A stretch of DNA of 64,000 nt from Desulfatitalea tepidiphila (GTDB taxonomy: Bacteria; Desulfobacterota; Desulfobacteria; Desulfobacterales; Desulfosarcinaceae): assembly GCF_001293685.1 (NCBI RefSeq), contig NZ_BCAG01000007.1, positions 1 through 64,000 on the forward strand. Direction: 5' to 3'. This document shows, piece after piece, positions 1 to 64,000 of this stretch. The stretch's first letter is position 1; every line of letters begins with the position of its first letter. The notes below the pieces were generated by a model. That model saw only the letters and a program-made list of their open reading frames with translations, did not search any database and was not told where the DNA came from. The position numbers and the translations under genes were made by a program.

Positions 1-924
1 GATCTGCCAGTCGGCCGCGCGCAGTCGCAGTCCGGCAGCCACCACATCCGGCCGAACCGCCAGCAGATCGGCGGGCACCCCGGTTGCGGGCAAGGCGGCC
101 AGTTCGGGCAATCGCCGACCGGTGATGCCGAGCTCGGCGCGCGGGGGGTTGCCCGTCAGCAGGGCCAGTTGATGCAGAAGCAGTTGCTCCTCCTGTTCGA
201 CCAGCGGTATCTCGGCCAGCACCGTCTCGACGACCTGCTTTTGCTGATAGACGTCAAGCACCGATGCCAGGGCATTGCGAAAACGCAGTTCTACGAGCTC
301 CAGCAGAATCCGGTTGGTGCGCAGCTGGTCCTGCAACAGAGCAAGCTGCATGCGCTGGGACAGAATCCCCACCCACCGCAGCGCCACCTCGGCCGCGAGG
401 GTCACGGCCGCGGCATTGAAATCCTGGCGCGAGGCCCCCGCCGCCAACTGCGCCGAACGGTGTTGGGCTTGCACGCGGCCCCACAAATCGATCTCATACC
501 GGCTGACCAGGCCTGCGCCGGCGCTCTCCAGACGACTCTGGACGCCGCTGGCCGAACGCTGACGCCCCTTTAAATAATCGGCGTCGCCGGTCAGGTCCGG
601 AAAACGCCCGGCCCCCGCCTGCACGGCCACGGCCTGGGCTTGTTGCAGGCGGGCCCAAACTTTGCGGATATCAAAATTCTGTGTCAGGGCGCTATCCACC
701 AGCCGGTTCAGCTCCCGGTCCCCAAAACGCTCCCACCAACGGGAATCAACATCGACATCCCCGGAATAGAGGGCAAATTGATCCGGCACCCCCTGGTCCA
801 TCGAACGCGGCTCGGGCCTGAACGGTTGACACCCGGCGGCCAGAACGGCGCTCACCATCAAAAAGAATAAGGTCATCCGCCACAGGCGATGCATGGCACG
901 GAAATCACGAGAACGCCTGGACAT
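1..924 (-). CDS. Outer-membrane efflux lipoprotein, OprM/NodT family (3' end outside window)
   Basis: This is the outer-membrane channel of a tripartite (RND-type) efflux pump. The reverse strand is open from the ATG at 924 to the window edge (308 codons). The N-terminus has a hydrophobic segment ending in LAAGC, a weak lipobox with Ala at -3. It continues with WWERFGD, the usual OprM/NodT start of the first helical repeat, and ends near VPADLLAVRPDVVAAGLRLR, the family's internal repeat signature. The membrane fusion and pump genes, if linked, would lie beyond base 1. Family is clear; substrate cannot be told. Confidence 0.9.
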   Translation of the reverse strand, partial: MSRRSRDFRAMHRLWRMTLFFLMVSAVLAAGCQPFRPEPRSMDQGVPDQFALYSGDVDVDSRWWERFGDRELNRLVDSALTQNFDIRKVWARLQQAQAVAVQAGAGRFPDLTGDADYLKGRQRSASGVQSRLESAGAGLVSRYEIDLWGRVQAQHRSAQLAAGASRQDFNAAAVTLAAEVALRWVGILSQRMQLALLQDQLRTNRILLELVELRFRNALASVLDVYQQKQVVETVLAEIPLVEQEEQLLLHQLALLTGNPPRAELGITGRRLPELAALPATGVPADLLAVRPDVVAAGLRLRAADWQI

Positions 925-999
925 GGTTTCAATCTTTCGTTCGCATCGAATTGTGGTCCTCACTCAATCGTCATTGGCATGAATCTGCGCGGATGACGT

Positions 1000-1020
1000 G
1001 GGCGGGCGTAAAGCCTGCCT
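1000..1020. repeat. REP-like short palindrome (GGGCGGGC-N5-GCCTGCCT)
   Basis: An 8-base GGGCGGGC arm is separated by GTAAA from an imperfect complementary arm. Two perfect versions of the same palindrome lie at 46805 and 46878, so this is a dispersed family. Confidence 0.6.
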
Positions 1021-1240
1021 CTGCGAGATTCGCGGGCCAATAAGGCACATCCGGCGGCCACCCGGGTGTTTCACTGTAATCAACTTTGCGCCATATCAAA
1101 GCGTGGATCGAGATCGTGCCGCCCCCTCGCCGGTCGTGTCGCCACCGCACCCCTTGTCGAAGGCCGCCGATGCCGACATCCGGATGGTTGGATGGTATCC
1201 CGATTCAGTGGAATTATCAAACGGCAATGCAGGGCCCCAG

Positions 1241-1270
1241 GGATTCTAACTGAATGCCATTCACCAAATC
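1241..1270 (-). repeat. Isolated terminal repeat of palindromic family 1
   Basis: The bases GATTCTAACTGAATG and following match, in inverted orientation, the end of the family 1 elements at 5707-5837 and 15081-15380. The opposite end is not found nearby, so this is a solo end or a decayed copy. Confidence 0.6.
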
Positions 1271-1316
1271 CGGCCCGGGTGGGGCCCGAGGCAACGCCCA
1301 AGCCCAAGGCCAAGAC

Positions 1317-1336
1317 CGATCAGGAAATCCTGATCG
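1317..1336. promoter_or_regulatory. Perfect palindrome upstream of the outer-membrane protein gene
   Basis: CGATCAGGA and TCCTGATCG form perfect 9-base arms around a 2-base centre, 80 bases before the start codon at 1416. The geometry fits a dimeric repressor site better than a terminator, since no clean T-tract follows directly. The regulator is unknown. Confidence 0.35.
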
Positions 1337-1415
1337 CCCTATTCGCCTTTTCCTTGGATCTTGAATGTGGTACAAGCGGCCCGGAACTTCACCACCCAAA
1401 AGGGAGCCGTTCGCC

Positions 1416-2657
1416 ATGAGCCTGCACCCGCTAAAAAAATGCGGCCTTTGCCTGTCGGCCATTCTCTTTTTGCTCTCACTGTTTTGCGATTCGGGGATAG
1501 CCGCCACGATGAACTTTCCCGGCGGACAGACCGTGGACCTTACCAGCGCACAGTTCAATCGGCTCAAACGGCAGCCGGGCATTTTTTACGTGGAATACCC
1601 ATCCCACACCCTCATCCCCGCCAAAACCACGGAACGGGTTGTGGTGGAGGTCCCTGAAGCACTGGGAGGCGGTTTCCTGATCGCCTTCTCCGAGGATTAC
1701 CAAAAAGGATTGGCGGTTATTGCAGCCATCCCGGTCGACGGCCTTCAGCCTGCCCAAGCAAGCTTGGACCCGAACGCCAAGCCGGAAGGCGACCGCGCCG
1801 TCCGGACGGAATTCGCCTTGGACGGCGCCTACCGGGTCGACCGCTTGAAATGGAACATCGCCGGCGACAACTCCGGCAACAACCCCAATATCCTGTCGGA
1901 ACTGACTTGGGAGGATCTGCGCATCTTCCAGCTTCGGTTGAGCAACACGACCCTGGTCAAGGAACGGATCTACCTGCGGGGATATGCATCCTACGGCTGG
2001 ATCCAGTCCGGCGACAACCGGGACTCGGACTATCTCGCCGACAACCGCACGCTGGAGTGGTCGCGGTCGGACAATGCCACCGACGATGACGATGTGCTCG
2101 ACGGTTCGCTGGGCCTCGGCTACCGATTCGCGATGGCAAACGAACGTATCGTATTGATTCCCCTGATCGGCTACTCCTACCACGAACAGAACCTGCGAAT
2201 CACCGACGGCTACCAGACCATCCCGCCGACCGGCAGTTTTGCCGGGTTGGACAGCACCTACCAGACCCGATGGCACGGTCCCTGGCTGGGTGTCGATTTC
2301 AAGGCCCAGACCCCGCCCACGGATGCCTTTATCCAGCGCTGGATCTTTTTCACGACCCTGGAACTGCACTATGCCGATTACTACGCCGAGGCAAATTGGA
2401 ACCTGCGCACCGACTTCGCCCATCCCAAAAGTTTCGAACACGATGCGGATGGATACGGGGTGCTGTTCAAGATCGGCACCCAGCTTATCTTCACGAAACA
2501 CTGGGCCCTGAATATCGCCTATGACTATGCTTACTGGAAGGTGGAAGAAGGCACCGACCGTGTCTTTTTCGCAGACGGGACCCGCGCGACCACGCGGTTG
2601 AACGAGGTGGTCTGGCGGTCTCACGTCTTCTCTCTGGGCGTCGCCTATCAATTTTGA
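1416..2657 (+). CDS. Outer-membrane beta-barrel protein (omptin/Pom-like)
   Basis: Predicted 413-residue exported protein. The start at 1416 is preceded by AGGGAG. A signal peptide covers about residues 1-32 (LFLLSLFCDSGIAA). The segment WNIAGDNSGNNPNILSELTW, followed by alternating amphipathic strands rich in Trp and Tyr and ending in the C-terminal aromatic VAYQF, is typical of an outer-membrane barrel. The NILSELTW block recalls Protochlamydia-type (Pom) and omptin-like barrels. I cannot see a protease active site with confidence, so function is left open. The stop codon overlaps the first bases of a family 3 repeat. Confidence 0.75.
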   Translation: MSLHPLKKCGLCLSAILFLLSLFCDSGIAATMNFPGGQTVDLTSAQFNRLKRQPGIFYVEYPSHTLIPAKTTERVVVEVPEALGGGFLIAFSEDYQKGLAVIAAIPVDGLQPAQASLDPNAKPEGDRAVRTEFALDGAYRVDRLKWNIAGDNSGNNPNILSELTWEDLRIFQLRLSNTTLVKERIYLRGYASYGWIQSGDNRDSDYLADNRTLEWSRSDNATDDDDVLDGSLGLGYRFAMANERIVLIPLIGYSYHEQNLRITDGYQTIPPTGSFAGLDSTYQTRWHGPWLGVDFKAQTPPTDAFIQRWIFFTTLELHYADYYAEANWNLRTDFAHPKSFEHDADGYGVLFKIGTQLIFTKHWALNIAYDYAYWKVEEGTDRVFFADGTRATTRLNEVVWRSHVFSLGVAYQF

Positions 2658-2774
2658 CGGCGCCGCAAGAAACCCGATATCTAGGTTGCGCTCATCCCGT
2701 TGTCCTTGCGGCGTACGAGAAGAACGCCTCAGGACAAGGCATTTCGCGCGCCTTGAATTTGAACCTCTATCGCC
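2656..2774 (+). repeat. Palindromic repeat family 3, copy A (MITE-like)
   Basis: About 119 bases align over their whole length, with scattered mismatches, to the reverse complement of 25269-25390. The best-conserved core is TCCTTGCGGCGTACGA and CGCGCGCCTTGA. The element begins inside the TGA stop of the outer-membrane protein gene. Confidence 0.75.
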
Positions 2775-2806
2775 AACGTACGGCAACCCCTTTTTTCACG
2801 AACTCA

Positions 2807-3577
2807 TCAATTTCGATCGACTTGCCGAATCTCCCCGGGCAGCACCAGGCCGTCCGCCAGATAGGCTTCGATGGTCCATAGTGGCGGCGCTGCCGGTGCT
2901 TCGTTTGCCGGCCAGGGCCAGCCTTCGGGCATGGGTGTCTCGAAGCACATCTCCTCTTGGCGGGTCGGGTGAGAAAAACAGAGGCGGTGGGCCAGCAGGG
3001 CGATACACCCATGGGGCAGGGTATGCCTGGCGCCGTAACGGCGGTCGCCGAGGATGGGGCAGCCGATGTCGGCCAGTTGAAGGCGAATCTGATGCCGGCG
3101 GCCGGTCTCCAGACGAACGGAGAGCAGGCTCGTATCGCCCTGGGTGGCGAGAAGTCGATAGGATAGCCCGGCCGTCTGAGTGTCCGCCGCCGCGTCCGAA
3201 GCGACGGCGCTGGACCGCCCCCGGCGCGTCAGGTGATGCACCAAGTGGTCGCTTTCCCGAGACGGCTGGCCCTCGACCACGGCCAGATAGCGCTTCTCGA
3301 CATTTCCTTGGCGAAACTGGGCGCTGAGCCGGGCGGCCGCCTTGGAGGTACGTGCCAGCACCACCACCCCGGCCACCGGCGCGTCGAGTCGGTGCACGAT
3401 CCCGGCAAAGACCCGCCCAGGCTTTCCATAACGCGTCTTGAGCCATGCCTTGGCCAGTTCATCCATCGTGGGCCGGCCGGGTATGTCGCGTTGCATAATC
3501 ACACCGGCTGGTTTATAAGGCACCAGCAGGTGATTGTCCTCATAAAAGACGGGCCAGCGCGGATGAAAAAAGATCAT
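2807..3577 (-). CDS. RluA-family 23S rRNA/tRNA pseudouridine synthase
   Basis: A 256-residue pseudouridine synthase that isomerises uridine in structured RNA. The catalytic motif HRLD is at residues 62-65 (Asp65), followed by APVAGVVVLAR; GRRHQIRLQLADIGCPILGD is the conserved RluA C-terminal block. There is no N-terminal S4 domain, so it resembles RluA/RluC-core or TruC types. The frame stays open far upstream of 3577, but that extension is the antisense shadow of the neighbouring fusion gene. Start chosen at MIFFHPRW, where family similarity begins. It is divergent from the RsmG-TrmH gene, which starts 58 bases away. Confidence 0.88.
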   Translation of the reverse strand: MIFFHPRWPVFYEDNHLLVPYKPAGVIMQRDIPGRPTMDELAKAWLKTRYGKPGRVFAGIVHRLDAPVAGVVVLARTSKAAARLSAQFRQGNVEKRYLAVVEGQPSRESDHLVHHLTRRGRSSAVASDAAADTQTAGLSYRLLATQGDTSLLSVRLETGRRHQIRLQLADIGCPILGDRRYGARHTLPHGCIALLAHRLCFSHPTRQEEMCFETPMPEGWPWPANEAPAAPPLWTIEAYLADGLVLPGEIRQVDRN

Positions 3578-3634
3578 GGCACGACATCTCCTCCCAACAA
3601 ACAGAACCGGCGCGAGCCGATCCGGTCCCGGCCG

Positions 3635-5089
3635 ATGCACCGGGGAAAAACCGAACCCGGCCCCCAGGCCCTGGCCGCCATCTTCGAGTCCTGCGGCATC
3701 GCCCTGACCCAGCGGCAGATCGACCAGCTCTGGCTCTACCACACCCTGCTGCGCCGCCACAACACCGAGCTGAACCTGACCCGTATCCACAACTTCGCCA
3801 ACATGGTGCTCAAGCTCTACGTGGATTCGGTCCTGCCCGCCCAGCTGACCCGGCTGCCGTCTCCCCTCATGGACCTGGGCACCGGCCCGGGCATGCCCGG
3901 TATCCCGCTTAAAATTCTCCACCCGGAGCTGACCCTCCGCCTGGCCGAGGGGCGCGGCAAACGGGTCGCCTTCCTGCACGAAGTCCTTGCCAGTCTGGAG
4001 CTGGAGGGCCTCGATATCATCGAAAGGGCCATCACGCCGACCTTCGATGAACCGGTCAACGGCGTCATCACCCGCGCCGTGGAGACCATGGACCAGACCC
4101 TGATGCGTATCGACAACTGTCTGTCCGAAAAGGGCCGCGTCATCTTCATGAAGGGGCCGGGCTGCGACCCGGAGATCGCCGAAGCGCTTCAACGCTTCGA
4201 CCGCCGCTACACCTTGATCGAAGACCGCGCCTACCGAATCGGCGATACCCGCCACGAACGCCGTCTGGTGGTCTTCGAACGGCTCGATGCACCGCCCAGG
4301 GCCATTGCTGCGACGGCCGCCCGGAGACATCCCGTGCAGATCGTCACCAGCGAGCAGAACAGCCGCTTCAAAGGCCTGAAGAAACTCCTGACCGGCCGCG
4401 GGGTCAAAAAGGCCGGCCAGGCCCTTCTGGCCGGTGCCCGTCCGGTCGCGGAGATGATCACCGCTTTTCCCGAACGATGCCTGGCGTGGATCAGCAATGG
4501 CAGCCAGAATCCGCCGAATGAAAACACCCCCGCAACCATGCACTGGTTGCAACTGGCCGAACCCCTGTTCCAGACGCTGGATATTTTCGGGACGCACGCC
4601 CCCCTGCTGCTGATCGAGGTTGCGGACATGACGCCCTGGTCGCCGGAAGAAGAATTTCCCGAGGGTTGTTCGTTGCTCGTGCCCTTTCAGGATCCTGAAA
4701 ACATCGGCGCGATCATCCGTTCGGCCGCGGCCTTCGACGTCAATCAAGTCATCCTGCTCGCCGAGAGCGCACACCCTTACCACCCCAAGGCGCTGCGGGC
4801 GGCCGGCGGTGTGACCCCAAAAGTCCGGCTGCGCCAGGGCCCTTCCCTGAAGAATCTTCCCGAACACCTGCCGATCGTCGCCCTCTCTGCCGAGGGGCGA
4901 AGCATCGATACGGCCAGTCTTCCAAAACGATTCGGTTTGCTGGCCGGCCTGGAGGGCGAGGGGTTACCGGCCCGATGGCGGGAACGGTCGCTGTGCATTC
5001 CCATCTCGAAGAAGGTCGAATCGCTCAATGCGGCTACGGCCACCGCCATCGCCCTCTATGAGTGGCGCAGGCGGCAATCCGTTACTTAG
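3635..5089 (+). CDS. Fusion of RsmG-type 16S rRNA methyltransferase and TrmH/SpoU-type RNA methyltransferase
   Basis: One open frame of 484 residues joins two RNA-modifying domains. Residues about 10-215 are RsmG/GidB-like (N7 methylation of 16S G527): SAM motif DLGTGPGMPGIPL and VITRAVETM...GRVIFMKGPG. Residues about 230-484 are SpoU-like (ribose 2'-O methylation): DPENIGAIIRSAAAF, GLEGEGLP and SKKVESLNAATATAIALYEW, the three motifs of the trefoil-knot fold. No stop or frameshift lies between them. Start at 3635 avoids overlap with the divergent pseudouridine synthase; 3563 is an in-frame alternative. The stop codon TAG lies within the first bases of a family 2 repeat. Confidence 0.85.
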   Translation: MHRGKTEPGPQALAAIFESCGIALTQRQIDQLWLYHTLLRRHNTELNLTRIHNFANMVLKLYVDSVLPAQLTRLPSPLMDLGTGPGMPGIPLKILHPELTLRLAEGRGKRVAFLHEVLASLELEGLDIIERAITPTFDEPVNGVITRAVETMDQTLMRIDNCLSEKGRVIFMKGPGCDPEIAEALQRFDRRYTLIEDRAYRIGDTRHERRLVVFERLDAPPRAIAATAARRHPVQIVTSEQNSRFKGLKKLLTGRGVKKAGQALLAGARPVAEMITAFPERCLAWISNGSQNPPNENTPATMHWLQLAEPLFQTLDIFGTHAPLLLIEVADMTPWSPEEEFPEGCSLLVPFQDPENIGAIIRSAAAFDVNQVILLAESAHPYHPKALRAAGGVTPKVRLRQGPSLKNLPEHLPIVALSAEGRSIDTASLPKRFGLLAGLEGEGLPARWRERSLCIPISKKVESLNAATATAIALYEWRRRQSVT

Positions 5090-5231
5090 TGCCCACCCAC
5101 AAATGGCCAATTTGCCCGATATCTGCGTTCTGCTCAAAATTTTATCCTCGGAATATCAACTATATGCCTGCGGTAAAATTTTTCGCACGCCTTGATCTCA
5201 ACCAGATTTGCCTATTTGTGGACGGACACTA
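5085..5231 (+). repeat. Palindromic repeat family 2, copy 1 (MITE-like, ~147 bp)
   Basis: Terminal inverted repeats begin TTAGTGCCCACCCACAAAT and end ATTTGTGGACGGACACTA; an inner inverted pair is AAAATTTTATCC / GGTAAAATTTTT. It aligns along its length with 19317-19464. The left end contains the stop codon of the RsmG-TrmH gene. The right end contains the TAG stop of the converging DUF1499 gene. Confidence 0.85.
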
Positions 5232-5672
5232 CTTAGTGCCCGCCCACAGCCGTCGAATCTCTTCGACCCGCTTGCGGTTCACGCCAAAATCCGAATATCC
5301 GGTTCGTGCCGCCGAACGGACATGAATCACCCCGGCCTCCGGGACGAAGAAAAACTCCAAGTCATCGACGAAACGGAAGATTCGTGAGCGGCACTCGGCG
5401 TGAATATACTTCTCCTGAACGGTGACGACGCGGGTGCGAGTCATCTCCGCCAGCAGTCTGACCAGACGATCACGGGCCGCCGTCCAGTCGCCCGCATATC
5501 GGAAAGGTTCCACGGCGTGCTTTTCGCGCGGGTCCATGGAGGAGACGCAATTGGGAGAGCCGGGGCATCCAGCGAGCGGGCCTGGGATCAATTTGGGCGG
5601 GTTGACGGTACAGCACACCAGCAGCGGTAAAATGCAGCCCAAGGTGCAGCGGATAACAACAACTTTGTTCAT
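5229..5672 (-). CDS. DUF1499 family exported protein
   Basis: A 147-residue protein with an N-terminal hydrophobic signal or anchor segment (MNKVVVIRCTLGCILPLLVCC). This is followed by GCPGSPNCVSS, the hallmark of DUF1499, and by ECRSRIFRFVDDLEFFF and VIHVRSAARTGYSDFGVNRKRVE, also typical of the family. The biochemical function of DUF1499 is not known. The chosen ATG at 5672 follows a GTG at 5684 in the same frame. The last codons (WAGTK) and the stop lie at or inside the family 2 repeat, so the native C-terminus may have been replaced by the insertion. Confidence 0.8.
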   Translation of the reverse strand: MNKVVVIRCTLGCILPLLVCCTVNPPKLIPGPLAGCPGSPNCVSSMDPREKHAVEPFRYAGDWTAARDRLVRLLAEMTRTRVVTVQEKYIHAECRSRIFRFVDDLEFFFVPEAGVIHVRSAARTGYSDFGVNRKRVEEIRRLWAGTK

Positions 5673-5706
5673 CTCAACCCCCACAATGCCCTTTCAATGA
5701 GTGCCA

Positions 5707-5837
5707 GCGATTCTAACTGAGCGTCATTCAACCTGAAGGACATGCTTTCCAGCCTTTGTTGTGCAAAAAAATCGCATGGCATCGGCCGCCTGCCCCACCA
5801 ACGCCGGGTTTAATGAATAGCATTCCGTTGGAATCGC
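5707..5837. repeat. Palindromic repeat family 1, 131-bp copy (MITE-like)
   Basis: The ends GCGATTCTAACTG and its near complement (CCGTTGGAATCGC) form inverted repeats. The inner part contains GTGCAAAAAAATCGCATGGC and CGCCGGGTTTAATGAATAGC, both also present in the element at 15081-15380. It fills the gap between the DUF1499 gene and the divergent exported-protein gene, so it may carry or separate their promoters. Confidence 0.8.
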
Positions 5838-5931
5838 GGAACGAGTGCCGCGCGGCTTGACAACCCGAGTAAATCAGAGTAGCGATTTCTTTGTCAATGC
5901 TTGAATTCAAGCCAATCTAAAGGACATGCAG

Positions 5932-6654
5932 ATGCACATTTATCGGCGGGCATTTATAATTTGGTGTCTGATGGCGAGCGTCACGGCGCTTGCGCCGGCT
6001 TGGGCCGAAAGCGGCCCATCGCCCCAGACATCTTCGACATCGACCCTTAGACGGGCGGCGGTGGCGACATTTCTCGTGGGGCCCCGCCAACCCGAAATCG
6101 ACGAGTCGATGGATCAAACCCTGAGCTGCCCCATCGGAGAGATCTGCATGGACGATCCGTCGATCCTTCCCCATGCCGGCGCCACCTTGACCCGCCTGGT
6201 GGATCGTTATCTCAGGGGCCGTTTCGGACAGCAGATCGTCTCCCGCACGGAGATGCGAAACGCCGAAACGGAGATCCAGCTCAACCAGGAGACGGACACG
6301 CCGCGCACCCTGGCGGAACGCCTGGGGCGCCTGCTGGAAGTGGATGTGGTGGTGATCGGCACCGTATGGCGCTACCGGGATCGCGGCGCCATCGAAGGGG
6401 TTCCGGACAGTCCGGCCTCCGTCGCCTTTGCGGTCTACTTCATCGATGCCAGCAATGGCCACATGCTTTGGCGGGGGTTGTACGACGGAACCCAGCGAAC
6501 CGTCTCCAAGGACCTGCTGCATGCCGGAAAGCAACTCAAGATGGGGCTCAAATGGCTGACGGCGGACGAATTGGCCGCCCATGGGGTGCGCGAATGCTTC
6601 AGCGCATTGCCGCCCACCCTGCTTTCCCTGGCCGACTTGAATCCACCGAATTAG
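5932..6654 (+). CDS. Exported protein of unknown function
   Basis: A 240-residue protein with a signal peptide (residues 1 to about 26, ending AWA). The mature part includes VDVVVIGTVWRYRDR and SPASVAFAVYFIDASNGHML followed by WRGLYDGTQRTVSKDLL, a pattern I associate with conserved deltaproteobacterial periplasmic proteins or lipoproteins that resemble CsgG/LpoB-like folds. I cannot name the family. The ATG at 5932 is preferred over 5926 because AAAGGA then sits 7 bases upstream. The TAG stop directly precedes the perfect family 2 hairpin, which may serve as its transcript end. Confidence 0.7.
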   Translation: MHIYRRAFIIWCLMASVTALAPAWAESGPSPQTSSTSTLRRAAVATFLVGPRQPEIDESMDQTLSCPIGEICMDDPSILPHAGATLTRLVDRYLRGRFGQQIVSRTEMRNAETEIQLNQETDTPRTLAERLGRLLEVDVVVIGTVWRYRDRGAIEGVPDSPASVAFAVYFIDASNGHMLWRGLYDGTQRTVSKDLLHAGKQLKMGLKWLTADELAAHGVRECFSALPPTLLSLADLNPPN

Positions 6655-6657
6655 ATG

Positions 6658-6694
6658 GTGCCCATCCACAAATTGGCCATTTGTGGATGGGCAC
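6658..6694. repeat. Minimal family 2 hairpin (perfect 16-bp arms)
   Basis: GTGCCCATCCACAAAT and its exact complement flank a 5-base loop. The arms match the terminal inverted repeats of the 147-bp family 2 elements with the centre removed. It starts four bases after the stop codon of the upstream gene and would form a very stable RNA hairpin. Confidence 0.85.
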
Positions 6695-6769
6695 TAGATA
6701 GTCCCGTATATCATCGCCGGCAGTCCCCCACCCCTATGCTGGCCTCGGCGACCGGGCATCAATCGGACG

Positions 6770-9217
6770 TTATTGGATTTTGGCGCGATAGAGACGCAGG
6801 CTGTTGGACACCACCGAAATGCTGCTCATAGCCATGGCCAGCGCCGCCAGAATCGGATGCAGCTGGCGCAGGAACACGGGCAGGTCCGATAGCGGCGCCA
6901 GGACGCCGGCCGCCACCGGAATCAGGATGACATTGTAGATAAAGGCCAGGATGAGGTTCTGGCGAACCGTGGCCATGGTGCTGCGGCTGATGGCGATGGC
7001 CCGCGGGATGCCGCTCAAACGTCCGCTGGACAAAATCACATCGGCCGTCTCGATGGCCACGTCCGTACCCGTACCGATGGCCATGCCCACCTCGGCCTGG
7101 GCCAGGGCCGGGGCATCGTTGATGCCGTCGCCCACCATGCCGACCTTGTAACCCTGGGATTGAATCTCCTTGACCTTGGCGGATTTTTCTTCCGGCCGCA
7201 CTTCGGAAAAGACCTCGTCGATGCCCACCTGCTCCGCAATGGCCCGGGCGGTTTCGGCGTTGTCGCCGGTGAGCATGACCACCTTCATCTTCTGGCGATG
7301 CAGGGCCGCGATGGCCTCTTTGGAATCGGCCTTGAGGGTGTCGGCCACGGCGATGAGACCGGCCACGCGTTCATCCACGGCGAGCACCATCACCGTATGA
7401 CCCTGGGCCTGCCGTCGGGCGACGGCCTCCCGGGACGCATCATATCCCTCGACCGAACCGTCGAACCACTTGGGTTTGCCCACCCGCACCCGGCGTCCGT
7501 CCACATCCGCCGTGACGCCGTATCCGCCCTGGGCCTCGAAATTCCTGGGGTCCTGCAAATCGATCCGCTGCTCTCTGGCCGCCTTCACGATCGCCTTCCC
7601 CAGGGGATGCTCGGACCCCAACTCGGCCGATGCGGCCCATTTGAGCACCTCGTCGGAAGTATTCAGCACGCCGTCGAGATGGACCACATCCACCACCGCT
7701 GGCTTGCCCTCGGTGATGGTGCCGGTTTTATCCAACACCACTGCGTCGAGCCGGGTGGCGCTCTCCAGGGCTTCGGCCTTTTTGAACAGCACCCCGTTCT
7801 CCGCCCCCTTGCCGGTGCCGGCCATGATGGCAGTGGGCGTGGCCAACCCCAGGGCGCACGGGCAGGCGATCACCAGGACCGCCACCAGCCGGATCATGGA
7901 AGCGACAAAGTCGCCGGTCACCGACCACCATATGGCAAAGGTGACCAGCGCGATGAGGATCACGCCCGGCACGAAGACGGCGGCCACACGGTCGGCCAGT
8001 GCCTGTATGGGCGCCTTGCTGCCCTGAGCCTCCTGCACCAGGCGGATGATCTGGGCCAGGGCCGTCTCCCGGCCCACGCGGGTGGCTTTGAATTTGAGCA
8101 ACCCCTGGCCGTTGATGGTGCCGGCGGCCACGTTGTCCCCTTCTCGCTTGTCCACCGGGATCGGTTCGCCGCTGAGCATCGACTCGTCCACGGCCGAAGC
8201 CCCCTCGATGACCGCCCCATCCACCGGAATCCGCTCTCCGGGACGCACCACCACGATGGCGTCGCGCTGCACTCGGGTAAGGGGCACTTCGAGTTCCTGG
8301 CCATCCTCGATGATAAAAGCGGTCTTGGGTTGCAGTCCGATCAGCTTGCGAATGGCGCTGCCGGTCTTGCCCTTGGTGCGCGCCTCGAGCAATTTACCCA
8401 GCTTGATCAGGGTGATGATCACGGCCGAGGTCTCGAAATAGACATGATGGCCCAGGGCCGGCGCCAGCAGCACGCCCACCGAGTAGATATAGGCCACCGA
8501 GGACCCCAGCGCCACGAGCACGTCCATGTTGGCGCTGCGGTTGCGCAGGCTTTTGAATCCGCCGACGTAATAGTCCCAACCGGTGTAGAATTGCACCGGC
8601 GTGGCCAACGCCCAGAAGAGCCAGTTGACCCAGGCCGCGTGGCTCCAGGCGCCCAGGAGGCCGAAATCGCGCGACATGCTCAACACAAAAAGGGGCAGCG
8701 CAAAAACGACGCCGGCGATGAACTTGCGGGTCTGGTCACGAATCTCGGCGCTGCGCGCCGCCTGTTCGGCATCCTCGCCGGCCATCCCCTCCTCAGGCGC
8801 GATGGCTCCGTAGCCCGCCTTTTCAACGGCCGCCACGATCTCCTCGATGGTCACGGCGCCGGGCAGATAATCGATGGAGGCGCGTTCTGACGCGAAATTG
8901 ACCGCCGCACCGATGACGCCGTTCACCTTCTTGTTCAAGGTCCGTTCGACATTGGCCGCACAATTCGCGCACGTCATGCCGGTGATCGGAAGGTCCACGT
9001 GGGCGGCCGGCACATCGAACCCGCTCTTTTTCACCTGGGCCACGATCTCTTCGAGTTTCAACTGCGATGGATCAAAGGCGACCTCCGCCTTTTCACTGGC
9101 AAAATTGACACTGGCGGATTGGACGCCGGCCAGCTTGTTCAGACCACGTTCGATATTGGCCGCACAATTGGCGCACGACATGCCGGTGAGGGGGAGCGAT
9201 ATGGACTGCTGGGACAT
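6770..9217 (-). CDS. copA: Copper-exporting P-type ATPase CopA (two HMA domains)
   Basis: An 815-residue P1B-type ATPase that pumps Cu(I) out of the cytoplasm. Two N-terminal HMA domains carry GMSCANC (residues 12-18) and GMTCANC (80-86). The membrane metal site is CPC at 452-454, the phosphorylation site DKTGT at 496-500; SEHPLG and GDGINDAPA are also present. The CPC site with paired HMA domains marks Cu(I) specificity. Start at 9217 follows GGAGAATATT. An isolated family 2 repeat end lies in its upstream region. Downstream-facing neighbours on the same strand (YHS, SHOCT and ZraP-like genes) suggest a metal-stress block. Confidence 0.95.
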
Positions 9218-9252
9218 ACAATATTCTCCTGTCTGGAGCGTACCTGCCTATC

Positions 9253-9278
9253 ATTCGCCTATTTGTGAACGGGCACCA
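9253..9278 (-). repeat. Isolated terminal repeat of palindromic family 2
   Basis: ATTCGCCTATTTGTGAACGG and the following GGCACCA match the right end of the family 2 elements at 5085-5231 and 19317-19464. No partner arm is nearby. It lies 36 bases upstream of copA, in its probable leader. Confidence 0.6.
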
Positions 9279-9404
9279 TGCAACATCAATTCAGTAAACT
9301 AACCATGTCGGTATGAATTTCAACGCACGGCATTGACCCAATGCGGGACAATGGAAATCGCTTACCTTCCCCCGCGGCTCGCTTAAGCCGGTCGTCATTG
9401 CTGC

Positions 9405-9644
9405 TCAATGGCCGCACGTGGGCGGTTTGCCTCCGGTGGCCTTATGGAGCCGCTCCAGATAGCGGCGCCAGAACCCCTTGCGTTCGCTCACCACAAAATC
9501 CTGAGGGGCCGCTTCGAATCGGCGGCGGCAGCTTTCGGCACAGAAATAGAGCTCGATGCCGTTGTAGCAAGTTGTTGCGGCGGCTGTGGATGGATCCACC
9601 TCCATGCCGCAAACCGGGTCTATATAACGCGTTGCATTTCTCAT
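9405..9644 (-). CDS. Small YHS-domain protein
   Basis: A 79-residue protein with the YHS metal-binding signature DPVCGMEVDPS near the N-terminus and YFCAESCRRRFEAAP. The Cys residues of such domains bind transition metals and often accompany CopA-type pumps. The start at 9644 is chosen because AGGAGG lies 6 bases upstream; a longer reading to 9710 has no such site. The position between the SHOCT-domain gene and copA on the same strand suggests a role as a copper-binding accessory. Confidence 0.8.
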   Translation of the reverse strand: MRNATRYIDPVCGMEVDPSTAAATTCYNGIELYFCAESCRRRFEAAPQDFVVSERKGFWRRYLERLHKATGGKPPTCGH

Positions 9645-9706
9645 AACGGACCTCCTGTACGCCGGGCCTCGAAGCCATTTGCCCGATCTGGCCCAGAGCC
9701 ATCGCG

Positions 9707-10057
9707 TCAACGGGTCAGTTCGCGCCGCATGGCCTCGTATTCAGCCCGGTCGATCTCGCCCTTTGCATAGCGGCGCTTGAGTATTTCCAATGCGTCCGGC
9801 GCATCGGGAAGCGTATCGGCAGTCGTCCGCCGGACGGTCAAGACGCTCGAAATCAGCAGCACCAGGGCCGCTATCACAACAATCCAAAAGAGAATCATGA
9901 CAAACCCCATAGGGCCGCCCGTCATCATGTCGTGCGGCATCCAATCACCGCGGCTGAATCGGTACAGACCGTGCCGGCTGGCCAAAAACCAGATACCCAG
10001 AGCGATCAACCCCGCAGACAACCCGATGCTGAACAGGAAAGCGGAAATTCGTTTCAT
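9707..10057 (-). CDS. Membrane protein with C-terminal SHOCT domain
   Basis: A 116-residue protein. Two transmembrane segments (residues about 5-25 and 50-72) are separated by a Met/His-containing loop (WMPHDMMTGGPMG). The C-terminus ALEILKRRYAKGEIDRAEYEAMRREL is a SHOCT motif (short C-terminal domain, oligomerisation). The start is set by GGGAGG upstream of 10057. Met/His-rich loops recur in copper and heavy-metal stress proteins, which fits the neighbours. The exact role is unknown. Confidence 0.8.
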   Translation of the reverse strand: MKRISAFLFSIGLSAGLIALGIWFLASRHGLYRFSRGDWMPHDMMTGGPMGFVMILFWIVVIAALVLLISSVLTVRRTTADTLPDAPDALEILKRRYAKGEIDRAEYEAMRRELTR

Positions 10058-10149
10058 GGGCGGTACCTCCCGTGATCGATGGCAGGACACTGGACGTAAC
10101 GATTGTGACGCATGACAGTTATGATAAGACCGAAAAAAGTCTCAAAGGG

Positions 10150-10218
10150 GTCATGCCGGCGGACTTCTGTATCCAGAACATATTGAAAATACTGGATATC
10201 GGCTTCCGCCGGGATGAC
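10150..10218. repeat. Palindromic intergenic repeat family 4 (GTCATNCCGGCGGA type)
   Basis: Outer arms GTCATGCCGGCGGA and TCCGCCGGGATGAC pair with one mismatch; inner arms TATCCAG and CTGGATA pair perfectly. This resembles the widespread intergenic GTCATTCCGGCG...CTGGATTCCGGC class of repeat seen in many proteobacteria. It fills most of the 304-base gap between the ZraP-like and SHOCT genes; nothing else is seen there. Confidence 0.7.
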
Positions 10219-10361
10219 GGTAAAAGCGAATTCCGGCCTTTTGCATAGCCGTCAGTTATCGGTGTGTTTCCAAAGAGGGGGCGGTCAATGGTGCCCCGCC
10301 CCTTATTCGACTCGATCGGAATGCTCCTGGCACGCGCTCGCGCAAACGCGCACTCACCATC

Positions 10362-10895
10362 CTATCGCCAGCAGTAACCGCCCCCATAGCCCCGGCCAAA
10401 GCCGCGCCGCGCATCTTCGGGCAACAGTTTCCGCATTTCAAGTTGGTGAAGAACGGCCTGTTGATCGAATTCACTTTCCAGCTGCGACAGCTCCTTACGC
10501 AACGTGGTCACCTTGTCGGTGTCCGGGTTGTCCTTTCTCATCTCGGTCCCCAAATCGTAGCGCTTGTCCTCGATCTGGTCCCTGAGCTTCTCGGTTTGCT
10601 CGAAAAACTTTTCCCTGGCTTGGTCGACCTTGGCCCGCTGCTCTTCGGTGAGGTCGGCGCCGTAACCGCGCCCGTAGGATCCGTAGCCGGGACCATACCC
10701 CATCCCTTTACCGTGTCCGGGACCCCATCCGTGGCCATATCCCATCATGTGACCGCCATAGCCCGGTCCCCAATCCATCATATGGCCGCCGTAACCGCCT
10801 CTGCCGTAACCGCCCTGGGCAAAAACGATCGCCGCGCCCGCGAACAACAGGACTGCGCTGATGATCAAAGTCTTTTGGGTGAGTTTGGTTCTCAT
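10362..10895 (-). CDS. Periplasmic ZraP/CpxP-like metal-resistance protein, Gly/His/Met-rich
   Basis: A 177-residue exported protein. The signal peptide ends near VFAQ (residue 27). A Gly/His/Met/Tyr-rich low-complexity region follows (GGHMMDWGPGYGGHMMGYGH), then a helical domain beginning LTEEQRAKVDQAREKFFEQT. LTxEQ plus a long helix is the LTXXQ/CpxP-ZraP signature of periplasmic chaperone-like zinc or copper sensors. Start follows AAAGGAGAAACACC. The HMM/GH repeats could bind copper or zinc. It belongs with copA, YHS and SHOCT on the same strand. Confidence 0.8.
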   Translation of the reverse strand: MRTKLTQKTLIISAVLLFAGAAIVFAQGGYGRGGYGGHMMDWGPGYGGHMMGYGHGWGPGHGKGMGYGPGYGSYGRGYGADLTEEQRAKVDQAREKFFEQTEKLRDQIEDKRYDLGTEMRKDNPDTDKVTTLRKELSQLESEFDQQAVLHQLEMRKLLPEDARRGFGRGYGGGYCWR

Positions 10896-11289
10896 GGTGT
10901 TTCTCCTTTCTTGGGTTGTGTCCTTTTCACACAGCGTGTTTGTTTGAGATGATATAAGAGCAAGCGGTGTGCCAGTTGTCCCTATACATCGATCGAGATC
11001 CGTCGTAATGTGTTGTTATGATGATGTTTTAAAGCGATTAAAAGAACAACGGAGAGAGAAACGGGTGAGGTTGATCCCTATCTGTCGGCAGGCTAAATGG
11101 GTATTTTTGATACAGTTATCTGTAGTGGTCTCGCGTGAACAGGGTAATAACGATACAGCCCAATAGCCCTTGATGCCCCTGGCGGGTGTTCGGGCCGTCA
11201 CCCGTCGATGATAGCCGGCCAGGAAATCGATGGGAAGGCCAAGGGTGCGAAAGCGATATGAAAAGGGTCAGGAGGGAGGCCACCCGACG
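10896..11289. other. Intergenic region without a recognised gene
   Basis: About 394 bases between the ZraP-like gene and the TSUP permease gene. Small open frames on both strands (for example 10969-11166) lack ribosome sites and protein-like composition. The part near 10960-11170 is AT-richer than its surroundings. I see no RNA gene or strong palindrome. Confidence 0.5.
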
Positions 11290-12027
11290 CTATACAATCC
11301 CAATGTATTGCAGGATCAACAGAAGGGTGATCGCCGCCAGAACGCGCCTCAGCCAGCGCCGATAGCGCTCTATATCGATGCGATTCCGAAAATACATTCC
11401 CGCCCCCAGGGCCAGCAAGGCGACGCCGACAATCGGGAGCACCGTGATCACATATGCGGCATCCAGGTAGCCGTGGCTTGCCAGGACGGCACCCTGGCTC
11501 AACTTACCGAAAAAGAAACAAAAATTAAAAACCTGGACGGTGATGAGCGGGGTGAGGTTCATTTCCAGGGCAAAGATGATCAGTGCCGGCACCATGACAT
11601 TCACCGTTCCGGCCAGCAGCCCACCTATCAGTCCGAAGAGAGCGCTGGCATAAACCGGATGGCGCCGGACCCAATCCAGTCGGATGCCGAAACGATGGAT
11701 GTTCAAATAGACGATGATCATCGCCGCCAGGAGCAGCTTATACGGTGCCGGATCGGTGAGGATGAGCAATTGGGTCCCCAGAAGGCTTCCAATGGCCCCA
11801 AAAATCGCCAAGGGCCAGAAGCGCCCGATACTTTCGCGCCAGTGCCCGCCATGAATCACATTGACCAAATTGATGGCCAGGGTAGGAAACAGCAGCAGGA
11901 CGATGGCGGCGCGGACATCGCTGATCAGCGCCAGAAGCGGTGTCGCCAGCATAGGAAAGCCCAAACCCAGCAGGCCGTGCACCATCGCCGAAAAAATGAT
12001 AATCAAATAGGTTGCCATGTCAGTCAT
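11290..12027 (-). CDS. TSUP (TauE/SafE) family membrane permease
   Basis: A 245-residue integral membrane protein with about seven or eight hydrophobic segments. The first has HGLLGLGFPMLATPLLAL, the Gly-Pro repeat motif of the TauE/SafE family, repeated as GLIGGLLAGTVNVMVPALII in the second half. TSUP proteins export or import sulfonates, sulfite or related anions and organic acids; the substrate is not deducible. Start at 12027 follows AGGGTGGATC. It is divergent from the TetR gene, whose operator-promoter lies between the two. Confidence 0.85.
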   Translation of the reverse strand: MTDMATYLIIIFSAMVHGLLGLGFPMLATPLLALISDVRAAIVLLLFPTLAINLVNVIHGGHWRESIGRFWPLAIFGAIGSLLGTQLLILTDPAPYKLLLAAMIIVYLNIHRFGIRLDWVRRHPVYASALFGLIGGLLAGTVNVMVPALIIFALEMNLTPLITVQVFNFCFFFGKLSQGAVLASHGYLDAAYVITVLPIVGVALLALGAGMYFRNRIDIERYRRWLRRVLAAITLLLILQYIGIV

Positions 12028-12153
12028 GATCCACCCTGCTTCCTGCATGCAAATGAATACCGCAACCGGAAAAAATCGAAAACGGAAAAGATGAAAAGCA
12101 CCGTTTCACCCCGGCATGAATCGACGGCGGCACCGCCCGGCAGGATTATGCAG

Positions 12154-12183
12154 TTGACAACCAAAAGATAAGTAAGTATTACT
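12154..12183 (+). promoter_or_regulatory. Sigma-70 promoter with overlapping palindromic operator, upstream of tetR
   Basis: TTGACA (12154-12159), a 17-base spacer and TATTAC (12177-12182) form a good sigma-70 promoter. The palindrome AGTAA-GTA-TTACT (12171-12183) overlaps the -10 box. This placement is what an autoregulating TetR repressor would use, and the TetR gene begins at 12229. Confidence 0.65.
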
Positions 12184-12228
12184 CACCCATCTTTTCAATT
12201 CATCCTCGACCAGGATCCGGGCTGCGAT

Positions 12229-12822
12229 ATGAAACATAAAGGCCACACCAATCCACCAGGCCGCCAGAAGATCATCGAAGCCCTGACCCAACTCATGCGG
12301 ACCCGGGATTTTCATTCGGTGACCACGGCGGAGATCGCCCAACGGGCGGGTGTCACCGAGGGGTTGATCTACAAGTATTTCAGCAGCAAGAAAGACCTGC
12401 TGTACCAGGTGCTCGACGATCTCTTCGCCCGGTTCAACGAGGTCATCCTGGAGCGCATCACCGGCACGCCGTCCGCCATCCAGCAGCTGGACATCATCAT
12501 CGCCTCGAGCATCGAATATTACGCCGCCAACCGCGTCTTTGCCCGGATTCTGCTGCTGGAGGTGAGGAACTCGCAGGACTATTTCACCTCCGAAGCTTAT
12601 GAGCGGGTCAAGACCTATGCCCGCCGTATTCGGGACATCATCGACCAGGGCATCGCCAAAGGTGAAATCAAATCCGACATCGATCCGCAAATCTTAAGAA
12701 ACGTCATCCTGGGGGCCATCGAACACGCCTGTCTGGGGGAGATCATTTTTTCCAGGAAGCTCGATGCACAGGTGGTCACCCAAAGCATTTCAACGATCCT
12801 ATTCAACGGGGCCAAAGCATGA
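12229..12822 (+). CDS. TetR family transcriptional regulator
   Basis: A 197-residue repressor-type protein. The N-terminal helix-turn-helix is clear: VTTAEIAQRAGVTEGLIYKYF then SSKKDLLYQVLDDLF. The C-terminal ligand domain has no recognisable ligand motif. Its stop overlaps the start of the ADP-forming acyl-CoA synthetase gene by four bases (ATGA), so the two are co-translated. The likely effector is therefore an acyl-CoA or related acid. Autoregulation through the operator at 12171-12183 is inferred from its position. Confidence 0.9.
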   Translation: MKHKGHTNPPGRQKIIEALTQLMRTRDFHSVTTAEIAQRAGVTEGLIYKYFSSKKDLLYQVLDDLFARFNEVILERITGTPSAIQQLDIIIASSIEYYAANRVFARILLLEVRNSQDYFTSEAYERVKTYARRIRDIIDQGIAKGEIKSDIDPQILRNVILGAIEHACLGEIIFSRKLDAQVVTQSISTILFNGAKA

Positions 12823-15017
12823 ACAAAGAATTCAACGTCCAGAAGCTCATTGCCGCCAGCATCGCCAGCGGTGCCCATGTCATTTGCGAAGACGACGCCA
12901 AAGCCATTTTGGACAATTTCGGGGTGCCCGTAGTTACGGAGATCCGGGTACCCGATCCCCAAACGGCCGGGGAGGCGGCCGAACAGACAGGTTTCCCGGT
13001 GGTTCTCAAGGCGGTGGGGGCGAAGATCCTGCACAAAACTGAATCGGGCCTGGTGCGCGTGGGATTGAACAGCCCGGCCGAAGTGGCCGCCGCCGCCGCC
13101 CGCATGGCGACCGAAAGTCCCCTGCCCATCGAAGCGTTCCTGGTGCAGCCGCAGATCCGGGGAAAGAGGGAGTTTGTGGCCGGCATGTTCCGCGATCCGC
13201 TCTTCGGACCGGTCATCATGTTCGGATTGGGCGGCATTTTTACCGAGGCGCTCGATGATGCCGTCTTCAAGGTGGCCCCCCTGACCGATGCGGATATCGA
13301 AGCCATGTTCGCGGAACTGCGTTCCCGTAAACTGTTGCTGCCATTCCGGGGGGAGGAGGAGGTCGATAGAGCCGCCCTTGGCGCCATCTTGAAGGGGTTG
13401 TCCGACCTGGCCATGCAATTTCCCCAGCTCAAGGAAATCGACATCAACCCGCTGATCGTCAAGCCCGATGGCGCGCCGGTGGCCGTGGATGCCCTGATGG
13501 TCACCGGCGAACACCGACCTGCGCCCGCCATCAAAAGGGGCGAGGTCAACCGCGAAACCCTGGGATCGTGCTACTACCCGTCGTCCGTGGTCTTCGTGGG
13601 CGCTTCGGGCACCATCTCCAAGTGGGGGCACATGCTTCCCACCAACATCCTCAACCGCAATTACAAGGGCCGCGTCTACCTGGTCAATCCCAAGGGCGGG
13701 CAGATCGCCGGGCAGGAGGTCTACCGCTCGGTGAGCGACATCGAGGACGACGTCGACCTGGCGGTGGTGACCCTTCCGGCCGCCAAGGTCAAGGAACAGA
13801 TCCCCCTCCTGCAGGCCAAAAAGGTCAAGGCCATGCTGCTGATCTCCTCCGGTTTCAGGGAGACGGGTGAGGCGGGACGCCGGCTCGAAGATGATGTCGT
13901 CAGGGCGGCCCGTGAAGCCGGCATCCTCATCTTCGGGCCCAACACCATGGGCATCTGCAATCCGCACATCGATTTTTTCTGCTGCGGGGTGCACGTCTAT
14001 CCGCTGCCCGGCTCCACCGCCCTGGTCTGCCAGTCGGGCAACATGGGCACGCAGCTGCTCGCCTTCGCCGAGCAGCAGGACATCGGCATCCGCGCCTTTT
14101 CGGGTTCAGGCAACGAAGCCATGGTGACCCTGGAAGATTACATGGAGGCCTTCGAGGCCGATGAGCTGACCCGCACGGTGGTGCTCTACATCGAAAGCGT
14201 GAAAGACGGCGTCCGTTTTTTCAAGAGCGCCCGCCGGGTCTCCAGGAAAAAGCCCGTGGTGGTCCTCAAAGGCGGCCGCACCTCGGAAGGCGGCATGGCC
14301 GCGTCGAGCCATACCGGTGCGCTGGCATCCGACCACCGCATCTTCGACGCCGCCTGCCGCCAGGCCGGCATCATCCAGGTCAAACAGCCCATCGACCTGC
14401 TCGACTTGTCGGCGGTCTTCTCGTCGCTTCCCCTGCCCCGGGGCAACCGGGTGGCCATCATGACCCTCGGCGGCGGCTGGGGCGTCGTCACCACCGATCT
14501 GTGCATCGAGCACGGCCTGACCCTGCCGCCGCTCTCCGAGGCCATCGTGAACCGGCTCGATCAAATCCTGCCCGACTATTGGAGCCGGGGCAATCCGGCC
14601 GACATCGTGGGAGAACACGATCCGGCCATCCCCATGACGGCCATGGAAGCGTTGATGAAGTGGGACGGCTGCGACGCGGTGATCCACCTGGGCATCCACG
14701 GTCGGCGCATCCTGGCGGTCAAGATGCTCACCTCCATCGCCAACACCGACCCGGCCTATTCCGCAGAAGAGTTGAGGGGAATTGAGGATCTGGCCGTCGC
14801 ATTTGAAAAAGAGTACATCCGGCACGTTGCCAAACTGACCGAAAAGTATGACAAGCCGGTGCTGGGCGTGAGCCTGCTGACCGACGAGGACTCCAAAACA
14901 CTCTATCGGATCGAGGGCTGCAAGTACAAAGGGGTTTTCTTCCCGTCACCGGAGCGGGCGGTCAAAGCGCTGGCCGGTATGTGCCGCTACCGGCAGTGGC
15001 TGGAAGCCCATACATAA
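12819..15017 (+). CDS. ADP-forming acyl/acetate-CoA ligase, fused beta-alpha subunits
   Basis: A 732-residue acyl-CoA synthetase that reversibly makes acyl-CoA from acid, CoA and ATP with release of ADP and Pi. Order is unusual for some homologues: the ATP-grasp (beta) domain comes first, residues about 1-230 (PVVLKAVGAKILHKTESGLV). The CoA-binding Rossmann domain follows (SSVVFVGASGTISKWG, NTMGICNP). The succinyl-CoA-ligase-like domains then hold the phospho-histidine in SSHTGALASD. It can serve in acetate or acyl excretion with ATP gain, or acid activation. It is co-transcribed with tetR. Confidence 0.9.
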   Translation: MNKEFNVQKLIAASIASGAHVICEDDAKAILDNFGVPVVTEIRVPDPQTAGEAAEQTGFPVVLKAVGAKILHKTESGLVRVGLNSPAEVAAAAARMATESPLPIEAFLVQPQIRGKREFVAGMFRDPLFGPVIMFGLGGIFTEALDDAVFKVAPLTDADIEAMFAELRSRKLLLPFRGEEEVDRAALGAILKGLSDLAMQFPQLKEIDINPLIVKPDGAPVAVDALMVTGEHRPAPAIKRGEVNRETLGSCYYPSSVVFVGASGTISKWGHMLPTNILNRNYKGRVYLVNPKGGQIAGQEVYRSVSDIEDDVDLAVVTLPAAKVKEQIPLLQAKKVKAMLLISSGFRETGEAGRRLEDDVVRAAREAGILIFGPNTMGICNPHIDFFCCGVHVYPLPGSTALVCQSGNMGTQLLAFAEQQDIGIRAFSGSGNEAMVTLEDYMEAFEADELTRTVVLYIESVKDGVRFFKSARRVSRKKPVVVLKGGRTSEGGMAASSHTGALASDHRIFDAACRQAGIIQVKQPIDLLDLSAVFSSLPLPRGNRVAIMTLGGGWGVVTTDLCIEHGLTLPPLSEAIVNRLDQILPDYWSRGNPADIVGEHDPAIPMTAMEALMKWDGCDAVIHLGIHGRRILAVKMLTSIANTDPAYSAEELRGIEDLAVAFEKEYIRHVAKLTEKYDKPVLGVSLLTDEDSKTLYRIEGCKYKGVFFPSPERAVKALAGMCRYRQWLEAHT

Positions 15018-15080
15018 TTAAAATCGGCTTCCCGAGCCTGTCTGTCGTTCCCGGACGGTGCCGTCAAAGCGGATCGTCCA

Positions 15081-15380
15081 GCAATTCTTGCTGAATTTGA
15101 TTCACTCCGAAGGGCATGCTGTACAAAAGACGTTTGCAAAAAAATCGCATGGCAACGGAAATGGCAGGCGTGGGTGGAGCAGGTGGCCAGGGCCACGTGA
15201 GCCTGCGGTCGTAGTGCCAGTTAAATGCAAACGGCGGTCAAGCGGCCCAGACTGTTTGAGCGCAGCGAGTTTCTGGGCCGCCCGCCGTGCATTTTACCGG
15301 CACTTGACCGCAAGGCGTGTGGCATCGGCCACCTGCTCTACCCACGCCGGGTTTAATGAATAGCATTCAGTTAGAATCGC
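15081..15380. repeat. Palindromic repeat family 1, 300-bp copy with nested hairpin
   Basis: Both ends and the AAAAAAATCGCATGGCA block match the 131-bp copy at 5707-5837. Between them, 15214-15303 is a separate long hairpin: GTGCC...GGCAC arms, GCGGCCCAGA/TCTGGGCCGC inner arms, and the loop TGTTTGAGCGCAGCGAGTT. The copy is thus one repeat interrupted by another. Its right end touches the TAG stop of the dihaem lipoprotein gene. No gene is seen in the 362-base gap it fills. Confidence 0.8.
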
Positions 15381-15622
15381 TACGGATCGTCGTGGCACTT
15401 CAGACAGCCCGTAAATTGCGGATGGCTGGTGGCCGGCCCGGAGGGGTCGCGTCCCGGATGGTGGCATTCGAGGCACTCCGCGTCGGTTTTGAAGCCGGCA
15501 TGGATCTGGGGATATTGCCGGATGGAGGGGCCATGCATCCCGAGGTAATAGCGGTAGGCACAACCCGAAACGAGCAGGATCAGAACGATCCCGGTCAGCG
15601 CGAACCAAGGTCTGGGTTTCAA
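15380..15622 (-). CDS. Small dihaem c-type cytochrome-like lipoprotein
   Basis: An 80-residue protein with an N-terminal lipoprotein signal (LILLVSGC) and two CxxCH haem-binding sites, CLECH and CLKCH, in the second half. It probably sits on the outer face of the inner membrane or in the outer membrane, as an electron carrier or sensor. The TTG start at 15622 has AAAGGA 9 bases upstream. It is the last gene of a five-gene operon, two bases after the ABC ATPase stop. The stop codon overlaps the last base of the family 1 repeat. Confidence 0.8.
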   Translation of the reverse strand: MKPRPWFALTGIVLILLVSGCAYRYYLGMHGPSIRQYPQIHAGFKTDAECLECHHPGRDPSGPATSHPQFTGCLKCHDDP

Positions 15623-15624
15623 GA

Positions 15625-16290
15625 TCAGGATTCCTTTCGTCCGTCTTTTAACAGCAGTTGGTGGTCGGCCGTTCGGATCACCTCCGGGTCATGACTCGCC
15701 ACCAGCAGCGTACAACGCCCCTGCCGGCTGAGCGACACCATCAGATGGATCAATTGTGCGCCGGTGGCCGAATCGAGACTGGCCGTCGGTTCGTCGGCCA
15801 GGAGAATCGCAGGCGCATGAGCGATGGCGCGGGCAAAGGCCACCCGCTGGGTTTCTCCGCCGGAAAGCTCCCAGGGCAAGGCCGCGCCATGGTCTGGCAG
15901 CCCGATGGCCTCGAGCAGTTCCCGGACCCGCTTTCTCCGATCTTCGGCGCCGATGCCGTTGAGTGCCAGCGGCAACGCGAGATTCTCGCTTACCGTCAGG
16001 TAGGATAGCAGATTGCCCTGCTGAAAGACAAAACCCACCTGCTCTCTTTGAAATCGCGCCAGCGCCTTGCGCGACAAACGATGAATGTCGACGCCGCCGC
16101 AGCGGATCGCGCCGCTGTCCGGCGTCTCCAAACCACCGATGCAATTGAGCAGGGTCGTTTTTCCGGACCCCGATTTTCCGGCAACAACAAAGTTTTCCCC
16201 TTTAGCCACCTTGAAAGAGAGCCCCTCGAGGGCGGTGATCTTTCCGCGGCCTGAAATAAATGATTTGTACAGCGCTTTCACCTCGATCAT
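15625..16290 (-). CDS. ABC transporter ATP-binding protein, LolD/MacB type
   Basis: A 221-residue ATPase. Walker A GKSGSGKTT, Q-loop FVFQQGNLL, signature LSGGETQRVAFARAI, Walker B ILLADEPTASLDS and H-loop ASHD are intact. Sequence and size match the LolD/MacB/FtsE class, which pairs with FtsX-like permeases to extract lipids or drive mechanotransmission rather than classical import. The ATG at 16290 lies 3 bases after the permease stop. It forms a transporter with the adjacent FtsX-domain gene. Confidence 0.92.
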   Translation of the reverse strand: MIEVKALYKSFISGRGKITALEGLSFKVAKGENFVVAGKSGSGKTTLLNCIGGLETPDSGAIRCGGVDIHRLSRKALARFQREQVGFVFQQGNLLSYLTVSENLALPLALNGIGAEDRRKRVRELLEAIGLPDHGAALPWELSGGETQRVAFARAIAHAPAILLADEPTASLDSATGAQLIHLMVSLSRQGRCTLLVASHDPEVIRTADHQLLLKDGRKES

Positions 16291-16292
16291 GG

Positions 16293-17453
16293 TCAAATAC
16301 TCCGCAGAATTTCAGCGGCTTTTTCGCGCACGACGTACAGGGCCGGCCAGACGGCGGCCAGCAATCCGAAAAGCAGGGCGAGCGCCGGCGGCAGCCATAA
16401 AGAGAAGGGGGTCAGACGCGGGAAGATCACCCCGGAGACGGCAAAATACTGGTTGTGCGACGTCAACGCGGTCAGATCGAGACCGGTCCGCGCCAGGGCG
16501 CCCACGGCCAGAACGCCGGCACCGGTTCCGGTTGCGGATGCCGCCAACGTCAGCAGGGTCACCTCGGCAATGATGAGCAGGGCCGATTCCGATGGCAGCA
16601 TCCCCATGGCCTTCAGGATGCCGTGCTCCCGGATGTTTTTGAGGATAAAGATGATGAAGGCACAGGAAATTCCCAGGGCGACCACGGCGAAGACCAGTAC
16701 CATCACGATGCTCATGGAGACGAAATTCAACTCGACCAGCTGTTTCAGATCGGGCATGAAGTCCGTCCAGGCCGTAAAGCGCGAAGCATACGTCAGCCGA
16801 CGGTATTCGGCCAGGACGGTCTGCGGATCGGTCCCTTCTTCGATGAACACGGCGGCTGAAAAGTTGTTTTCGGCGGCCGGCAACGCATTTTGAGCGGCAA
16901 AGGCGATGCCGTAATCGAGACTTGAGATGCCGGTTCGATAGATGCCGCAAACGCTCAGCGCCACCCGCTGAGGGCCGGACGGGATCTCGACCTCGACCGT
17001 TTGGCCCACGGAAACGTGCAGCATATCGGCAACGGCTCCGCTCAGGAACAGGTCGGGCAGCCCATCGTGAAGATAGCGACCGCTCACGGTCTTTTTCCAA
17101 AGCGCCGTGGCCGCCTTCTCTTCGGACGGCCGAACCCCGCAAAGCAGGACGCTTTCCACCCGCTCCTGGTAGCGGAGCCGCACCGGCCTCAGGGTGCGCA
17201 ACAGCACCTGCCGAACCCCTCGGAGCTGAAGTTCGGCCGGGTCGACATCCGGCGGAAGATTGTCCGCGACGATATGTCCCGAAAACAAACCGACCGAGTT
17301 ACGGATCATGGCGTCGTTGGTCCCCACCGCCAGGGACGAGAGAAACACCAGGGCGGCCACTGCCATGACCACCATCAGCCCCAGAACAATGGTCGACCGC
17401 CGGGAGCGCCACACGTATAGAACGGCCATTTTCAGGATGAAGCCGATCTTCAA
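16293..17453 (-). CDS. FtsX-domain ABC transporter permease
   Basis: A permease of about 386 residues. It has one transmembrane segment near the N-terminus (STIVLGLMVVMAVAALVFLSS), a periplasmic domain of roughly 220 residues, and three C-terminal segments including ALGISCAFIIFILKNIREHGILKAMGM, the FtsX/LolC signature. The start is uncertain. A TTG at 17453 overlaps the upstream stop (TTGA) and has GCGAGG behind it; ATG at 17429 is the alternative. Lipid or lipoprotein extraction is the usual job of such permeases; here the neighbours suggest an isoprenoid substrate (inference). Confidence 0.85.
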   Translation of the reverse strand: MKIGFILKMAVLYVWRSRRSTIVLGLMVVMAVAALVFLSSLAVGTNDAMIRNSVGLFSGHIVADNLPPDVDPAELQLRGVRQVLLRTLRPVRLRYQERVESVLLCGVRPSEEKAATALWKKTVSGRYLHDGLPDLFLSGAVADMLHVSVGQTVEVEIPSGPQRVALSVCGIYRTGISSLDYGIAFAAQNALPAAENNFSAAVFIEEGTDPQTVLAEYRRLTYASRFTAWTDFMPDLKQLVELNFVSMSIVMVLVFAVVALGISCAFIIFILKNIREHGILKAMGMLPSESALLIIAEVTLLTLAASATGTGAGVLAVGALARTGLDLTALTSHNQYFAVSGVIFPRLTPFSLWLPPALALLFGLLAAVWPALYVVREKAAEILRSI

Positions 17454-18502
17454 GCGCGACCTCGCTCGCCGGGTGTAAGCAGACGGTCCGCGCCGATGCG
17501 GGCCGAGATGAAAGCCGCCGCAGGATCGACGAACCCACGGTGCGCGGCGTGGAGCAATCGTCCCAATCCATCTTTCAGATAGCCCATGGCCGTTTCGTTG
17601 GCCTCCCAAAAGATGTGGGAAAAAACCCTGGAAAGCTCTTCCCGGCCACCGGACCCCGCCAAATCGGCCAGCATGCGCTGCTTGGCCGGCGTCTCGCCCC
17701 ACTCAATCAGGGAGGCCACGAAGTTGTGGCGGCGGGTGTGCACATCGCGCCCCAGATCAACCATGTCATCGAGGATCTGGCATCCGATGCCGATGCGATA
17801 GAGGGCTTCGTTGACCGATGCCGCATCTTCGGGCAAGGGCGACTCGATGACCCCGGGTACGGCCCATGGACATTGAAACAACAGACCGGTCTTGTAATGA
17901 TGCACAGTGGAGAGCACCTCCTGCGGCGGCAGCCGCTGGCCATGAACGCCGCCCTCCTCGGAAGCCTCCTGGGCGCCGCTGCGGGTCAAGGCTTGCAGCG
18001 AGTTTCGAAGCGCTTTCTTCACCGCCCGGGCCGAAACTTCGGTACGCTCCAGACGCGACAGCAACAATTCGAAAAGCACTCGTTCCGACACCATGATATC
18101 CAGCACCGATCTGAAACGCGCGGCGCCGGGCGGCAGGTCGGTCTCCAGGGTGGGCTTGTACTCATCGTCCAGCAGATTGTCGCAGCCGGTGACCATGCCG
18201 CGCAGGCACTGGTTGACGGCCGCATAGAAAATCCGGCGTTCGGGAACGATCCCGCAACGAAAGTAAGAATAGAGAAAAAGGGCCGAAAAGAAATTGCGCT
18301 CAAGCGAAAAGGCCTCCGGCGTGGGGTGCGCCAGTCGAATGCCGCTGTCCTCCAGGATCTGCGCGGCGCTTTGCCAATAGAGCTTCAGGCCCGCGGTCAG
18401 CTCCTGCTGAAGCGCGCAAAACGGGTTCTGCTCTGTGCCGGCGGCCGGGTCCGGGCTGCAGCAGAATCCGGCGGTCATCGAAATGGCATCCTGTGGCTTC
18501 AT
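17450..18502 (-). CDS. Class I isoprenoid-synthase-like protein (polyprenyl synthetase fold)
   Basis: A 350-residue all-helical protein. Two Asp-rich motifs sit in the expected places: GCDNLLDDE (first) and QILDDMVDL (second, DDxxD). Spacing and HHYKTGLLFQCPW between them match trans-prenyltransferase/polyprenyl synthetase folds. The first motif is not the standard DDxxxxD of chain-elongating enzymes, so the reaction could be condensation, cyclisation or binding only. The ATG overlaps the upstream methyltransferase stop by four bases. Operon with a methyltransferase and an FtsX-type transporter suggests a modified isoprenoid lipid as product (inference). Confidence 0.75.
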   Translation of the reverse strand: MKPQDAISMTAGFCCSPDPAAGTEQNPFCALQQELTAGLKLYWQSAAQILEDSGIRLAHPTPEAFSLERNFFSALFLYSYFRCGIVPERRIFYAAVNQCLRGMVTGCDNLLDDEYKPTLETDLPPGAARFRSVLDIMVSERVLFELLLSRLERTEVSARAVKKALRNSLQALTRSGAQEASEEGGVHGQRLPPQEVLSTVHHYKTGLLFQCPWAVPGVIESPLPEDAASVNEALYRIGIGCQILDDMVDLGRDVHTRRHNFVASLIEWGETPAKQRMLADLAGSGGREELSRVFSHIFWEANETAMGYLKDGLGRLLHAAHRGFVDPAAAFISARIGADRLLTPGERGRA

Positions 18503-19152
18503 GGCTTTTCACTATAGAAAACGGCGATATAGCCGAAATAGTAGCCCACAATCCGCGGTTCCCGGAAACCGGCCGATTGGATCAGATCCGGCAAAACGCC
18601 GCGCGTGTTCTCGGCAATCTGGGGCTGCAGAAAAAACCAGCGGGATACTTTCGATACCAGCGCCCCCATCCAGGTGGTAGGCAGATGCATGTCGGCGATG
18701 ATCAACCGACCGCCCGGCTTGAGCACCCGAAAAGCCTCGTTGAGGGCGCTGGCCTTGAGGTCCAGGGGAACGTGGTGAAAGAAGAGGCTGGATACGACCG
18801 CGTCAAAGGATCGGTCCTCAAAGCCGAGGGATTCAGCGGCCATGGCTTCGAAGCGGCAGCCGGCCCCGGCCCGCTTTTTGCGGGCCACCGCGATCATTTT
18901 GCCCGCGGCGTCGATGCCGACAGCCAGACCACCGGCCTTTGGATCGAGAAGGTCTGCGATCTGCGCGCACAAAACGCCGGTTCCGCATCCCAGATCGAGC
19001 ACCTGCTCACCCGGCGCAGGGTCGAGCAGGCGGATGATGTGCTGGTCGTATTCAGCCTGTTTGCCAAGCAGAAAAAGCGGCTCCAGGAGGTCGTAAACAG
19101 CGGCGGCATGATCCAGGGTGCGTCCTCGAGTGGGTATCGATGGGATTTTCAT
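18499..19152 (-). CDS. Class I SAM-dependent methyltransferase
   Basis: A 217-residue methyltransferase. SAM-binding motif I is VLDLGCGTGVL, with GIDAAGKMI, FDAVVSSLFFHHV and RVLKPGGRLIIAD following, as in UbiE/COQ5-like small-molecule methyltransferases. The start at 19152 is chosen because AAAGGA is 8 bases upstream; the longer reading from 19221 lacks a site. It heads the five-gene operon. Its stop overlaps the isoprenoid-synthase-like start. The likely substrate is a lipid or quinone-like compound, but this is inference. Confidence 0.85.
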   Translation of the reverse strand: MKIPSIPTRGRTLDHAAAVYDLLEPLFLLGKQAEYDQHIIRLLDPAPGEQVLDLGCGTGVLCAQIADLLDPKAGGLAVGIDAAGKMIAVARKKRAGAGCRFEAMAAESLGFEDRSFDAVVSSLFFHHVPLDLKASALNEAFRVLKPGGRLIIADMHLPTTWMGALVSKVSRWFFLQPQIAENTRGVLPDLIQSAGFREPRIVGYYFGYIAVFYSEKP

Positions 19153-19316
19153 ACCTCGTTTCCTTTGCTGCACTTGCCGCCGAGGATCGGCGATGGAACC
19201 AGTATAGGTAGAGAGTGGCACTTTTGCAACTGCCGCCTCCGGATCTTTTTAATTCTTGAATTTCTTGGGGCATCTACGCTACCTTGACCTCTGGACACGG
19301 CTGCCGCGAATCTTGG

Positions 19317-19464
19317 ATAGTGTCCATCCACAAATGTCCAATTTGCGCGACATCGGCGTTGCACGGAAAATTTAATCCTCGGAATATCAACTATATGCCT
19401 GCGGTTAAATTTTTCGTGCGCCTTGATCTCGACCCAATTTGCCTGTTTGTGGACGGACAATAGA
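19317..19464 (+). repeat. Palindromic repeat family 2, copy 2 (MITE-like, ~148 bp)
   Basis: Ends ATAGTGTCCATCCACAAAT and GTTTGTGGACGGACAATAG are inverted repeats. The centre TCCTCGGAATATCAACTATA and following TGCCTGCGG is identical to the centre of 5085-5231. It separates the divergent methyltransferase operon and the acyl-CoA synthetase gene. Unlike copy 1, no stop codon is supplied here. Confidence 0.85.
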
Positions 19465-19526
19465 TAAGCGCAACATCTCGTCGTTCGACACCCTTTCCCA
19501 TCAACCGCCAAAAGGGAGGAAACCGC

Positions 19527-21179
19527 ATGGCCATTGCACCCCGCTCCATGACCGATGAGGAAAAAGCCCGCTTCAACACGCTCAACAAAGAGAACCTGGC
19601 ATTTCTCATGGATCGCTACAACCGGGTCAACCGGTGGGTGATCGCAGACATGATCCGACGCACGGCCTATCACTATCCCGACAAGACGGCCCTCGTCTTC
19701 GGCGATCACCGTCTGACCTACGCGGAGCTGGAAGCGGCCGCCAACCGCACGGCCAACGCATTGGCCGGCCTTGGCGTGGCCAAGTACGACCGGGTGGCCA
19801 TTCTGGCCCACAACACCCTCCACCACGTGCTGACCTGGCTGGGATGCTGCAAGATCGGCGCGGTCTACCTGGCCATCAACTATCTGCTGCGCGGGCCGGA
19901 TGTGAGCTTCTGCATCAATCACTCGGAAAGCAAGGTCTTCATCGTCGAAGACGCCCTCTATCCCATCGTGGAGAAGGTGCTCGGCGAGATGCCGAAGGTC
20001 CAGACCCTGATCTGGTCCGATCAAGGCGCCGGGCAGCCGCCGGTGGACGACCGTTTCCTGGTCTTCGACGTCTGGATGAAGGATGCCGACGCCAGCGAAC
20101 CGGACGTGATTCTGCATATCGAAGACCCCTGCCAGATGACCTACACCAGCGGCACCGAATCCCTGCCCAAGGGGGTGATCATCAGCAACCAGGCCCTCAT
20201 GGCCCAGTACATGGGGGCCATCGTGGATGGCGGCTACGAAAGCACGGACATTAACGTAAACGCCCTGCCCATATATCATTGCGCCCAGCGGGACGTGTTC
20301 ATGAACCCTGTCTTCTGGGTGGGCGGCACCAACATCCTCATGGCCCCGGACATCGGCGCGATCCTCAAGACCATTGACCAGTATCGCGCCAACATGTTCT
20401 TCGCCCCGCCCACGGTGTGGATCGGCATCCTGCGCCATCCGGATTTCGACCGCTACGATCTCTCCTGCCTGACCAAGTGCTATTACGGCGCATCGATCAT
20501 GCCGGTGGAGGTGCTCAAGGAGCTCATGGCACGCCTGCCCGGATGCAAAGTCTACAACTACTACGGCCAGACCGAACTGGCCCCCTACCACACTATCCTC
20601 AAGGCTCAGGACGCTCTCACCAAACTGGGATCGGCCGGCATGGGCGGGTTGAACATGGAGACCCGCCTGGAAGATGAAAATTTCGAACCGATCACGACCC
20701 CCGGCGTGCCCGGCGAAATCTGCGGCAAGGGGCCGCACGCCATGATCATGTATTTCAAGGAGCCCGAGAAGACCGAAGCGGCCATGCGCGGCGGCTGGTT
20801 CCATTCCGGCGACATCGGTATCCTGGACCCGGACCGCTACATCACGGTGGTGGACCGCAAGAAGGACATGATCAAGACCGGCGGCGAGAATGTCTCCACG
20901 CGTGAAGTGGAGGAGGCCATCTACCTGGACAAGCGGGTGGAAGAAGTGGCCGTCATCGGCACCCCCCATCCCAAATGGGTGGAGGCGGTCACGGCCGTCG
21001 TGGTACCACGCAAGGGCGAAACCATCACCGTAGATGAGATCATCGCCTTGTGCAAGAAGGAGCTGGCCGGGTTCAAGGTGCCCAAATCGGTTGTGTTCGT
21101 CGATGCGCTGCCCAAGACGCCCACGGGCAAGATCCTCAAACGCGAAATGCGCAAGACCTACAGCGACCTCAGCCGGTAG
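19527..21179 (+). CDS. AMP-forming acyl-CoA synthetase
   Basis: A 550-residue member of the adenylate-forming superfamily that activates a carboxylic acid to its CoA ester. The ATP-binding P-loop is MTYTSGTESLPKGV, the A5 motif NYYGQTELA, the A7 motif WFHSGDIGIL, the hinge VDRKKDMIKTGGENV and the catalytic Lys motif PKTPTGKILKREMR. Length and motifs suit medium- or long-chain or aryl acids; chain specificity is not visible. AGGGAGG precedes the ATG. It is followed after 8 bases by a Nudix gene. Confidence 0.92.
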   Translation: MAIAPRSMTDEEKARFNTLNKENLAFLMDRYNRVNRWVIADMIRRTAYHYPDKTALVFGDHRLTYAELEAAANRTANALAGLGVAKYDRVAILAHNTLHHVLTWLGCCKIGAVYLAINYLLRGPDVSFCINHSESKVFIVEDALYPIVEKVLGEMPKVQTLIWSDQGAGQPPVDDRFLVFDVWMKDADASEPDVILHIEDPCQMTYTSGTESLPKGVIISNQALMAQYMGAIVDGGYESTDINVNALPIYHCAQRDVFMNPVFWVGGTNILMAPDIGAILKTIDQYRANMFFAPPTVWIGILRHPDFDRYDLSCLTKCYYGASIMPVEVLKELMARLPGCKVYNYYGQTELAPYHTILKAQDALTKLGSAGMGGLNMETRLEDENFEPITTPGVPGEICGKGPHAMIMYFKEPEKTEAAMRGGWFHSGDIGILDPDRYITVVDRKKDMIKTGGENVSTREVEEAIYLDKRVEEVAVIGTPHPKWVEAVTAVVVPRKGETITVDEIIALCKKELAGFKVPKSVVFVDALPKTPTGKILKREMRKTYSDLSR

Positions 21180-21187
21180 AGAGCATT

Positions 21188-21781
21188 ATGAAGATCATCG
21201 ATGCGGCCGTCGTGGCCCAAAGCAAATTCGTCACGCTCTTCGAAGTGGCTTACACGGACAAGAAGGGCAACGCCCGGCACTGGCACCTGGTCAGCCGGGA
21301 CGCCCAGCCCAAATGCGTCACCGGCGCCCAGTCGCGGCCCGATGCGGCCATCATCGTGCCCTATCATCGGCGGGAGAACAAACTGGTTGTGATCAAGGAG
21401 TATCGCGTCCCCATCGGCGACTACCAGTATGGCTTTCCGGCCGGTCTCCTCGATCCCGGCGAGGCGCTGGCCGTAACGGCCGGCCGCGAGCTGAAAGAGG
21501 AAACCGGGCTGGATCTGGTGCAAATCTACCGCCACAGCCCGGCCATCTTCTCCTCGGCAGGCATCACGGACGAATCCATCGCCATGGTCTTTGCCGAGGT
21601 GGAGGGCAGCCCCAGCCTCCATCACAACGGGGATTCGGAGGATATCGAAGTCTTTTTGATGGACCGGCAGGAGGTGCGCGATCTGCTCCAGCGCAGCGAC
21701 CTCTTTTTCGGCGCGCGCGCCTGGCTGGCCATGGATGCCTTTGCCCGCATGGGTGAAGCTTATTTCAACAATATTGTTTAG
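21188..21781 (+). CDS. Nudix hydrolase
   Basis: A 197-residue hydrolase of nucleoside diphosphate linked to X. The Nudix box is complete: GLLDPGEALAVTAGRELKEE then TGLDL, matching GX5EX7REUXEEXGU. The N-terminal beta-strand region resembles ADP-ribose pyrophosphatases. It lies in an apparent operon between an acyl-CoA synthetase and an exported desulfoferrodoxin-like gene. An ADP-ribose or CoA-type substrate is possible; the sequence does not settle it. Confidence 0.88.
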   Translation: MKIIDAAVVAQSKFVTLFEVAYTDKKGNARHWHLVSRDAQPKCVTGAQSRPDAAIIVPYHRRENKLVVIKEYRVPIGDYQYGFPAGLLDPGEALAVTAGRELKEETGLDLVQIYRHSPAIFSSAGITDESIAMVFAEVEGSPSLHHNGDSEDIEVFLMDRQEVRDLLQRSDLFFGARAWLAMDAFARMGEAYFNNIV

Positions 21782-21796
21782 AAGGAGGCGTATTCA

Positions 21797-22165
21797 ATGA
21801 GAAAACAGGTCGTCGTAATTTTAATCGTGTCGCTGGTGCTTTTTTCCGTCAATGCCTTCGCCAACAAGACCTCGGTCACCATCGAGGGGCCGGAGAGCGC
21901 GGCGAAAGGGTCCGAAGTCACGATCAAGATCAACGTGAGGCACGACGGCAACAATTTCTTCCACTACACCAACCAGGTCTATGTCAAAGCCAACGGCAAG
22001 GAGATCGCCCGATGGGATTTTTCGGCGACCAGCCGGCCCGAAAACGAAGTTTTTACCAAAGAAGTGAAACTCACCCTCACCGAACCGACCGAGATCGTGG
22101 CCGAGGGCGTCTGCAACATTCACGGCAGTGAAGGACCGGCCGTTTTGAAAATCCGCGTCGAATAG
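21797..22165 (+). CDS. Exported desulfoferrodoxin-like (superoxide reductase fold) protein
   Basis: A 122-residue protein with a signal peptide (residues 1 to about 23, ending NAFA). The mature part matches the iron domain of desulfoferrodoxin/neelaredoxin: RHDGNNFFHYTNQVYVKANG in the middle and CNIHG near the C-terminus, which corresponds to the Cys and His ligands of superoxide reductase. The first His motif differs from the canonical EHPM...EHYI, so the ferrous site may be altered. Cytoplasmic enzymes are usual; an exported one would act on periplasmic superoxide or have another redox role. GAAGGAGG precedes the ATG. Confidence 0.75.
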   Translation: MRKQVVVILIVSLVLFSVNAFANKTSVTIEGPESAAKGSEVTIKINVRHDGNNFFHYTNQVYVKANGKEIARWDFSATSRPENEVFTKEVKLTLTEPTEIVAEGVCNIHGSEGPAVLKIRVE

Positions 22166-22182
22166 CCCGCAAAGGAGACGCC

Positions 22183-22365
22183 ATGACCATCGGCGGTGTA
22201 TCCATCATTCTCATTCTGGGCATCTGCAACCTGCTGCTGATCCTCTTCCAACTGCTGTCGGGGCTGCGTGTGATCAAGGTCAAATTCGGCGTTCACAAGA
22301 AAACTGGTATTGCCCTGGTGGTGTTCGCCACGGTCCACGGCCTGCTGGGGTTCTTTGCCAGCTGA
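22183..22365 (+). CDS. Small membrane protein
   Basis: A 60-residue protein with two hydrophobic segments (residues about 5-27 and 41-59) separated by a basic loop KVKFGVHKKTG. AAAGGAG lies 7 bases before the ATG, and it follows the desulfoferrodoxin-like gene by 17 bases. Composition and context support a real gene. A partner role with the exported redox protein is possible; no family is recognised. Confidence 0.65.
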   Translation: MTIGGVSIILILGICNLLLILFQLLSGLRVIKVKFGVHKKTGIALVVFATVHGLLGFFAS

Positions 22366-22384
22366 ACGGGATGCGCGCAACAGG

Positions 22385-23995
22385 TTATTCGATCTCCCGG
22401 GTTTTCTGGAAAACCACCTCGGGCCACTGTTCGGCCACATGGTTGAGCCACCACAGGCTGGCCGCCAGGTAGACCAGGTGCCCTTCGGCGTCCATGGCCA
22501 GATTGCCCTGGTTGGCCTTCTCGAAGGCGGCCAGGCGCTGCCGGTCGCTGCAATGCACCCAACGGGCCGTGGCGTAATCCACGTTTTCGTATACGGCATC
22601 GACGCCGTACTCGTCCCTGAGGCGCGCCATGGTCACATCGAACTGCAACAGACCCACGGCGCCGAGGATATATTCACTGCCCAGCACCGGCCGAAACAGC
22701 TGCACGGCGCCCTCCTCGGCCAGCTGCACCAACCCCTTGTGGAGTTGTTTGGCCTTGAGGGGCGACTTCAGGCGCACCCGCCGGAAGTGGTCCGGGGCGA
22801 AGTTGGGAATGCCGATGAACTTGAGCGGCTCTTTTTCCGAAAAGGTGTCGCCGATCTTGATGGTGCCGTGGTTGTGAATGCCGATGATGTCCCCTGGCCA
22901 GGCCTCTTCGGCCAAGGTGCGATCCTGGGCCATGAAGATGATCGGATTGGCCACGACGATCTCCTTGCCCAGACGGTGGTGGCGCAGCCGCATGCCGCGC
23001 TGGAAGCGGCCCGAGCAGACGCGCAGGAAGGCGATGCGGTCGCGGTGGGCCGGGTCCATGTTGGCCTGGATTTTGAAGACGAATCCGGAAAAGGCCGCCT
23101 CCCCGGGATCCACGATGCGCGTAGCGGTCCCCCGCGGCTGGGGCGGCGGGGCAATTTCCACGAAGGCGTCGAGCATCTCGCCCACCCCGAAGTTGTTGAC
23201 CGCGCTGCCGAAAAAGACCGGGGTCTGGCTGCCCTTCAGGTAGTCGTCCAGGTCGAAGGGGTTGGCCGCCCCCTCCAGGAGGGCCACATCCTCGCGCAGT
23301 TCGTCGGCCTGGCTGCCCAGCAACTCGTCGAGTCGGGGATCGGCCAGGTCGTCGATGGTGAATACCGCATCGGTCAGGCGCTCCTGCCCGGGCGTAAAGA
23401 GCTTCAGGGTCTTGCGATAGAGATTGTAGGTGCCCTTGAAGCGTTTGCCCATGCCAATGGGCCAGGAGAGCGGCGCGCACTCGATCTGCAGATTGTCTTC
23501 GATATCGGCCAGGATATCCAGAGGCGCCATGCCCTCGCGGTCGAGCTTGTTGATAAAAGTGAGAATCGGCGTGTTGCGCATGCGGCAGACGGCCATCAGC
23601 TTGCGTGTCTGGGCTTCGACCCCTTTGACACTGTCGATCACCATCACCGCACTGTCCACGGCCGTGAGCACGCGGTAGGTGTCCTCGGAAAAATCGTCGT
23701 GGCCCGGCGTATCGAGCAGGTTGATGTCGTACCCGTTATAGTGGAATTTCATCACCGAGCTGGTCACCGAAATGCCGCGTTCGCGTTCGATGGCCATCCA
23801 GTCGCTGGTGGCGTGGCGGGCGGCATGGCGCGCCTTGACCGCGCCCGCCATCTGGATGGCGCCGCCGAACAGCAGGAGCTTTTCCGTCAGGGTGGTTTTG
23901 CCGGCATCCGGATGGCTGATGATACCGAAGGTGCGGCGTCGCTCGATTTCATCCGGCAGCCAACCGGGTTTTGTTAAGGCTTGTGTCGTTGCCAT
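22385..23995 (-). CDS. prfC: Peptide chain release factor 3
   Basis: A 536-residue translational GTPase that recycles RF1/RF2 from the ribosome. G1 is HPDAGKTT, G3 DTPGHDDF, G4 [24 protein letters not shown] is the RF3/EF-G switch region. Length and C-terminal domain ([20 protein letters not shown]) are normal for RF3. It converges with the small membrane protein gene and is divergent from rarD. No sign of truncation. Confidence 0.95.
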
Positions 23996-24253
23996 AGGTG
24001 TTTTTCGTCTCGAAAGTTGTTACTGGAATCTCGTCGACACGCTGCGCCGAGCACGCGGCGGGTGTGCCGATCAAATTGTCTATAGGATATTCAGAGGATC
24101 GACCGCATCGGATAAACTTGGGGGGAATACCCGATACATGGTCATGAAACCATTTGGATGCCGCCGATCAAGGCGGCGCCGGGCAGGCTTTATTCTGATA
24201 GACAGTCATGGCGGCGACTTTTAATCTCTTTCCCAACAGAATGTCAACCCCGA

Positions 24254-25207
24254 ATGAGCAAACGCATCATTTCAAACGCATTGGCGCCATCTGCTCGCAA
24301 GCGCGGCATGGATCGTGCGGTGCCGGGAGCGGCCGCCGGCATCGCGGCATTCGGCATATGGGCTCTCTTTCCGATTTATTTCAACCAGTTCGGACAGGAG
24401 GTGTCACCCTGGGAGATCCTACTGCACCGCATGCTCTGGTCCGGGGTGATCCTGCTCGGGTTCGTCCTGGTGACCGGACGGCGCAGCCGGGTCCTGGAGC
24501 TGCTCAGGCGGCGGCCCGGCGCCATGACGGCCCTGGCCGGCAGCGCCCTGGCCATGGCGGCCAACTGGGCCGTATTCATATGGGCCGTGACCCACGGCCA
24601 GATCCTGCAGAGCAGCCTGGGTTACTATATCAATCCACTGTTCAACGTCTTTCTGGGCTACTGCTTCCTGGGTGAGCGGCTGCAGCCGCTCCAGCGCCTC
24701 TCCGTGGCCATTGCAGCCGGCGGCGTCCTCTTTGCACTGATCGGCTATGGCCGAGTTCCCTGGCTGGCTCTGTTGATGGCCGCCTGTTTCGGCATCTACG
24801 GGCTGATCCGCAAACAGGTCGAGGTCGACAGCGTCACCGGCTTGCTGTTGGAAACCCTGCTCATGTTTCCCGTGGCCGCTGGATGGCTGATCGCCATGCA
24901 CCTGGGCGGCGAAACCGTCTTCCTGCAGACCGGCCTGCGCAAGGATCTTCTGTTGATCGGTACCGGATTCATTACCCTGCTGCCGCTGCTGTTTTTTGCG
25001 GTCGCGGCCCGACGGTTACGGCTGGCCACCCTGGGGCTGGTCCAGTACATCGCACCCACCGGCCACTTTCTGATCAGCGTCTACCTCTACGGAGAGCCCT
25101 TCACCGCGGCCGACGCCATCACCTTCGGCTGCATCTGGATCGGGCTGGCGCTCTATACCGCCGACATGTGGCGCCATCATCGCCTGATGAGGCGAATAGT
25201 GAAATAG
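24254..25207 (+). CDS. rarD: RarD-type EamA family transporter
   Basis: A 317-residue protein with about ten hydrophobic segments in two EamA repeats. GIWALFPIYFNQF and EILLHRMLWSGVILL are the N-terminal RarD signature, with YYINPLFNVFLGYCFLGERL and VQYIAPTGHFLISVYLYGEPF in the repeats. Function is transport of an unknown small molecule. The frame is open further upstream; ATG at 24254 is preferred and 24308 is an alternative. The 258-base gap to prfC holds only weak hairpins. Confidence 0.85.
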   Translation: MSKRIISNALAPSARKRGMDRAVPGAAAGIAAFGIWALFPIYFNQFGQEVSPWEILLHRMLWSGVILLGFVLVTGRRSRVLELLRRRPGAMTALAGSALAMAANWAVFIWAVTHGQILQSSLGYYINPLFNVFLGYCFLGERLQPLQRLSVAIAAGGVLFALIGYGRVPWLALLMAACFGIYGLIRKQVEVDSVTGLLLETLLMFPVAAGWLIAMHLGGETVFLQTGLRKDLLLIGTGFITLLPLLFFAVAARRLRLATLGLVQYIAPTGHFLISVYLYGEPFTAADAITFGCIWIGLALYTADMWRHHRLMRRIVK

Positions 25208-25268
25208 CTTCCGTGGATAAAAAAGGGTTCATCAAAGTTGGTGGATTCGCAGGCCGTCGTTGGGGGGC

Positions 25269-25390
25269 GGCACCGTATACCGTTCAAGATCAAGGCGCGC
25301 GGCATTCCGTGTCCTGAGGCTTACTTGTCGTACGCCGCAAGGACCACGGGAGGAGCGCAACTCAGATATTGAACGGTTTACGGCGTCGTC
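25269..25390 (-). repeat. Palindromic repeat family 3, copy B (MITE-like)
   Basis: Terminal arms GGCACCGTATACCGTTCAA and TTGAACGGTTTACGGCGTC are inverted repeats. The whole length aligns with the reverse complement of 2656-2774. It lies between rarD and the yebG-like genes, 62 bases past the rarD stop. Confidence 0.8.
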
Positions 25391-25475
25391 AAGGTTGTAT
25401 TCAAGCTCCGCTTGGACTACACCGGGACTCGAACGATCGGCACGGCACTTATGACAAAAAGGAGGATTTGAGACA

Positions 25476-25829
25476 ATGGCCGTTATCACCCGATATATCA
25501 TCGTCCGCCATGGCATCGAACTCGACCAGGTGTTTGAAGATAAAAAACTGGCCGAAGCGTACGACAACATGCTCGATGCCGCCGAGAACCTGGCGGCCTT
25601 TATCAAACAGGGCGATCTCGGCGTCGCCATCGATGCCGAGACCATCGATGCGATCGCCATTCACCTGGCCAAGAACGCTCCCGAAGTGAACCGGATTTTA
25701 AAAGGCATCAAACCAATCAAACCGGCTGCCGGTGGGACCGCCAAACCTGAACCCCACGCAGCGCCGTCGACCGACGAGGACAAAAAAAGACCCGGCCGAA
25801 AACCCGGCCCAAAACCCGGCGAAAAATAA
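25476..25829 (+). CDS. YebG-family protein with basic Pro/Lys tail
   Basis: A 117-residue protein. MAVITRYIIVRHGIELDQVF followed by EAYDNMLDAAENLAAFI is the YebG signature; E. coli yebG is a LexA-regulated DNA-damage gene of unknown mechanism. The C-terminal KKRPGRKPGPKPGEK resembles an AT-hook-like basic tail, which would favour DNA contact. AAAGGAGG precedes the ATG. I do not see a convincing LexA box upstream. Confidence 0.8.
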   Translation: MAVITRYIIVRHGIELDQVFEDKKLAEAYDNMLDAAENLAAFIKQGDLGVAIDAETIDAIAIHLAKNAPEVNRILKGIKPIKPAAGGTAKPEPHAAPSTDEDKKRPGRKPGPKPGEK

Positions 25830-25842
25830 ATAGTCGGTGCCC

Positions 25843-26037
25843 ATGCCGTCGATTACCAAACAGGAAGCCGACGCATACGATCAGATGATCGATGCCGCCG
25901 CCGAACTCGCCGATCTCATCGAAACGGGCGGGATCGCTGTGGACGAGTACGTCCTGGAAGAACTGACGATATTTATGGCTGAAAATGCTCAAAAAATCAG
26001 GCAAATGTTCAAAAAGCTGACCCATCGATTCCCTTGA
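25843..26037 (+). CDS. Short YebG-like paralogue lacking the N-terminal strand
   Basis: A 64-residue protein beginning 13 bases after the yebG-like stop. EADAYDQMIDAAAELADLIE and the following IFMAENAQKIRQMFK align with EAYDNMLDAAENLAAFI...HLAKNAPEVNRILKG of the preceding gene. It lacks the N-terminal VITRYIIVRHG strand and the basic tail. It is therefore a tandem, trimmed paralogue. A GTG at 25837 is an alternative start. Function unknown; a partner or modulator of the longer protein is possible. Confidence 0.65.
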   Translation: MPSITKQEADAYDQMIDAAAELADLIETGGIAVDEYVLEELTIFMAENAQKIRQMFKKLTHRFP

Positions 26038-26152
26038 GCGGGATCGAACCGACCCAAATTGAAGGATTGAAATCCGATAGCCCTTGATGATAGAAACCCG
26101 GCATGCATATCCAGATGATTTTTGGCGAAAAAACTCCACCGGAGATGGTGGC

Positions 26153-28417
26153 ATGAGATCGGCGGAACGATACCGACAGCTTGCCGTCAATTATCTCGAT
26201 CTTATCCAAGCCCTCCCCTATCCCGTCGCCCTGTTCCGCGTGACCGATCGTCGGATGGTGCTGGCGAACAGCCGCTTTTGCAAGGATTTCCAAGTCCCTG
26301 AAAACTCAGGAATCACAGACGAAAATGGCGACCGCCGCAATTCGTCCTTAGAACCGGACGACCACCCCCCCCTCCGTATTCGCATGATAGACGAGGGGAC
26401 GATCCGCCTCGACACCAGTGACGGCCGGCAGGTTTGCATAGACGCCCAGGCCCATCCTTTTCGATACGACGGCGAGGCGTGCTGGCTGGTGACCTCCGTG
26501 CCGGTGCCGGCGCAGGAGATGCCTGCAACCCCAACTGCAAAGCAGGAAGAGAACTATCGCGCGCTGGTGGAGAATTTAAACGATATCGTTTACACCACCG
26601 ATGTCCATGCCGTGGTCACCTATGTCAGCCCCAATATCCAACAAGTGTCGGGATTTGAACCGCGTGAAGTGATCGGCAGAAACTTTATCGAGTTCGTGCA
26701 TCCCGACGATCTGCCGGGCCGAATGGACCAGTTTTTAAACATTCTGGCCGGCGGCCAACAGGCCACGGAATACCGGATGATCACCAAAACGGGCGACATC
26801 AAATGGGCTCGAACCAGCGCCCGTCCCATCGTGCGCAGCGGCGCCGTCGTGGGCGTTCAGGGCATCCTCGTGGATATTACGGACCGCAAGGAGATCGAAA
26901 AGGCGCTTCGGCATTCCGAAGAAAAGTACCGGATACTGGTTCAAAACTCGAAAGATGCCATCTTCGTCATCCAGGACGACTATATCAAGTTCATGAACCC
27001 CAGCGCGTCGGAGATCCTGGGATATGATTGGGAGCGCATCGCCGAGATCCCGTTCTGGGAATTCATCCACCCGGACGACCGGCCGATGATCGAACATCGT
27101 TTGGAACTGCGCCTGCGCGGCGAGGGGCTCCCCGACCGCGCCGCCTTCCGAATCTTGAACAGAGAAGGGGCGGTGAGGGACGTGGACCTGAATTCCGTGC
27201 TGATCAACTGGGAAGAAAAACCGGCGGTGCTCAATTTTCTGAGAGATGTCACCGTACAAAAGTTGATGGAGGAGCAACTGCGCAGCGCCCAGAAGATGGA
27301 AGCCATCGGCACCCTGTCCGGAGGGATCGCGCACAATTTCAACAACCTGCTCATGGGCATCCACGGCAGCGCATCCCTGTCATTGAAAGAGCTGCCCCCG
27401 TCGACAAACGCATCTCGACATCTGGAAAAAATCGTCAGCCTGGTCCAAAGCGGCGCCAAACTGACCCATCAACTGCTGGATTACGCCCGGGGCGGGAAGC
27501 CCAAAATGAGCACCGTGAATTTGAATCAACTGGTCAGGGAGGCCGCCGACACCCTCTCGGCCACCAAAAAGCACATCCAGATCCATCAGCATCTGTCTGA
27601 AGACATTCCAGCCATAAAAGCGGATCAGGGGCAAATTGAGCAGGTCTTGTTGAATCTGTTGTTGAATGCCGCCGATGCCATGCCCAACGGCGGCCATGTC
27701 CATATCCACACCTGCTGCCTCAACGGCTTTGAAATCCAGGGCAAACCCACACTGCCCAAAGACTCGACCTATGTCCGGATACGCGTGTCCGACACCGGCA
27801 CGGGCATCCCCGAAGAGATTCAAGATCGCATTTTCGAACCTTTTTTTACCACCAAGGGATTGGGGCAGGGCACCGGTTTGGGCCTCTCCACCGTGTATGG
27901 CATCGTGAAAAATCATAAAGGAGAAATCCACCTCGAATCCGAAATCGATCGTGGGGCGACGTTTTCCATATACCTGCCGGCTCAACCGCCCACTGCGGCG
28001 TGCCCTGTTTCAAAAGACCCGCCGCAACAGGTTATGGGAAGAGGGACCCTATTGCTGGTCGATGATGAGTCGTCGGTTCTTGAACCCAGTGCCGCCTTGC
28101 TGGCGCAGATGGGCTACAAGGTCTTGAAGGCGTCCGACGGGTCCACCGCCATCACCCTGTTCGAACAGCACTGGAAAACCATCGACCTGGTCGTGCTGGA
28201 TCTTGTCATGCCCAATATCAGCGGCCGGGATCTTTACTACCAGTTCAAGGAAATCGATCCACAGGTCAACGTCGTGCTCTCCAGCGGTTTCGGTCCGTCT
28301 GACCAAACAGAGGAATTGCTCAGGAACGGGTGTCTCGAACTCCTGCACAAACCCTATGATGTAGCGATGCTTTCCACGACCATGAGAGAGATTCTGGCCC
28401 GCGGCGCAACAGCATAG
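26153..28417 (+). CDS. Hybrid histidine kinase with PAS domains and C-terminal receiver
   Basis: About 754 residues, no membrane segments. An N-terminal PAS-like region (ALPYPVALFRVTDRRMVLAN) is followed by two PAS/PAC modules. HisKA has GGIAHNFNNLL (His followed by Asn, as in the HDFNNLL class), the ATPase domain has LLNAADAMPNGG, DTGTGI and GTGLGLS, and the receiver has LVLDLVMPNISG with the phospho-acceptor Asp. It is likely a soluble sensor kinase that passes phosphate internally. GGAG lies 8 bases before 26153; ATG 26087 is the upstream alternative. No response regulator gene is adjacent. Confidence 0.88.
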   Translation: MRSAERYRQLAVNYLDLIQALPYPVALFRVTDRRMVLANSRFCKDFQVPENSGITDENGDRRNSSLEPDDHPPLRIRMIDEGTIRLDTSDGRQVCIDAQAHPFRYDGEACWLVTSVPVPAQEMPATPTAKQEENYRALVENLNDIVYTTDVHAVVTYVSPNIQQVSGFEPREVIGRNFIEFVHPDDLPGRMDQFLNILAGGQQATEYRMITKTGDIKWARTSARPIVRSGAVVGVQGILVDITDRKEIEKALRHSEEKYRILVQNSKDAIFVIQDDYIKFMNPSASEILGYDWERIAEIPFWEFIHPDDRPMIEHRLELRLRGEGLPDRAAFRILNREGAVRDVDLNSVLINWEEKPAVLNFLRDVTVQKLMEEQLRSAQKMEAIGTLSGGIAHNFNNLLMGIHGSASLSLKELPPSTNASRHLEKIVSLVQSGAKLTHQLLDYARGGKPKMSTVNLNQLVREAADTLSATKKHIQIHQHLSEDIPAIKADQGQIEQVLLNLLLNAADAMPNGGHVHIHTCCLNGFEIQGKPTLPKDSTYVRIRVSDTGTGIPEEIQDRIFEPFFTTKGLGQGTGLGLSTVYGIVKNHKGEIHLESEIDRGATFSIYLPAQPPTAACPVSKDPPQQVMGRGTLLLVDDESSVLEPSAALLAQMGYKVLKASDGSTAITLFEQHWKTIDLVVLDLVMPNISGRDLYYQFKEIDPQVNVVLSSGFGPSDQTEELLRNGCLELLHKPYDVAMLSTTMREILARGATA

Positions 28418-28450
28418 AAGGCTCTTCATATTGAATGGATTCGTAAACAA

Positions 28451-29317
28451 ATGAATGTTGGATCCCATCACGTCGGCAAGCGCTTGAAGAGCTATCAAAT
28501 GACGGTTTTTCAGCGCGATACGATGAATTTCGCCGCCTGCATCGCGGACGGCAATCCGCTCTATTTTGACGATGAATGCGAGACGGGGGTCGTCGCCCAC
28601 CCCATGTACAGCGTCGCCGTGACCTGGCCCATTCTGGAAAAAATAGATGCGTATATGGAATGGGAAGCGTTCCCCCGTGAAATTCTGGCGACCCAGGTCC
28701 ATTACAGCGAGCATCTGGTCCTGCATCGATTGATGGTGCCCGGCGATCGACTGACGATCAAAGGGGATATAGCGGCCATCATCCCCCACCGATCCGGCAC
28801 GCACATGATCACGCGCCTGGCGGCTTGCGACGCCCACGGCAAGCCCGTCTTTACGGAATATATCGGCGCGTTGATGCGCGGCGTCACCTGTACCGATCCG
28901 GGCAGGGGGGCGGACGGGGTCCCGTCGACACCGGCGGCAAAGGCCGCGCCGCCCTTTTCATGGGAAGCGTCCATTCCCGTAGACCCTTTATTGCCCTATC
29001 TGTACGACGGCTGCACCCGAATCCATTTTCCGATTCATACCTCCCGACATTTTGCCCGGCAGGTCGGCCTGCCCGGTATCATTCTCCAGGGGACCGCGAC
29101 ACTGGCGCTTTGCGTAAAAGAGATCGTGAATCGGGAAGCGGCGGCCGATCCGCATCGGCTCGCATCGGTTTCATGCCGCTTCACCGGAATGGTTCTGCCG
29201 GGTGACACGATCCTCCTGCAGGCAGACCGCGACCGGAATTCCCATGTGTTCTTCCACGTGCTGAACAGCCAGGGCCGGCGTGCGATCAGCCATGGCCACA
29301 TCCAACTCCATCGATAG
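28451..29317 (+). CDS. MaoC-like double hot-dog dehydratase
   Basis: A 288-residue protein with two hot-dog halves. The first starts FQRDTMNFAACIADGNPLYF, the second has HTSRHFARQVGLPGIILQGT, typical of MaoC/R-hydratase and FAS1 dehydratase-like proteins. The second-half D/H catalytic dyad is not obvious. It may hydrate enoyl-CoA or act in a beta-oxidation-like pathway. Its TAG stop overlaps the ribosome site (TAGGAGGG) of the acyl-CoA synthetase downstream, so the two form an operon. Confidence 0.78.
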   Translation: MNVGSHHVGKRLKSYQMTVFQRDTMNFAACIADGNPLYFDDECETGVVAHPMYSVAVTWPILEKIDAYMEWEAFPREILATQVHYSEHLVLHRLMVPGDRLTIKGDIAAIIPHRSGTHMITRLAACDAHGKPVFTEYIGALMRGVTCTDPGRGADGVPSTPAAKAAPPFSWEASIPVDPLLPYLYDGCTRIHFPIHTSRHFARQVGLPGIILQGTATLALCVKEIVNREAAADPHRLASVSCRFTGMVLPGDTILLQADRDRNSHVFFHVLNSQGRRAISHGHIQLHR

Positions 29318-29326
29318 GAGGGTCCC

Positions 29327-31042
29327 GTGAACGCAATGCAGAGGCTTCCGCTGTTGAACGCCTACATCGACTACTGGTCCGAAAACCGGCCGGACCAGGC
29401 CGCCATGATCCAGCATGAGGACGGCAAAACGGTCTCGTATAAAAAATTCAGAAGCCTCATCGATTTTTTTGCGCTTCGACTGCTGGACATGGGTATCGGG
29501 AAAGGCGACCGGGTGGCCACCCAACTGGTGCTGGTACCCGAACACGTCATGTTGATGTATGCCTGTTTCAAGATCGGTGCGATGATCGCCCCGTTGGACT
29601 TGAGGTTGAAAAAGGAGGAGGTTGTCCGCGACATCAACAAAATCGCGCCAAAGGCCTTCTTTTTTCTGGGGAACACGCCGGTCACCGATTTTCGTGACAT
29701 CGGCCGAGCGGTGAAGGCCGCCTGCCCCGGCGTCGCGCATCTGGTGCAATTCACACCCGACCCGAAACCCGGCGAGATCATCGATGGGGCCATCGGCATC
29801 ACCGACATGATGAAGAAGGGGCGGCTCGTCCGGCTGAAGCTTGCCGATCTGTTCCTCAAGCGCCTGAAGAGGGCCTACGCGCAAATCGATACCCATACCC
29901 CGGCCCTGATCATTTATACCACCGGCACAACGGGCGAGCCCAAACCGGCTATGCTCTGTCACGAAAACATCATCGTTCAAAACCAGATTCTGGAGAGGGG
30001 CATCGGCCTGCCCGACACCGGCAACGGTCCGGCGTATGTCACGCTGGTGAATCTTCCCCCCAGCCATGTCGGTTGTGTGACCGAAACGATGATGACGACC
30101 TTCTTTAAAGGCGGAACGGCGGTCTTGTTGCGGATATTCGACGTGGAGGCGACCCTGGCCGCGATCCAGAAGCACAAGGTGACCCTGCTGGGGCAGATCC
30201 CCACCCAGTTCCGCATGCTCTGGAACCACCCGAACTATGCCGCCTACGATCTTTCCAGCCTGCAGTATGTGGCCTATGCCGGCGCGGCCGGCGACACGCC
30301 CTTCCTGACGAGGCTCGCCGCCATGGCGCCCCGCTTCGGAACCGGCATCGGGATGACGGAAAATGCCGGTTTTGCCACCTTCACGCCCCCGGGTATTTCG
30401 GTGGAGGAGATGGCCGGACAGGTGGGCCGGGCCTTTCCCGATCTGGCGGAAGTCACCATCCGCCGCCCCATGACCGCGGACGGTCGTGCCGGCGAGGAGA
30501 TGCCCACCGGTGAAACCGGCGAGATCTGTTACCACCCGCCGATCGTGTTCCAGGGATACTTCAACCAGCCGGAAGAGACCGCCAAGGCGATTTCCAAGGA
30601 GGGGATTCTCTACACCGGTGACCTCGGCTATTTCAAGGAGATGGGAAGCTACAAAGCATTGTACCTGTCCGGCCGGCGCAAGTTCGTGATCAAGCAGAAG
30701 GGATACAATGTCTTCCCCAACGAGGTGGAAGCGCACATCGCCGGGCTCGAAGGCGTGGACATGGTGGATGTGATCGGCGCCAAGCATGCCGTGTTCGACG
30801 AGGGGATCCTCGCCTTCGTGCGCCTGAAGGAAGGGTCGCAGCTGACGGCCGACCAGATCATGGACCATTGCAAATCCATCGCCGCCTACAAGCGCCCGCA
30901 GCATATCGAAATCTGGCCCCACGACAAGGCGTTCCCCCTGACGCGCAGCGCCAAGGTCGATAAGCTGAAGTTGGCCGAAATGGCCGATGATATCATCGGC
31001 CGCCTGAGACGCGAGGGGAAGTGGGATGAAAAATCGATATGA
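29327..31042 (+). CDS. AMP-forming acyl-CoA synthetase
   Basis: A 571-residue acid:CoA ligase. P-loop IIYTTGTTGEPKPAM, A5 region GTGIGMTENAG, A7 LYTGDLGYF and hinge LSGRRKFVIKQKGYNVFPNE are visible; the catalytic Lys is in LTRSAKVDKLKL, which differs from the usual PxTxTGKI. GTG at 29327 is the start because AGGAGGG lies 4 bases upstream. It forms a pair with the MaoC-like gene. The substrate is probably a fatty, aromatic or cyclic acid; not resolved. Confidence 0.88.
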   Translation: MNAMQRLPLLNAYIDYWSENRPDQAAMIQHEDGKTVSYKKFRSLIDFFALRLLDMGIGKGDRVATQLVLVPEHVMLMYACFKIGAMIAPLDLRLKKEEVVRDINKIAPKAFFFLGNTPVTDFRDIGRAVKAACPGVAHLVQFTPDPKPGEIIDGAIGITDMMKKGRLVRLKLADLFLKRLKRAYAQIDTHTPALIIYTTGTTGEPKPAMLCHENIIVQNQILERGIGLPDTGNGPAYVTLVNLPPSHVGCVTETMMTTFFKGGTAVLLRIFDVEATLAAIQKHKVTLLGQIPTQFRMLWNHPNYAAYDLSSLQYVAYAGAAGDTPFLTRLAAMAPRFGTGIGMTENAGFATFTPPGISVEEMAGQVGRAFPDLAEVTIRRPMTADGRAGEEMPTGETGEICYHPPIVFQGYFNQPEETAKAISKEGILYTGDLGYFKEMGSYKALYLSGRRKFVIKQKGYNVFPNEVEAHIAGLEGVDMVDVIGAKHAVFDEGILAFVRLKEGSQLTADQIMDHCKSIAAYKRPQHIEIWPHDKAFPLTRSAKVDKLKLAEMADDIIGRLRREGKWDEKSI

Positions 31043-31095
31043 AGGCGCCCCTTTTTTCCATTACCCAACGGGTCTGACCGGGCCAATTTTCACTG

Positions 31096-31124
31096 TTGAC
31101 AACCCTTCACAGAGGGTGTTACGC
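31096..31124 (+). promoter_or_regulatory. Candidate promoter region of the glucan-utilisation locus
   Basis: TTGACA at 31096 is followed by the palindrome ACCCT-TCACAG-AGGGT and a weak -10 (TTACGC) at 17 bases. The string TTGACA-(A)CCCTTCACAGA recurs at 40934. Further down, CATCGG-TC-CCGATG (31252-31265) is a perfect palindrome just before the GH5 gene and could be a repressor site. Confidence 0.35.
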
Positions 31125-31283
31125 GCCTGACCGTGACGGGGAAAAGCAGGGTTCCCCCATTCCGGGGCGGCCGGACCCCGACACACCTTCCGCCGTGTAT
31201 CGCCACCCAAAGCCGGTTGTTGTTCATCGGCAAAACCGCTTTAGGGGTTAACATCGGTCCCGATGAGACTGCGAGAGGCAGCT

Positions 31284-32405
31284 ATGCCCGATCACGTTGC
31301 CGTCATGCCAGCCACCCGCCTTCGTGGTGTCAACCTCGGCGGCTGGCTGGTGCTGGAAAAATGGATGACGCCGAGCCTGTTCCAAGGGCTCGCCGCCACG
31401 GACGAGACCACCTGGTGCGCGGAACTGGGCCGCGACGCACCGGCAAGGCTTCGCCATCACTGGGAAAACTTCATCACGCGCGACGATTTTGCCTGGCTGG
31501 CCGACGTTGGCATCAACGCGGTGCGCATCCCTTTAGGGCACTGGATCTTCGGCCCGCCGTACCCGTATCACCCCAAGTATGGCGCCGATCCCCATCCCTT
31601 TGTGGAGGGCGGCATCGACGTGCTGGACCTCGCCATGGGCTGGGCCGAGCAGTTCGGCCTTTGGGTGATCCTGGACCTCCACGCGGCCCCGGGCTGCCAG
31701 AACGGCTTCGACAACGGCGGCATCCTGAACGTCTGCGAATGGCACACCCGGGAAGACTACCTGGCCCACTCGGTCGATGTGCTCGGTCGGCTGGCCGAAC
31801 GTTATGGCGGATCATCGGCCCTTTACGGGATCCAGATGCTCAACGAGCCGCGCTGGGACGTGCCCACGCCGCTGCTCGAGGATTACTACCGGCGCGCCTA
31901 CGATGCCATCCGGGCGCACTACCCGCCGGAGCGGGGGGCGGTGGTCTTCCACGACGGCTTCCGCACCCACCGCGAATACCTGGGCTTCATGCAGCCGCCC
32001 CGGCACGAACACGTCATCTACGACGTGCACCGATACCAATGCTTCCAGCGCGAAGATCTGGATATGGACATCCACGGCCATCTCGATAAGGCGGGCAACT
32101 TGTGGCGCCGCGAGGGCGAAGAGATGCAGCGGGAATTGGGCCTGCCGGCCATCGTGGGCGAATGGAGCCTGGGGCTCAATCTCCAGGTGGTGTCGCTCTG
32201 GGCCGAAGGGCCGTACAACCACGCCCTCGAGCACCTGGACCCGTTCCAGACGGATGTGGCCTACCGCGCCTACGCCGCCGCGCAGCTGCTGGCTTTCGAG
32301 CAGTTCCACGGATGGTTCTTCTGGAGCTATCGCACCGAAACCACGCCCGAGTGGTGTTTCCGCGAGTGCGTGGAACTGGGATGGCTGCCGGCGCACTTCG
32401 ATTGA
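31284..32405 (+). CDS. GH5 family exo-beta-1,3-glucanase-like glycoside hydrolase
   Basis: A 373-residue enzyme. LRGVNLGGWLVLEKWMTPSL is the N-terminal signature of the GH5 group that includes yeast Exg1. Acid/base Glu is in MLNEPRW and the nucleophile Glu in IVGEWSLG; DVHRYQCF matches the substrate-binding His/Tyr loop. It should cleave beta-1,3-linked glucans or oligosaccharides. No signal peptide is present, so it probably acts in the cytoplasm on imported oligosaccharides. AGAGG lies upstream of 31284. It leads an operon with a sugar ABC importer, 12 bases ahead of the binding protein. Confidence 0.85.
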   Translation: MPDHVAVMPATRLRGVNLGGWLVLEKWMTPSLFQGLAATDETTWCAELGRDAPARLRHHWENFITRDDFAWLADVGINAVRIPLGHWIFGPPYPYHPKYGADPHPFVEGGIDVLDLAMGWAEQFGLWVILDLHAAPGCQNGFDNGGILNVCEWHTREDYLAHSVDVLGRLAERYGGSSALYGIQMLNEPRWDVPTPLLEDYYRRAYDAIRAHYPPERGAVVFHDGFRTHREYLGFMQPPRHEHVIYDVHRYQCFQREDLDMDIHGHLDKAGNLWRREGEEMQRELGLPAIVGEWSLGLNLQVVSLWAEGPYNHALEHLDPFQTDVAYRAYAAAQLLAFEQFHGWFFWSYRTETTPEWCFRECVELGWLPAHFD

Positions 32406-32417
32406 GCAGGGCAAACC

Positions 32418-33866
32418 ATGACATCATCAGGCCCGGCGAACCCGGGAGGGGGCATGCAGGCACAGGCGGTCGATACCGCACCGGGGCGCCTCCGGCGTTG
32501 GCTGGATGAACTGCCGGTGGGCCTGGCGCCCCTGCTCATCGCCGCCACGGGCCTGATCGCCGGTCTCTATCTGCTTGTTCATCCGGTTCCCGGCCAACGG
32601 GCCGACCTGACCATGTGGGTCTTCGGCGCCCTTCATGCCGATGCCTACCAGGCGGCGGCCGGGAGCTTCGCGGCCGATACGGACCGGACGGTGGATGTGC
32701 AGCTGATCAACTACAATGCGGTCAACCAGAAGCTCCGCTCGGCCCTCTGGGCCGCGGTGAACGTGCCCGATCTGGTCGAAATCGAGAAGAGCGCGGCCGG
32801 CGGCTTTTTCCGCGGGCCGCTGGACAAGGTCGGCTTTCTCGATCTCAAACCCTACCTGGAGCGGGACGCCATCCTCGACCGGGTGCCGGCCCATGCCCTG
32901 GCCGCCTACACCGACCGGGGGGCCGTTTTCGGCGTGCCCCACGACATCCACCCGGTCCTGCTGGCCTATCGCGCCGACATCATCGATCCCTACCTGGCCC
33001 GGCGCGGCCTGCGCATGGAAGACCTGGCCACCTGGGACGACTACTTCCGCGAACTGCGCGGCCTGCTCGTTCCCGACGAGCGCTACCTGCTGCAGATCGA
33101 ATATGGCGACGCCTGGGCCTTCCAGATCTTCCTGATGCAGCGCGGCGGCGGCATCTTCGGCCCCGACGGCCGGCTGCGCATGGACGACGACATCGCGGTG
33201 GCCACCATGACCTGGATGATTCCCCTGGTCGCCGAATCGGGTGACCGCAAGGTGGCGGAGTCGCTCGGCAACTGGGATCCCTCGTTTTACCGCGGTTTCA
33301 TCGAAGGGTACTACATCGCCGCGCTCTGTCCGGACTGGCGCTCGTCGCAGATACAGACCTTTGCCAAAGAGCTGCACGGCAAGCTGCGGGTGGCGCCCCT
33401 GCCCGCGCCCGTACCGGGCGGCCTGCGCACCAGCCAGATGGGCGGCACCATGCTCGGCATCGCCCGCGCGGCCAAAGACCCCGAGCTGGCCTGGCGGTTC
33501 GCCAAGTCGATCTATTACGGCTCGCCCGAACAGCACGGACGGCTGTTCCGCACCACCAACATCCTCACCCCGGACCGCCGGGCCTGGAGCGACCCGGCCT
33601 ATCACGAACCGCGGCCCTATTGGAGCGGCCAGGCCCTGGGCGAGCAATTCATCGCCGTGGCCGACGAGGTGCCGCCCTTTTACTCCAGCGGATTTCTGCC
33701 CTCGGCCCAGGCCAAACTCAACGAGGCCATCGTCTCCTGCTACAGCCGTTACCGCTCCCACGGGGCCGACGGCTTCGAGGCCTACGTCCGTCAACGCCTG
33801 ACGTCGGCCGCGGACTACGTGCGCCGGCAGATGGCCCGCGAGCCCGATTGGGATGCCGAGGAGTGA
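32418..33866 (+). CDS. Membrane-anchored sugar ABC transporter substrate-binding protein
   Basis: A 482-residue extracellular solute-binding protein of the MalE/UgpB class. Instead of a cleaved signal or lipobox it has a cytoplasmic N-terminal stretch of about 35 residues and one transmembrane segment (LAPLLIAATGLIAGLYLLV). The mature part has VPDLVEIEKSA and GVPHDIHPVLLAYRADIID, typical of the family. It likely captures beta-glucan oligosaccharides for the permeases that follow. It lies between the GH5 gene and the two permeases, two bases before the first. Confidence 0.85.
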   Translation: MTSSGPANPGGGMQAQAVDTAPGRLRRWLDELPVGLAPLLIAATGLIAGLYLLVHPVPGQRADLTMWVFGALHADAYQAAAGSFAADTDRTVDVQLINYNAVNQKLRSALWAAVNVPDLVEIEKSAAGGFFRGPLDKVGFLDLKPYLERDAILDRVPAHALAAYTDRGAVFGVPHDIHPVLLAYRADIIDPYLARRGLRMEDLATWDDYFRELRGLLVPDERYLLQIEYGDAWAFQIFLMQRGGGIFGPDGRLRMDDDIAVATMTWMIPLVAESGDRKVAESLGNWDPSFYRGFIEGYYIAALCPDWRSSQIQTFAKELHGKLRVAPLPAPVPGGLRTSQMGGTMLGIARAAKDPELAWRFAKSIYYGSPEQHGRLFRTTNILTPDRRAWSDPAYHEPRPYWSGQALGEQFIAVADEVPPFYSSGFLPSAQAKLNEAIVSCYSRYRSHGADGFEAYVRQRLTSAADYVRRQMAREPDWDAEE

Positions 33867-33868
33867 CC

Positions 33869-34756
33869 ATGCCGCTGCGCACCGCCCGCACCGCGCCCTA
33901 TCTCTTCCTGGCGCCCTTCGTCCTCAGCTTCCTGATCTTCGGGGCCTATCCCATCGTCCGCAGCGTGATGCTCTCTTTCTACATCACCTCGGGTCCCGAG
34001 GCCCAGCATTTCGTCGGCCTGGACAACTACCTGCATCTTCTGCAGGACCCCGATTTCTGGACCGCGGTCCGCAACACCGCCACCTTCGCCCTGGGCAGCG
34101 TCCTTCTGCAACTGCCCCTCAGCCTGGGGCTGGCCCTGCTCCTCAACCGCGCCGACATCCGCGGCCGCAATGTCTTCCGCTTCATCTTTTTTTCGCCCAA
34201 CCTGATGGGTTTGGTCTTCTCGGCCCTGCTGTTCATGCTCATTCTGGCCCCCAGGTTCGGTCTGCTCAACGCCGCCCTGCACGCCCTGTTCGGCCTGCCC
34301 TCGACCACCCGCTGGCTCTCCACGCCGGGCCTGGTCATGCCGGCGCTCATCATGGTGGCCCTGTGGCTCTACACCGGCTTCAACATGGTGTATTTCCTGG
34401 CCGCCCTGCAAGCGGTGGACGGCGAACTTTACGAGGCCGCCACCATCGACGGGGCCGGCCGCTGGGCCCAGTTCCGGCACGTGACCCTGCCCGGCATCCG
34501 GCCGGTGCTGATCTTCGTGGTGGTGCTCTCGACCATCGGATCGTTCCAACTCTTCGAACTCGCCTTTTTACTGCTTGGCAACAGCTCGGGGCCCGACCAG
34601 GCCGGCCTGACCATCGTCATGTACCTCTACCAGAACGGGTTTCTGGGCGGGGACCTCGGCTACGCGGCCGCCATCGGCTGGACCCTGGCGCTCATGGTGC
34701 TGCTCCTGGCGCTGGTGCAGCTGCGCATCACCGGTACGGGAAAGGAGGCGCGCTGA
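33869..34756 (+). CDS. Sugar ABC transporter permease, MalF/UgpA type
   Basis: A 295-residue inner-membrane permease with six transmembrane segments (first at YLFLAPFVLSFLIFGAYPIV). The EAA loop is YEAATIDGAGRWAQFRHVTL followed by PGI, the ATPase contact of importer permeases. It pairs with the MalG-type gene, one base after its stop. Substrate follows from the locus: oligosaccharide, probably beta-glucan (inference). Confidence 0.92.
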   Translation: MPLRTARTAPYLFLAPFVLSFLIFGAYPIVRSVMLSFYITSGPEAQHFVGLDNYLHLLQDPDFWTAVRNTATFALGSVLLQLPLSLGLALLLNRADIRGRNVFRFIFFSPNLMGLVFSALLFMLILAPRFGLLNAALHALFGLPSTTRWLSTPGLVMPALIMVALWLYTGFNMVYFLAALQAVDGELYEAATIDGAGRWAQFRHVTLPGIRPVLIFVVVLSTIGSFQLFELAFLLLGNSSGPDQAGLTIVMYLYQNGFLGGDLGYAAAIGWTLALMVLLLALVQLRITGTGKEAR

Positions 34757-34757
34757 G

Positions 34758-35567
34758 ATGCGGCGGATGGTGGTATACACGCTCCTGGTGCTCTTCGCCC
34801 TGCTGTGCCTGGTGCCCATCGCCTGGCTGGCGGCCTCGGCTTTCAAGGCGAACGCCGACTTCCACGTCTACCCGGTCCTGCCGCCGGTGGATCGCCTGAC
34901 CCTGGCCAACTTCACCAGCCTCTTCACCCAGATGCCGTTCCTGCGCTTCATGATGAACAGCTTTTTCGTGGCCGGCGCGACGGTCATCCTTCAGCTCTTC
35001 TTCTCTTCCCTGGGCGGATTCGCCCTGGCCAAGTACGACTTCGCCGGCAAGAAAACCGTCATGGGGGTCATGCTGGCCACCATGATGATCCCCGGCCCCG
35101 TGCTGCTGGCGCCCATGTACGAGCTGATCTACCATATGGGTCTCATCGACAGCCACCTCGGGCTGATCGTGCCGGGCATGGTCAATGTCTTCGGCATGTT
35201 CCTCTTCCGCCAATCCATGCTGTCGGTGCCCGACGAGATGCTCCAGGCCGCCCGCATCGACGGCTGCAACGAATTCCAGATCTTCTGGCACGTGGTGATG
35301 CCGGTCAGCCGGCCCATCGTGGGCGCCTTCTGCCTGATCGCCTTCATGGGCACATGGAACAGTTTTCTCTGGCCCCAGATCATCCTGCAGAGCAGCGACC
35401 GCTTCACCCTGCCCATCGGCCTCAACCAGATGATCGGCGTCTACGAGGCCGACTACGGCGCCATGATGGCCGGCACCCTGCTGGCCGTGCTGCCCGTGGT
35501 CGCGCTCTTCTTCCTGCTGCAGAAAGAATTCATCGCCGGACTCACCAAAGGCGCAGTGAAAGGGTAA
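34758..35567 (+). CDS. Sugar ABC transporter permease, MalG/UgpE type
   Basis: A 269-residue permease with six transmembrane segments. The EAA loop reads LQAARIDGCNEFQIFWHVVM followed by PVSRP. It forms the second half of the transporter channel together with the MalF-type protein. ATG lies one base after the preceding stop, and the ATPase gene follows after three bases. Length is normal for the family. Confidence 0.92.
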   Translation: MRRMVVYTLLVLFALLCLVPIAWLAASAFKANADFHVYPVLPPVDRLTLANFTSLFTQMPFLRFMMNSFFVAGATVILQLFFSSLGGFALAKYDFAGKKTVMGVMLATMMIPGPVLLAPMYELIYHMGLIDSHLGLIVPGMVNVFGMFLFRQSMLSVPDEMLQAARIDGCNEFQIFWHVVMPVSRPIVGAFCLIAFMGTWNSFLWPQIILQSSDRFTLPIGLNQMIGVYEADYGAMMAGTLLAVLPVVALFFLLQKEFIAGLTKGAVKG

Positions 35568-35570
35568 TCC

Positions 35571-36701
35571 ATGGCGGAAATCGCGTTTCGCGGCGTGAAC
35601 AAAATCTACCCCAACGGCTTCCAGGCCGTTCACCGGCTCGACCTGTCCATCGCGGACGGCGAGTTTCTGGTCATGGTCGGCCCGTCGGGCTGCGGCAAGT
35701 CCACCACCCTGCGCATGCTCGCCGGCCTGGAGACGATCAGCAGCGGCGATCTGCTCATCTCCGGCCAACGGGTCAACGATCTGCACCCGCGGGCGCGCAA
35801 CATCGCCATGGTCTTCCAGAGCTACGCCCTCTACCCGCACAAGACCGTGCAGGGCAACATCGAGTTTCCCCTGCGCATGGCCAGACGGCCGGCCGCCGAG
35901 GTGAAGGCACGCGCCCTGGAGGTGGCCCGCATGCTCGAACTCGAGCCCCTGCTGCAGCGCAAGCCGGGCCTCCTTTCGGGCGGGCAGCGGCAGCGGGTGG
36001 CCATGGCGCGCGCCCTGGTGCGCGACCCGGTGGCCTTCCTCATGGACGAACCGCTCTCCAACCTGGACGCCAAGCTGCGCGTGCAGATGCGCGCCGAGAT
36101 CGCCGCGCTGCAGCGGCGCACCGGCACCACCACGGTCTATGTCACCCATGACCAGGTCGAGGCCATGACCATGGGCGACCGCGTGGCGGTCTTCAAGGAC
36201 GGCCTGCTGCAGCAAGTCGATACGCCCCAGAAGCTCTTCGAGCGGCCGGTCAACACCTTCGTGGCCGGCTTCATCGGCTCGCCGAGCATGAACCTGATCG
36301 CGGCCCGCAGGGAACCGGCCGGCGGCGGACCGGTCCTTATCGTGGCCGGCGAGCGCATCGTCCTGGGCAAAGGAACGGAAACACGATTCGACCTGACCGC
36401 CGCCGACGCCGAACGGGTGGCTTACCTCGGCCTGCGGCCCGAAGACATGGTCGATCCGCAATTGGTAGAAGAAGATCGGCGCCTGCACGGCCGGGTCGCG
36501 CTCACCGAACTGCTCGGCCGGGAACAGATGGTCTACCTCGATCTGCGCGACGGCACGCGGCTGGTGGCCCGCCTGCACGCCGACCGGCGCCTCAAGGCCG
36601 GCGACGAGATCGCCGTGGGCATCGACCCGGCCCGGCTCTACCTGTTCCAGGCCGACGGGCGCGCGCTGCCCTATCGTCAGGGATCAGGCCAGCCATCATG
36701 A
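35571..36701 (+). CDS. Sugar ABC transporter ATP-binding protein, MalK/UgpC/MsmX type
   Basis: A 376-residue ATPase. Walker A GPSGCGKST, Q-loop VFQSYALYPH, signature LSGGQRQRVAMARAL, Walker B FLMDEPLSNLDAKLR and H-loop YVTHDQVEAMTMGDR are intact. A C-terminal TOBE/regulatory domain (YLGLRPEDMVDP) is present. It powers the importer encoded just upstream. The last 4 bases overlap the ABC-D gene start. Confidence 0.93.
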   Translation: MAEIAFRGVNKIYPNGFQAVHRLDLSIADGEFLVMVGPSGCGKSTTLRMLAGLETISSGDLLISGQRVNDLHPRARNIAMVFQSYALYPHKTVQGNIEFPLRMARRPAAEVKARALEVARMLELEPLLQRKPGLLSGGQRQRVAMARALVRDPVAFLMDEPLSNLDAKLRVQMRAEIAALQRRTGTTTVYVTHDQVEAMTMGDRVAVFKDGLLQQVDTPQKLFERPVNTFVAGFIGSPSMNLIAARREPAGGGPVLIVAGERIVLGKGTETRFDLTAADAERVAYLGLRPEDMVDPQLVEEDRRLHGRVALTELLGREQMVYLDLRDGTRLVARLHADRRLKAGDEIAVGIDPARLYLFQADGRALPYRQGSGQPS

Positions 36702-38491
36702 CGCCATCCACGAGCCCATCGACACCCCAGCCGGCACCGGCCGTCTCGCCCGGCACCGTTCCCGTAAAGCACCGTCATTTTCTCCGCCAGGTGTTCCGCC
36801 TGGCCGGACCCTATTGGAAATGCGAGCGGCGCGCGAAAATCCGCGCCGCGACCCTGTCGCTCTTCCTGCTGACCGTGGCCCAGGTCGGGCTCACCGTGTG
36901 GGGCAACTACTGGAATCGGGCGCTCTTCGACGCCCTGGAGCAGCGCTCGGTGCGCGGCGTGCTGATCCAGGTGGCGGTTTTCGCGCTGATCTTCGCCATC
37001 TCCATCGTGGTCACCGGCGCGCACCTGCTGGTCAAGCGCTGGCTCCAGCTCGACTGGCGGGCCTGGCTGACCGACCAGCTCATGGGACGCTGGATGGAGG
37101 ATGGTCGCCACTACCGCCTGCTGTTCACGGCCGGCGAGCACGACAACCCCGATCAGCGCATCGCCGAAGACATCCGCATCGCCACCGAAAGCGCCATCGC
37201 GCTCGGCCACACGCTCGTTTTCTCGCTGTTGATCCTGGGCCTGTTCGCCGACATCCTCTGGTCGGTGTCGGGATCCATGGCCGTGCCGGGCACCACCGTC
37301 AAGGTGCCGGGTTACATGGTGCCCCTGGCCTTCGTCTACGCGGCGCTCGGCAGCGGCCTGGGCTGGATCCTCAGCCGGCCCCTGGTGCGGTCCACCAACG
37401 CGCTGCAGACGGCCGAAGCCACCTTCCGCTTCGGCCTGTCACGGGCCAGGGAGAACACGGAGGCTATCGCGCTGATGCGCGGCGAGCCCATGGAGCGGAT
37501 CGGCTCGACAGCGCGCTTTGGCCAGGTGGTGCGCGAATGGAACCGGCAGTCGTTCGCCTACCTGGGGTTGGTGTCGTTCGGAACGGCCTACGGGGCGCTG
37601 CTGCCGGTCTTCCCGATCCTGATCGCCGCCCCGCAGTACATCGCCGGCGCCATGACCCTCGGTGTGCTGATGCAGGCCGCCCAGGCGTTTCAGCGCCTGA
37701 CCGGCGCGCTCTCCTGGCCGGTGGACAATATCGGCGAAATCGCCCGCTGCCGCGCCTCGGCCGAGCGCGTGCTGTCCCTCGACGAAGCCATCCGGCGCCT
37801 GGATGCCGGCGACATAGCGCCGGACGCAGCGCGCATCGTCATCGAACGATCGGACCGCCCGATGCTGACCATCCAGGATCTTTCCATCGCCGATCCCTCG
37901 GGAGAGATCCTGCTCGATCGCTTCAACACCGAAATTCGCCGCGGCGAACGGGTACTGATCACCGGCCATCCGGTGGTGACGGGGAGCCTGTTCAAGGCGA
38001 TCGGCGGGCTCTGGCCCCTGGGCGGTGGCAGAGTGGCCCTGCCGGGCGACGGCGGCCTGCTGTTCGTTCCCCAGCATCCGTTCCTGCCCGAAGAGACCCT
38101 GCGGGCGGTGCTTTGCTACCCGTGTCCTCCGGAAGACTTCACCGACGCCGACATCAGCCATGCCATGGCGCAGGCCGGCATCGCCTGGCTCCTCCCGCGC
38201 CTCGACGACCGGGACGACTGGGAACAGGTCCTGTCCCGCCGCGCCCGGCAGCGGGTCGGCTTCGCCCGCGTTCTGCTCCAGCGGCCGGCCTGGATCTTCA
38301 TGGAAGAGGCGACCGACGCCTTCGACCCCAAGGGCCAGCGGCTGATCCTCGAAATGCTGCGGCGCGAACTGCCCGACGCCACCCTGGTGACCATCACCTT
38401 CCGTTCCCATCCAGACCTGGAAGCGCTCCACGACCGAACCATCGTGCTGGACCGGGGGCGCAAGCTGGACGGAAAGGGGGACGGACATTAA
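36698..38491 (+). CDS. ABC-D/SbmA-like transporter with degenerate ATP-binding domain; 3' end altered by RAYT insertion
   Basis: A 597-residue fused permease-ATPase of the SbmA/BacA/ABC-D class. The membrane half (about residues 40-340) has WNRALFDALEQR and LVKRWLQLDWRAWLTDQLMG, typical of YddA-like transporters. The nucleotide-binding half is decayed. Walker A is GHPVVTGS with no Gly-Lys-Ser/Thr, the signature is LSRRARQR instead of LSGGE, and Walker B is FMEEATDAFD. ATP hydrolysis is therefore unlikely. The final residues LDGKGDGH are encoded by the RAYT element end. The native tail (PAPGLGEL) survives in the duplicated piece at 40404-40680. Confidence 0.8.
   Translation: MTPSTSPSTPQPAPAVSPGTVPVKHRHFLRQVFRLAGPYWKCERRAKIRAATLSLFLLTVAQVGLTVWGNYWNRALFDALEQRSVRGVLIQVAVFALIFAISIVVTGAHLLVKRWLQLDWRAWLTDQLMGRWMEDGRHYRLLFTAGEHDNPDQRIAEDIRIATESAIALGHTLVFSLLILGLFADILWSVSGSMAVPGTTVKVPGYMVPLAFVYAALGSGLGWILSRPLVRSTNALQTAEATFRFGLSRARENTEAIALMRGEPMERIGSTARFGQVVREWNRQSFAYLGLVSFGTAYGALLPVFPILIAAPQYIAGAMTLGVLMQAAQAFQRLTGALSWPVDNIGEIARCRASAERVLSLDEAIRRLDAGDIAPDAARIVIERSDRPMLTIQDLSIADPSGEILLDRFNTEIRRGERVLITGHPVVTGSLFKAIGGLWPLGGGRVALPGDGGLLFVPQHPFLPEETLRAVLCYPCPPEDFTDADISHAMAQAGIAWLLPRLDDRDDWEQVLSRRARQRVGFARVLLQRPAWIFMEEATDAFDPKGQRLILEMLRRELPDATLVTITFRSHPDLEALHDRTIVLDRGRKLDGKGDGH
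38215..38465 (+). repeat. 251-bp direct repeat, left copy (3' part of ABC-D gene)
   Basis: This segment is repeated at 40404-40654 with the same length and about four substitutions by eye, or 98% identity. The two copies flank the RAYT element, the Cache gene and the deletion derivative. Confidence 0.9.
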
Positions 38492-39573
38492 TTTATGAAT
38501 CAGTTTACTAATCCTGCCGCATCACATAACCATTCTTCTCCACCAATTCTCTTCCACGACGAACCGCATGGCTGATTGCCGATTGGGTCAGTTTGAATAT
38601 ATCCGATAGCCGGTTCTGTGTGATGCCAAGTTGATCAGTGGCCCAGTAGCAAAGTATGCTCCTGGCATTTGTCCTAGCTCTATCCCTTTGGGCGTCCAGC
38701 ATCTGTTGGGGCGTTATTTGCGTTATCTGAGATACGCGCCTTAAAAGCTTTTCAAAATCGTAACCTTCAGCAGCAAGTCGAAATCTGTTTTCCATCCGTT
38801 CCTGGGCTTGTGCCAGCACCTCGTTGACAAAGTCGCCATCTCCCAGGATGCGCTCATCCCCCTTTTGATAATCACCGGCACGCCGGTTGACCTTTAATCC
38901 AGCCCACCCGCCTTGGCTTCGCAGCAACCCACCCCCGGTCAGATCAGGGCGCTTGCCCATGCCGATCCCTTTGCGAACAAACTCACGATACCTTCCTTTG
39001 GCATCGGCTGCATTTGAACCAAACAGGCCCAAAACATATTGCGTATCGTGCCAGTCGTTCTCTTGAAGACCTAAAATTGCGCCATGCCCGCAGTGAGGAT
39101 ATCTGGCCAGCGACGGATAATCGGCAACAATTTGAGCCCGCAAGGGGTTTAAATGAATATAGCGTACCAACTCCAGCAGATAGGGGCCTTGCTGGCACAA
39201 AATGGATTTAAACCGGTTCTGGAATAAATGCCCGACCCTGCGGTGACGCCGGTTGTAATGGACCGCGTAATAGGTGAGCAGTCTTTTCATCAGATCTGAA
39301 ATCGATACATTGCCGGTTCTGAGCAGCAGGTGAAAATGATTGGTCATCAATGCCCAGGCAAAACAGCGGGTATGCGACTCTATGATTAAAGTACCCAATC
39401 GCTCCGTAAAAAGCGTGTAGTCGCCATCTTCAGAAAAAATCCTCTGCCGGTTGATACCGCGGCAAATGATGTGGTGCAATGCCCCCGGGGCGTCTATGCG
39501 GGCTTGGCGTGGCATGAATGATCCGTAACAAGAACCGGCCAACATTTCAATTCATATTTTAATGTACGTCCCC
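38477..39573 (-). mobile_element. RAYT-bearing mobile element with GGGGACG ends
   Basis: About 1,097 bases. The left end reads GGGGACGGACATTAATTTA and the right end TTTTAATGTACGTCCCC, an imperfect inverted repeat. The only gene inside is the Y1 transposase at 38508-39515. The element is inserted in the 3' end of the ABC-D gene. Confidence 0.85.
38508..39515 (-). CDS. REP-associated tyrosine transposase (RAYT, Y1/HUH type)
   Basis: A 335-residue single-strand transposase. The start MPRQARIDAPGALHHII is the RAYT N-terminal signature, the HUH metal-binding motif is HFHLLL, and the nucleophile Tyr is probably in LLELVRYIHLNPLRA. The C-terminal half carries a DnaA-like helix-turn-helix (DQLGITQNRLSDIFKLTQ). 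RAYTs move or spread short palindromic elements. The 220-base derivative at 40143 shows that the element's ends are recognised. The frame is open to 39545, but MPRQ is the family start. Confidence 0.9.
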   Translation of the reverse strand: MPRQARIDAPGALHHIICRGINRQRIFSEDGDYTLFTERLGTLIIESHTRCFAWALMTNHFHLLLRTGNVSISDLMKRLLTYYAVHYNRRHRRVGHLFQNRFKSILCQQGPYLLELVRYIHLNPLRAQIVADYPSLARYPHCGHGAILGLQENDWHDTQYVLGLFGSNAADAKGRYREFVRKGIGMGKRPDLTGGGLLRSQGGWAGLKVNRRAGDYQKGDERILGDGDFVNEVLAQAQERMENRFRLAAEGYDFEKLLRRVSQITQITPQQMLDAQRDRARTNARSILCYWATDQLGITQNRLSDIFKLTQSAISHAVRRGRELVEKNGYVMRQD

Positions 39574-39637
39574 TATATCTGCCCATGTGATGGGTCGGTC
39601 TTGAAATTGAATCTCAATTTTTACAAAGGAGTCCGCA

Positions 39638-40126
39638 ATGAAACATATTGTCGCAATCTTCATCCTGATTTCTGTTTTCGGTATGAGCACCATGGCACTG
39701 GCAGAGGACAAGGCTACCGCAAAAGATGTTTACGATCTCGTTATCAAAGCCTATGAAGTGGTAAACGTATTGAAAGAGGAATCGCTCGTTGCTTTCAACG
39801 ACCCTAAGGGAGAGTTTATCTACAAGGATACCTACGTGTATGTGATGCAGTGCCCGGAATACGTGGTGGCCCATCCCTATGCACTGGACAAACTCAAGGG
39901 CAAGGACCTGACAAAGATATATCCTTTTCAAAACACCCTGTGTGAGGGCGGGAAAAGCACTCAAGGGACCTGGGTTGAATATGCATGGCCTAAACCGGGA
40001 AGCCAGGAGCCTTCGCGCAAAATCTCGTTTGTCATAAGCGTTAAAGATACCCCTTACACGATCGCGGCCGGTATTTACAATGACGATGTCAGCATTGAAG
40101 AGCTCAATCGGCAACACAAAAACTAG
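39638..40126 (+). CDS. Exported single-Cache (sCache_2) domain protein
   Basis: A 162-residue protein. Signal peptide of about 22 residues (ends ALA). The rest is one Cache domain: FNDPKGEFIYKDTYVYVMQC, HPYALDKLKGKDL, GTWVEYAWPKPGS and YTIAAGIYNDDV are the conserved blocks. Free-standing periplasmic Cache proteins bind small ligands and may hand them to sensors. AAAGGAG precedes the ATG. Its base composition is AT-richer than the glucan locus. It lies between two RAYT-type elements, so it looks like captured cargo. Confidence 0.8.
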   Translation: MKHIVAIFILISVFGMSTMALAEDKATAKDVYDLVIKAYEVVNVLKEESLVAFNDPKGEFIYKDTYVYVMQCPEYVVAHPYALDKLKGKDLTKIYPFQNTLCEGGKSTQGTWVEYAWPKPGSQEPSRKISFVISVKDTPYTIAAGIYNDDVSIEELNRQHKN

Positions 40127-40142
40127 TCTATTTCAGGAAATA

Positions 40143-40362
40143 GGGGACGTATATTAATTTATGAATCAACTTAACCTTAATGCTGGAGCATCACATAACC
40201 ATTCTTTTCTGCCAATTCTCTTTCACGACGAACCGCTGATTGTTAAACAGGCAAATGACATGGTGCAATGCCCCCGGGACGTCTATTCGGGCTTGGCGTG
40301 GCATGAATGATTCGTAACTAAAACTGGCCAACATTTCAATTCATATTTTAATGTACGTCCCC
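40143..40362 (-). mobile_element. Non-autonomous deletion derivative of the RAYT element
   Basis: A 220-base element whose ends match those of 38477-39573: GGGGACGTATATTAATTTA on the left and TTTTAATGTACGTCCCC on the right. Near both ends it retains flanking sequence, such as CATCACATAACCATTCTT and ATGCCCCCGGGACGTCTA. The transposase core is deleted. A second partial right end follows at about 40371-40390. Confidence 0.85.
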
Positions 40363-40403
40363 TATTTCCCTATTTTAATGTACGTCCCCTATTTCCCTAT
40401 TTC

Positions 40404-40680
40404 CGACTGGGAACAGGTCCTGTCCCGCCGCGCCCGGCAGCGGGTCGGCTTCGCCCGCGTCCTGCTCCAGCGGCCGGCCTGGATCTTCACGGAAGAGACG
40501 ACCGACGCCTTCGACCCCAAGGGCCAGCGGCTGATCCTCGAAATGCTGCGGCGCGAACTGCCCGACGCCACCCTGGTGACCATCACCTTCCGTCCCCATC
40601 CAGACCTGGAAGCGCTCCACGACCGAACCATCGTGCTGGACCGGGGGCGCAAGCCTGCGCCGGGCCTGGGAGAACTATAG
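40404..40680 (+). pseudogene. Orphan 3' fragment of the ABC-D gene (right copy of 251-bp repeat)
   Basis: It carries the last 92 codons of the ABC-D gene, about 83 of them shared with the left copy, starting at DWEQVLSRRARQR. It differs by Met to Thr and Ala to Thr (FTEETTDAFD), one Ser to Pro change and a silent change. It ends in PAPGLGEL and a stop, probably the gene's original C-terminus. An open frame runs into it from the repeat, but there is no ribosome site, so it is taken as a remnant. Confidence 0.85.
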
Positions 40681-41136
40681 GGACGGCCGTGAAATTTTGA
40701 AATTCAAACTATCTCTCAATACGGGGGCCGCCTGTCGGATTATATTGTTATCTCCTCTTTCGGTCATGTGATAAACAGAAGGTGTCTGGATAGGCCGGAG
40801 CTGTCAACCTATGATCTGGTCACTATGAAAAAATTGCGTTAGTTGTTCTTTAGTCACAGGATATGCGGAAAGAGTAGGATGAGAGTGTTTTGGTGTAGAT
40901 AAAATTATAATCGATTTACTCAATAGCCCGATGTTGACACCCTTCACAGATTTGCATATTCAGAAACATCGCATCAAGCCGATTAGACTGCGATGGTCGA
41001 TAAGGTTTTCTCTCGCGGAATGACCCAAATGACCGACTGCTTGTGCAGTGTTTCCTTGGACGATGAAAACACAGGTATAACAAGCAACTAAAGCGCCACG
41101 ACGTTAAGCGTCGAGCCTGACTCGGAAATAAGAGCC
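40681..41136. other. AT-richer intergenic region upstream of the sulfotransferase gene
   Basis: No gene is seen in these 456 bases. They hold the candidate promoter at 40934-40962 and a small palindrome CGACG-TTAAG-CGTCG near 41100. The sequence GGGACGGCC at 40680 resembles another element end. Composition is clearly lower in GC than in the glucan locus. Confidence 0.5.
40934..40962 (+). promoter_or_regulatory. Sigma-70-like promoter upstream of the sulfotransferase gene
   Basis: TTGACA (40934-40939), a 17-base spacer and TATTCA (40957-40962). The -35 and adjoining CCCTTCACAGA match the site at 31096, so the two may share an origin or a factor. The start codon is about 175 bases downstream. 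Confidence 0.45.
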
Positions 41137-41898
41137 ATGAGGGTGTTAGCCAACCTGTTCCATTTCATACGAAGTACACAAATTTATGTCGTTTCCTACC
41201 CGAAAACCGGGCGCACATGGTTGCGGACCATGATCGGGAAATATCTGATTGAACACTACGGCCTGCCTGAGACAGAAATGATGAAAACAGATCGTTTAAC
41301 GCTTGGGGCCGGTCTTTCGAAAACTAAATTCACGCATGATGGAGCTGCGCTATCGCGGCGGATTCCATACACAGAGCTGAATCCGTCCAAAGCTTCGTAT
41401 CGTGAAAAGAAGGTTCTGCTCCTGACTCGAAACGTCAAGGATACGGTCGTCTCTGCTTATTTCCAAGCCACGAGACGAAGAGGGCTCTTCGACGGTCCTA
41501 TCACTACCTTTGTCCGGGATGAGTCTTTTGGTGTCCGGAAAATTTTGACATTCTATAAACAATGGTATGAAAATCGAGAAGTACCAGATGATTTAATCCT
41601 ATTGAAGTATGAAGACATCCATCAAAATCCTGCCAGAGCACTTGAAACATCTCTCAACTTTATTGGATTGCAGGATGTTCGAATGGACCTGGTTCGATCT
41701 ACTGTGGAATACAGCTCTTTTGAGAATCTCAGGAAACTGGAAAGGCAGCGTATAAAGAATTCTGGCCAATTGGATGATCCCGAAGCCTATAAGGCGCGCC
41801 AAGGAAAGGTCGGCAATTTCAACCAATATCTCGACGACGATGACATCGCTTTTATCGACGAATCAATCTCTACTTGGGGTTGTGAATTCATATATTGA
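41137..41898 (+). CDS. PAPS-dependent sulfotransferase domain protein
   Basis: A 253-residue cytosolic-type sulfotransferase. The 5'-phosphosulfate loop is SYPKTGRTWLRTMIG, the 3'-phosphate motif RNVKDTVVSAYFQ, and the C-terminal RQGKVGNFNQYL matches the RKGxxGDW dimer and PAPS motif. It would transfer sulfate from PAPS to a hydroxyl on a glycan, lipid or small molecule. Base composition is markedly AT-richer than most of the window, which together with the neighbouring mobile elements suggests recent transfer. Confidence 0.88.
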   Translation: MRVLANLFHFIRSTQIYVVSYPKTGRTWLRTMIGKYLIEHYGLPETEMMKTDRLTLGAGLSKTKFTHDGAALSRRIPYTELNPSKASYREKKVLLLTRNVKDTVVSAYFQATRRRGLFDGPITTFVRDESFGVRKILTFYKQWYENREVPDDLILLKYEDIHQNPARALETSLNFIGLQDVRMDLVRSTVEYSSFENLRKLERQRIKNSGQLDDPEAYKARQGKVGNFNQYLDDDDIAFIDESISTWGCEFIY

Positions 41899-42006
41899 CC
41901 CAGATCAACAATTCGCTATCCTTTTTTCTGCAACATTCACAGGGGAAATTGCGAGGCTCAAGTGCTCGGCCACCATGTTGGTGGGAGTCTTCGGTCAAAT
42001 TAAGAA

Positions 42007-42825
42007 TTATCTCCTCTTGATGCCGACGTGGGCCACGGCGATGCCGTTGGTGAAGGATTGCCAGGTCATCTTCTCGAAGCCGATGCCGGTCAGCATCTCC
42101 GCCAGCTCTTCGGGCAGGGGAAACATGCGGATGGTTTCGGGCAGGCAGGCGTAGGATTCGGCCGAGCCGGCGATCAACTCGCCGAGCAGGGGCATGATGT
42201 TGAACGAGTAGAAGTCGTAGAGCGTGCGGAAGAGCGGGCTGGTTGGCTGGGAGAACTCCAGGCAGAGGATGCGGCCGCCGGGTTTGAGCACGCGGTGCAT
42301 TTCGGTAAAACCGCGCTTGAGGTGGGTCAGGTTGCGGATGCCGAAACCGACCATTGCGGCGTCGAAGGTTGCGTCCGGGAAGCAGATCTGCTCGGCGTCG
42401 CCCTGCACGTAGGCGATGTGGGCCAATTGGGGATCGGGATCGATCTTGGGGCGGCCGGCGGCGATCATCTGCCAGTTGATGTCGTAGATGACCACCCGGC
42501 CGTCGGGTCCGGTGCGGCGGGCGGCCAGGATGGCCAGGTCGCCGGTACCGCCGCAGACATCGAGGATCTTTTCTCCCGGGCGCGGCGCCAGCATGCGGAT
42601 GGCGGCGCGCTTCCAGACATGCTGGATGCCGAAGCTGAGCAGGGAGTTCATGAAGTCGTATTTGGGCGCCACCCGGTTGAAGTGGCGCATTACGGCCCGC
42701 ACTTTTTCGTTCTCCTGGAACGTGCGGATGCCGAAGCGGGCCCGGCCCGTCTCTGAAACGTGTTCGTCGAGCTGTTCGCGGCGCCGCTCGGCGTCGAACC
42801 ATTTGGGATTCTGCCACAAGGCCAT
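42007..42825 (-). CDS. ubiE: UbiE/MenG-type quinone C-methyltransferase
   Basis: A 272-residue methyltransferase. FNRVAPKYDFMNSLLSFGIQ, the SAM motif LDVCGGTGDLAI, and GFGIRNLTHLKRGFTEMHRV followed by LKPGG are the COQ5/UbiE signatures. It methylates the ring of demethylmenaquinone (or the ubiquinone precursor). It carries a longer N-terminus (about 45 residues) than E. coli UbiE. It sits 17 bases downstream of a ubiG-like gene on the same strand. Confidence 0.88.
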   Translation of the reverse strand: MALWQNPKWFDAERRREQLDEHVSETGRARFGIRTFQENEKVRAVMRHFNRVAPKYDFMNSLLSFGIQHVWKRAAIRMLAPRPGEKILDVCGGTGDLAILAARRTGPDGRVVIYDINWQMIAAGRPKIDPDPQLAHIAYVQGDAEQICFPDATFDAAMVGFGIRNLTHLKRGFTEMHRVLKPGGRILCLEFSQPTSPLFRTLYDFYSFNIMPLLGELIAGSAESYACLPETIRMFPLPEELAEMLTGIGFEKMTWQSFTNGIAVAHVGIKRR

Positions 42826-42842
42826 GGATATCGACTCGCTTT

Positions 42843-43553
42843 CTAACCCGGCACGGCCGGAAGTTTAAACTGCATCAGGTAGTTCATCTGCGTGTTGGCG
42901 CACAGGCGCGCGTATCCCACTACCGGAAGATAGCGCAGGCCGGAGACATGGGCCGCCTGCAGCCTGGCGGCCTCTCCCCAGGCTTTCAACTCATCGGGCC
43001 GCACGAACTTTCGATAGCGGTGCGTCCCTTTGCGCACGATGCCCATCAGATACTCGGCCGCCACGATGACCAGCAGGTACGCCAGCGGGGTGCGGTTGAC
43101 CGTGGCGAAGAACACGCTGCCGCCGGGACGCACCAGGCGGGCGCAGGCGCGCACCAGGGAGGCCGGTTCGGGCACGTGTTCGACCAGTTCCATGCAGGTG
43201 ACCAGGTCATAGGCGTTGGGGCGGCGCTGGGCCCAGGCCTCGGCGCTGCCCTTCCGGTACTCGACCCGCACCCCGCTTTCCGCGGCATGGCGCCGGGCCG
43301 TGGCCAGGGCCGCCGGGACCATGTCGATGCCGGTCACCTGGGCGCCCTCGCGTGCCATGGCCTCGGCCAGCAATCCGCCGCCGCAGCCCACGTCGAGAAC
43401 GCTTTTGCCCTTCAATCCGGCGCGTTCGCGCACATAGGCCAGGCGCACCGGATTGATATCGTGCAGGGCCTTGAACTCGCCGCGCCGCTGCCACCACAGA
43501 TCGGCCATGGCTTCGAATTTGGCGACTTCTTCGGGGTCGATGTTGGTCAACAT
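42843..43553 (-). CDS. UbiG-like O-methyltransferase
   Basis: A 236-residue methyltransferase starting MLTNIDPEEVAKFEAMADLW, the UbiG N-terminus, with SVLDVGCGGGLLAEAMAREG and VTCMELVEHVPEPASLV. HRYRKFVRPDEL followed by a C-terminal hydrophobic part is also UbiG-like. UbiG makes two O-methylations in ubiquinone synthesis. In a presumed menaquinone-using organism the substrate is uncertain. The pairing with ubiE suggests quinone-ring chemistry. Confidence 0.8.
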   Translation of the reverse strand: MLTNIDPEEVAKFEAMADLWWQRRGEFKALHDINPVRLAYVRERAGLKGKSVLDVGCGGGLLAEAMAREGAQVTGIDMVPAALATARRHAAESGVRVEYRKGSAEAWAQRRPNAYDLVTCMELVEHVPEPASLVRACARLVRPGGSVFFATVNRTPLAYLLVIVAAEYLMGIVRKGTHRYRKFVRPDELKAWGEAARLQAAHVSGLRYLPVVGYARLCANTQMNYLMQFKLPAVPG

Positions 43554-43655
43554 AGGTTAAAGTTTGAAGTGTTAAGTTTAAAGTGAAGGAGTTCTTTCGA
43601 TTCTAATATTGGAGAAAAATAATTTTTACGATCCGTCCAATAGACAGAATACCTT

Positions 43656-43695
43656 CACTTTCCTACTTTCCAACTTTCATACTTTCTTACTTTTT
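43656..43695. repeat. Tandem 8-bp degenerate repeat (NACTTTNN x5)
   Basis: Five consecutive units read CACTTTCC, TACTTTCC, AACTTTCA, TACTTTCT and TACTTTTT. On the other strand this is AAAGTNNG. Related AAGTTTGAAGTGTTAAG-like sequence is found at 43560-43590, and its complement at 52324-52360. It lies in a 211-base gap between ubiG and the DUF1330 gene. Confidence 0.6.
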
Positions 43696-43764
43696 GAATT
43701 TCCTTCTTGCCTTTTTCCATCCCCTTTTTACTACCATCACCTTCAAGGTGGCGACGCACCCGGC

Positions 43765-44181
43765 CTATGCCGCCCGGTCGCTCTTCACGGTACAGATCAG
43801 GCGCGAGTCTTCCAGGGCCGCCATGCGGTGTACGGTGCAGGCCTGGTACTCGGGCGTGGCCAGCATGCGCTTGAAGGCTTGAATGGAGGGGTACTCGACG
43901 AGCAGGATCGAATCCCAGCTTTCGCCGTCCGGGCCGATCAGGGTGCCATGGACCGCTCCCATCCAACCGCCCGGATTGCCGCCGACCTGGGCGACCATTT
44001 TAGCGGCGACCTGGCTGTAGCGGCGATAGGCTTCGCGCCCCGAGCAGTCGGACGTGCCGTCCGGATAAATAGCGCGCTCCCGGAACTTGAGCATGTTCAA
44101 CATGACTATGGGACGATCCTTGGGGATGGCGGCCATTACCTGGGACAATTTCTCCGGGCTTGCATCGACGGTTTTCATCAT
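43765..44181 (-). CDS. DUF1330 family protein
   Basis: A 138-residue protein of the dimeric alpha-beta barrel type. PIVMLNMLKFRERA near the N-terminus and SWDSILLVEYPSIQAFKRML then ATPEYQ are the DUF1330 hallmarks. The family is of uncertain function; some members are thought to bind or degrade small aromatic compounds. AGGAG lies 10 bases before the ATG at 44181, and the gene follows the P-type ATPase gene on the same strand by 14 bases. Confidence 0.85.
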   Translation of the reverse strand: MMKTVDASPEKLSQVMAAIPKDRPIVMLNMLKFRERAIYPDGTSDCSGREAYRRYSQVAAKMVAQVGGNPGGWMGAVHGTLIGPDGESWDSILLVEYPSIQAFKRMLATPEYQACTVHRMAALEDSRLICTVKSDRAA

Positions 44182-44195
44182 TCGTGTTTTTCTCC

Positions 44196-46709
44196 TTACA
44201 GGGCTCGTGTCTTCGAAGTCGATCGTTCTCTTGGCTCAGGTTCCCGTTTTCGGCCCACCAGCAGCAGGGTATTGCCGATCACCGTCAGGCTGCTGAGCAG
44301 CATGGCGGTCACGGCCACCAGGGGCGAGAGCAGGCCGGCCATGGCAACGGGAATGCTGACGGCGTTATAGACCAGCGCGCACCAAAGGTTCTGGCGCACC
44401 TTGCGGTCCACCCGGCCGGCCCACGCCATAAAAGCATCCAATTGCGCCGGATCGCCGCGCATGAGGGTGACATCGGCGGCCTGGCGGGCCAGCGGCTCGC
44501 CGCTGTGCACGGCCACGGCCAGATCGGATTGGGCCAGGGCCGGCGCATCGTTGATCCCGTCTCCGACCATGGCCACCCGCCGGCCTCGGGCCTGCAGCGC
44601 ACGGACATAGTCCGCCTTGTCCTGGGGCAGGAGTCCGCCTTTGGCCTGGTCGATACCGATGAGCGCCGCCACCGAGCGGGTGGCCCGATCCGTGTCCCCG
44701 GACAACAGGTGCGGCTCTAAACCTCGCGCCTTCCATCGATCCACGGTGTCCTTCATACCATTCCTGAGGGTATCGCCAAAGTAGAAAATAGCGGCGATGC
44801 GACCGTCGAGGCTCAGCACCACTTCGGAAAGGACGCCGGCCTGGGGCCCTGGATCGGAAGGATCATTCCGAGGGCCGGCGGCAAAAGCCCGGCTGCCAAT
44901 GCGAACGGTCCGGCCCTCATGGGTGCCGCCGATCCCCTCGGCATGAACCTCGACACCGGCCACCTGAATCGGCCGGACAGTCTGCCGGGCGGCATGGGCG
45001 CGCAGCGCGTGGGCCACGGCGTGATCGACCCCGGTCTCCAGGCCGAGGGCCAGGCCCACGGCCCAGTCCGGGTCAATGCCGGCAGCGGCTTCGATGCGTT
45101 CCAACGTCCATTGGCCGCGCGTCACGGTGCCGGTCTTGTCCAGCACCAGGGTGTCGATGCCGCCGGCCTGCTCGAAGGCCTGAAAATCCCGGACCAGCAG
45201 GCCGCGGCGGCCGGCGCCGGCGATGCCGGCCACGCGTGCCAACGGAATGGCGATGCCCAGGGCGCACGGGCAGGCGATCACAAGGACGGTCACCATGCGC
45301 ACCAGGGCATCGTCCAACCGGAGGCCCAGCAAAAGACCGACGCCCCCGGTGGCGAGGGCCAGCGATGCCATCAGCGGCACGAAGAAGAGCAGCCACCGAT
45401 CCGTGCGGCCCTCCAGCGTCGTGCGCTGGGACAAGCCCTTGCGAACCACGGCGATCATCTGGCCCAGCAGGGCGTCGTCGCCCACCCGATCGGCACGAAC
45501 GACCAGGTCGCCGTCGACCACCCGGCTGCCGCTCACCACCCCATCGCCCGCAGCCACGCCCGCGGGCCGGGGTTCTCCGGTGACCGCCGATGCATTCACG
45601 CGCCCCTGCCCCTGCACGACGCGGCCGTCGGCCGGCACCACTTCTCCCGGACCGACGCTGAACAGATCCCCCGGCGCCAGTTGCCTGATATGAACATACC
45701 GCCCCTTGGGGTGTGCCTGGCTGCACAGACGGACTTTCCTGGGCTGAAGGGAGAGAAATCCCTCCAGGTCGTGGCGGACCCGCTGCTTGGCACGGGTTTC
45801 GAGCAATTTGCCCAGAAGCAATAGCGTGATCAGCATGGAGGCCGTGTCGAAATAGAGATGCAGGCTGCCCTGCCACCAGTTGACCAGGCTGTACAGGTAG
45901 GCGCTGCCGGCGCCCAGCATGATCAGCACCTCCATGCCCGGCGCGGCATGGCGCACGCCGGACCACGCCTTGCGCAGGATCGGCCCGCCGCCGTAAAGCA
46001 TCACGATCGTTGCCATGACAAAGATCGGCCAGGAGATGTAGGCGATATCCTGAACCCCGATGGTGGTAAAAAAGCCAGCGTAGAGCGCCCAGGACAGCAT
46101 CATGACGTTGACCGCCAGCAGGGCCGAAATGGAGAGCCGCACGAAGTCGACGCGCAGGCCGCGTTCACCGGCCGAAGCCTCTTCGTCCGACAGGGCGCGA
46201 TAGCCCAGCCGCTCGATGCGCTCCCGGATCTGCAGGGGGGTGATCCGCACCGGGTCGTAGCGGCAACGCAGGCGATCGGTGGAGAAGTCGCAGTCCACCG
46301 CTCCCACGGCGCCCTCCAGGCGTGAGAGGGCATGACCGATCACCCAGGCGCAGGCCGGACACCACATGCCCTCGACCAGGGCCTCGAAGGCCAGCGTGGG
46401 CCGGTCATCGGCATCTTCGGCAGGCGGTTGGGATTGGGAGCGCCGCGCGTCGACCTCGCGCTCGATTCTGTCCAGATCCGCTTCCGAAGCGGGCACCACT
46501 CCGGCCGCCACGCACTCCCGGTAGAGATCGGTCTCCTTGAACCGGGAAGGGTCGGGCGCATCGGCGGCCTCGATCAGCATGGCGAACACCATGCGGCAGC
46601 CGGCGCAGCAGAAGCAATACCGGTGCTCGTCGAAGGTCTGGGAAAAGGCATCCGAGCGAACCGGAAGACCGCAGAGGTCGCAAGGGATGTGGGATGATGC
46701 GGAAGTAAT
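44196..46709 (-). CDS. CcoI/FixI-like heavy-metal P-type ATPase with probable AUU start
   Basis: About 837 residues if begun at the ATT at 46709. The first 40 residues then include CDLCGLP and YCFCCAGCRMVF, the Cys-rich metal-binding module of CcoI-type ATPases. The HMA-like domain follows with GMWCPACAW, then CPC in [22 protein letters not shown], and [12 protein letters not shown]. The usual HP motif is altered (GVDHAVAHAL). CcoI pumps supply copper for cbb3 oxidase or exported cuproenzymes. The only ATG in the open frame near this site is at 46592 and would cut off the Cys-rich module. AGGAG precedes the ATT codons, and a TAG stop lies just upstream in frame. Confidence 0.8.
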   Translation of the reverse strand: MTSASSHIPCDLCGLPVRSDAFSQTFDEHRYCFCCAGCRMVFAMLIEAADAPDPSRFKETDLYRECVAAGVVPASEADLDRIEREVDARRSQSQPPAEDADDRPTLAFEALVEGMWCPACAWVIGHALSRLEGAVGAVDCDFSTDRLRCRYDPVRITPLQIRERIERLGYRALSDEEASAGERGLRVDFVRLSISALLAVNVMMLSWALYAGFFTTIGVQDIAYISWPIFVMATIVMLYGGGPILRKAWSGVRHAAPGMEVLIMLGAGSAYLYSLVNWWQGSLHLYFDTASMLITLLLLGKLLETRAKQRVRHDLEGFLSLQPRKVRLCSQAHPKGRYVHIRQLAPGDLFSVGPGEVVPADGRVVQGQGRVNASAVTGEPRPAGVAAGDGVVSGSRVVDGDLVVRADRVGDDALLGQMIAVVRKGLSQRTTLEGRTDRWLLFFVPLMASLALATGGVGLLLGLRLDDALVRMVTVLVIACPCALGIAIPLARVAGIAGAGRRGLLVRDFQAFEQAGGIDTLVLDKTGTVTRGQWTLERIEAAAGIDPDWAVGLALGLETGVDHAVAHALRAHAARQTVRPIQVAGVEVHAEGIGGTHEGRTVRIGSRAFAAGPRNDPSDPGPQAGVLSEVVLSLDGRIAAIFYFGDTLRNGMKDTVDRWKARGLEPHLLSGDTDRATRSVAALIGIDQAKGGLLPQDKADYVRALQARGRRVAMVGDGINDAPALAQSDLAVAVHSGEPLARQAADVTLMRGDPAQLDAFMAWAGRVDRKVRQNLWCALVYNAVSIPVAMAGLLSPLVAVTAMLLSSLTVIGNTLLLVGRKREPEPRERSTSKTRAL

Positions 46710-46804
46710 AATGAACTCCTATTGACCGGGGCTGTATCAAAAAAAACCGGATGACAGCATTCTTTCACTTTAAACTCAAATCCATTGACTTCAGCGGACG
46801 CCGC

Positions 46805-46898
46805 GGGCGGGCATAAAGCCCGCCCCTACATGGCCTGTTTATGTCGACGGCCTGTGTTTTAAACCCAAGCTTCGTTGGGGCGGGCTTTACGCCCGCCC
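46805..46898. repeat. Pair of perfect REP-like palindromes in inverted order
   Basis: GGGCGGGC-ATAAA-GCCCGCCC (46805-46825) and GGGCGGGC-TTTAC-GCCCGCCC (46878-46898) have perfect 8-base arms and complementary loops, so the two face each other about 52 bases apart. A third, imperfect copy is at 1000-1020. The pair lies downstream of the large unknown gene and may end transcription. Confidence 0.7.
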
Positions 46899-46917
46899 GT
46901 ATCTTCCGCCAAGGTGC

Positions 46918-49152
46918 TTAAAAATTCAACGTCATCAACAATCCCATCTTTCCGTCCGCCCCAGGCTCGACGACTTCGCGGTCGTCGCGGCGGGAGATAT
47001 CGCCGCCCACGGCGTCGCGCACCAGGCGGATGCCCCGCTCCATGTGGTCGAGAAAGGTCGGCACGGGTATCATTTCCCCGTACGTGCGCGTGAAGGCATA
47101 AATGCAGACCTGGTGCGGGTCCATCCCCCGGGCCAGGTCGGCGGCGCCTTTGAGCAACTGGATGGTCCGACGGGCGGTGGCCACCGTGCGCACGGGAAAC
47201 AAGTCCCACCAGGCCACGGCCGTACAATAGTAGGTGGTCGGCCGGTAGGCCTGCAGCGAGATCGAATCGTCGTGGATCGTGGTGTAGAAATTGAAGATCT
47301 TCTCCATGAGTTCAAAAGGCCGCGACTGGGGCAGATCGTCGCGCAGGTAGCCCAGCTGCCAGTGCAGGTCGTGGATCGGCTCGCGCACCGCAGACGGGGC
47401 CCCGTCGATGGGACGACACGGATCGCAGAAGGGTTCGCCGTCGTGCCGGAGCAGACTGCGGATCACCTTGACCGTATTGAGCAGGTAGTTGGCCCGGATG
47501 CCGGTGGGCGAAATGGCGATGCCCTTTCCAAAGATGCGGTCGGCCTCGTCCAGGGCGGCGAAGATGCTGCGCCTGAAGCGCCCGGCGTCGGTCTCCCTGC
47601 CGATGGCGCCGCGGCCCTGCCGCAGATAACGCAGGGTCGTCATGGCCTGGGCCAGGTGCACCACGGCATGTTCGCAGTAAAAGTCTTCGGACTGGAAATC
47701 GCAGGTCTGCTGGATGAAGTCCGCCTCCTGGTGGGCCTGCTGGAACAGTCCCTCGGCAATGGTGTGCGAGGGGGCATCCACGGCGAGGTTGCGCAGCAGC
47801 ACCATGCGCAGGCTGCGGGCGTTGAGGTGGGTGGGATCGAGGCTCAGGATAATGCGCAGGATTTCGATGGCGTCCCAGAACCTGCGCCGGTAGTAGAGCG
47901 TCTTGGCGATCTCAAGGCCGAGCAGCGAGTTGTGCGGAAAGCGCAAAAAGGCGGCGACCCCATTGCCCTGGCCTGCGCCGTCGTCGGGTCCGGTCTTGAC
48001 CACGGTCGGCCAGAGAATCCCCGCAAAGCGCGCGACCGAGTCCGGATCGTTTCCAAGCACACGGTCCTGCAGCAGGTCCGGGATGAAGTCGAAGTACAAC
48101 GTGCTCCAAAAGCCCACCACCGGCCAGATGGTCAACGTCTCGTCGTTGAACAGGGTGATCTCGGCCGGGCGGGAGCCGAGCAGTGCGCGGATGTCGTTGA
48201 TCAGCACGCACTGCCGGACGTAATCGGTGAGGCGGATGACCGGATCGCCGGGCAGCTTGGCGTTGAGCACCGGCAGCAAGTAGTTGTCCAGGCTGGCGAA
48301 CGTCCCGGCCGCGATGCCGATGGAGAGAAAGCGGTTCTGGGAATAGGCGTTGGAGAGCGCCCAGCGGATGGCCATCTGATGGGCCAGCGAAAGCGCGCTG
48401 CGCAGGCACTGGCGGTAGGCCGACGGATTGCTGGCCGGCGCCTCCTTGGGAAAATCCACATAGAGCGTGGTGATGTCGTGGGAGCGCACCTTGCCCCAGC
48501 GGCCGTAGACGAAGCGGCCGATGGCCTGCTCGATGTAGGTTTTGAGCTCTTTTTTGAGCCATCCGACGATGTCGTGATCGATGACGTCGCCCCGGCTGTA
48601 AAGGGCGAAGCCGATGCGCACCCCCTCTTTGTGGTCCGCCTGCTGGCGGCCGCCCCGGCAAAGATTGACCAGGGTCTCGAAGTTCCACTGGGGCCCCAGT
48701 TGGGCGCGGTCGTGCCCCAACCAGAAGGCCAGGCTGCGAAGCACATTCTGTTTGTGAGGCGTGTCGGCCTTTTCCTTTTTCAGGCGCGACAGCATGGAGT
48801 TGCTCACCTTGGGAAGTTCGAGGCGGTATTCGGCCAGCAGGGCATTGATCCGATCGGTCAGCGCACGGGTCGACAGATTCAGTTCGAGCAGCAGCTCTTT
48901 TTGGTCCAGAAAGTTCTCGAAGGTCATCTGTCGAGGCGGCCTGCACGCCTCTTCGGCCCGTTCGTGCGCGCAGATGCAGGCCTCCAGCGCGGACTCGTCG
49001 GGTCTTCCGATGATCCTGTTGTCAAAGGCAAAAGAGACAAACGAGGCCAGCGCCGCGGCATTGTCGCTGTTGCCGGCAAAACGACGGTAGGCGTCGTGGG
49101 TCGGGAAAACCGCCATGAGCGCGGCCCCGGCGTCCGGCTTCTTTTGTGGCAT
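46918..49152 (-). CDS. Large protein of unknown function with an N-terminal HTH-like region
   Basis: A 744-residue soluble protein that I do not recognise. Residues about 85-150 contain TRALTDRINALLAEYRLELP and VSNSMLSRLKKEK, which looks like a helix-turn-helix of the XRE sort. The remainder is helical with Trp/Tyr-rich blocks and repeat-like segments (residues about 430-560: LEIAKTLYYRRRFWDAIEIL then RIILSLDP), suggesting TPR-like helical repeats. No membrane segment or catalytic motif is seen. It is divergent from the dehydrogenase fusion gene. It could be a signal-responsive regulator, but this is conjecture. Confidence 0.6.
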   Translation of the reverse strand: MPQKKPDAGAALMAVFPTHDAYRRFAGNSDNAAALASFVSFAFDNRIIGRPDESALEACICAHERAEEACRPPRQMTFENFLDQKELLLELNLSTRALTDRINALLAEYRLELPKVSNSMLSRLKKEKADTPHKQNVLRSLAFWLGHDRAQLGPQWNFETLVNLCRGGRQQADHKEGVRIGFALYSRGDVIDHDIVGWLKKELKTYIEQAIGRFVYGRWGKVRSHDITTLYVDFPKEAPASNPSAYRQCLRSALSLAHQMAIRWALSNAYSQNRFLSIGIAAGTFASLDNYLLPVLNAKLPGDPVIRLTDYVRQCVLINDIRALLGSRPAEITLFNDETLTIWPVVGFWSTLYFDFIPDLLQDRVLGNDPDSVARFAGILWPTVVKTGPDDGAGQGNGVAAFLRFPHNSLLGLEIAKTLYYRRRFWDAIEILRIILSLDPTHLNARSLRMVLLRNLAVDAPSHTIAEGLFQQAHQEADFIQQTCDFQSEDFYCEHAVVHLAQAMTTLRYLRQGRGAIGRETDAGRFRRSIFAALDEADRIFGKGIAISPTGIRANYLLNTVKVIRSLLRHDGEPFCDPCRPIDGAPSAVREPIHDLHWQLGYLRDDLPQSRPFELMEKIFNFYTTIHDDSISLQAYRPTTYYCTAVAWWDLFPVRTVATARRTIQLLKGAADLARGMDPHQVCIYAFTRTYGEMIPVPTFLDHMERGIRLVRDAVGGDISRRDDREVVEPGADGKMGLLMTLNF

Positions 49153-49267
49153 AAGCCTCTCCCCTCTGGTTTGGTGCGATAGACTAAGCCATCATCATTA
49201 AAACAGGGGAAAAAACAAAGCAATGTTTTAGCGTAAAACGGTAGTTTTCATAAAACACACCATTTGT

Positions 49268-49297
49268 TTGACAACTGTTTCAATTCGCCCTTAGGAT
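49268..49297 (+). promoter_or_regulatory. Sigma-70-like promoter upstream of the dehydrogenase fusion gene
   Basis: TTGACA (49268-49273), an 18-base spacer and TAGGAT (49292-49297). The 307-base divergent gap that holds it is AT-rich around 49200-49280, with TTTTAGCGTAAAACGG and TTTTCATAAAACAC, and shows no gene. The start codon is about 160 bases downstream. Confidence 0.55.
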
Positions 49298-49459
49298 GAA
49301 TCCGACATGCCCCGCAAATGAGCAGCCGGGGCAAGCTCGCCGTTCCGTCTTGATTTCATCGGTACCCAAACGATCCAGAAGTCTTATCCGGCTATCCATG
49401 CACCGATGTCGGATCGCACGGGATCATTTGCCCCACACCCCATAGAGAGGAGACATGCC

Positions 49460-52120
49460 ATGGAACAGTACAAACTCTTCATCGACGGCGAATTTGTCGA
49501 CGCCGCCAGCGGAGAAACCTTTGAATCCATCGATCCGGGCTCGGGCATGCCCATCGCCCAGGTGGCCAAGGCCGGCGCAGCCGATGCCGAAGCGGCCATC
49601 GATGCGGCCCGGCGGGCCTTCGACAGCGGGGTCTGGAGCGGTTTGACCCCGGCCCAGCGGGCCGACAAACTCAACGCCTTCGCCGACCAGATCACCCAGC
49701 AGACCCTGCGCATGGCCATTACCGAATCAATGGATTCGGGCCAGATCATCGGGCTGGCCAAATACTGGGGCATGCTCGGTTCGCAGATGCTGCGCAACTT
49801 CGGCCACTATGCGGCCACCCGGTTCCCCTGGCAGGAGGAGATTCCCTATGCCGGTAACGTCTTCGCACCGGGCCGGGACTACATCCGCCGGGAGCCGATC
49901 GGCGTGTGCGTGGGCATCATCCCATGGAACTTTCCCATGAGCATGGCCTTCTGGAAGATCGGCCAGGCCATTGCCATGGGCAACACCATCGTGCTCAAAC
50001 CAGCCAGTTCCACGCCCCTTGGCGCCCTGATCATCGCCGAGGCGGCCAAGGCGGCCGGCATTCCCAAGGGCGTCGTCAATGTCATCGCCGGACCCGGCGG
50101 CGAGATCGGTCACACCCTGTGCACCCATCCGGCGGTGGACAAGATCGCCTTCACCGGCAGCACCGAGGTGGGCCGGCAGATCATGAAGATGGCCGCCGAC
50201 ACGGTCAAGAAGGTCACCCTGGAGCTGGGCGGCAAGTCCGCCAACATCATCTGCGAGGACGCGGACATCGACCTGGCCGTGGAGGGCGCCCTGTTCGGTA
50301 CCTTTTTCCACCAGGGCCAGGTGTGCGAATCGGGCACCCGGGTGCTGGTGGCCTCCAAAATCTACGACGAATTCCTGGACAAGATGAAGCGCCGCGCCGA
50401 ACAGCTGCGGGTCGGCTACCAGCTCGATCCCGCCTCCCAGCAGGGTCCCCTGGTCAACGCCACCCAGTTGGCCACGGTGGAGCGCTATGTGCGGTTGGGC
50501 CAGGAAGAGGGGGCCCAAGTGGTCGCCGGCGGCCGGCGCGCGGAGGTGGCGGGCCTGGACGGCGGCTTTTACTACAAGCCCACCATCTTCGGCGGGGTGA
50601 AAAACAGCATGCGTGTCGCCCAGGAGGAGATCTTCGGACCAGTGGTCTGCGTCATCAAGTACGATGGCGAAGAGGAGGCCGTGGCCCTGGCCAACGACTC
50701 GATCTACGGCCTGGCCGGCGGCGTCTTTTCGCGCAGCAATGCCCGGGCCGAGCGCATCGCCCGGCAGATCAAGACCGGCACCATGTGGGTCAACAACTAC
50801 CACTCGTTCGGCGACTTCTGCCCGTTCGGCGGCTACAAGCAATCGGGCGTGGGCCGCGAACTGGGCCATGCCGGCCTGGCCGAATACACCCAGATCAAGC
50901 GCATGCACTTTCCGGCCAGCGCCGACCACAAGAGCAACTTCACCATGAAGCTCTTTTCCGACGACCCCAAGGTGCCCTTCGTGCAGTACATCACCCCCAC
51001 CCTGGTGCTGGCCGGCCACGGCAGCCTCTCTTCCATCTACCGGGAGGTGGTGCGCCTGGGGGGCCGGCGGGCCATGATCCTGACCGATGCCGGGGTGCGC
51101 AAGGCCGGCTTGATCGAACCGGTCCAGGAGGCGCTGGCCGAGTTTTACGCCGGCATCTTCGACGACATCTCCCAGGACACGGACCTGGCCACCGTGGATG
51201 CGGCCGTGGCCCTGGCCCGTGAAAAGGGCATCGATATCATCGTCAGCGTGGGCGGCGGGAGCGTCATCGACACCGGCAAGGCGGTCTGCGTCACCCTGAA
51301 AAACGGCGGCAAGGCCGACGACCACGTGGCCCTCATGCGCCTGAGCGAACCCCAGATCCCCCATATCGTCATTCCCACCACCTCGGGCACGGGCAGCGAA
51401 GTGACCAACGTGGCGGTGATCAAGAGCGGCAGCGCAGGGCGCAAGGTCTATATCATCGACAACTACATCACGCCCAACACCGCCATCCTCGATCCCCAGT
51501 TCACCCTGACCCTGCCGCCGGGCCTGACGGCCACCACGGCCCTGGATGCCATGACCCATGCGGTGGAGTCCCTGACCAGCACCATGTCCAACCCCATCTG
51601 CGACGGCCATGCCCTCCAGGCCATCCGACTGATCGGCCAGAACCTGCCGAAAGCCGTGGCCGACGGCCGGGACGAACAGGCCCGCAGCAACCTGCAGATC
51701 GCAGCCACAACGGCCGGATGGGCCTTCAATATCGCCCAGGTGGGGTTGGCCCACGCCATGGCCCACACCCTGGGCATGCTGTGCAACGTGCCCCACGGCG
51801 CGGCCTGCGGCATCGTGCTGCCGGCCGTCATGCGCTACAATGCAGACCATGCCACCGACAAGCTGGCCCTGGCCGCCCAGGCGCTGGGGGTGAGCATCGG
51901 CGCGCTGGCGCCGCGTGATGCGGCCATGGCCGCTGCCGATGCGGTGGAAAAGTTGATGAAAGCGTGCGGTCATCCCATGCGGCTGAAGGAGGTGGGGGTC
52001 ACCGAAGAGGCCCTGGCCATGGCGCCGTTCCACGCCATCGCCGATGCGGCGGCCCTGTTCAACGCCCGGCCGGTTTCCGATCCCAACGAGATCGCCGAAT
52101 TGTACAAACAGGTCTTTTAG
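49460..52120 (+). CDS. Fusion of NAD(P)-dependent aldehyde dehydrogenase and iron-containing alcohol dehydrogenase
   Basis: An 886-residue bifunctional enzyme. Residues about 1-485 are a hydrolytic-type aldehyde dehydrogenase with PWNFPMSMAFWKIG, general base Glu in LELGGKSANI and nucleophile Cys in GQVCESGTRV. Residues about 510-886 are an iron-type alcohol dehydrogenase (VSVGGGSVIDTGKA, TTSGTGSEVTNVAVI, metal His in LAHAMAHTLG and NVPHGAA). It could oxidise an alcohol through the aldehyde to the acid. Unlike AdhE, the aldehyde half is not of the CoA-acylating type. AGAGGAG sits 8 bases before the ATG. Confidence 0.9.
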   Translation: MEQYKLFIDGEFVDAASGETFESIDPGSGMPIAQVAKAGAADAEAAIDAARRAFDSGVWSGLTPAQRADKLNAFADQITQQTLRMAITESMDSGQIIGLAKYWGMLGSQMLRNFGHYAATRFPWQEEIPYAGNVFAPGRDYIRREPIGVCVGIIPWNFPMSMAFWKIGQAIAMGNTIVLKPASSTPLGALIIAEAAKAAGIPKGVVNVIAGPGGEIGHTLCTHPAVDKIAFTGSTEVGRQIMKMAADTVKKVTLELGGKSANIICEDADIDLAVEGALFGTFFHQGQVCESGTRVLVASKIYDEFLDKMKRRAEQLRVGYQLDPASQQGPLVNATQLATVERYVRLGQEEGAQVVAGGRRAEVAGLDGGFYYKPTIFGGVKNSMRVAQEEIFGPVVCVIKYDGEEEAVALANDSIYGLAGGVFSRSNARAERIARQIKTGTMWVNNYHSFGDFCPFGGYKQSGVGRELGHAGLAEYTQIKRMHFPASADHKSNFTMKLFSDDPKVPFVQYITPTLVLAGHGSLSSIYREVVRLGGRRAMILTDAGVRKAGLIEPVQEALAEFYAGIFDDISQDTDLATVDAAVALAREKGIDIIVSVGGGSVIDTGKAVCVTLKNGGKADDHVALMRLSEPQIPHIVIPTTSGTGSEVTNVAVIKSGSAGRKVYIIDNYITPNTAILDPQFTLTLPPGLTATTALDAMTHAVESLTSTMSNPICDGHALQAIRLIGQNLPKAVADGRDEQARSNLQIAATTAGWAFNIAQVGLAHAMAHTLGMLCNVPHGAACGIVLPAVMRYNADHATDKLALAAQALGVSIGALAPRDAAMAAADAVEKLMKACGHPMRLKEVGVTEEALAMAPFHAIADAAALFNARPVSDPNEIAELYKQVF

Positions 52121-52155
52121 ATGAAGTCCCTTTGAAACACGCTTACAACAATCAC

Positions 52156-52183
52156 AAGGGCGCCCTCACCAAGGGGCGCCCTT
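52156..52183 (+). terminator. Stable hairpin after the dehydrogenase fusion gene
   Basis: AAGGGCGCCC and GGGCGCCCTT form a perfect 10-base stem with an 8-base loop, 36 bases past the stop. No T-tract follows, so it may be a processing or Rho-assisted end rather than a classical intrinsic terminator. Confidence 0.6.
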
Positions 52184-52369
52184 CGATCGTCCCGCCTGCG
52201 AGCCGGCGCCGTCAGCTTTGTTCAGGAAAAAGGGAAAAACCGGCTTGAAAAAGCCGAACGCCGCGGCTATGGTGCTGCTTCACCACGAATCGTGAAGAGA
52301 TCAGGCTCAATCGGCACAATACCTTCACTTCACACTTAAAACTTCAAACTTAACACTATCTGTTATCTC

Positions 52370-52996
52370 ATGATCACCTGGTCCCAATTCGGCCTCTTCA
52401 CGGCCGCGTCCCTCGTCCTGATCTTCACCCCCGGCCCGGACATCATCTACGTGATGACCCGCGGCATGGCCCAGGGCCGCAGGGCCGCCCTGGCCGCAGC
52501 GGCCGGGTTCAGCCTGGGCAATTTCGTCCACACCTTCTTTGCCGTGATCGGCCTGTCGGCCCTGCTGGCCGCCTCGGCCACCGCCTTTCACATCGTCAAG
52601 TGGGCCGGCGCCGCCTATTTGATCTACCTCGGGGTTCGCATGATCCGCAATGCCTCGGCCGCCGACCTGTCCGTCCAGGGGCCGCGCATGAGCGGTTGGG
52701 CCGTTTTTCGCCAAAGTATCGTGGCCAATGTGCTCAATCCCAAGGTGGCCATCTTTTTCCTGGCCTTCTTCCCGCAGTTCATCGATACGGGCAGGGGGGC
52801 GGCTCACTATCAGATGATGCTGCTCGGCACCTTTTTCGTTCTGCTGACCTTCGTCTGTTTTGGATTGGTGGGAATCTGTTCGGGGTGGATCGGCGGGTGG
52901 CTCAGGCGCAACACCAAAGCCGAGATGCGCATGGGCCAAATCGCGGGCGCCATTCTGATCGTTTTGGGGTTGAGCCTGGCCATACCGGAAAATTAA
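52370..52996 (+). CDS. LysE/RhtB family exporter
   Basis: A 208-residue membrane protein with about six hydrophobic segments. [20 protein letters not shown] is the LysE/RhtB N-terminal signature, followed by [20 protein letters not shown] and [20 protein letters not shown]. Members export amino acids such as lysine, homoserine or threonine and related compounds. The stop overlaps the converging diguanylate cyclase gene by 4 bases. Confidence 0.88.
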
Positions 52997-55179
52997 TCGG
53001 CATCCTCGATGGTGGTCTCCGCTTTTCGCTGCCACTCGACAATCTGATTGCGCCCCTGTGCCTTGGCCCGATAAAGGGCCTTATCGGCCTGTTCGACCAG
53101 GGTTTTGGCCGAAACACTGCCCGCCGGGATCATGGCCGCCACGCCAAAACTCAATGATACATACTCATACACGTGGCTGGCGGGGTGGGGTATTTTCAGG
53201 GCGGTCACGGCGGCCCGGACCTCGCCGGCAACGAGGGCGGCCCCCTGCAAATCGGTACTGGGCAACACGATGGCGAACTCCTCGCCGCCGTAACGCGCCA
53301 CCAGGTCCATGGGGCGCTTGAGCGTGCCGCTGATGGCCTGGGCCACGGCGCGCAGCGCTTCGTCCCCCTTCACGTGCCCATAGGTGTCGTTGTACAGCTT
53401 GAAAAAATCGATATCACATAATACGACGGCCAGGTAGGTGCCCTCGCGGCGCGCCCGTCGCCACTCTTCGGCCAATCGCTCGTCAAATCGACGGCGATTG
53501 GCGATCTGGGTCAAATCATCCAGCGCGGCCAGGCGCTGCAGCTCCTCGTTGGCCTTTTGCAATGCCAACTCGACCTGTTTGTACTTGCCGATGTCGATGA
53601 GCGTACCGAGGATGCGCAGCGCCGCTCCCCTGGCATCCCGCTCCACCGCCCGCCCCCGCACCTGCACCCAACGCCACTGACCACCTTGGCCCAGCATGCG
53701 CAGTTCGATTTGAAAGGCCTCATTGGCCCCGGAGATGATCTTCCCGAACGTATCTTTGAGAAAGGCCACATCTTCGGGATGGGCCAAGGTGTTCCAGGTC
53801 TCCATGCTGGAGGGCAGCTCACCGGCCTCATAGCCCAACATGGAGAACCAGCGCGGGCTGAAGTAAATCTGGCCGACCTGGGGCAGATAATCCCACAAGC
53901 CCTCGTCGGCCGAATCGAGGGCCAGGTTCAGGCGTCGTTCGTTCAGATTCATGGCCTGTTCATTGCGCTTGCGGAGCAGGGCCTCGACAAAAATGCCTGT
54001 CAGCGTTTCGATGTCGTAACGGTCCACCAGGGCATAGCCGTTTGGATTGTTGGCCAGGGCGATGAACCCGGAAACCCCCGTCTGTTTGGGCAATGGAACG
54101 GCGAGCAACGTCTTGACTTCCGGGAACCCCTCGGGAAAGGGTTGCCAATCCGCTGTCTGGTCCCCGGCGGTCAGCATGACCGGCTCATTCCCATGGACCA
54201 TATGGCGCCATAGATCATTGAAAAGCGACCGGTCGTCCTGATCGGCCTGGCCCTTGACCGGGTCGCCGGCCGCCTGCATGGCCACGACCCGCCATTGACT
54301 TTCGCTTTTTTCGGCCATGAATCCAAACGGGCTCTCGGTCAGGGATTGGGCGGCCTGCAGGCAGGTGCTGGCCAGGGCATGCTCACTGCGATCGGTCAGA
54401 ATCTGCTGAAGGACCCGGTTGATGGCATCCAGCAATTTGGATTTCCGCACGATCTGCTCTTCGGCCAGATCCCGCTCCAGGACCTCCAGCTGCAGCCGCT
54501 TATTGGTGCTGATCAACTCGGCCGTGCGCTCCTGGACCAACCGTTCCAATTCGGTTTTATATCGATCCAACTCGCTTTCAAGACGCTGAAGTTTGGAAAG
54601 ATCCTGGGCGAGCACCAGGTTCTGAAAACCGAGCAGGGTGATCTGGCCCGCCAGGTTGTCGATCCAGGCCAATACCTTTTGAAAATCCGCCTCGGTGCCT
54701 TGCGGGCACTTCGCCAACACTCGCCAAAGGGTCTCCCCATCCAGACCCACCTGCTGCGCATAGCCGAAAACTTTCTCCTTATCGACCCGTTCATCACACA
54801 CCCGGGCGATCCACCAATTGGCCAGATGGCGATCGTGGACCAGAATGGGAACAGCCGCCTTGATGATCCCCAATGGTTCGATATGCCTGAAGGCCGGCTT
54901 CTTATCGCTCCTGATTTGGTTGGCGATGGCCCTGTCGTGTTTCGAGCATCCGTCGTCCGCTGACTCGGATTGCCGGATCAGCTCGCAAATGGGGCTGTCG
55001 TTGCTGGTCATGGTCAGGGGATTGCCATCCGGATCCGTGATGACCGATCTGACACCCCCCATTTCGGCGAGCGCATCCTGCAACTGCTGCAGATCCTCCA
55101 AAGGAATCAGGTTCAGCAATGATATCTGGTCCGGAAGACGATGGCCTTCCCGACCCGCCCTATATGATCTTTCGATCAT
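52993..55179 (-). CDS. Diguanylate cyclase with PocR, GAF and PAS sensory domains
   Basis: A 728-residue cytoplasmic enzyme that makes c-di-GMP. Residues about 18-185 resemble a PocR ligand-sensing domain with conserved Cys; a coiled coil (about 190-245) leads to a GAF domain (about 250-410), a PAS/PAC (about 415-545) and the GGDEF domain. The active site is GGEEF (631-635), with the inhibitory RxxD (RPMD) five residues before it. [13 protein letters not shown] keeps the Asp used for guanine recognition in PleD, which favours c-di-GMP over hybrid products. Its start overlaps a small upstream ORF (ATGA), and a GEMM riboswitch lies in the leader. Confidence 0.92.
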
Positions 55180-55394
55180 TCAGCTTTTTCCCACCGGTTC
55201 GACCGAGATGCCTTCATCGTGTATACGTACCTGTAGCCCCCGTCTTTGCGACGCACCAACAGATCACATGGACAGGCGCGTCCCTTTCTATCGGAACACC
55301 ATCCTGTCTCGGCCTGGAGACATCCCAGGATGCCGCTGTCTCCTGGTGGGACCGGCCGTCGTTCACCCCAATCGCTCGCGACGGCTGTATCCAC
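55176..55394 (-). CDS. Small Cys-rich ORF translationally coupled to the diguanylate cyclase
   Basis: Up to 72 residues. The stop (TGA) overlaps the cyclase ATG by four bases, and the ORF lies between the riboswitch terminator and the cyclase. The C-terminal part reads [20 protein letters not shown] and [12 protein letters not shown], with four Cys that could bind metal. The GTG start at 55394 has no clear ribosome site. AGGAG lies further in, ahead of non-ATG codons, so the true start is uncertain. No family is recognised. It may be a leader peptide or a partner of the cyclase. Confidence 0.45.
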
Positions 55395-55405
55395 CGCATC
55401 GTGAC

Positions 55406-55440
55406 AAAAAAACCGGACTGCCGCCAGGCAACCCGGTTTA
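55406..55440 (-). terminator. Intrinsic terminator downstream of the GEMM riboswitch
   Basis: On the minus strand, AAACCGG pairs with CCGGTTT and TGCC with GGCA inside it, followed by seven T. It starts about 17 bases after the riboswitch core and precedes the small ORF and cyclase genes. This is the standard expression platform of transcription-controlling riboswitches. Confidence 0.85.
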
Positions 55441-55456
55441 AAACAAACGATTCATC

Positions 55457-55535
55457 CAGGCAGCTCGGCTATCCGCAAAACACGGACCCGCAACTTTCCG
55501 TCCTCCGGTTACCCGAAGTTTGGCTTTTCTGGCTA
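55457..55535 (-). promoter_or_regulatory. GEMM-I riboswitch (cyclic dinucleotide sensor) in the diguanylate cyclase leader
   Basis: The minus-strand RNA shows the GEMM-I plan. The P1b stem CTTCGG/CCGGAG is capped by the GNRA tetraloop GTAA and preceded by CCAAAC. The conserved junction GGACGGAAAG follows, then the second stem GGGTCCG...CGGATAGCC and GAGCTGCC. CCAG and CTGG close the outer helix. GEMM-I RNAs bind c-di-GMP or, in some Geobacter-type variants, cGAMP; the discriminating base cannot be assigned by eye. It sits between a sigma-54 promoter and an intrinsic terminator. Confidence 0.82.
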
Positions 55536-55552
55536 TCAGCACATTCCCGTAA

Positions 55553-55568
55553 CGCAATGATAGTGCCA
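55553..55568 (-). promoter_or_regulatory. Sigma-54 promoter for the riboswitch-cyclase transcript
   Basis: On the minus strand, TGGCAC-T-ATCA-TTGC matches the -24/-12 consensus TGGCACG-N4-TTGC at all but one position, with correct GG-to-GC spacing. The predicted start is near 55542, a few bases before the riboswitch core at 55535. Confidence 0.75.
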
Positions 55569-55814
55569 ACCATTGACCATTCTCAGGTTTGTTTTTTAAC
55601 AGGCTCGATTTACATCTGAAATTTGCAAAATTGCCGCTATTTGTCAGGCGCCGCGACCAGCACATCATGTAATCGACTACCCAATGGTTATGAACTCTCT
55701 TTCCCAACTGACACCGGCTCTACCCTACGATCGCCCCTTGTCCAGGCCATCACCCGAAAAACCCGGAATCCGATTTATGCTACCGTTATCATTAAAAGGT
55801 ATTTTTCTTCACGC

Positions 55815-55843
55815 TTGACACTCCATGGGCTTCTATCTATATA
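55815..55843 (+). promoter_or_regulatory. Sigma-70 promoter for mlaC-mlaA
   Basis: TTGACA (55815-55820), a 17-base spacer and TATATA (55838-55843) are near consensus. AAAGGAG and the mlaC ATG (55946) follow about 100 bases later. The rest of the 55569-55945 gap shows no gene. Confidence 0.75.
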
Positions 55844-55945
55844 TGGGAGACTTGCTCGAAAAATGGCAGTAAAGTTTTATCATAAAGATCCGATAGGTTA
55901 AATCATGTACACTGCCTTGGATCGTGTCTTTCAAAGGAGCAACCC

Positions 55946-56569
55946 ATGTTTCTCAAGCGCTGGTCAGTCGCTATAGCCATATGGTGTCTTTTCGTCGGGA
56001 CGGTCGGAGCGGGCAATGCGTCGCCCACACCGATGGACTTCGTAAAGGAACGCATCGATCAGATCATCACGATACTCAATGATCCCACTTACCACACGCC
56101 CGGCCAAAAAGGTTCGCAAAGAGATAGAATTTGGGAAGTATCGCAACCCATGTTCGATTTCAAGGAGATCAGCCAGCGAACGGTGGGACCGAAATGGGAT
56201 CTCTTTTCGGAGGCGGAGAAAGAGCAGTTCACCCATGTCTTTTCCTCCTTTTTAGGCAATACCTATATCGACAAAATTCAGGGGGAGTATCACAACGAGC
56301 AAATCGTCTATCTCAAGGAACTGGTCAAAGAGCCTCTGGCCCTGGTTCGGACCAAGCTGGTCCGTGAAAGTGTCGAAATACCGATCGACTACCGATTGAG
56401 AAAAAACGATAATCAGTGGAAAGTATATGATATTCTTGTAGAAAATGGCGTCAGCCTGGTACAGAACTATCGTGTCCAATTCAGATCCATCCTGGAAAAA
56501 GAGCCTCCCGCCGAGCTGATCCGGCGGCTGGAGCAAAAACTGCAGGAACAGAATCAAGCCTTGCAATAG
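55946..56569 (+). CDS. mlaC: MlaC/Ttg2D-like phospholipid-binding periplasmic protein
   Basis: A 207-residue exported protein. The signal peptide ends near VGAGNAS. PMFDFKEISQRTVGPKWDLF, EKEQFTHVFSSFLGNTYIDK and DNQWKVYDILVENGVSLVQN are the MlaC conserved blocks. MlaC ferries phospholipids between the MlaA complex in the outer membrane and the MlaFEDB transporter. Here it is followed by mlaA after 40 bases; the inner-membrane mlaFED genes are not in the window. Confidence 0.9.
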   Translation: MFLKRWSVAIAIWCLFVGTVGAGNASPTPMDFVKERIDQIITILNDPTYHTPGQKGSQRDRIWEVSQPMFDFKEISQRTVGPKWDLFSEAEKEQFTHVFSSFLGNTYIDKIQGEYHNEQIVYLKELVKEPLALVRTKLVRESVEIPIDYRLRKNDNQWKVYDILVENGVSLVQNYRVQFRSILEKEPPAELIRRLEQKLQEQNQALQ

Positions 56570-56609
56570 CCATCGCGCCTCAATTCGCCAAAACAGAGCC
56601 GGCCCGCGA

Positions 56610-57449
56610 ATGAAAAATCGATCATTTACCAGCATTGCACTGTTTACCGTGGCACTTCTTTTTTTGATCGGCTGCGCCGGCGCCACAAGAAGCGGCGATC
56701 GTGGGACACCCGGGGAATTGCCTTCAGATCCCGAGTCATCATTGTCGGCATCCACCTCTGAAGGGGAGAATCAGCTCAGCGATGAAGAATTGCTTCTTCT
56801 TGAAGATGATTCGGATTGGAACGATGGGCCGACGGAAGAAATCTACACGGTGCCCGACCCGATAGAGCCCTTCAACCGGGTCATGTTCACCATAAACGAC
56901 AAACTCTACCTGTGGATCATGATTCCCGTGGCCAAGGGATATGCCAAGGTGGTTGAACCCCAAATCCGCACGGGCGTCAAAAACTTCTTTTTCAACCTCG
57001 GTGCGCCGATACGCATCGTCAACAACATCCTGCAGGGCAAGGGGAAGGCCGCCGAGGCGGAAGTCGCACGATTTCTCTACAACTCGACGGTGGGCGTTCT
57101 CGGCTTCGGCAACCCGGCCAAGCACCATGACGGTCTCAACCCCGATCCCGAGGACCTCGGCCAGACGTTGGGGGTCTGGGGTATTGGAGACGGCTTTTTC
57201 CTCTATCTACCCGTGTTGGGTCCCTCCACGCTGAGGGATACGGTGGGCTTCGTGGGGGACCGCTATGCCAGCCCGGTGGGCTTTGTCGAGCCGATGGAGC
57301 TCTCCCTGGGACTGAGCGGATACAACGTCCTCAATACGCTCTCTTTCCGTACCGACGACTACAGGACCCTGAAAGATGCAGCCCTCGATCCCTATGTCTC
57401 TTTTCGCAACGCGTATATCCAGTTGCGGCAATCCAAGCTCCGCAGATAA
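56610..57449 (+). CDS. mlaA: MlaA/VacJ outer-membrane lipoprotein
   Basis: A 279-residue lipoprotein. The lipobox is LLFLIGC at about residues 16-22. An acidic, Ser-rich linker follows, then the VacJ core: DPIEPFNRVMFTINDKLYLW, GVKNFFFNLGAPIRIVNNIL and DLGQTLGVWGIGDGFFLYLP. MlaA removes misplaced phospholipids from the outer leaflet and passes them to MlaC. The linker between lipobox and core (about 60 residues, rich in Ser/Glu/Asp) is longer than in E. coli. Confidence 0.92.
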   Translation: MKNRSFTSIALFTVALLFLIGCAGATRSGDRGTPGELPSDPESSLSASTSEGENQLSDEELLLLEDDSDWNDGPTEEIYTVPDPIEPFNRVMFTINDKLYLWIMIPVAKGYAKVVEPQIRTGVKNFFFNLGAPIRIVNNILQGKGKAAEAEVARFLYNSTVGVLGFGNPAKHHDGLNPDPEDLGQTLGVWGIGDGFFLYLPVLGPSTLRDTVGFVGDRYASPVGFVEPMELSLGLSGYNVLNTLSFRTDDYRTLKDAALDPYVSFRNAYIQLRQSKLRR

Positions 57450-57486
57450 GATCTGTTGCGCGTGATCCTTCTATTTCAATACCGAA

Positions 57487-59061
57487 CTATTCGCCCATGC
57501 GCCTCCCCGGCGCCGGTACAGAGGGAAAACGACCCGGATCGGTATGCGGAATGAATTTGGCGGCCGAAAAGCGGTTCATGAAATCCTGGTTCACGTTCAA
57601 TTCCATGTAGGTGATGCCGTCACGGATGGCATCGATATCCATCACCGCTTCACGGGACTGCAGAAGGAGGCTGGCGCCGCCCAGGGAGGTGTTGCCCATG
57701 GAACGGAAAGCGGTCGGCGGCAGATCGGGCAGCATGCCGATGGTGATCGCAGAGCGGGGATCGATAAACGATCCGAAGGTGCCGGCCACAAAAAAGGTCT
57801 TCAATTCGTCCAGGGCGATGCCCATGCTGCCGGTGAGGGTTTCCAAAATCGTGTACATGGCCGCCTTGGAACGGATCAGGCTGTCCATGTCGGCCTGGCT
57901 GATGCCCAGGGGCTGCCCATTGGCCGATGCCTCGGGCGGCACGATGATCACATGGGCCATGCCGTTGATTTCCACCCAACGCTCACCGCAAACCGCCGGT
58001 TGGAACTTGCCGCGGATGTCGATCATGCCGGACAGATAGAGCTGGGCCGCCAGATCGATGACCCCGGAACCGCAGATCCCCCTGGGCGGCAAATCGTCGA
58101 TGGTATGGATATCGATGGCTTTCGAGTCGGGATCGATGCGCACCCGGTCGATGACGCCGGGTGCCGCCGTGGTGCCCATTCGCGTAACACCGCCCTCCAA
58201 GGCCGGCCCGGCGGCGCCGGCGCATGCCATCAGCCACTCCCGGTTGCCGAGAACCACTTCCGCATTGGTGCCCACATCCACCAGAAGAGCGGTCTCGGAT
58301 TGGCGATGCAAGCCGGTGAACAGGATGCCGGCGATGAGATCTCCTCCGAAGTAGCTGCCGACACTGGGAAAGAGAAAAAGCCGGGCCAGGGGATTCACCG
58401 TCAGGCCCAACTGAGCCGCCGGGATCAGGCCGAACCGGTTGACGGCCGGGATATAGGGCTCCCGGATCATCCAGCGGGTCGGCAATCCGGCCAGCAGGTG
58501 GCTCATGGCCGTGTTGCCGGCCACACTGATCAAAAAAATGTGGTCGGGTGTCATGTGAACCGAACGACACAGGTTCGCCACCTCCCGGTTGATCCCTGCG
58601 ACGATCAACGCCTGAAGCCGTTCGAGCCCACCGGGCTGGTCGGCGTAATGGATCCGCGCCAGCACATCCGGGCCGATCTCGATCTGGGGGTTGTCAAAGG
58701 CACGCTCCGCCAGGACGCGTCGATCGTCCAGATCCACCAGCCGCATCACTACCCGGGTGGTTCCCAGATCGATGGCCAGGCCGGCCAGCGCCTCGTCTGC
58801 GGCGGCCACATGAACGAGCCGGCCGCAGGCGCCGTCCCGAAAGAGGATGCACCGGACCCGATACGCAGCGTCGCGGAGGACTTGGGGCAGTCGTCGCAAC
58901 AGGATCAGGTCGGCCTGCACCTGGTCGACCCCCAATTCCCGTTTCAATGCGCGTAAAAGGCGATCGGCATCGGCGGAGTTGTCGCGCAAAGAGGGCGACG
59001 GCAACGTCACGGAAACGACCCATCCGGGTGAAGTCGAGTGAGCTTGTTGTCGTTCGATCAT
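57487..59061 (-). CDS. RACo-like ASKHA-domain protein lacking the N-terminal ferredoxin
   Basis: A 524-residue protein. AIDLGTTRVVMRLVDLDDRR and GNTAMSHLLAGLP, followed by GSYFGGDLIAGIL, DVGTNAEVVLGN and AGPALEGG, match the ATPase (ASKHA) part of reductive activators of corrinoid proteins (RACo/RamA, DUF4445). Such proteins use ATP to reactivate corrinoid iron-sulfur proteins. The usual N-terminal [2Fe-2S] domain is missing: residues 1-90 show no CxxxxC cluster motif. It is the last gene of the deacylase operon. An altered electron donor or a different role is likely. Confidence 0.78.
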   Translation of the reverse strand: MIERQQAHSTSPGWVVSVTLPSPSLRDNSADADRLLRALKRELGVDQVQADLILLRRLPQVLRDAAYRVRCILFRDGACGRLVHVAAADEALAGLAIDLGTTRVVMRLVDLDDRRVLAERAFDNPQIEIGPDVLARIHYADQPGGLERLQALIVAGINREVANLCRSVHMTPDHIFLISVAGNTAMSHLLAGLPTRWMIREPYIPAVNRFGLIPAAQLGLTVNPLARLFLFPSVGSYFGGDLIAGILFTGLHRQSETALLVDVGTNAEVVLGNREWLMACAGAAGPALEGGVTRMGTTAAPGVIDRVRIDPDSKAIDIHTIDDLPPRGICGSGVIDLAAQLYLSGMIDIRGKFQPAVCGERWVEINGMAHVIIVPPEASANGQPLGISQADMDSLIRSKAAMYTILETLTGSMGIALDELKTFFVAGTFGSFIDPRSAITIGMLPDLPPTAFRSMGNTSLGGASLLLQSREAVMDIDAIRDGITYMELNVNQDFMNRFSAAKFIPHTDPGRFPSVPAPGRRMGE

Positions 59062-59083
59062 AGCAAATGGATCACGCTTACGG

Positions 59084-59857
59084 TTAGGATGGCTGCCGGT
59101 TCGACCGAAGTCGCTGAACCATGGATGCCATCTGTTCCATCACTTCACCAGCTGAACCGAGCAGGGTCACGTCGCTGATCCGATGGGTCAATGGGGTGGG
59201 CTCGGGATTGACTTCGATGATGAATGCGCCGCTATGCTTGGCGATCACGGGCAGGGAGGCGGCCGGCTCGACCGTGGCCGACGTGCCGATCACCAGCATC
59301 ACGTCGCAGCCGGCCGCGAGCTGCTGGGAACGCTGCAGCAACCTTGGATCGATCATTTCGCCGAAAAGCACCACGTCGGGCCGCAGCACACCGCTGCATT
59401 CACATCGCGGCGGGATCACCTCCAGGGGCACCGACCGCCAGTCGCTACGGCGGCCGCAGACGGAACAGCGCACAAATGCATGGGTGCCATGAAACTCGAT
59501 GACATCGCGGTGACCCGCTTGCTGATGCAGGCCATCGACATTCTGGGTGATCACGGTCTGCAGCACCCCCATTTCCTCCAACCGCCACAGCCCCTGATGG
59601 CCGGCATTGGGGCGCGCCTTTTCCAGCACATGGCTGATACCGAGAAACAGGACCTTCCAGACTTCGGCGGGGTCGTTTTCAAAGGCGGCCACGTGGGCAT
59701 ATTTCATGGGATCGATTTTCTCCCAGAGACCTCCCCTGCCCCGAAAAGGCGGAATGCCGCTCTCCACGGAAATCCCCGCACCGGTCAGTGCCACTGCCTT
59801 GCGCGCCCCGGCACAGGCAATGGCCGCACGTTCCAGGGCGGGATCGGATGTTGTCAT
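59084..59857 (-). CDS. cobB: NAD-dependent protein deacylase, Sir2/CobB family
   Basis: A 257-residue sirtuin that removes acyl groups from lysine using NAD. GAGISVESGIPPFRG and TQNVDGLHQQAG bind NAD, the catalytic His is in EFHGT, and zinc Cys are CSVC and CECSG. The bacterial CobB group also removes succinyl groups when Tyr/Arg are present in the acyl pocket; here those residues are not clear. It lies in an operon with an AcuC-like deacetylase. Confidence 0.92.
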   Translation of the reverse strand: MTTSDPALERAAIACAGARKAVALTGAGISVESGIPPFRGRGGLWEKIDPMKYAHVAAFENDPAEVWKVLFLGISHVLEKARPNAGHQGLWRLEEMGVLQTVITQNVDGLHQQAGHRDVIEFHGTHAFVRCSVCGRRSDWRSVPLEVIPPRCECSGVLRPDVVLFGEMIDPRLLQRSQQLAAGCDVMLVIGTSATVEPAASLPVIAKHSGAFIIEVNPEPTPLTHRISDVTLLGSAGEVMEQMASMVQRLRSNRQPS

Positions 59858-59868
59858 GGTTCGTCCTC

Positions 59869-60708
59869 CTAAAGTTCAAATACCATGTCCGCCGCCACCG
59901 CCGAACATTTCATGTCGACGCCGCGTTCGGCAATGATGTTGCGGCAGGCGGCCACCATCTCGTCCACCTCGTCGTCGGTACGTTCCTGGTTGAGATGAAA
60001 CAATCCCAGCTGTTTGACTTCGGCCTTGAAGGCCAGCTCCAACACATCCAGATAAGAAGAGTGTCCCCATTCGATGAGCAATTTGTACTCGCGCGGGGTA
60101 TACTCGGCGTCGTGGATCAAGAGATCGGCTCCTCGGCAAAACTCCAGATATTCGGACGCCGGCAACCCCCCGGGGTGGACGAACCCCAACTCGTTATCGG
60201 TGAGGAAGACGAAGGTTTTGCCGTCTTCGATGAACTTGTATCCCTTGCCGGTATTGGGATGGCTGATCTGAATGGGGATGACCGTGACCGACCCGATTTC
60301 AAATTGCACGGGATTACCGGCCTCATAAAAAATCTTGGCTTTCAAATCCGAATAGCGGACCGGAAAATTGGGCGGGGCCATCACTTTAGAAAACATGCTC
60401 TCCATGAACTTTTTATGAAACGGTCCCCGGTGCATGTGGATCTGCGGGTGCTCGAGGAAGAGGGGCTTGAAGAAGGGAAAGCCCATCAGGTGGTCCCAGT
60501 GGCCGTGGGTCAACAAAAAATTGTACTGGTAGCGCCCCTCCTGGATCAGCGCATTGCCCAATCGGCGAATGCCCGTGCCGGCATCGACGATTATGATATC
60601 ATCGCTTCGGGTCCGGATCTCCAAGCAGGTGGTGTCTCCGCCATATTTGATATACTCTTTTCCAGATACAGGAATGGAGCCCCTCGATCCCCAGCAACGT
60701 ATCAGCAT
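59869..60708 (-). CDS. MBL-fold metallohydrolase
   Basis: A 279-residue metallo-beta-lactamase-fold enzyme. The metal site THGHWDH is at residues 67-73, and IHDAEYTPREY, FLTDNELG and LFHLNQ supply further ligands. CWGSRGSIP at the N-terminus is the signature of a conserved branch of MBL hydrolases. Substrate is unknown; relatives include phosphodiesterases and RNase Z-like proteins. It overlaps the next gene by 7 bases, so the two are co-translated. Confidence 0.88.
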   Translation of the reverse strand: MLIRCWGSRGSIPVSGKEYIKYGGDTTCLEIRTRSDDIIIVDAGTGIRRLGNALIQEGRYQYNFLLTHGHWDHLMGFPFFKPLFLEHPQIHMHRGPFHKKFMESMFSKVMAPPNFPVRYSDLKAKIFYEAGNPVQFEIGSVTVIPIQISHPNTGKGYKFIEDGKTFVFLTDNELGFVHPGGLPASEYLEFCRGADLLIHDAEYTPREYKLLIEWGHSSYLDVLELAFKAEVKQLGLFHLNQERTDDEVDEMVAACRNIIAERGVDMKCSAVAADMVFEL

Positions 60709-61676
60709 GGCTGCCCCTTGTTATTCGTCCGACAATTGAAACCGCTCTCCGCCACAGCGCGTCCGTAGTACGTAAACCATGTTCCGTCCCGCTCCCACTT
60801 TTCAATTATCTCTACGGGATGTCCACGCAATTGATGCTCGATCTCTCTGGCCTGGGAACGCAGAAGACCGGAGAGGACAAACCGTTTCTGGCGGCTGAAA
60901 CCTCGGGCGGCAACCAATTCGCGCATCACCGCATAGTGGATATTGGATACCATAAGGTCACTGGAAATGTCCATGAAATCCATGGCATTACCCTGTGCGA
61001 CCAGTACGCTTGCCTCCATCCGATTGGCAATGACGTTCCGTTGGGCGGTTTCGGCGGCCAACCGATTCAAATCGACTGCAATGACGGCTCCGGCCCCCAG
61101 GCGGGCGGCGGCCAAGGCCAACAATCCGGTGCCGGTACCCAAATCGAGCACGGTGTGAATCGGTTGCGCATCAAAGGCCATCTGGATCGCAACCAGGCAG
61201 TCGCTGGTCGTGGGGTGCCGGCCGCTTCCGAAGACCACGCCCGGATCGAGCACGATGGCCCGCGCATCGTTGGCAACAGGGTCATCCATCCAGGGCGGGA
61301 CGAAGGTCAGCCGGCCGACCTGAAATGGTCCAATGGCGTGCCCCTGCCACTCTTCGTAAGTCATCTGAAACCGGTCCTCAAGGACCAGGTGGGCCTGTCG
61401 TTGGACAAGCAGGCGCACCTCTTCATCGGACGACACCTTGAAAAAGAGAAAGGAGTCTTCCCCCTCTTGCCAGTTGCCGATGTAGTTTTCATGAGTGCTG
61501 AAGGGGTTGCCGTGAACCTGCCCCCGGATGTAGTAAATATAGAGATCTTGGTAAGGTGCAAGGAGCATGGAAGACATCGTCATGGCGGATTCGAACGGTG
61601 GCGCACCTGTGCTTATAAGAGCCAGGGTGTAGGGCAGGAATCCCTGTCGAATGTCCGGAATCGACAGCGCCCGCAT
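60702..61676 (-). CDS. PrmA-like ribosomal protein L11 methyltransferase
   Basis: A 324-residue SAM-dependent methyltransferase. LDPGVVFGSGRHPTTSDCLV and VLDLGTGTGLLALAAARLGA, followed by DLNRLAAETAQRNVIAN and SDLMVSNIHY, are the PrmA C-terminal signatures. The N-terminal substrate domain is divergent from E. coli PrmA, so the target may be L11 or another protein. The start could be 61676 or an internal ATG at 61583 or 61568. Confidence 0.8.
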   Translation of the reverse strand: MRALSIPDIRQGFLPYTLALISTGAPPFESAMTMSSMLLAPYQDLYIYYIRGQVHGNPFSTHENYIGNWQEGEDSFLFFKVSSDEEVRLLVQRQAHLVLEDRFQMTYEEWQGHAIGPFQVGRLTFVPPWMDDPVANDARAIVLDPGVVFGSGRHPTTSDCLVAIQMAFDAQPIHTVLDLGTGTGLLALAAARLGAGAVIAVDLNRLAAETAQRNVIANRMEASVLVAQGNAMDFMDISSDLMVSNIHYAVMRELVAARGFSRQKRFVLSGLLRSQAREIEHQLRGHPVEIIEKWERDGTWFTYYGRAVAESGFNCRTNNKGQPC

Positions 61677-61703
61677 TTACACCAAAAATTTTCCGGTTGC
61701 AGG

Positions 61704-62393
61704 TTATGCTTCAGGCGGAGCCGCCTTGGGAAGTTGATCCAGATACCATTGCATCGGATCGAGGATCTCGAAACCCAACTCGCGCAGCCGCTGCTTGACA
61801 CGCATCACGTTGTTGGTCAGCAGATAGGGAAAAACGGCCCGCTTGTCTTTTTCGAAATAGCGTGCCACCAGTACGCTGCCACAGGAAATTTTCTCTTCGG
61901 TGATCACATCGACGATCCGCTTGAGCTGCCCGACTTTTTCTTCCGCCAGAATGCACAGCAGGGTCCCAGGTTCACCGATGCCCAGCACATTGATAAAGGC
62001 CCGCAGAAGGTCGCGCACCGAAATGATGCCCTTGAGCCGCCCGTCACGATCCACGACCGGAAAAGCCCCCATCCTCTTTTCCTGGATCAACAACAAGGCG
62101 TCCTGCAGGGTGTGCTCCGGCGATATGGTCGCCGGTTTGTCCGTCATGTATGTCTCCACCTTGAGATGGGCATATTTGGCGCGCTCCTGGGAATCGGGCT
62201 TTTCCTTGACAAGATGGTAAGGCAGTGCACCGCGGATATCGCGGTCCGTAATGATGCCCATCAGGATATTGTCATCATCGACCACAGGCAGATGGCGGAT
62301 CTGATGCTCGCTCATCAGGTCCTGAGCTTCCAGCAGCGATGTCTCCTTGCGAACCGTGATCACCTTTTCGGTCATGGATCGGCTGACAAACAT
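61704..62393 (-). CDS. Two-CBS-domain protein, AcuB-like
   Basis: A 229-residue protein. The two CBS modules are SMTEKVITVRKETSLLEAQD...GIITDRDIR and YMTDKPATISPEHTLQDAL...GIISVRDLL. They bind adenine nucleotides such as AMP, ATP or SAM. A C-terminal ACT-like region (about 145-229) follows, as in AcuB. In Bacillus, acuB and acuC lie with the acetyl-CoA synthetase regulation genes, and here the AcuC-like gene is immediately upstream. Confidence 0.88.
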   Translation of the reverse strand: MFVSRSMTEKVITVRKETSLLEAQDLMSEHQIRHLPVVDDDNILMGIITDRDIRGALPYHLVKEKPDSQERAKYAHLKVETYMTDKPATISPEHTLQDALLLIQEKRMGAFPVVDRDGRLKGIISVRDLLRAFINVLGIGEPGTLLCILAEEKVGQLKRIVDVITEEKISCGSVLVARYFEKDKRAVFPYLLTNNVMRVKQRLRELGFEILDPMQWYLDQLPKAAPPEA

Positions 62394-62407
62394 CTCATCT
62401 CCTCCTT

Positions 62408-63358
62408 TTATGCGTCGAGCATGATTCGCACGTGATCGGCCGCCAGCTCGGGCAGGCGATCGAGTGAATAGCCACCCTCCAAAACGGACAGCAGCCGGCC
62501 CTGGGCATATGTATCGGCCAGTTTCATGATGGACCGCATGATCCAGGCAAAACCCTCTGTGGTCACCCGCATATCGGCCATGTCGTCTTCCTTGTGGGCA
62601 TCGAAGCCGGTGGACACGATAATCACCTCGGGCGAGAACTTTTCAAACGCCGGCAACAGGTCCTGTTCAAACAGGCGCCGATACTCCTCATCGCTCTGCC
62701 CGGGCAGGACCGGTGAATTTTTGGTAAAACCATATCCTTCGCCGGACCCCATTTCGAACTCTCGGCCGGTGCCGGGATAGGCGAAAGAGGGATGCTCGTG
62801 AATGGAGTAGTAAAAGACGGTGGGGTCTTTTTCGAAGATGTGCTGGGTGCCGTTGCCGTGGTGGACATCGAAGTCGATGATGCCCACGCGTTGGATGTTC
62901 CACTCCATCTGCAGATAGCGGGCGGCGATGGCGACATTGTTGAAATAGCAAAATCCCATGGCCTCTTCTCTCTCGGCATGATGTCCCGGCGGCCGGATGG
63001 CGCAGAAGGCGTTGTCGAGTTCACCGGCCATGATCATGCGCGCGGCCTCCAGCGCGCCGCCTACGGCAAGAAGTGCGGTTTCATATGTCTCGCGGCACAT
63101 CTGGTTGTCTTCACAATCCAGCGTGCGATGGCCGGCCAGGCAGACCTCTTCAAAACGGCGGATGTATTTTCCGGTGTGGATCGTTTCCACCCATTTCATG
63201 TCCGCCGGCCGCGCGGTGATCCTTGTCAGGTGCGGCAGCAGGCCCGCCGATTCTATCCCCTGGTAGACGGCCTGCAACCGCTCGGCCCGTTCCGGATGGT
63301 AGGGCCCCGTATCGTGCAGCAGATATCTCTGGTCATAGAGAAAACCCGTTCTTTTCAT
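62408..63358 (-). CDS. AcuC-like histone deacetylase family enzyme
   Basis: A 316-residue zinc-dependent deacetylase. RPPGHHAE, DFDVHHGNGTQHIF, GFDAHKED and LEGGYSLDRLPELA are the class I/II deacetylase motifs with zinc Asp-His-Asp and the charge-relay His. It would remove acetyl groups from lysine on metabolic enzymes (as AcuC does on acetyl-CoA synthetase) or from polyamines. It heads a six-gene operon with very short gaps. 186 bases upstream lies cooC. Confidence 0.9.
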   Translation of the reverse strand: MKRTGFLYDQRYLLHDTGPYHPERAERLQAVYQGIESAGLLPHLTRITARPADMKWVETIHTGKYIRRFEEVCLAGHRTLDCEDNQMCRETYETALLAVGGALEAARMIMAGELDNAFCAIRPPGHHAEREEAMGFCYFNNVAIAARYLQMEWNIQRVGIIDFDVHHGNGTQHIFEKDPTVFYYSIHEHPSFAYPGTGREFEMGSGEGYGFTKNSPVLPGQSDEEYRRLFEQDLLPAFEKFSPEVIIVSTGFDAHKEDDMADMRVTTEGFAWIMRSIMKLADTYAQGRLLSVLEGGYSLDRLPELAADHVRIMLDA

Positions 63359-63544
63359 GGCCTGCCCCTCGATGCTTTGCGATCGTTATCGACCCATTGT
63401 ACGATTTTCATCTCAACCGATGACTCGCACACGTCAAACCGTTTCGCAGATCAATTCCCGGCGGAACAGGGTCTCGGCACCAACGGATCTTCTACCGCGC
63501 TTTTGATGCAATTATGAGCGCAGCCCCCAACGACCGTTGCCGGT

Positions 63545-64000
63545 TCACGCCAGAATTTTGTCGAATATACGGAAGGCCGCCGCCACCGCCGGATTGTTTG
63601 AATCGATGTCGATGGTCGGCTTGCCTTTGAGATCATAGGTATACACCGTCTCATCGTCCGGAATGGTACCGGCAAACACCAAACCATCCTGACCAATGAG
63701 ATCGAGCACCTCTTTTTCCGGTTCCGTCTTCACCCGGTTCATCACCAGATAGCTCTTTTTGACGCCGATGTTGAGTTCCTGGGCCAACTTGTAAATGCGC
63801 AACCCCGCCTGGAGACCACGGCGGGAGGTATCGGTCACAATCAACAGAACATCGACATTGTTGGTCGTCAACCGGCTGATGTGCTCCATGCCGGCCTCGT
63901 TGTCCATCACCACGTAGGCATAATTCACGACCAACCGCTCCATCAGGTTGGTCAGCAAGGTGTTGGCCGCGCAGTAACACCCCGGTCCTTCGGGCTGTCC
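63545..64000 (-). CDS. CooC-type CO dehydrogenase maturation ATPase (5' end outside window)
   Basis: The C-terminal 151 residues of a MinD/CooC-type ATPase, open to the window edge. GPGCYCAANTLLTNLM is the CooC metal-loading motif (CxC), followed by YVVMDNEAGMEHISRLTTNN, LIVTDTSRRGLQ and SYLVMNRVKTEPEKEV. CooC loads nickel into CO dehydrogenase or CODH/ACS, so the organism likely has the carbonyl branch of the Wood-Ljungdahl pathway. The Walker A region lies beyond base 64000. Confidence 0.85.
   Translation of the reverse strand, partial: GQPEGPGCYCAANTLLTNLMERLVVNYAYVVMDNEAGMEHISRLTTNNVDVLLIVTDTSRRGLQAGLRIYKLAQELNIGVKKSYLVMNRVKTEPEKEVLDLIGQDGLVFAGTIPDDETVYTYDLKGKPTIDIDSNNPAVAAAFRIFDKILA

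Follow-up and report, generated by a model that had tools for sequence, protein, structure and literature searches.

GEMM riboswitches have been described upstream of DGC and PDE genes (PMC3971182, PMC12564702), and c-di-GMP riboswitches are said to control c-di-GMP metabolism only rarely (PMC6366702). In the relevant passages of PMC3971182 and PMC12564702, the DGC and PDE examples (Weinberg, Sudarsan) are stated generally and without a worked example. Other members of the family are tied to different outputs. The Cd1 riboswitch of the Clostridioides difficile flgB operon joins a class I aptamer to a separate terminator that is opposed by an antiterminator; its aptamer and terminator coexist and it is an OFF switch, whereas in the pilM riboswitch the two structures are mutually exclusive and the switch is ON (PMC9262584). 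In Geobacter bemidjiensis a GEMM riboswitch precedes fibronectin type III genes (PMC2996986), and the Geobacter GEMM-Ib/GacA pair combines a related aptamer with a GGDEF enzyme, with cGAMP as the ligand and a Hypr enzyme carrying Ser-348 (PMC6456294).

Here we describe the leader of a diguanylate cyclase gene within a 64,000-nucleotide stretch of Desulfatitalea tepidiphila DNA, referred to as the window. The leader resembles Cd1 in having a class I aptamer, a separate terminator with a predicted antiterminator, and a probable OFF sign, but Cd1 controls flagellar genes and the parts of PMC9262584 consulted mention no sigma-54 promoter. Like the GEMM riboswitches found before DGC and PDE genes, it would place a c-di-GMP sensor ahead of a c-di-GMP metabolism gene, and here the arrangement occurs in 11 of 11 genomes together with a sigma-54-type box. 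It belongs to the same RNA family as the G. bemidjiensis riboswitch, but its target is a cyclase and its expression platform a terminator, and it differs from GEMM-Ib/GacA in that the enzyme is an Asp/GGEEF cyclase.

A promoter box, aptamer, and terminator are conserved before the cyclase gene

The features of the locus, all on the minus strand, are listed below in the order in which they would be transcribed.

55554..55568, minus strand: sigma-54-type -24/-12 promoter box (TGGCAC-N5-TTGC), recognized by sequence pattern and found in the same position in all 11 genus leaders
55456..55534, minus strand: c-di-GMP-I (GEMM-I) aptamer with a GUAA loop, RF01051 at 57.0 bits against a cut-off of 35
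55455..55468, minus strand: strand A, the 3' strand of aptamer P3/P1, with predicted antiterminator pairing to strand T (55436-55423)
55406..55439, minus strand: intrinsic terminator, with a 13-bp stem (55439-55410), the loop UGGC, and a T tract to 55406
55176..55394, minus strand: open frame of 72 codons containing Cys, judged to be outside the system
52993..55179, minus strand: diguanylate cyclase of 728 aa (PocR-GAF-PAS-GGDEF) with GGEEF, an RPMD I-site, and a guanine-type Asp

A reading of this DNA made from the letters alone (the sequence-only reading) had proposed a feedback module composed of a -24/-12 box, a GEMM-I RNA, a strong terminator, a small Cys-rich ORF, and a cyclase with a retained I-site. 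All of these parts held up except the small ORF, and the box, aptamer, and terminator are kept before the cyclase in 11 of 11 Desulfatitalea genomes, so far as sequence can tell a real and conserved module in the genus. The genus set comprises 11 genomes, including that of the window, and was assigned to Desulfatitalea by one named member; its leaders are those in rows L114-L120, L128, L134, L136, and L138 of the box and T-run comparison. Because the window and G291 are near-duplicates, as are G293 and G294, about 9 of the 11 genomes are clearly distinct.

The box (TGGCACTATCATTGC, 55568-55554, minus strand) has GG at -24, GC at -12, and the fixed spacing between them. Such a box is not rare when taken alone and could occur by chance: the window holds 2 matches where 0.56 are expected, and 11 of 100 shuffles reach 2. 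It stands out from chance because it is conserved in all 11 genus genomes, where it starts 42-50 nt upstream of GCCAAAC, with GG/GC (a TTGC end) in 9 leaders and GG/GA (a TTGA end) in 2. Transcription from a sigma-54 promoter starts 12 nt after the C of the -12 element, and applying this rule predicts a start near 55542, about 8 nt before the aptamer. The second TGGCAYN5TTGC match in the window (10974-10960, minus strand; TGGCACACCGCTTGC) may be a chance occurrence. One rpoN was found in the genome, as were 66 Sigma54_activat matches; since this domain also matches in all 14 control genomes, not every match represents an activator.

The downstream gene is a PocR-cyclase in 8 of the 11 genomes, and in G293, G294, and G152 it is the same cyclase with no PocR match. 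The three orthologues without a PocR match (L134, L136, and L138) keep the box, riboswitch, and terminator. Of 12 stretches downstream of the relatives' aptamers (10 of the genus and 2 of a sister genus), 11 contain a GGDEF match; the remaining one, G256, has PocR and GAF/PAS matches before its contig ends. In the sister genus, a 48.5-bit aptamer precedes a PocR-GGDEF homologue in G029, and a 33.1-bit match, below the cut-off, precedes another in G301 (G301:C418). A similar pattern found no -24/-12 box at the G029 locus (L121), whose aptamer has a long P3 insertion. Among seven loci encoding other PocR proteins of the family (L121-L127), L121 alone has a GEMM at threshold.

The terminator layout points to a probable OFF switch

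The strong terminator named in the sequence-only reading is present in all 11 genus leaders, with the T run beginning 106-117 nt after the GCCAAAC point. The Rfam match to the aptamer ends at 55456 and the terminator starts at 55439, so that the two do not overlap; the same is true of all 11 leaders, and both fit into one predicted fold in the window and several relatives. We infer an OFF switch from this Cd1-type layout (PMC9262584) together with a predicted antiterminator, and by that analogy the leader would exert negative feedback on the cyclase.

The putative antiterminator arises from a near repeat. Aligning the 11 leaders shows that the 5' arm of the terminator (typically ACCGGGUUGCCUGG) nearly repeats the 3' strand of the aptamer (typically GCCGGGCUGCCUGG), and since both strands are nearly self-complementary, strands A and T can pair with each other over 13 positions. 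Standard pairs make up 93.0% of the 143 cells (13 positions in 11 leaders). With transcripts cut near the start of the 3' arm of the terminator, the five outer A:T pairs form with an average probability of 0.94 or higher in 8 of 11 leaders and of 0.83 in G280, while in G256 (P 0.00) and G226 (P 0.04) the helix does not form in that register. Folding thus predicts the antiterminator in 8-9 of the 11 leaders. For full-length transcripts, 7 of 11 leaders have antiterminator and terminator states separated by no more than about 1.1 kcal/mol. The antiterminator is favoured in G292, by 4.2 kcal/mol, and the terminator in G256, G280, and G226, by 2.9, 3.8, and 10.7 kcal/mol respectively. G256 folds best (-55.6) into a third state that lies far below both forced states (-42.8 and -39.9).

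Null controls on this prediction gave mixed results. Each leader was compared with 150 versions in which the base pairs of the terminator stem were permuted and flipped. Relative to the null mean, the no-terminator state is better in 10 of 11 leaders, and the energy gap between the no-terminator and terminator states is as low as the real one in at most 3% of nulls for 7 of 11 leaders (6% for G243, 15% for G280, 18% for G256, and 62% for G226). In 5 of 11 leaders, 2-4% of the nulls reach the real fraction of the terminator 5' arm tied up by upstream sequence; in the remaining 6, which include the window (23%), 9-27% do. Against shuffled T strands, the A:T duplex energy gives fractions from 0.0025 to 0.245, with 7 of 11 below 0.05. 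Across the 11 leaders, A:T covariation is no better than that of shuffles (of 500, 190 score at least as high), and the terminator has neither compensatory changes nor covariation beyond shuffles; both pairings are nearly invariant. Pairings of the terminator with the P1 5' strand or with the P2 loop were also considered as antiterminators, by eye.

An ON switch, in which c-di-GMP would prevent the terminator and positive feedback would produce a bistable commitment to high c-di-GMP, is one alternative, and we consider it unlikely. Some GEMM riboswitches with terminators are ON switches, as pilM is for cGAMP (PMC9262584), and the resemblance between the aptamer 3' strand and the terminator 5' arm could allow a more elaborate strand exchange. 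The aptamer and terminator of pilM are mutually exclusive, however (PMC9262584), a relationship at odds with the separation seen in 11 of 11 leaders and with the shared predicted fold described above.

The cyclase and the aptamer lean toward c-di-GMP

The cyclase gives Pfam matches to PocR, GAF_2, PAS_3, and GGDEF, and its closest named relative found is that of Desulfatitalea sp. UBA4791, at 96% identity over the cyclase. The RxxD I-site of diguanylate cyclases serves product inhibition. The I-site expected from the sequence-only reading is there, as RPMD five residues upstream of GGEEF, and its retention makes product inhibition of the enzyme likely. At the guanine-selectivity position, where Hypr enzymes have Ser, the cyclase has Asp. 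All 12 readable cyclases (10 of the genus and 2 of the sister genus) combine GGEEF, RPMD or RPTD, and this Asp. The motifs of the cyclase can be read from the DNA directly, as can the aptamer family, the box, the terminator, and their conservation.

In the aptamer, model position 11 (Vc2 G20) has a G, and the CC at the 3' end, with Vc2 C92, is retained; both are invariant in the 11 leaders. Binding of cGAMP to a class I GEMM aptamer has been studied with the G20A change (PMC6274999), and canonical enzymes have Asp in place of Ser348, with Ser/Thr-348 enzymes carrying GGDE[F/Y] exclusively (PMC6456294). Because of its Asp/GGEEF combination, c-di-GMP is the expected and likely product of the cyclase. 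On the question of c-di-GMP or cGAMP, which the earlier reading had left standing, the G at the Vc2-G20 position in 11 of 11 leaders and the Asp/GGEEF enzyme make the ligand lean toward c-di-GMP. Were the aptamer instead to bind 3',3'-cGAMP or to be promiscuous, the loop would be cross-talk and not product feedback; GEMM-I does include cGAMP sensors (GEMM-Ib) in Geobacter (PMC6456294, PMC8835794) and this aptamer is divergent, but the same two features, compared with PMC6274999 and PMC6456294, led us to disfavour the cGAMP/Hypr reading and to regard it as quite improbable.

The aptamer is divergent and retains its core

A search with RF01051, which the earlier reading had proposed as a check, matched 55534-55456 (minus strand) at 57.0 bits (E 1.7e-8, full model 1-87, cut-off 35), and this was the sole Rfam match at threshold in the window. 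The GEMM-I core foreseen by that reading is present, with the loop GUAA (not GAAA) and the GGACGGAAAG junction, and the RNA is assigned to the c-di-GMP-I family, of which it would be a ligand-binding member. Aligned to the model, the pair adjoining the ligand site is C-G where G-C is usual. The GUAA loop is present, and the CUAAG/UAUG stretch, the 11-nt receptor to which a GNRA tetraloop docks, is deleted. A pattern for the C-G swap (a GCC or CCC core, a GNRA loop, and GGACGGAAAG) is found in 144 of 389 genomes sampled from the class, with one match to the reversed control among the matches listed, and the variant is thus common in the class. The other three RF01051 copies of the genome score 82-84 bits, and the lower score of the cyclase leader suggests that affinity may be low.

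A decayed aptamer, behind which the terminator would attenuate transcription at a constant level, could account for the score of only 57 bits, the 41.7 bits of the G256 aptamer, and a P1 (CCAG/CUGG) that by eye is complete in 8 and incomplete in 3 of 11 leaders, but it is about as improbable as cGAMP sensing, since the core positions are invariant in the 11 leaders and the aptamer helices show compensatory changes (9 cells changed on both sides, with 0 of 500 shuffles as high; 4 pairs, with 53 of 500 as high), covariation of a kind that can also exceed shuffles through relatedness alone.

The small ORF is not counted in the module

The proposal that a small Cys protein belongs to the circuit was rejected. 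The 72-codon ORF has no Pfam match at E 0.1. In the G291 leader, which is 93% identical, the frame is cut to 43 aa, and by eye no listed small frame in the other 9 leaders resembles it; there, the distance from the terminator to the first possible cyclase start is 0-258 nt. The conservation check called for by the sequence-only reading therefore removed the ORF from the module, since its frame is not conserved among the 11 genus leaders.

Sigma-54-type boxes accompany other GEMM riboswitches of the genus

TGGCAYN5TTGC occurs 66 times in the genome, compared with 12 times for the reversed pattern, and all four GEMMs of the genome have a match starting within about 100 nt upstream. Across the genus, using at least 8 of 10 consensus positions within 150 nt upstream as the criterion, a box precedes 20 of 25 non-cyclase GEMMs (19 of 23 and 1 of 2 more); for the 23, the opposite strand gives 0 and shuffles predict 0.38. 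Two further genus matches were left out, the first because it lies at a contig edge and the second because it scores below the cut-off. In other genera, a box lies at 5 of 25 top-scoring GEMM loci (0.32 expected; one locus was dropped because its upstream part was too short) and at 7 of 50 loci found by the variant pattern (0.72 expected). Judged by these patterns, the coupling of sigma-54-type boxes to GEMMs is strong in the genus and weaker elsewhere.

A search of 31 GEMM promoters for spaced dyads and for 7- and 8-letter words gave no convincing activator site common to them. No spaced dyad, in a search run without a control, recurred in more than 2 of the 31. Words were compared with single-letter shuffles, and only A/T-rich words exceeded the shuffled maximum (ATAAAAA in 10 promoters against a largest shuffled count of 9, and TATAAAAA in 7 against 5). 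These words were not accepted as an enhancer-binding site.

By eye, 16 of the 25 non-cyclase genus GEMMs (L001, L002, L003, and others) precede secreted proteins that look fibronectin type III-like, as in G. bemidjiensis. Several of the 25 have CATCTC...GGGAGATG immediately before the ATG, an arrangement that looks like a translational platform, and a run of at least 6 T within 110 nt occurs in 5 of 25. Elsewhere in the order, other genera carry GEMM-variant cores in tandem, four to six of them within a few hundred bases (G009:C109:700-1164; G082:C122 and C136; G017:C75 and C79).

The GGDEF, PocR, and GAF-PAS parts of the window's cyclase were searched by tblastn (E 1e-5) and found downstream of 0 of the genome's 3 other GEMMs and 0 of 40 GEMM loci in other genera, a non-random set that joins 20 pattern loci to 20 of the 26 order-level loci with the highest scores outside the genus, each covering 1.8-4 kb. 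An earlier check of 101 downstream stretches also gave 0, in stretches of at most about 1.6 kb in which far domains would be missed.

Discussion

We think it probable that this leader acts on a diguanylate cyclase as a transcriptional OFF switch, driven by sigma-54 and sensing c-di-GMP. In the proposed mechanism, an enhancer-binding protein would activate sigma-54 RNA polymerase at 55568-55554, and the RNA would begin about 8 nt before the aptamer. With little c-di-GMP in the cell, the aptamer 3' strand and the terminator 5' arm would pair as an antiterminator and the cyclase would be transcribed. Once c-di-GMP has accumulated, we infer that the 3' strand would be held in the aptamer, the terminator hairpin would form, and cyclase synthesis would stop, while the retained I-site would inhibit enzyme that had already been made. 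Riboswitch and I-site together would provide product feedback at the RNA and protein levels, on top of promoter activation. The two levels of feedback suggested by the sequence-only reading would act in this way, and the sign that it had left open is probably OFF.

GEMM riboswitches before cyclases (stated generally and called rare), GEMM OFF switches with terminators, and sigma-54 promoters are each known already. The same reading had found no described example of the arrangement; the part of this that stands is that, as far as the literature was searched, the combination of box, aptamer, terminator, and cyclase in 11 of 11 genomes of a genus seems new, and the part that does not is the placement of GEMM before cyclases, which was already described (PMC3971182, PMC12564702). 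That sigma-54-type boxes so often accompany GEMMs in the genus is likewise new as far as searched. Among the literature matches listed, which included few subscription journals, no title dealt with a GEMM riboswitch transcribed from a sigma-54 promoter or with experimental GEMM feedback on a cyclase, and the main text of PMC2725144, on the RpoN regulon of Geobacter, contains no riboswitch or GGDEF.

More tentatively, the genus may possess a c-di-GMP regulon in which nearly every riboswitch is fed by sigma-54, adhesin-like outputs are controlled translationally, and the regulon's own cyclase is switched off by the messenger it makes, giving a self-limiting c-di-GMP pulse and an output gated twice, by sigma-54 and by c-di-GMP. 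The layout is compact and can be tested in vitro, and its specific cyclase target is the same in 11 of 11 genus genomes. It also brings to light an association of c-di-GMP riboswitches with sigma-54-type boxes for which the literature search found no description. If the proposal is true, the signal received by an enhancer-binding protein would be converted into a self-limiting c-di-GMP pulse, and the leader would offer a natural example of a riboswitch giving product feedback in second-messenger signalling, in addition to inhibition through the I-site and to sigma-54 activation.
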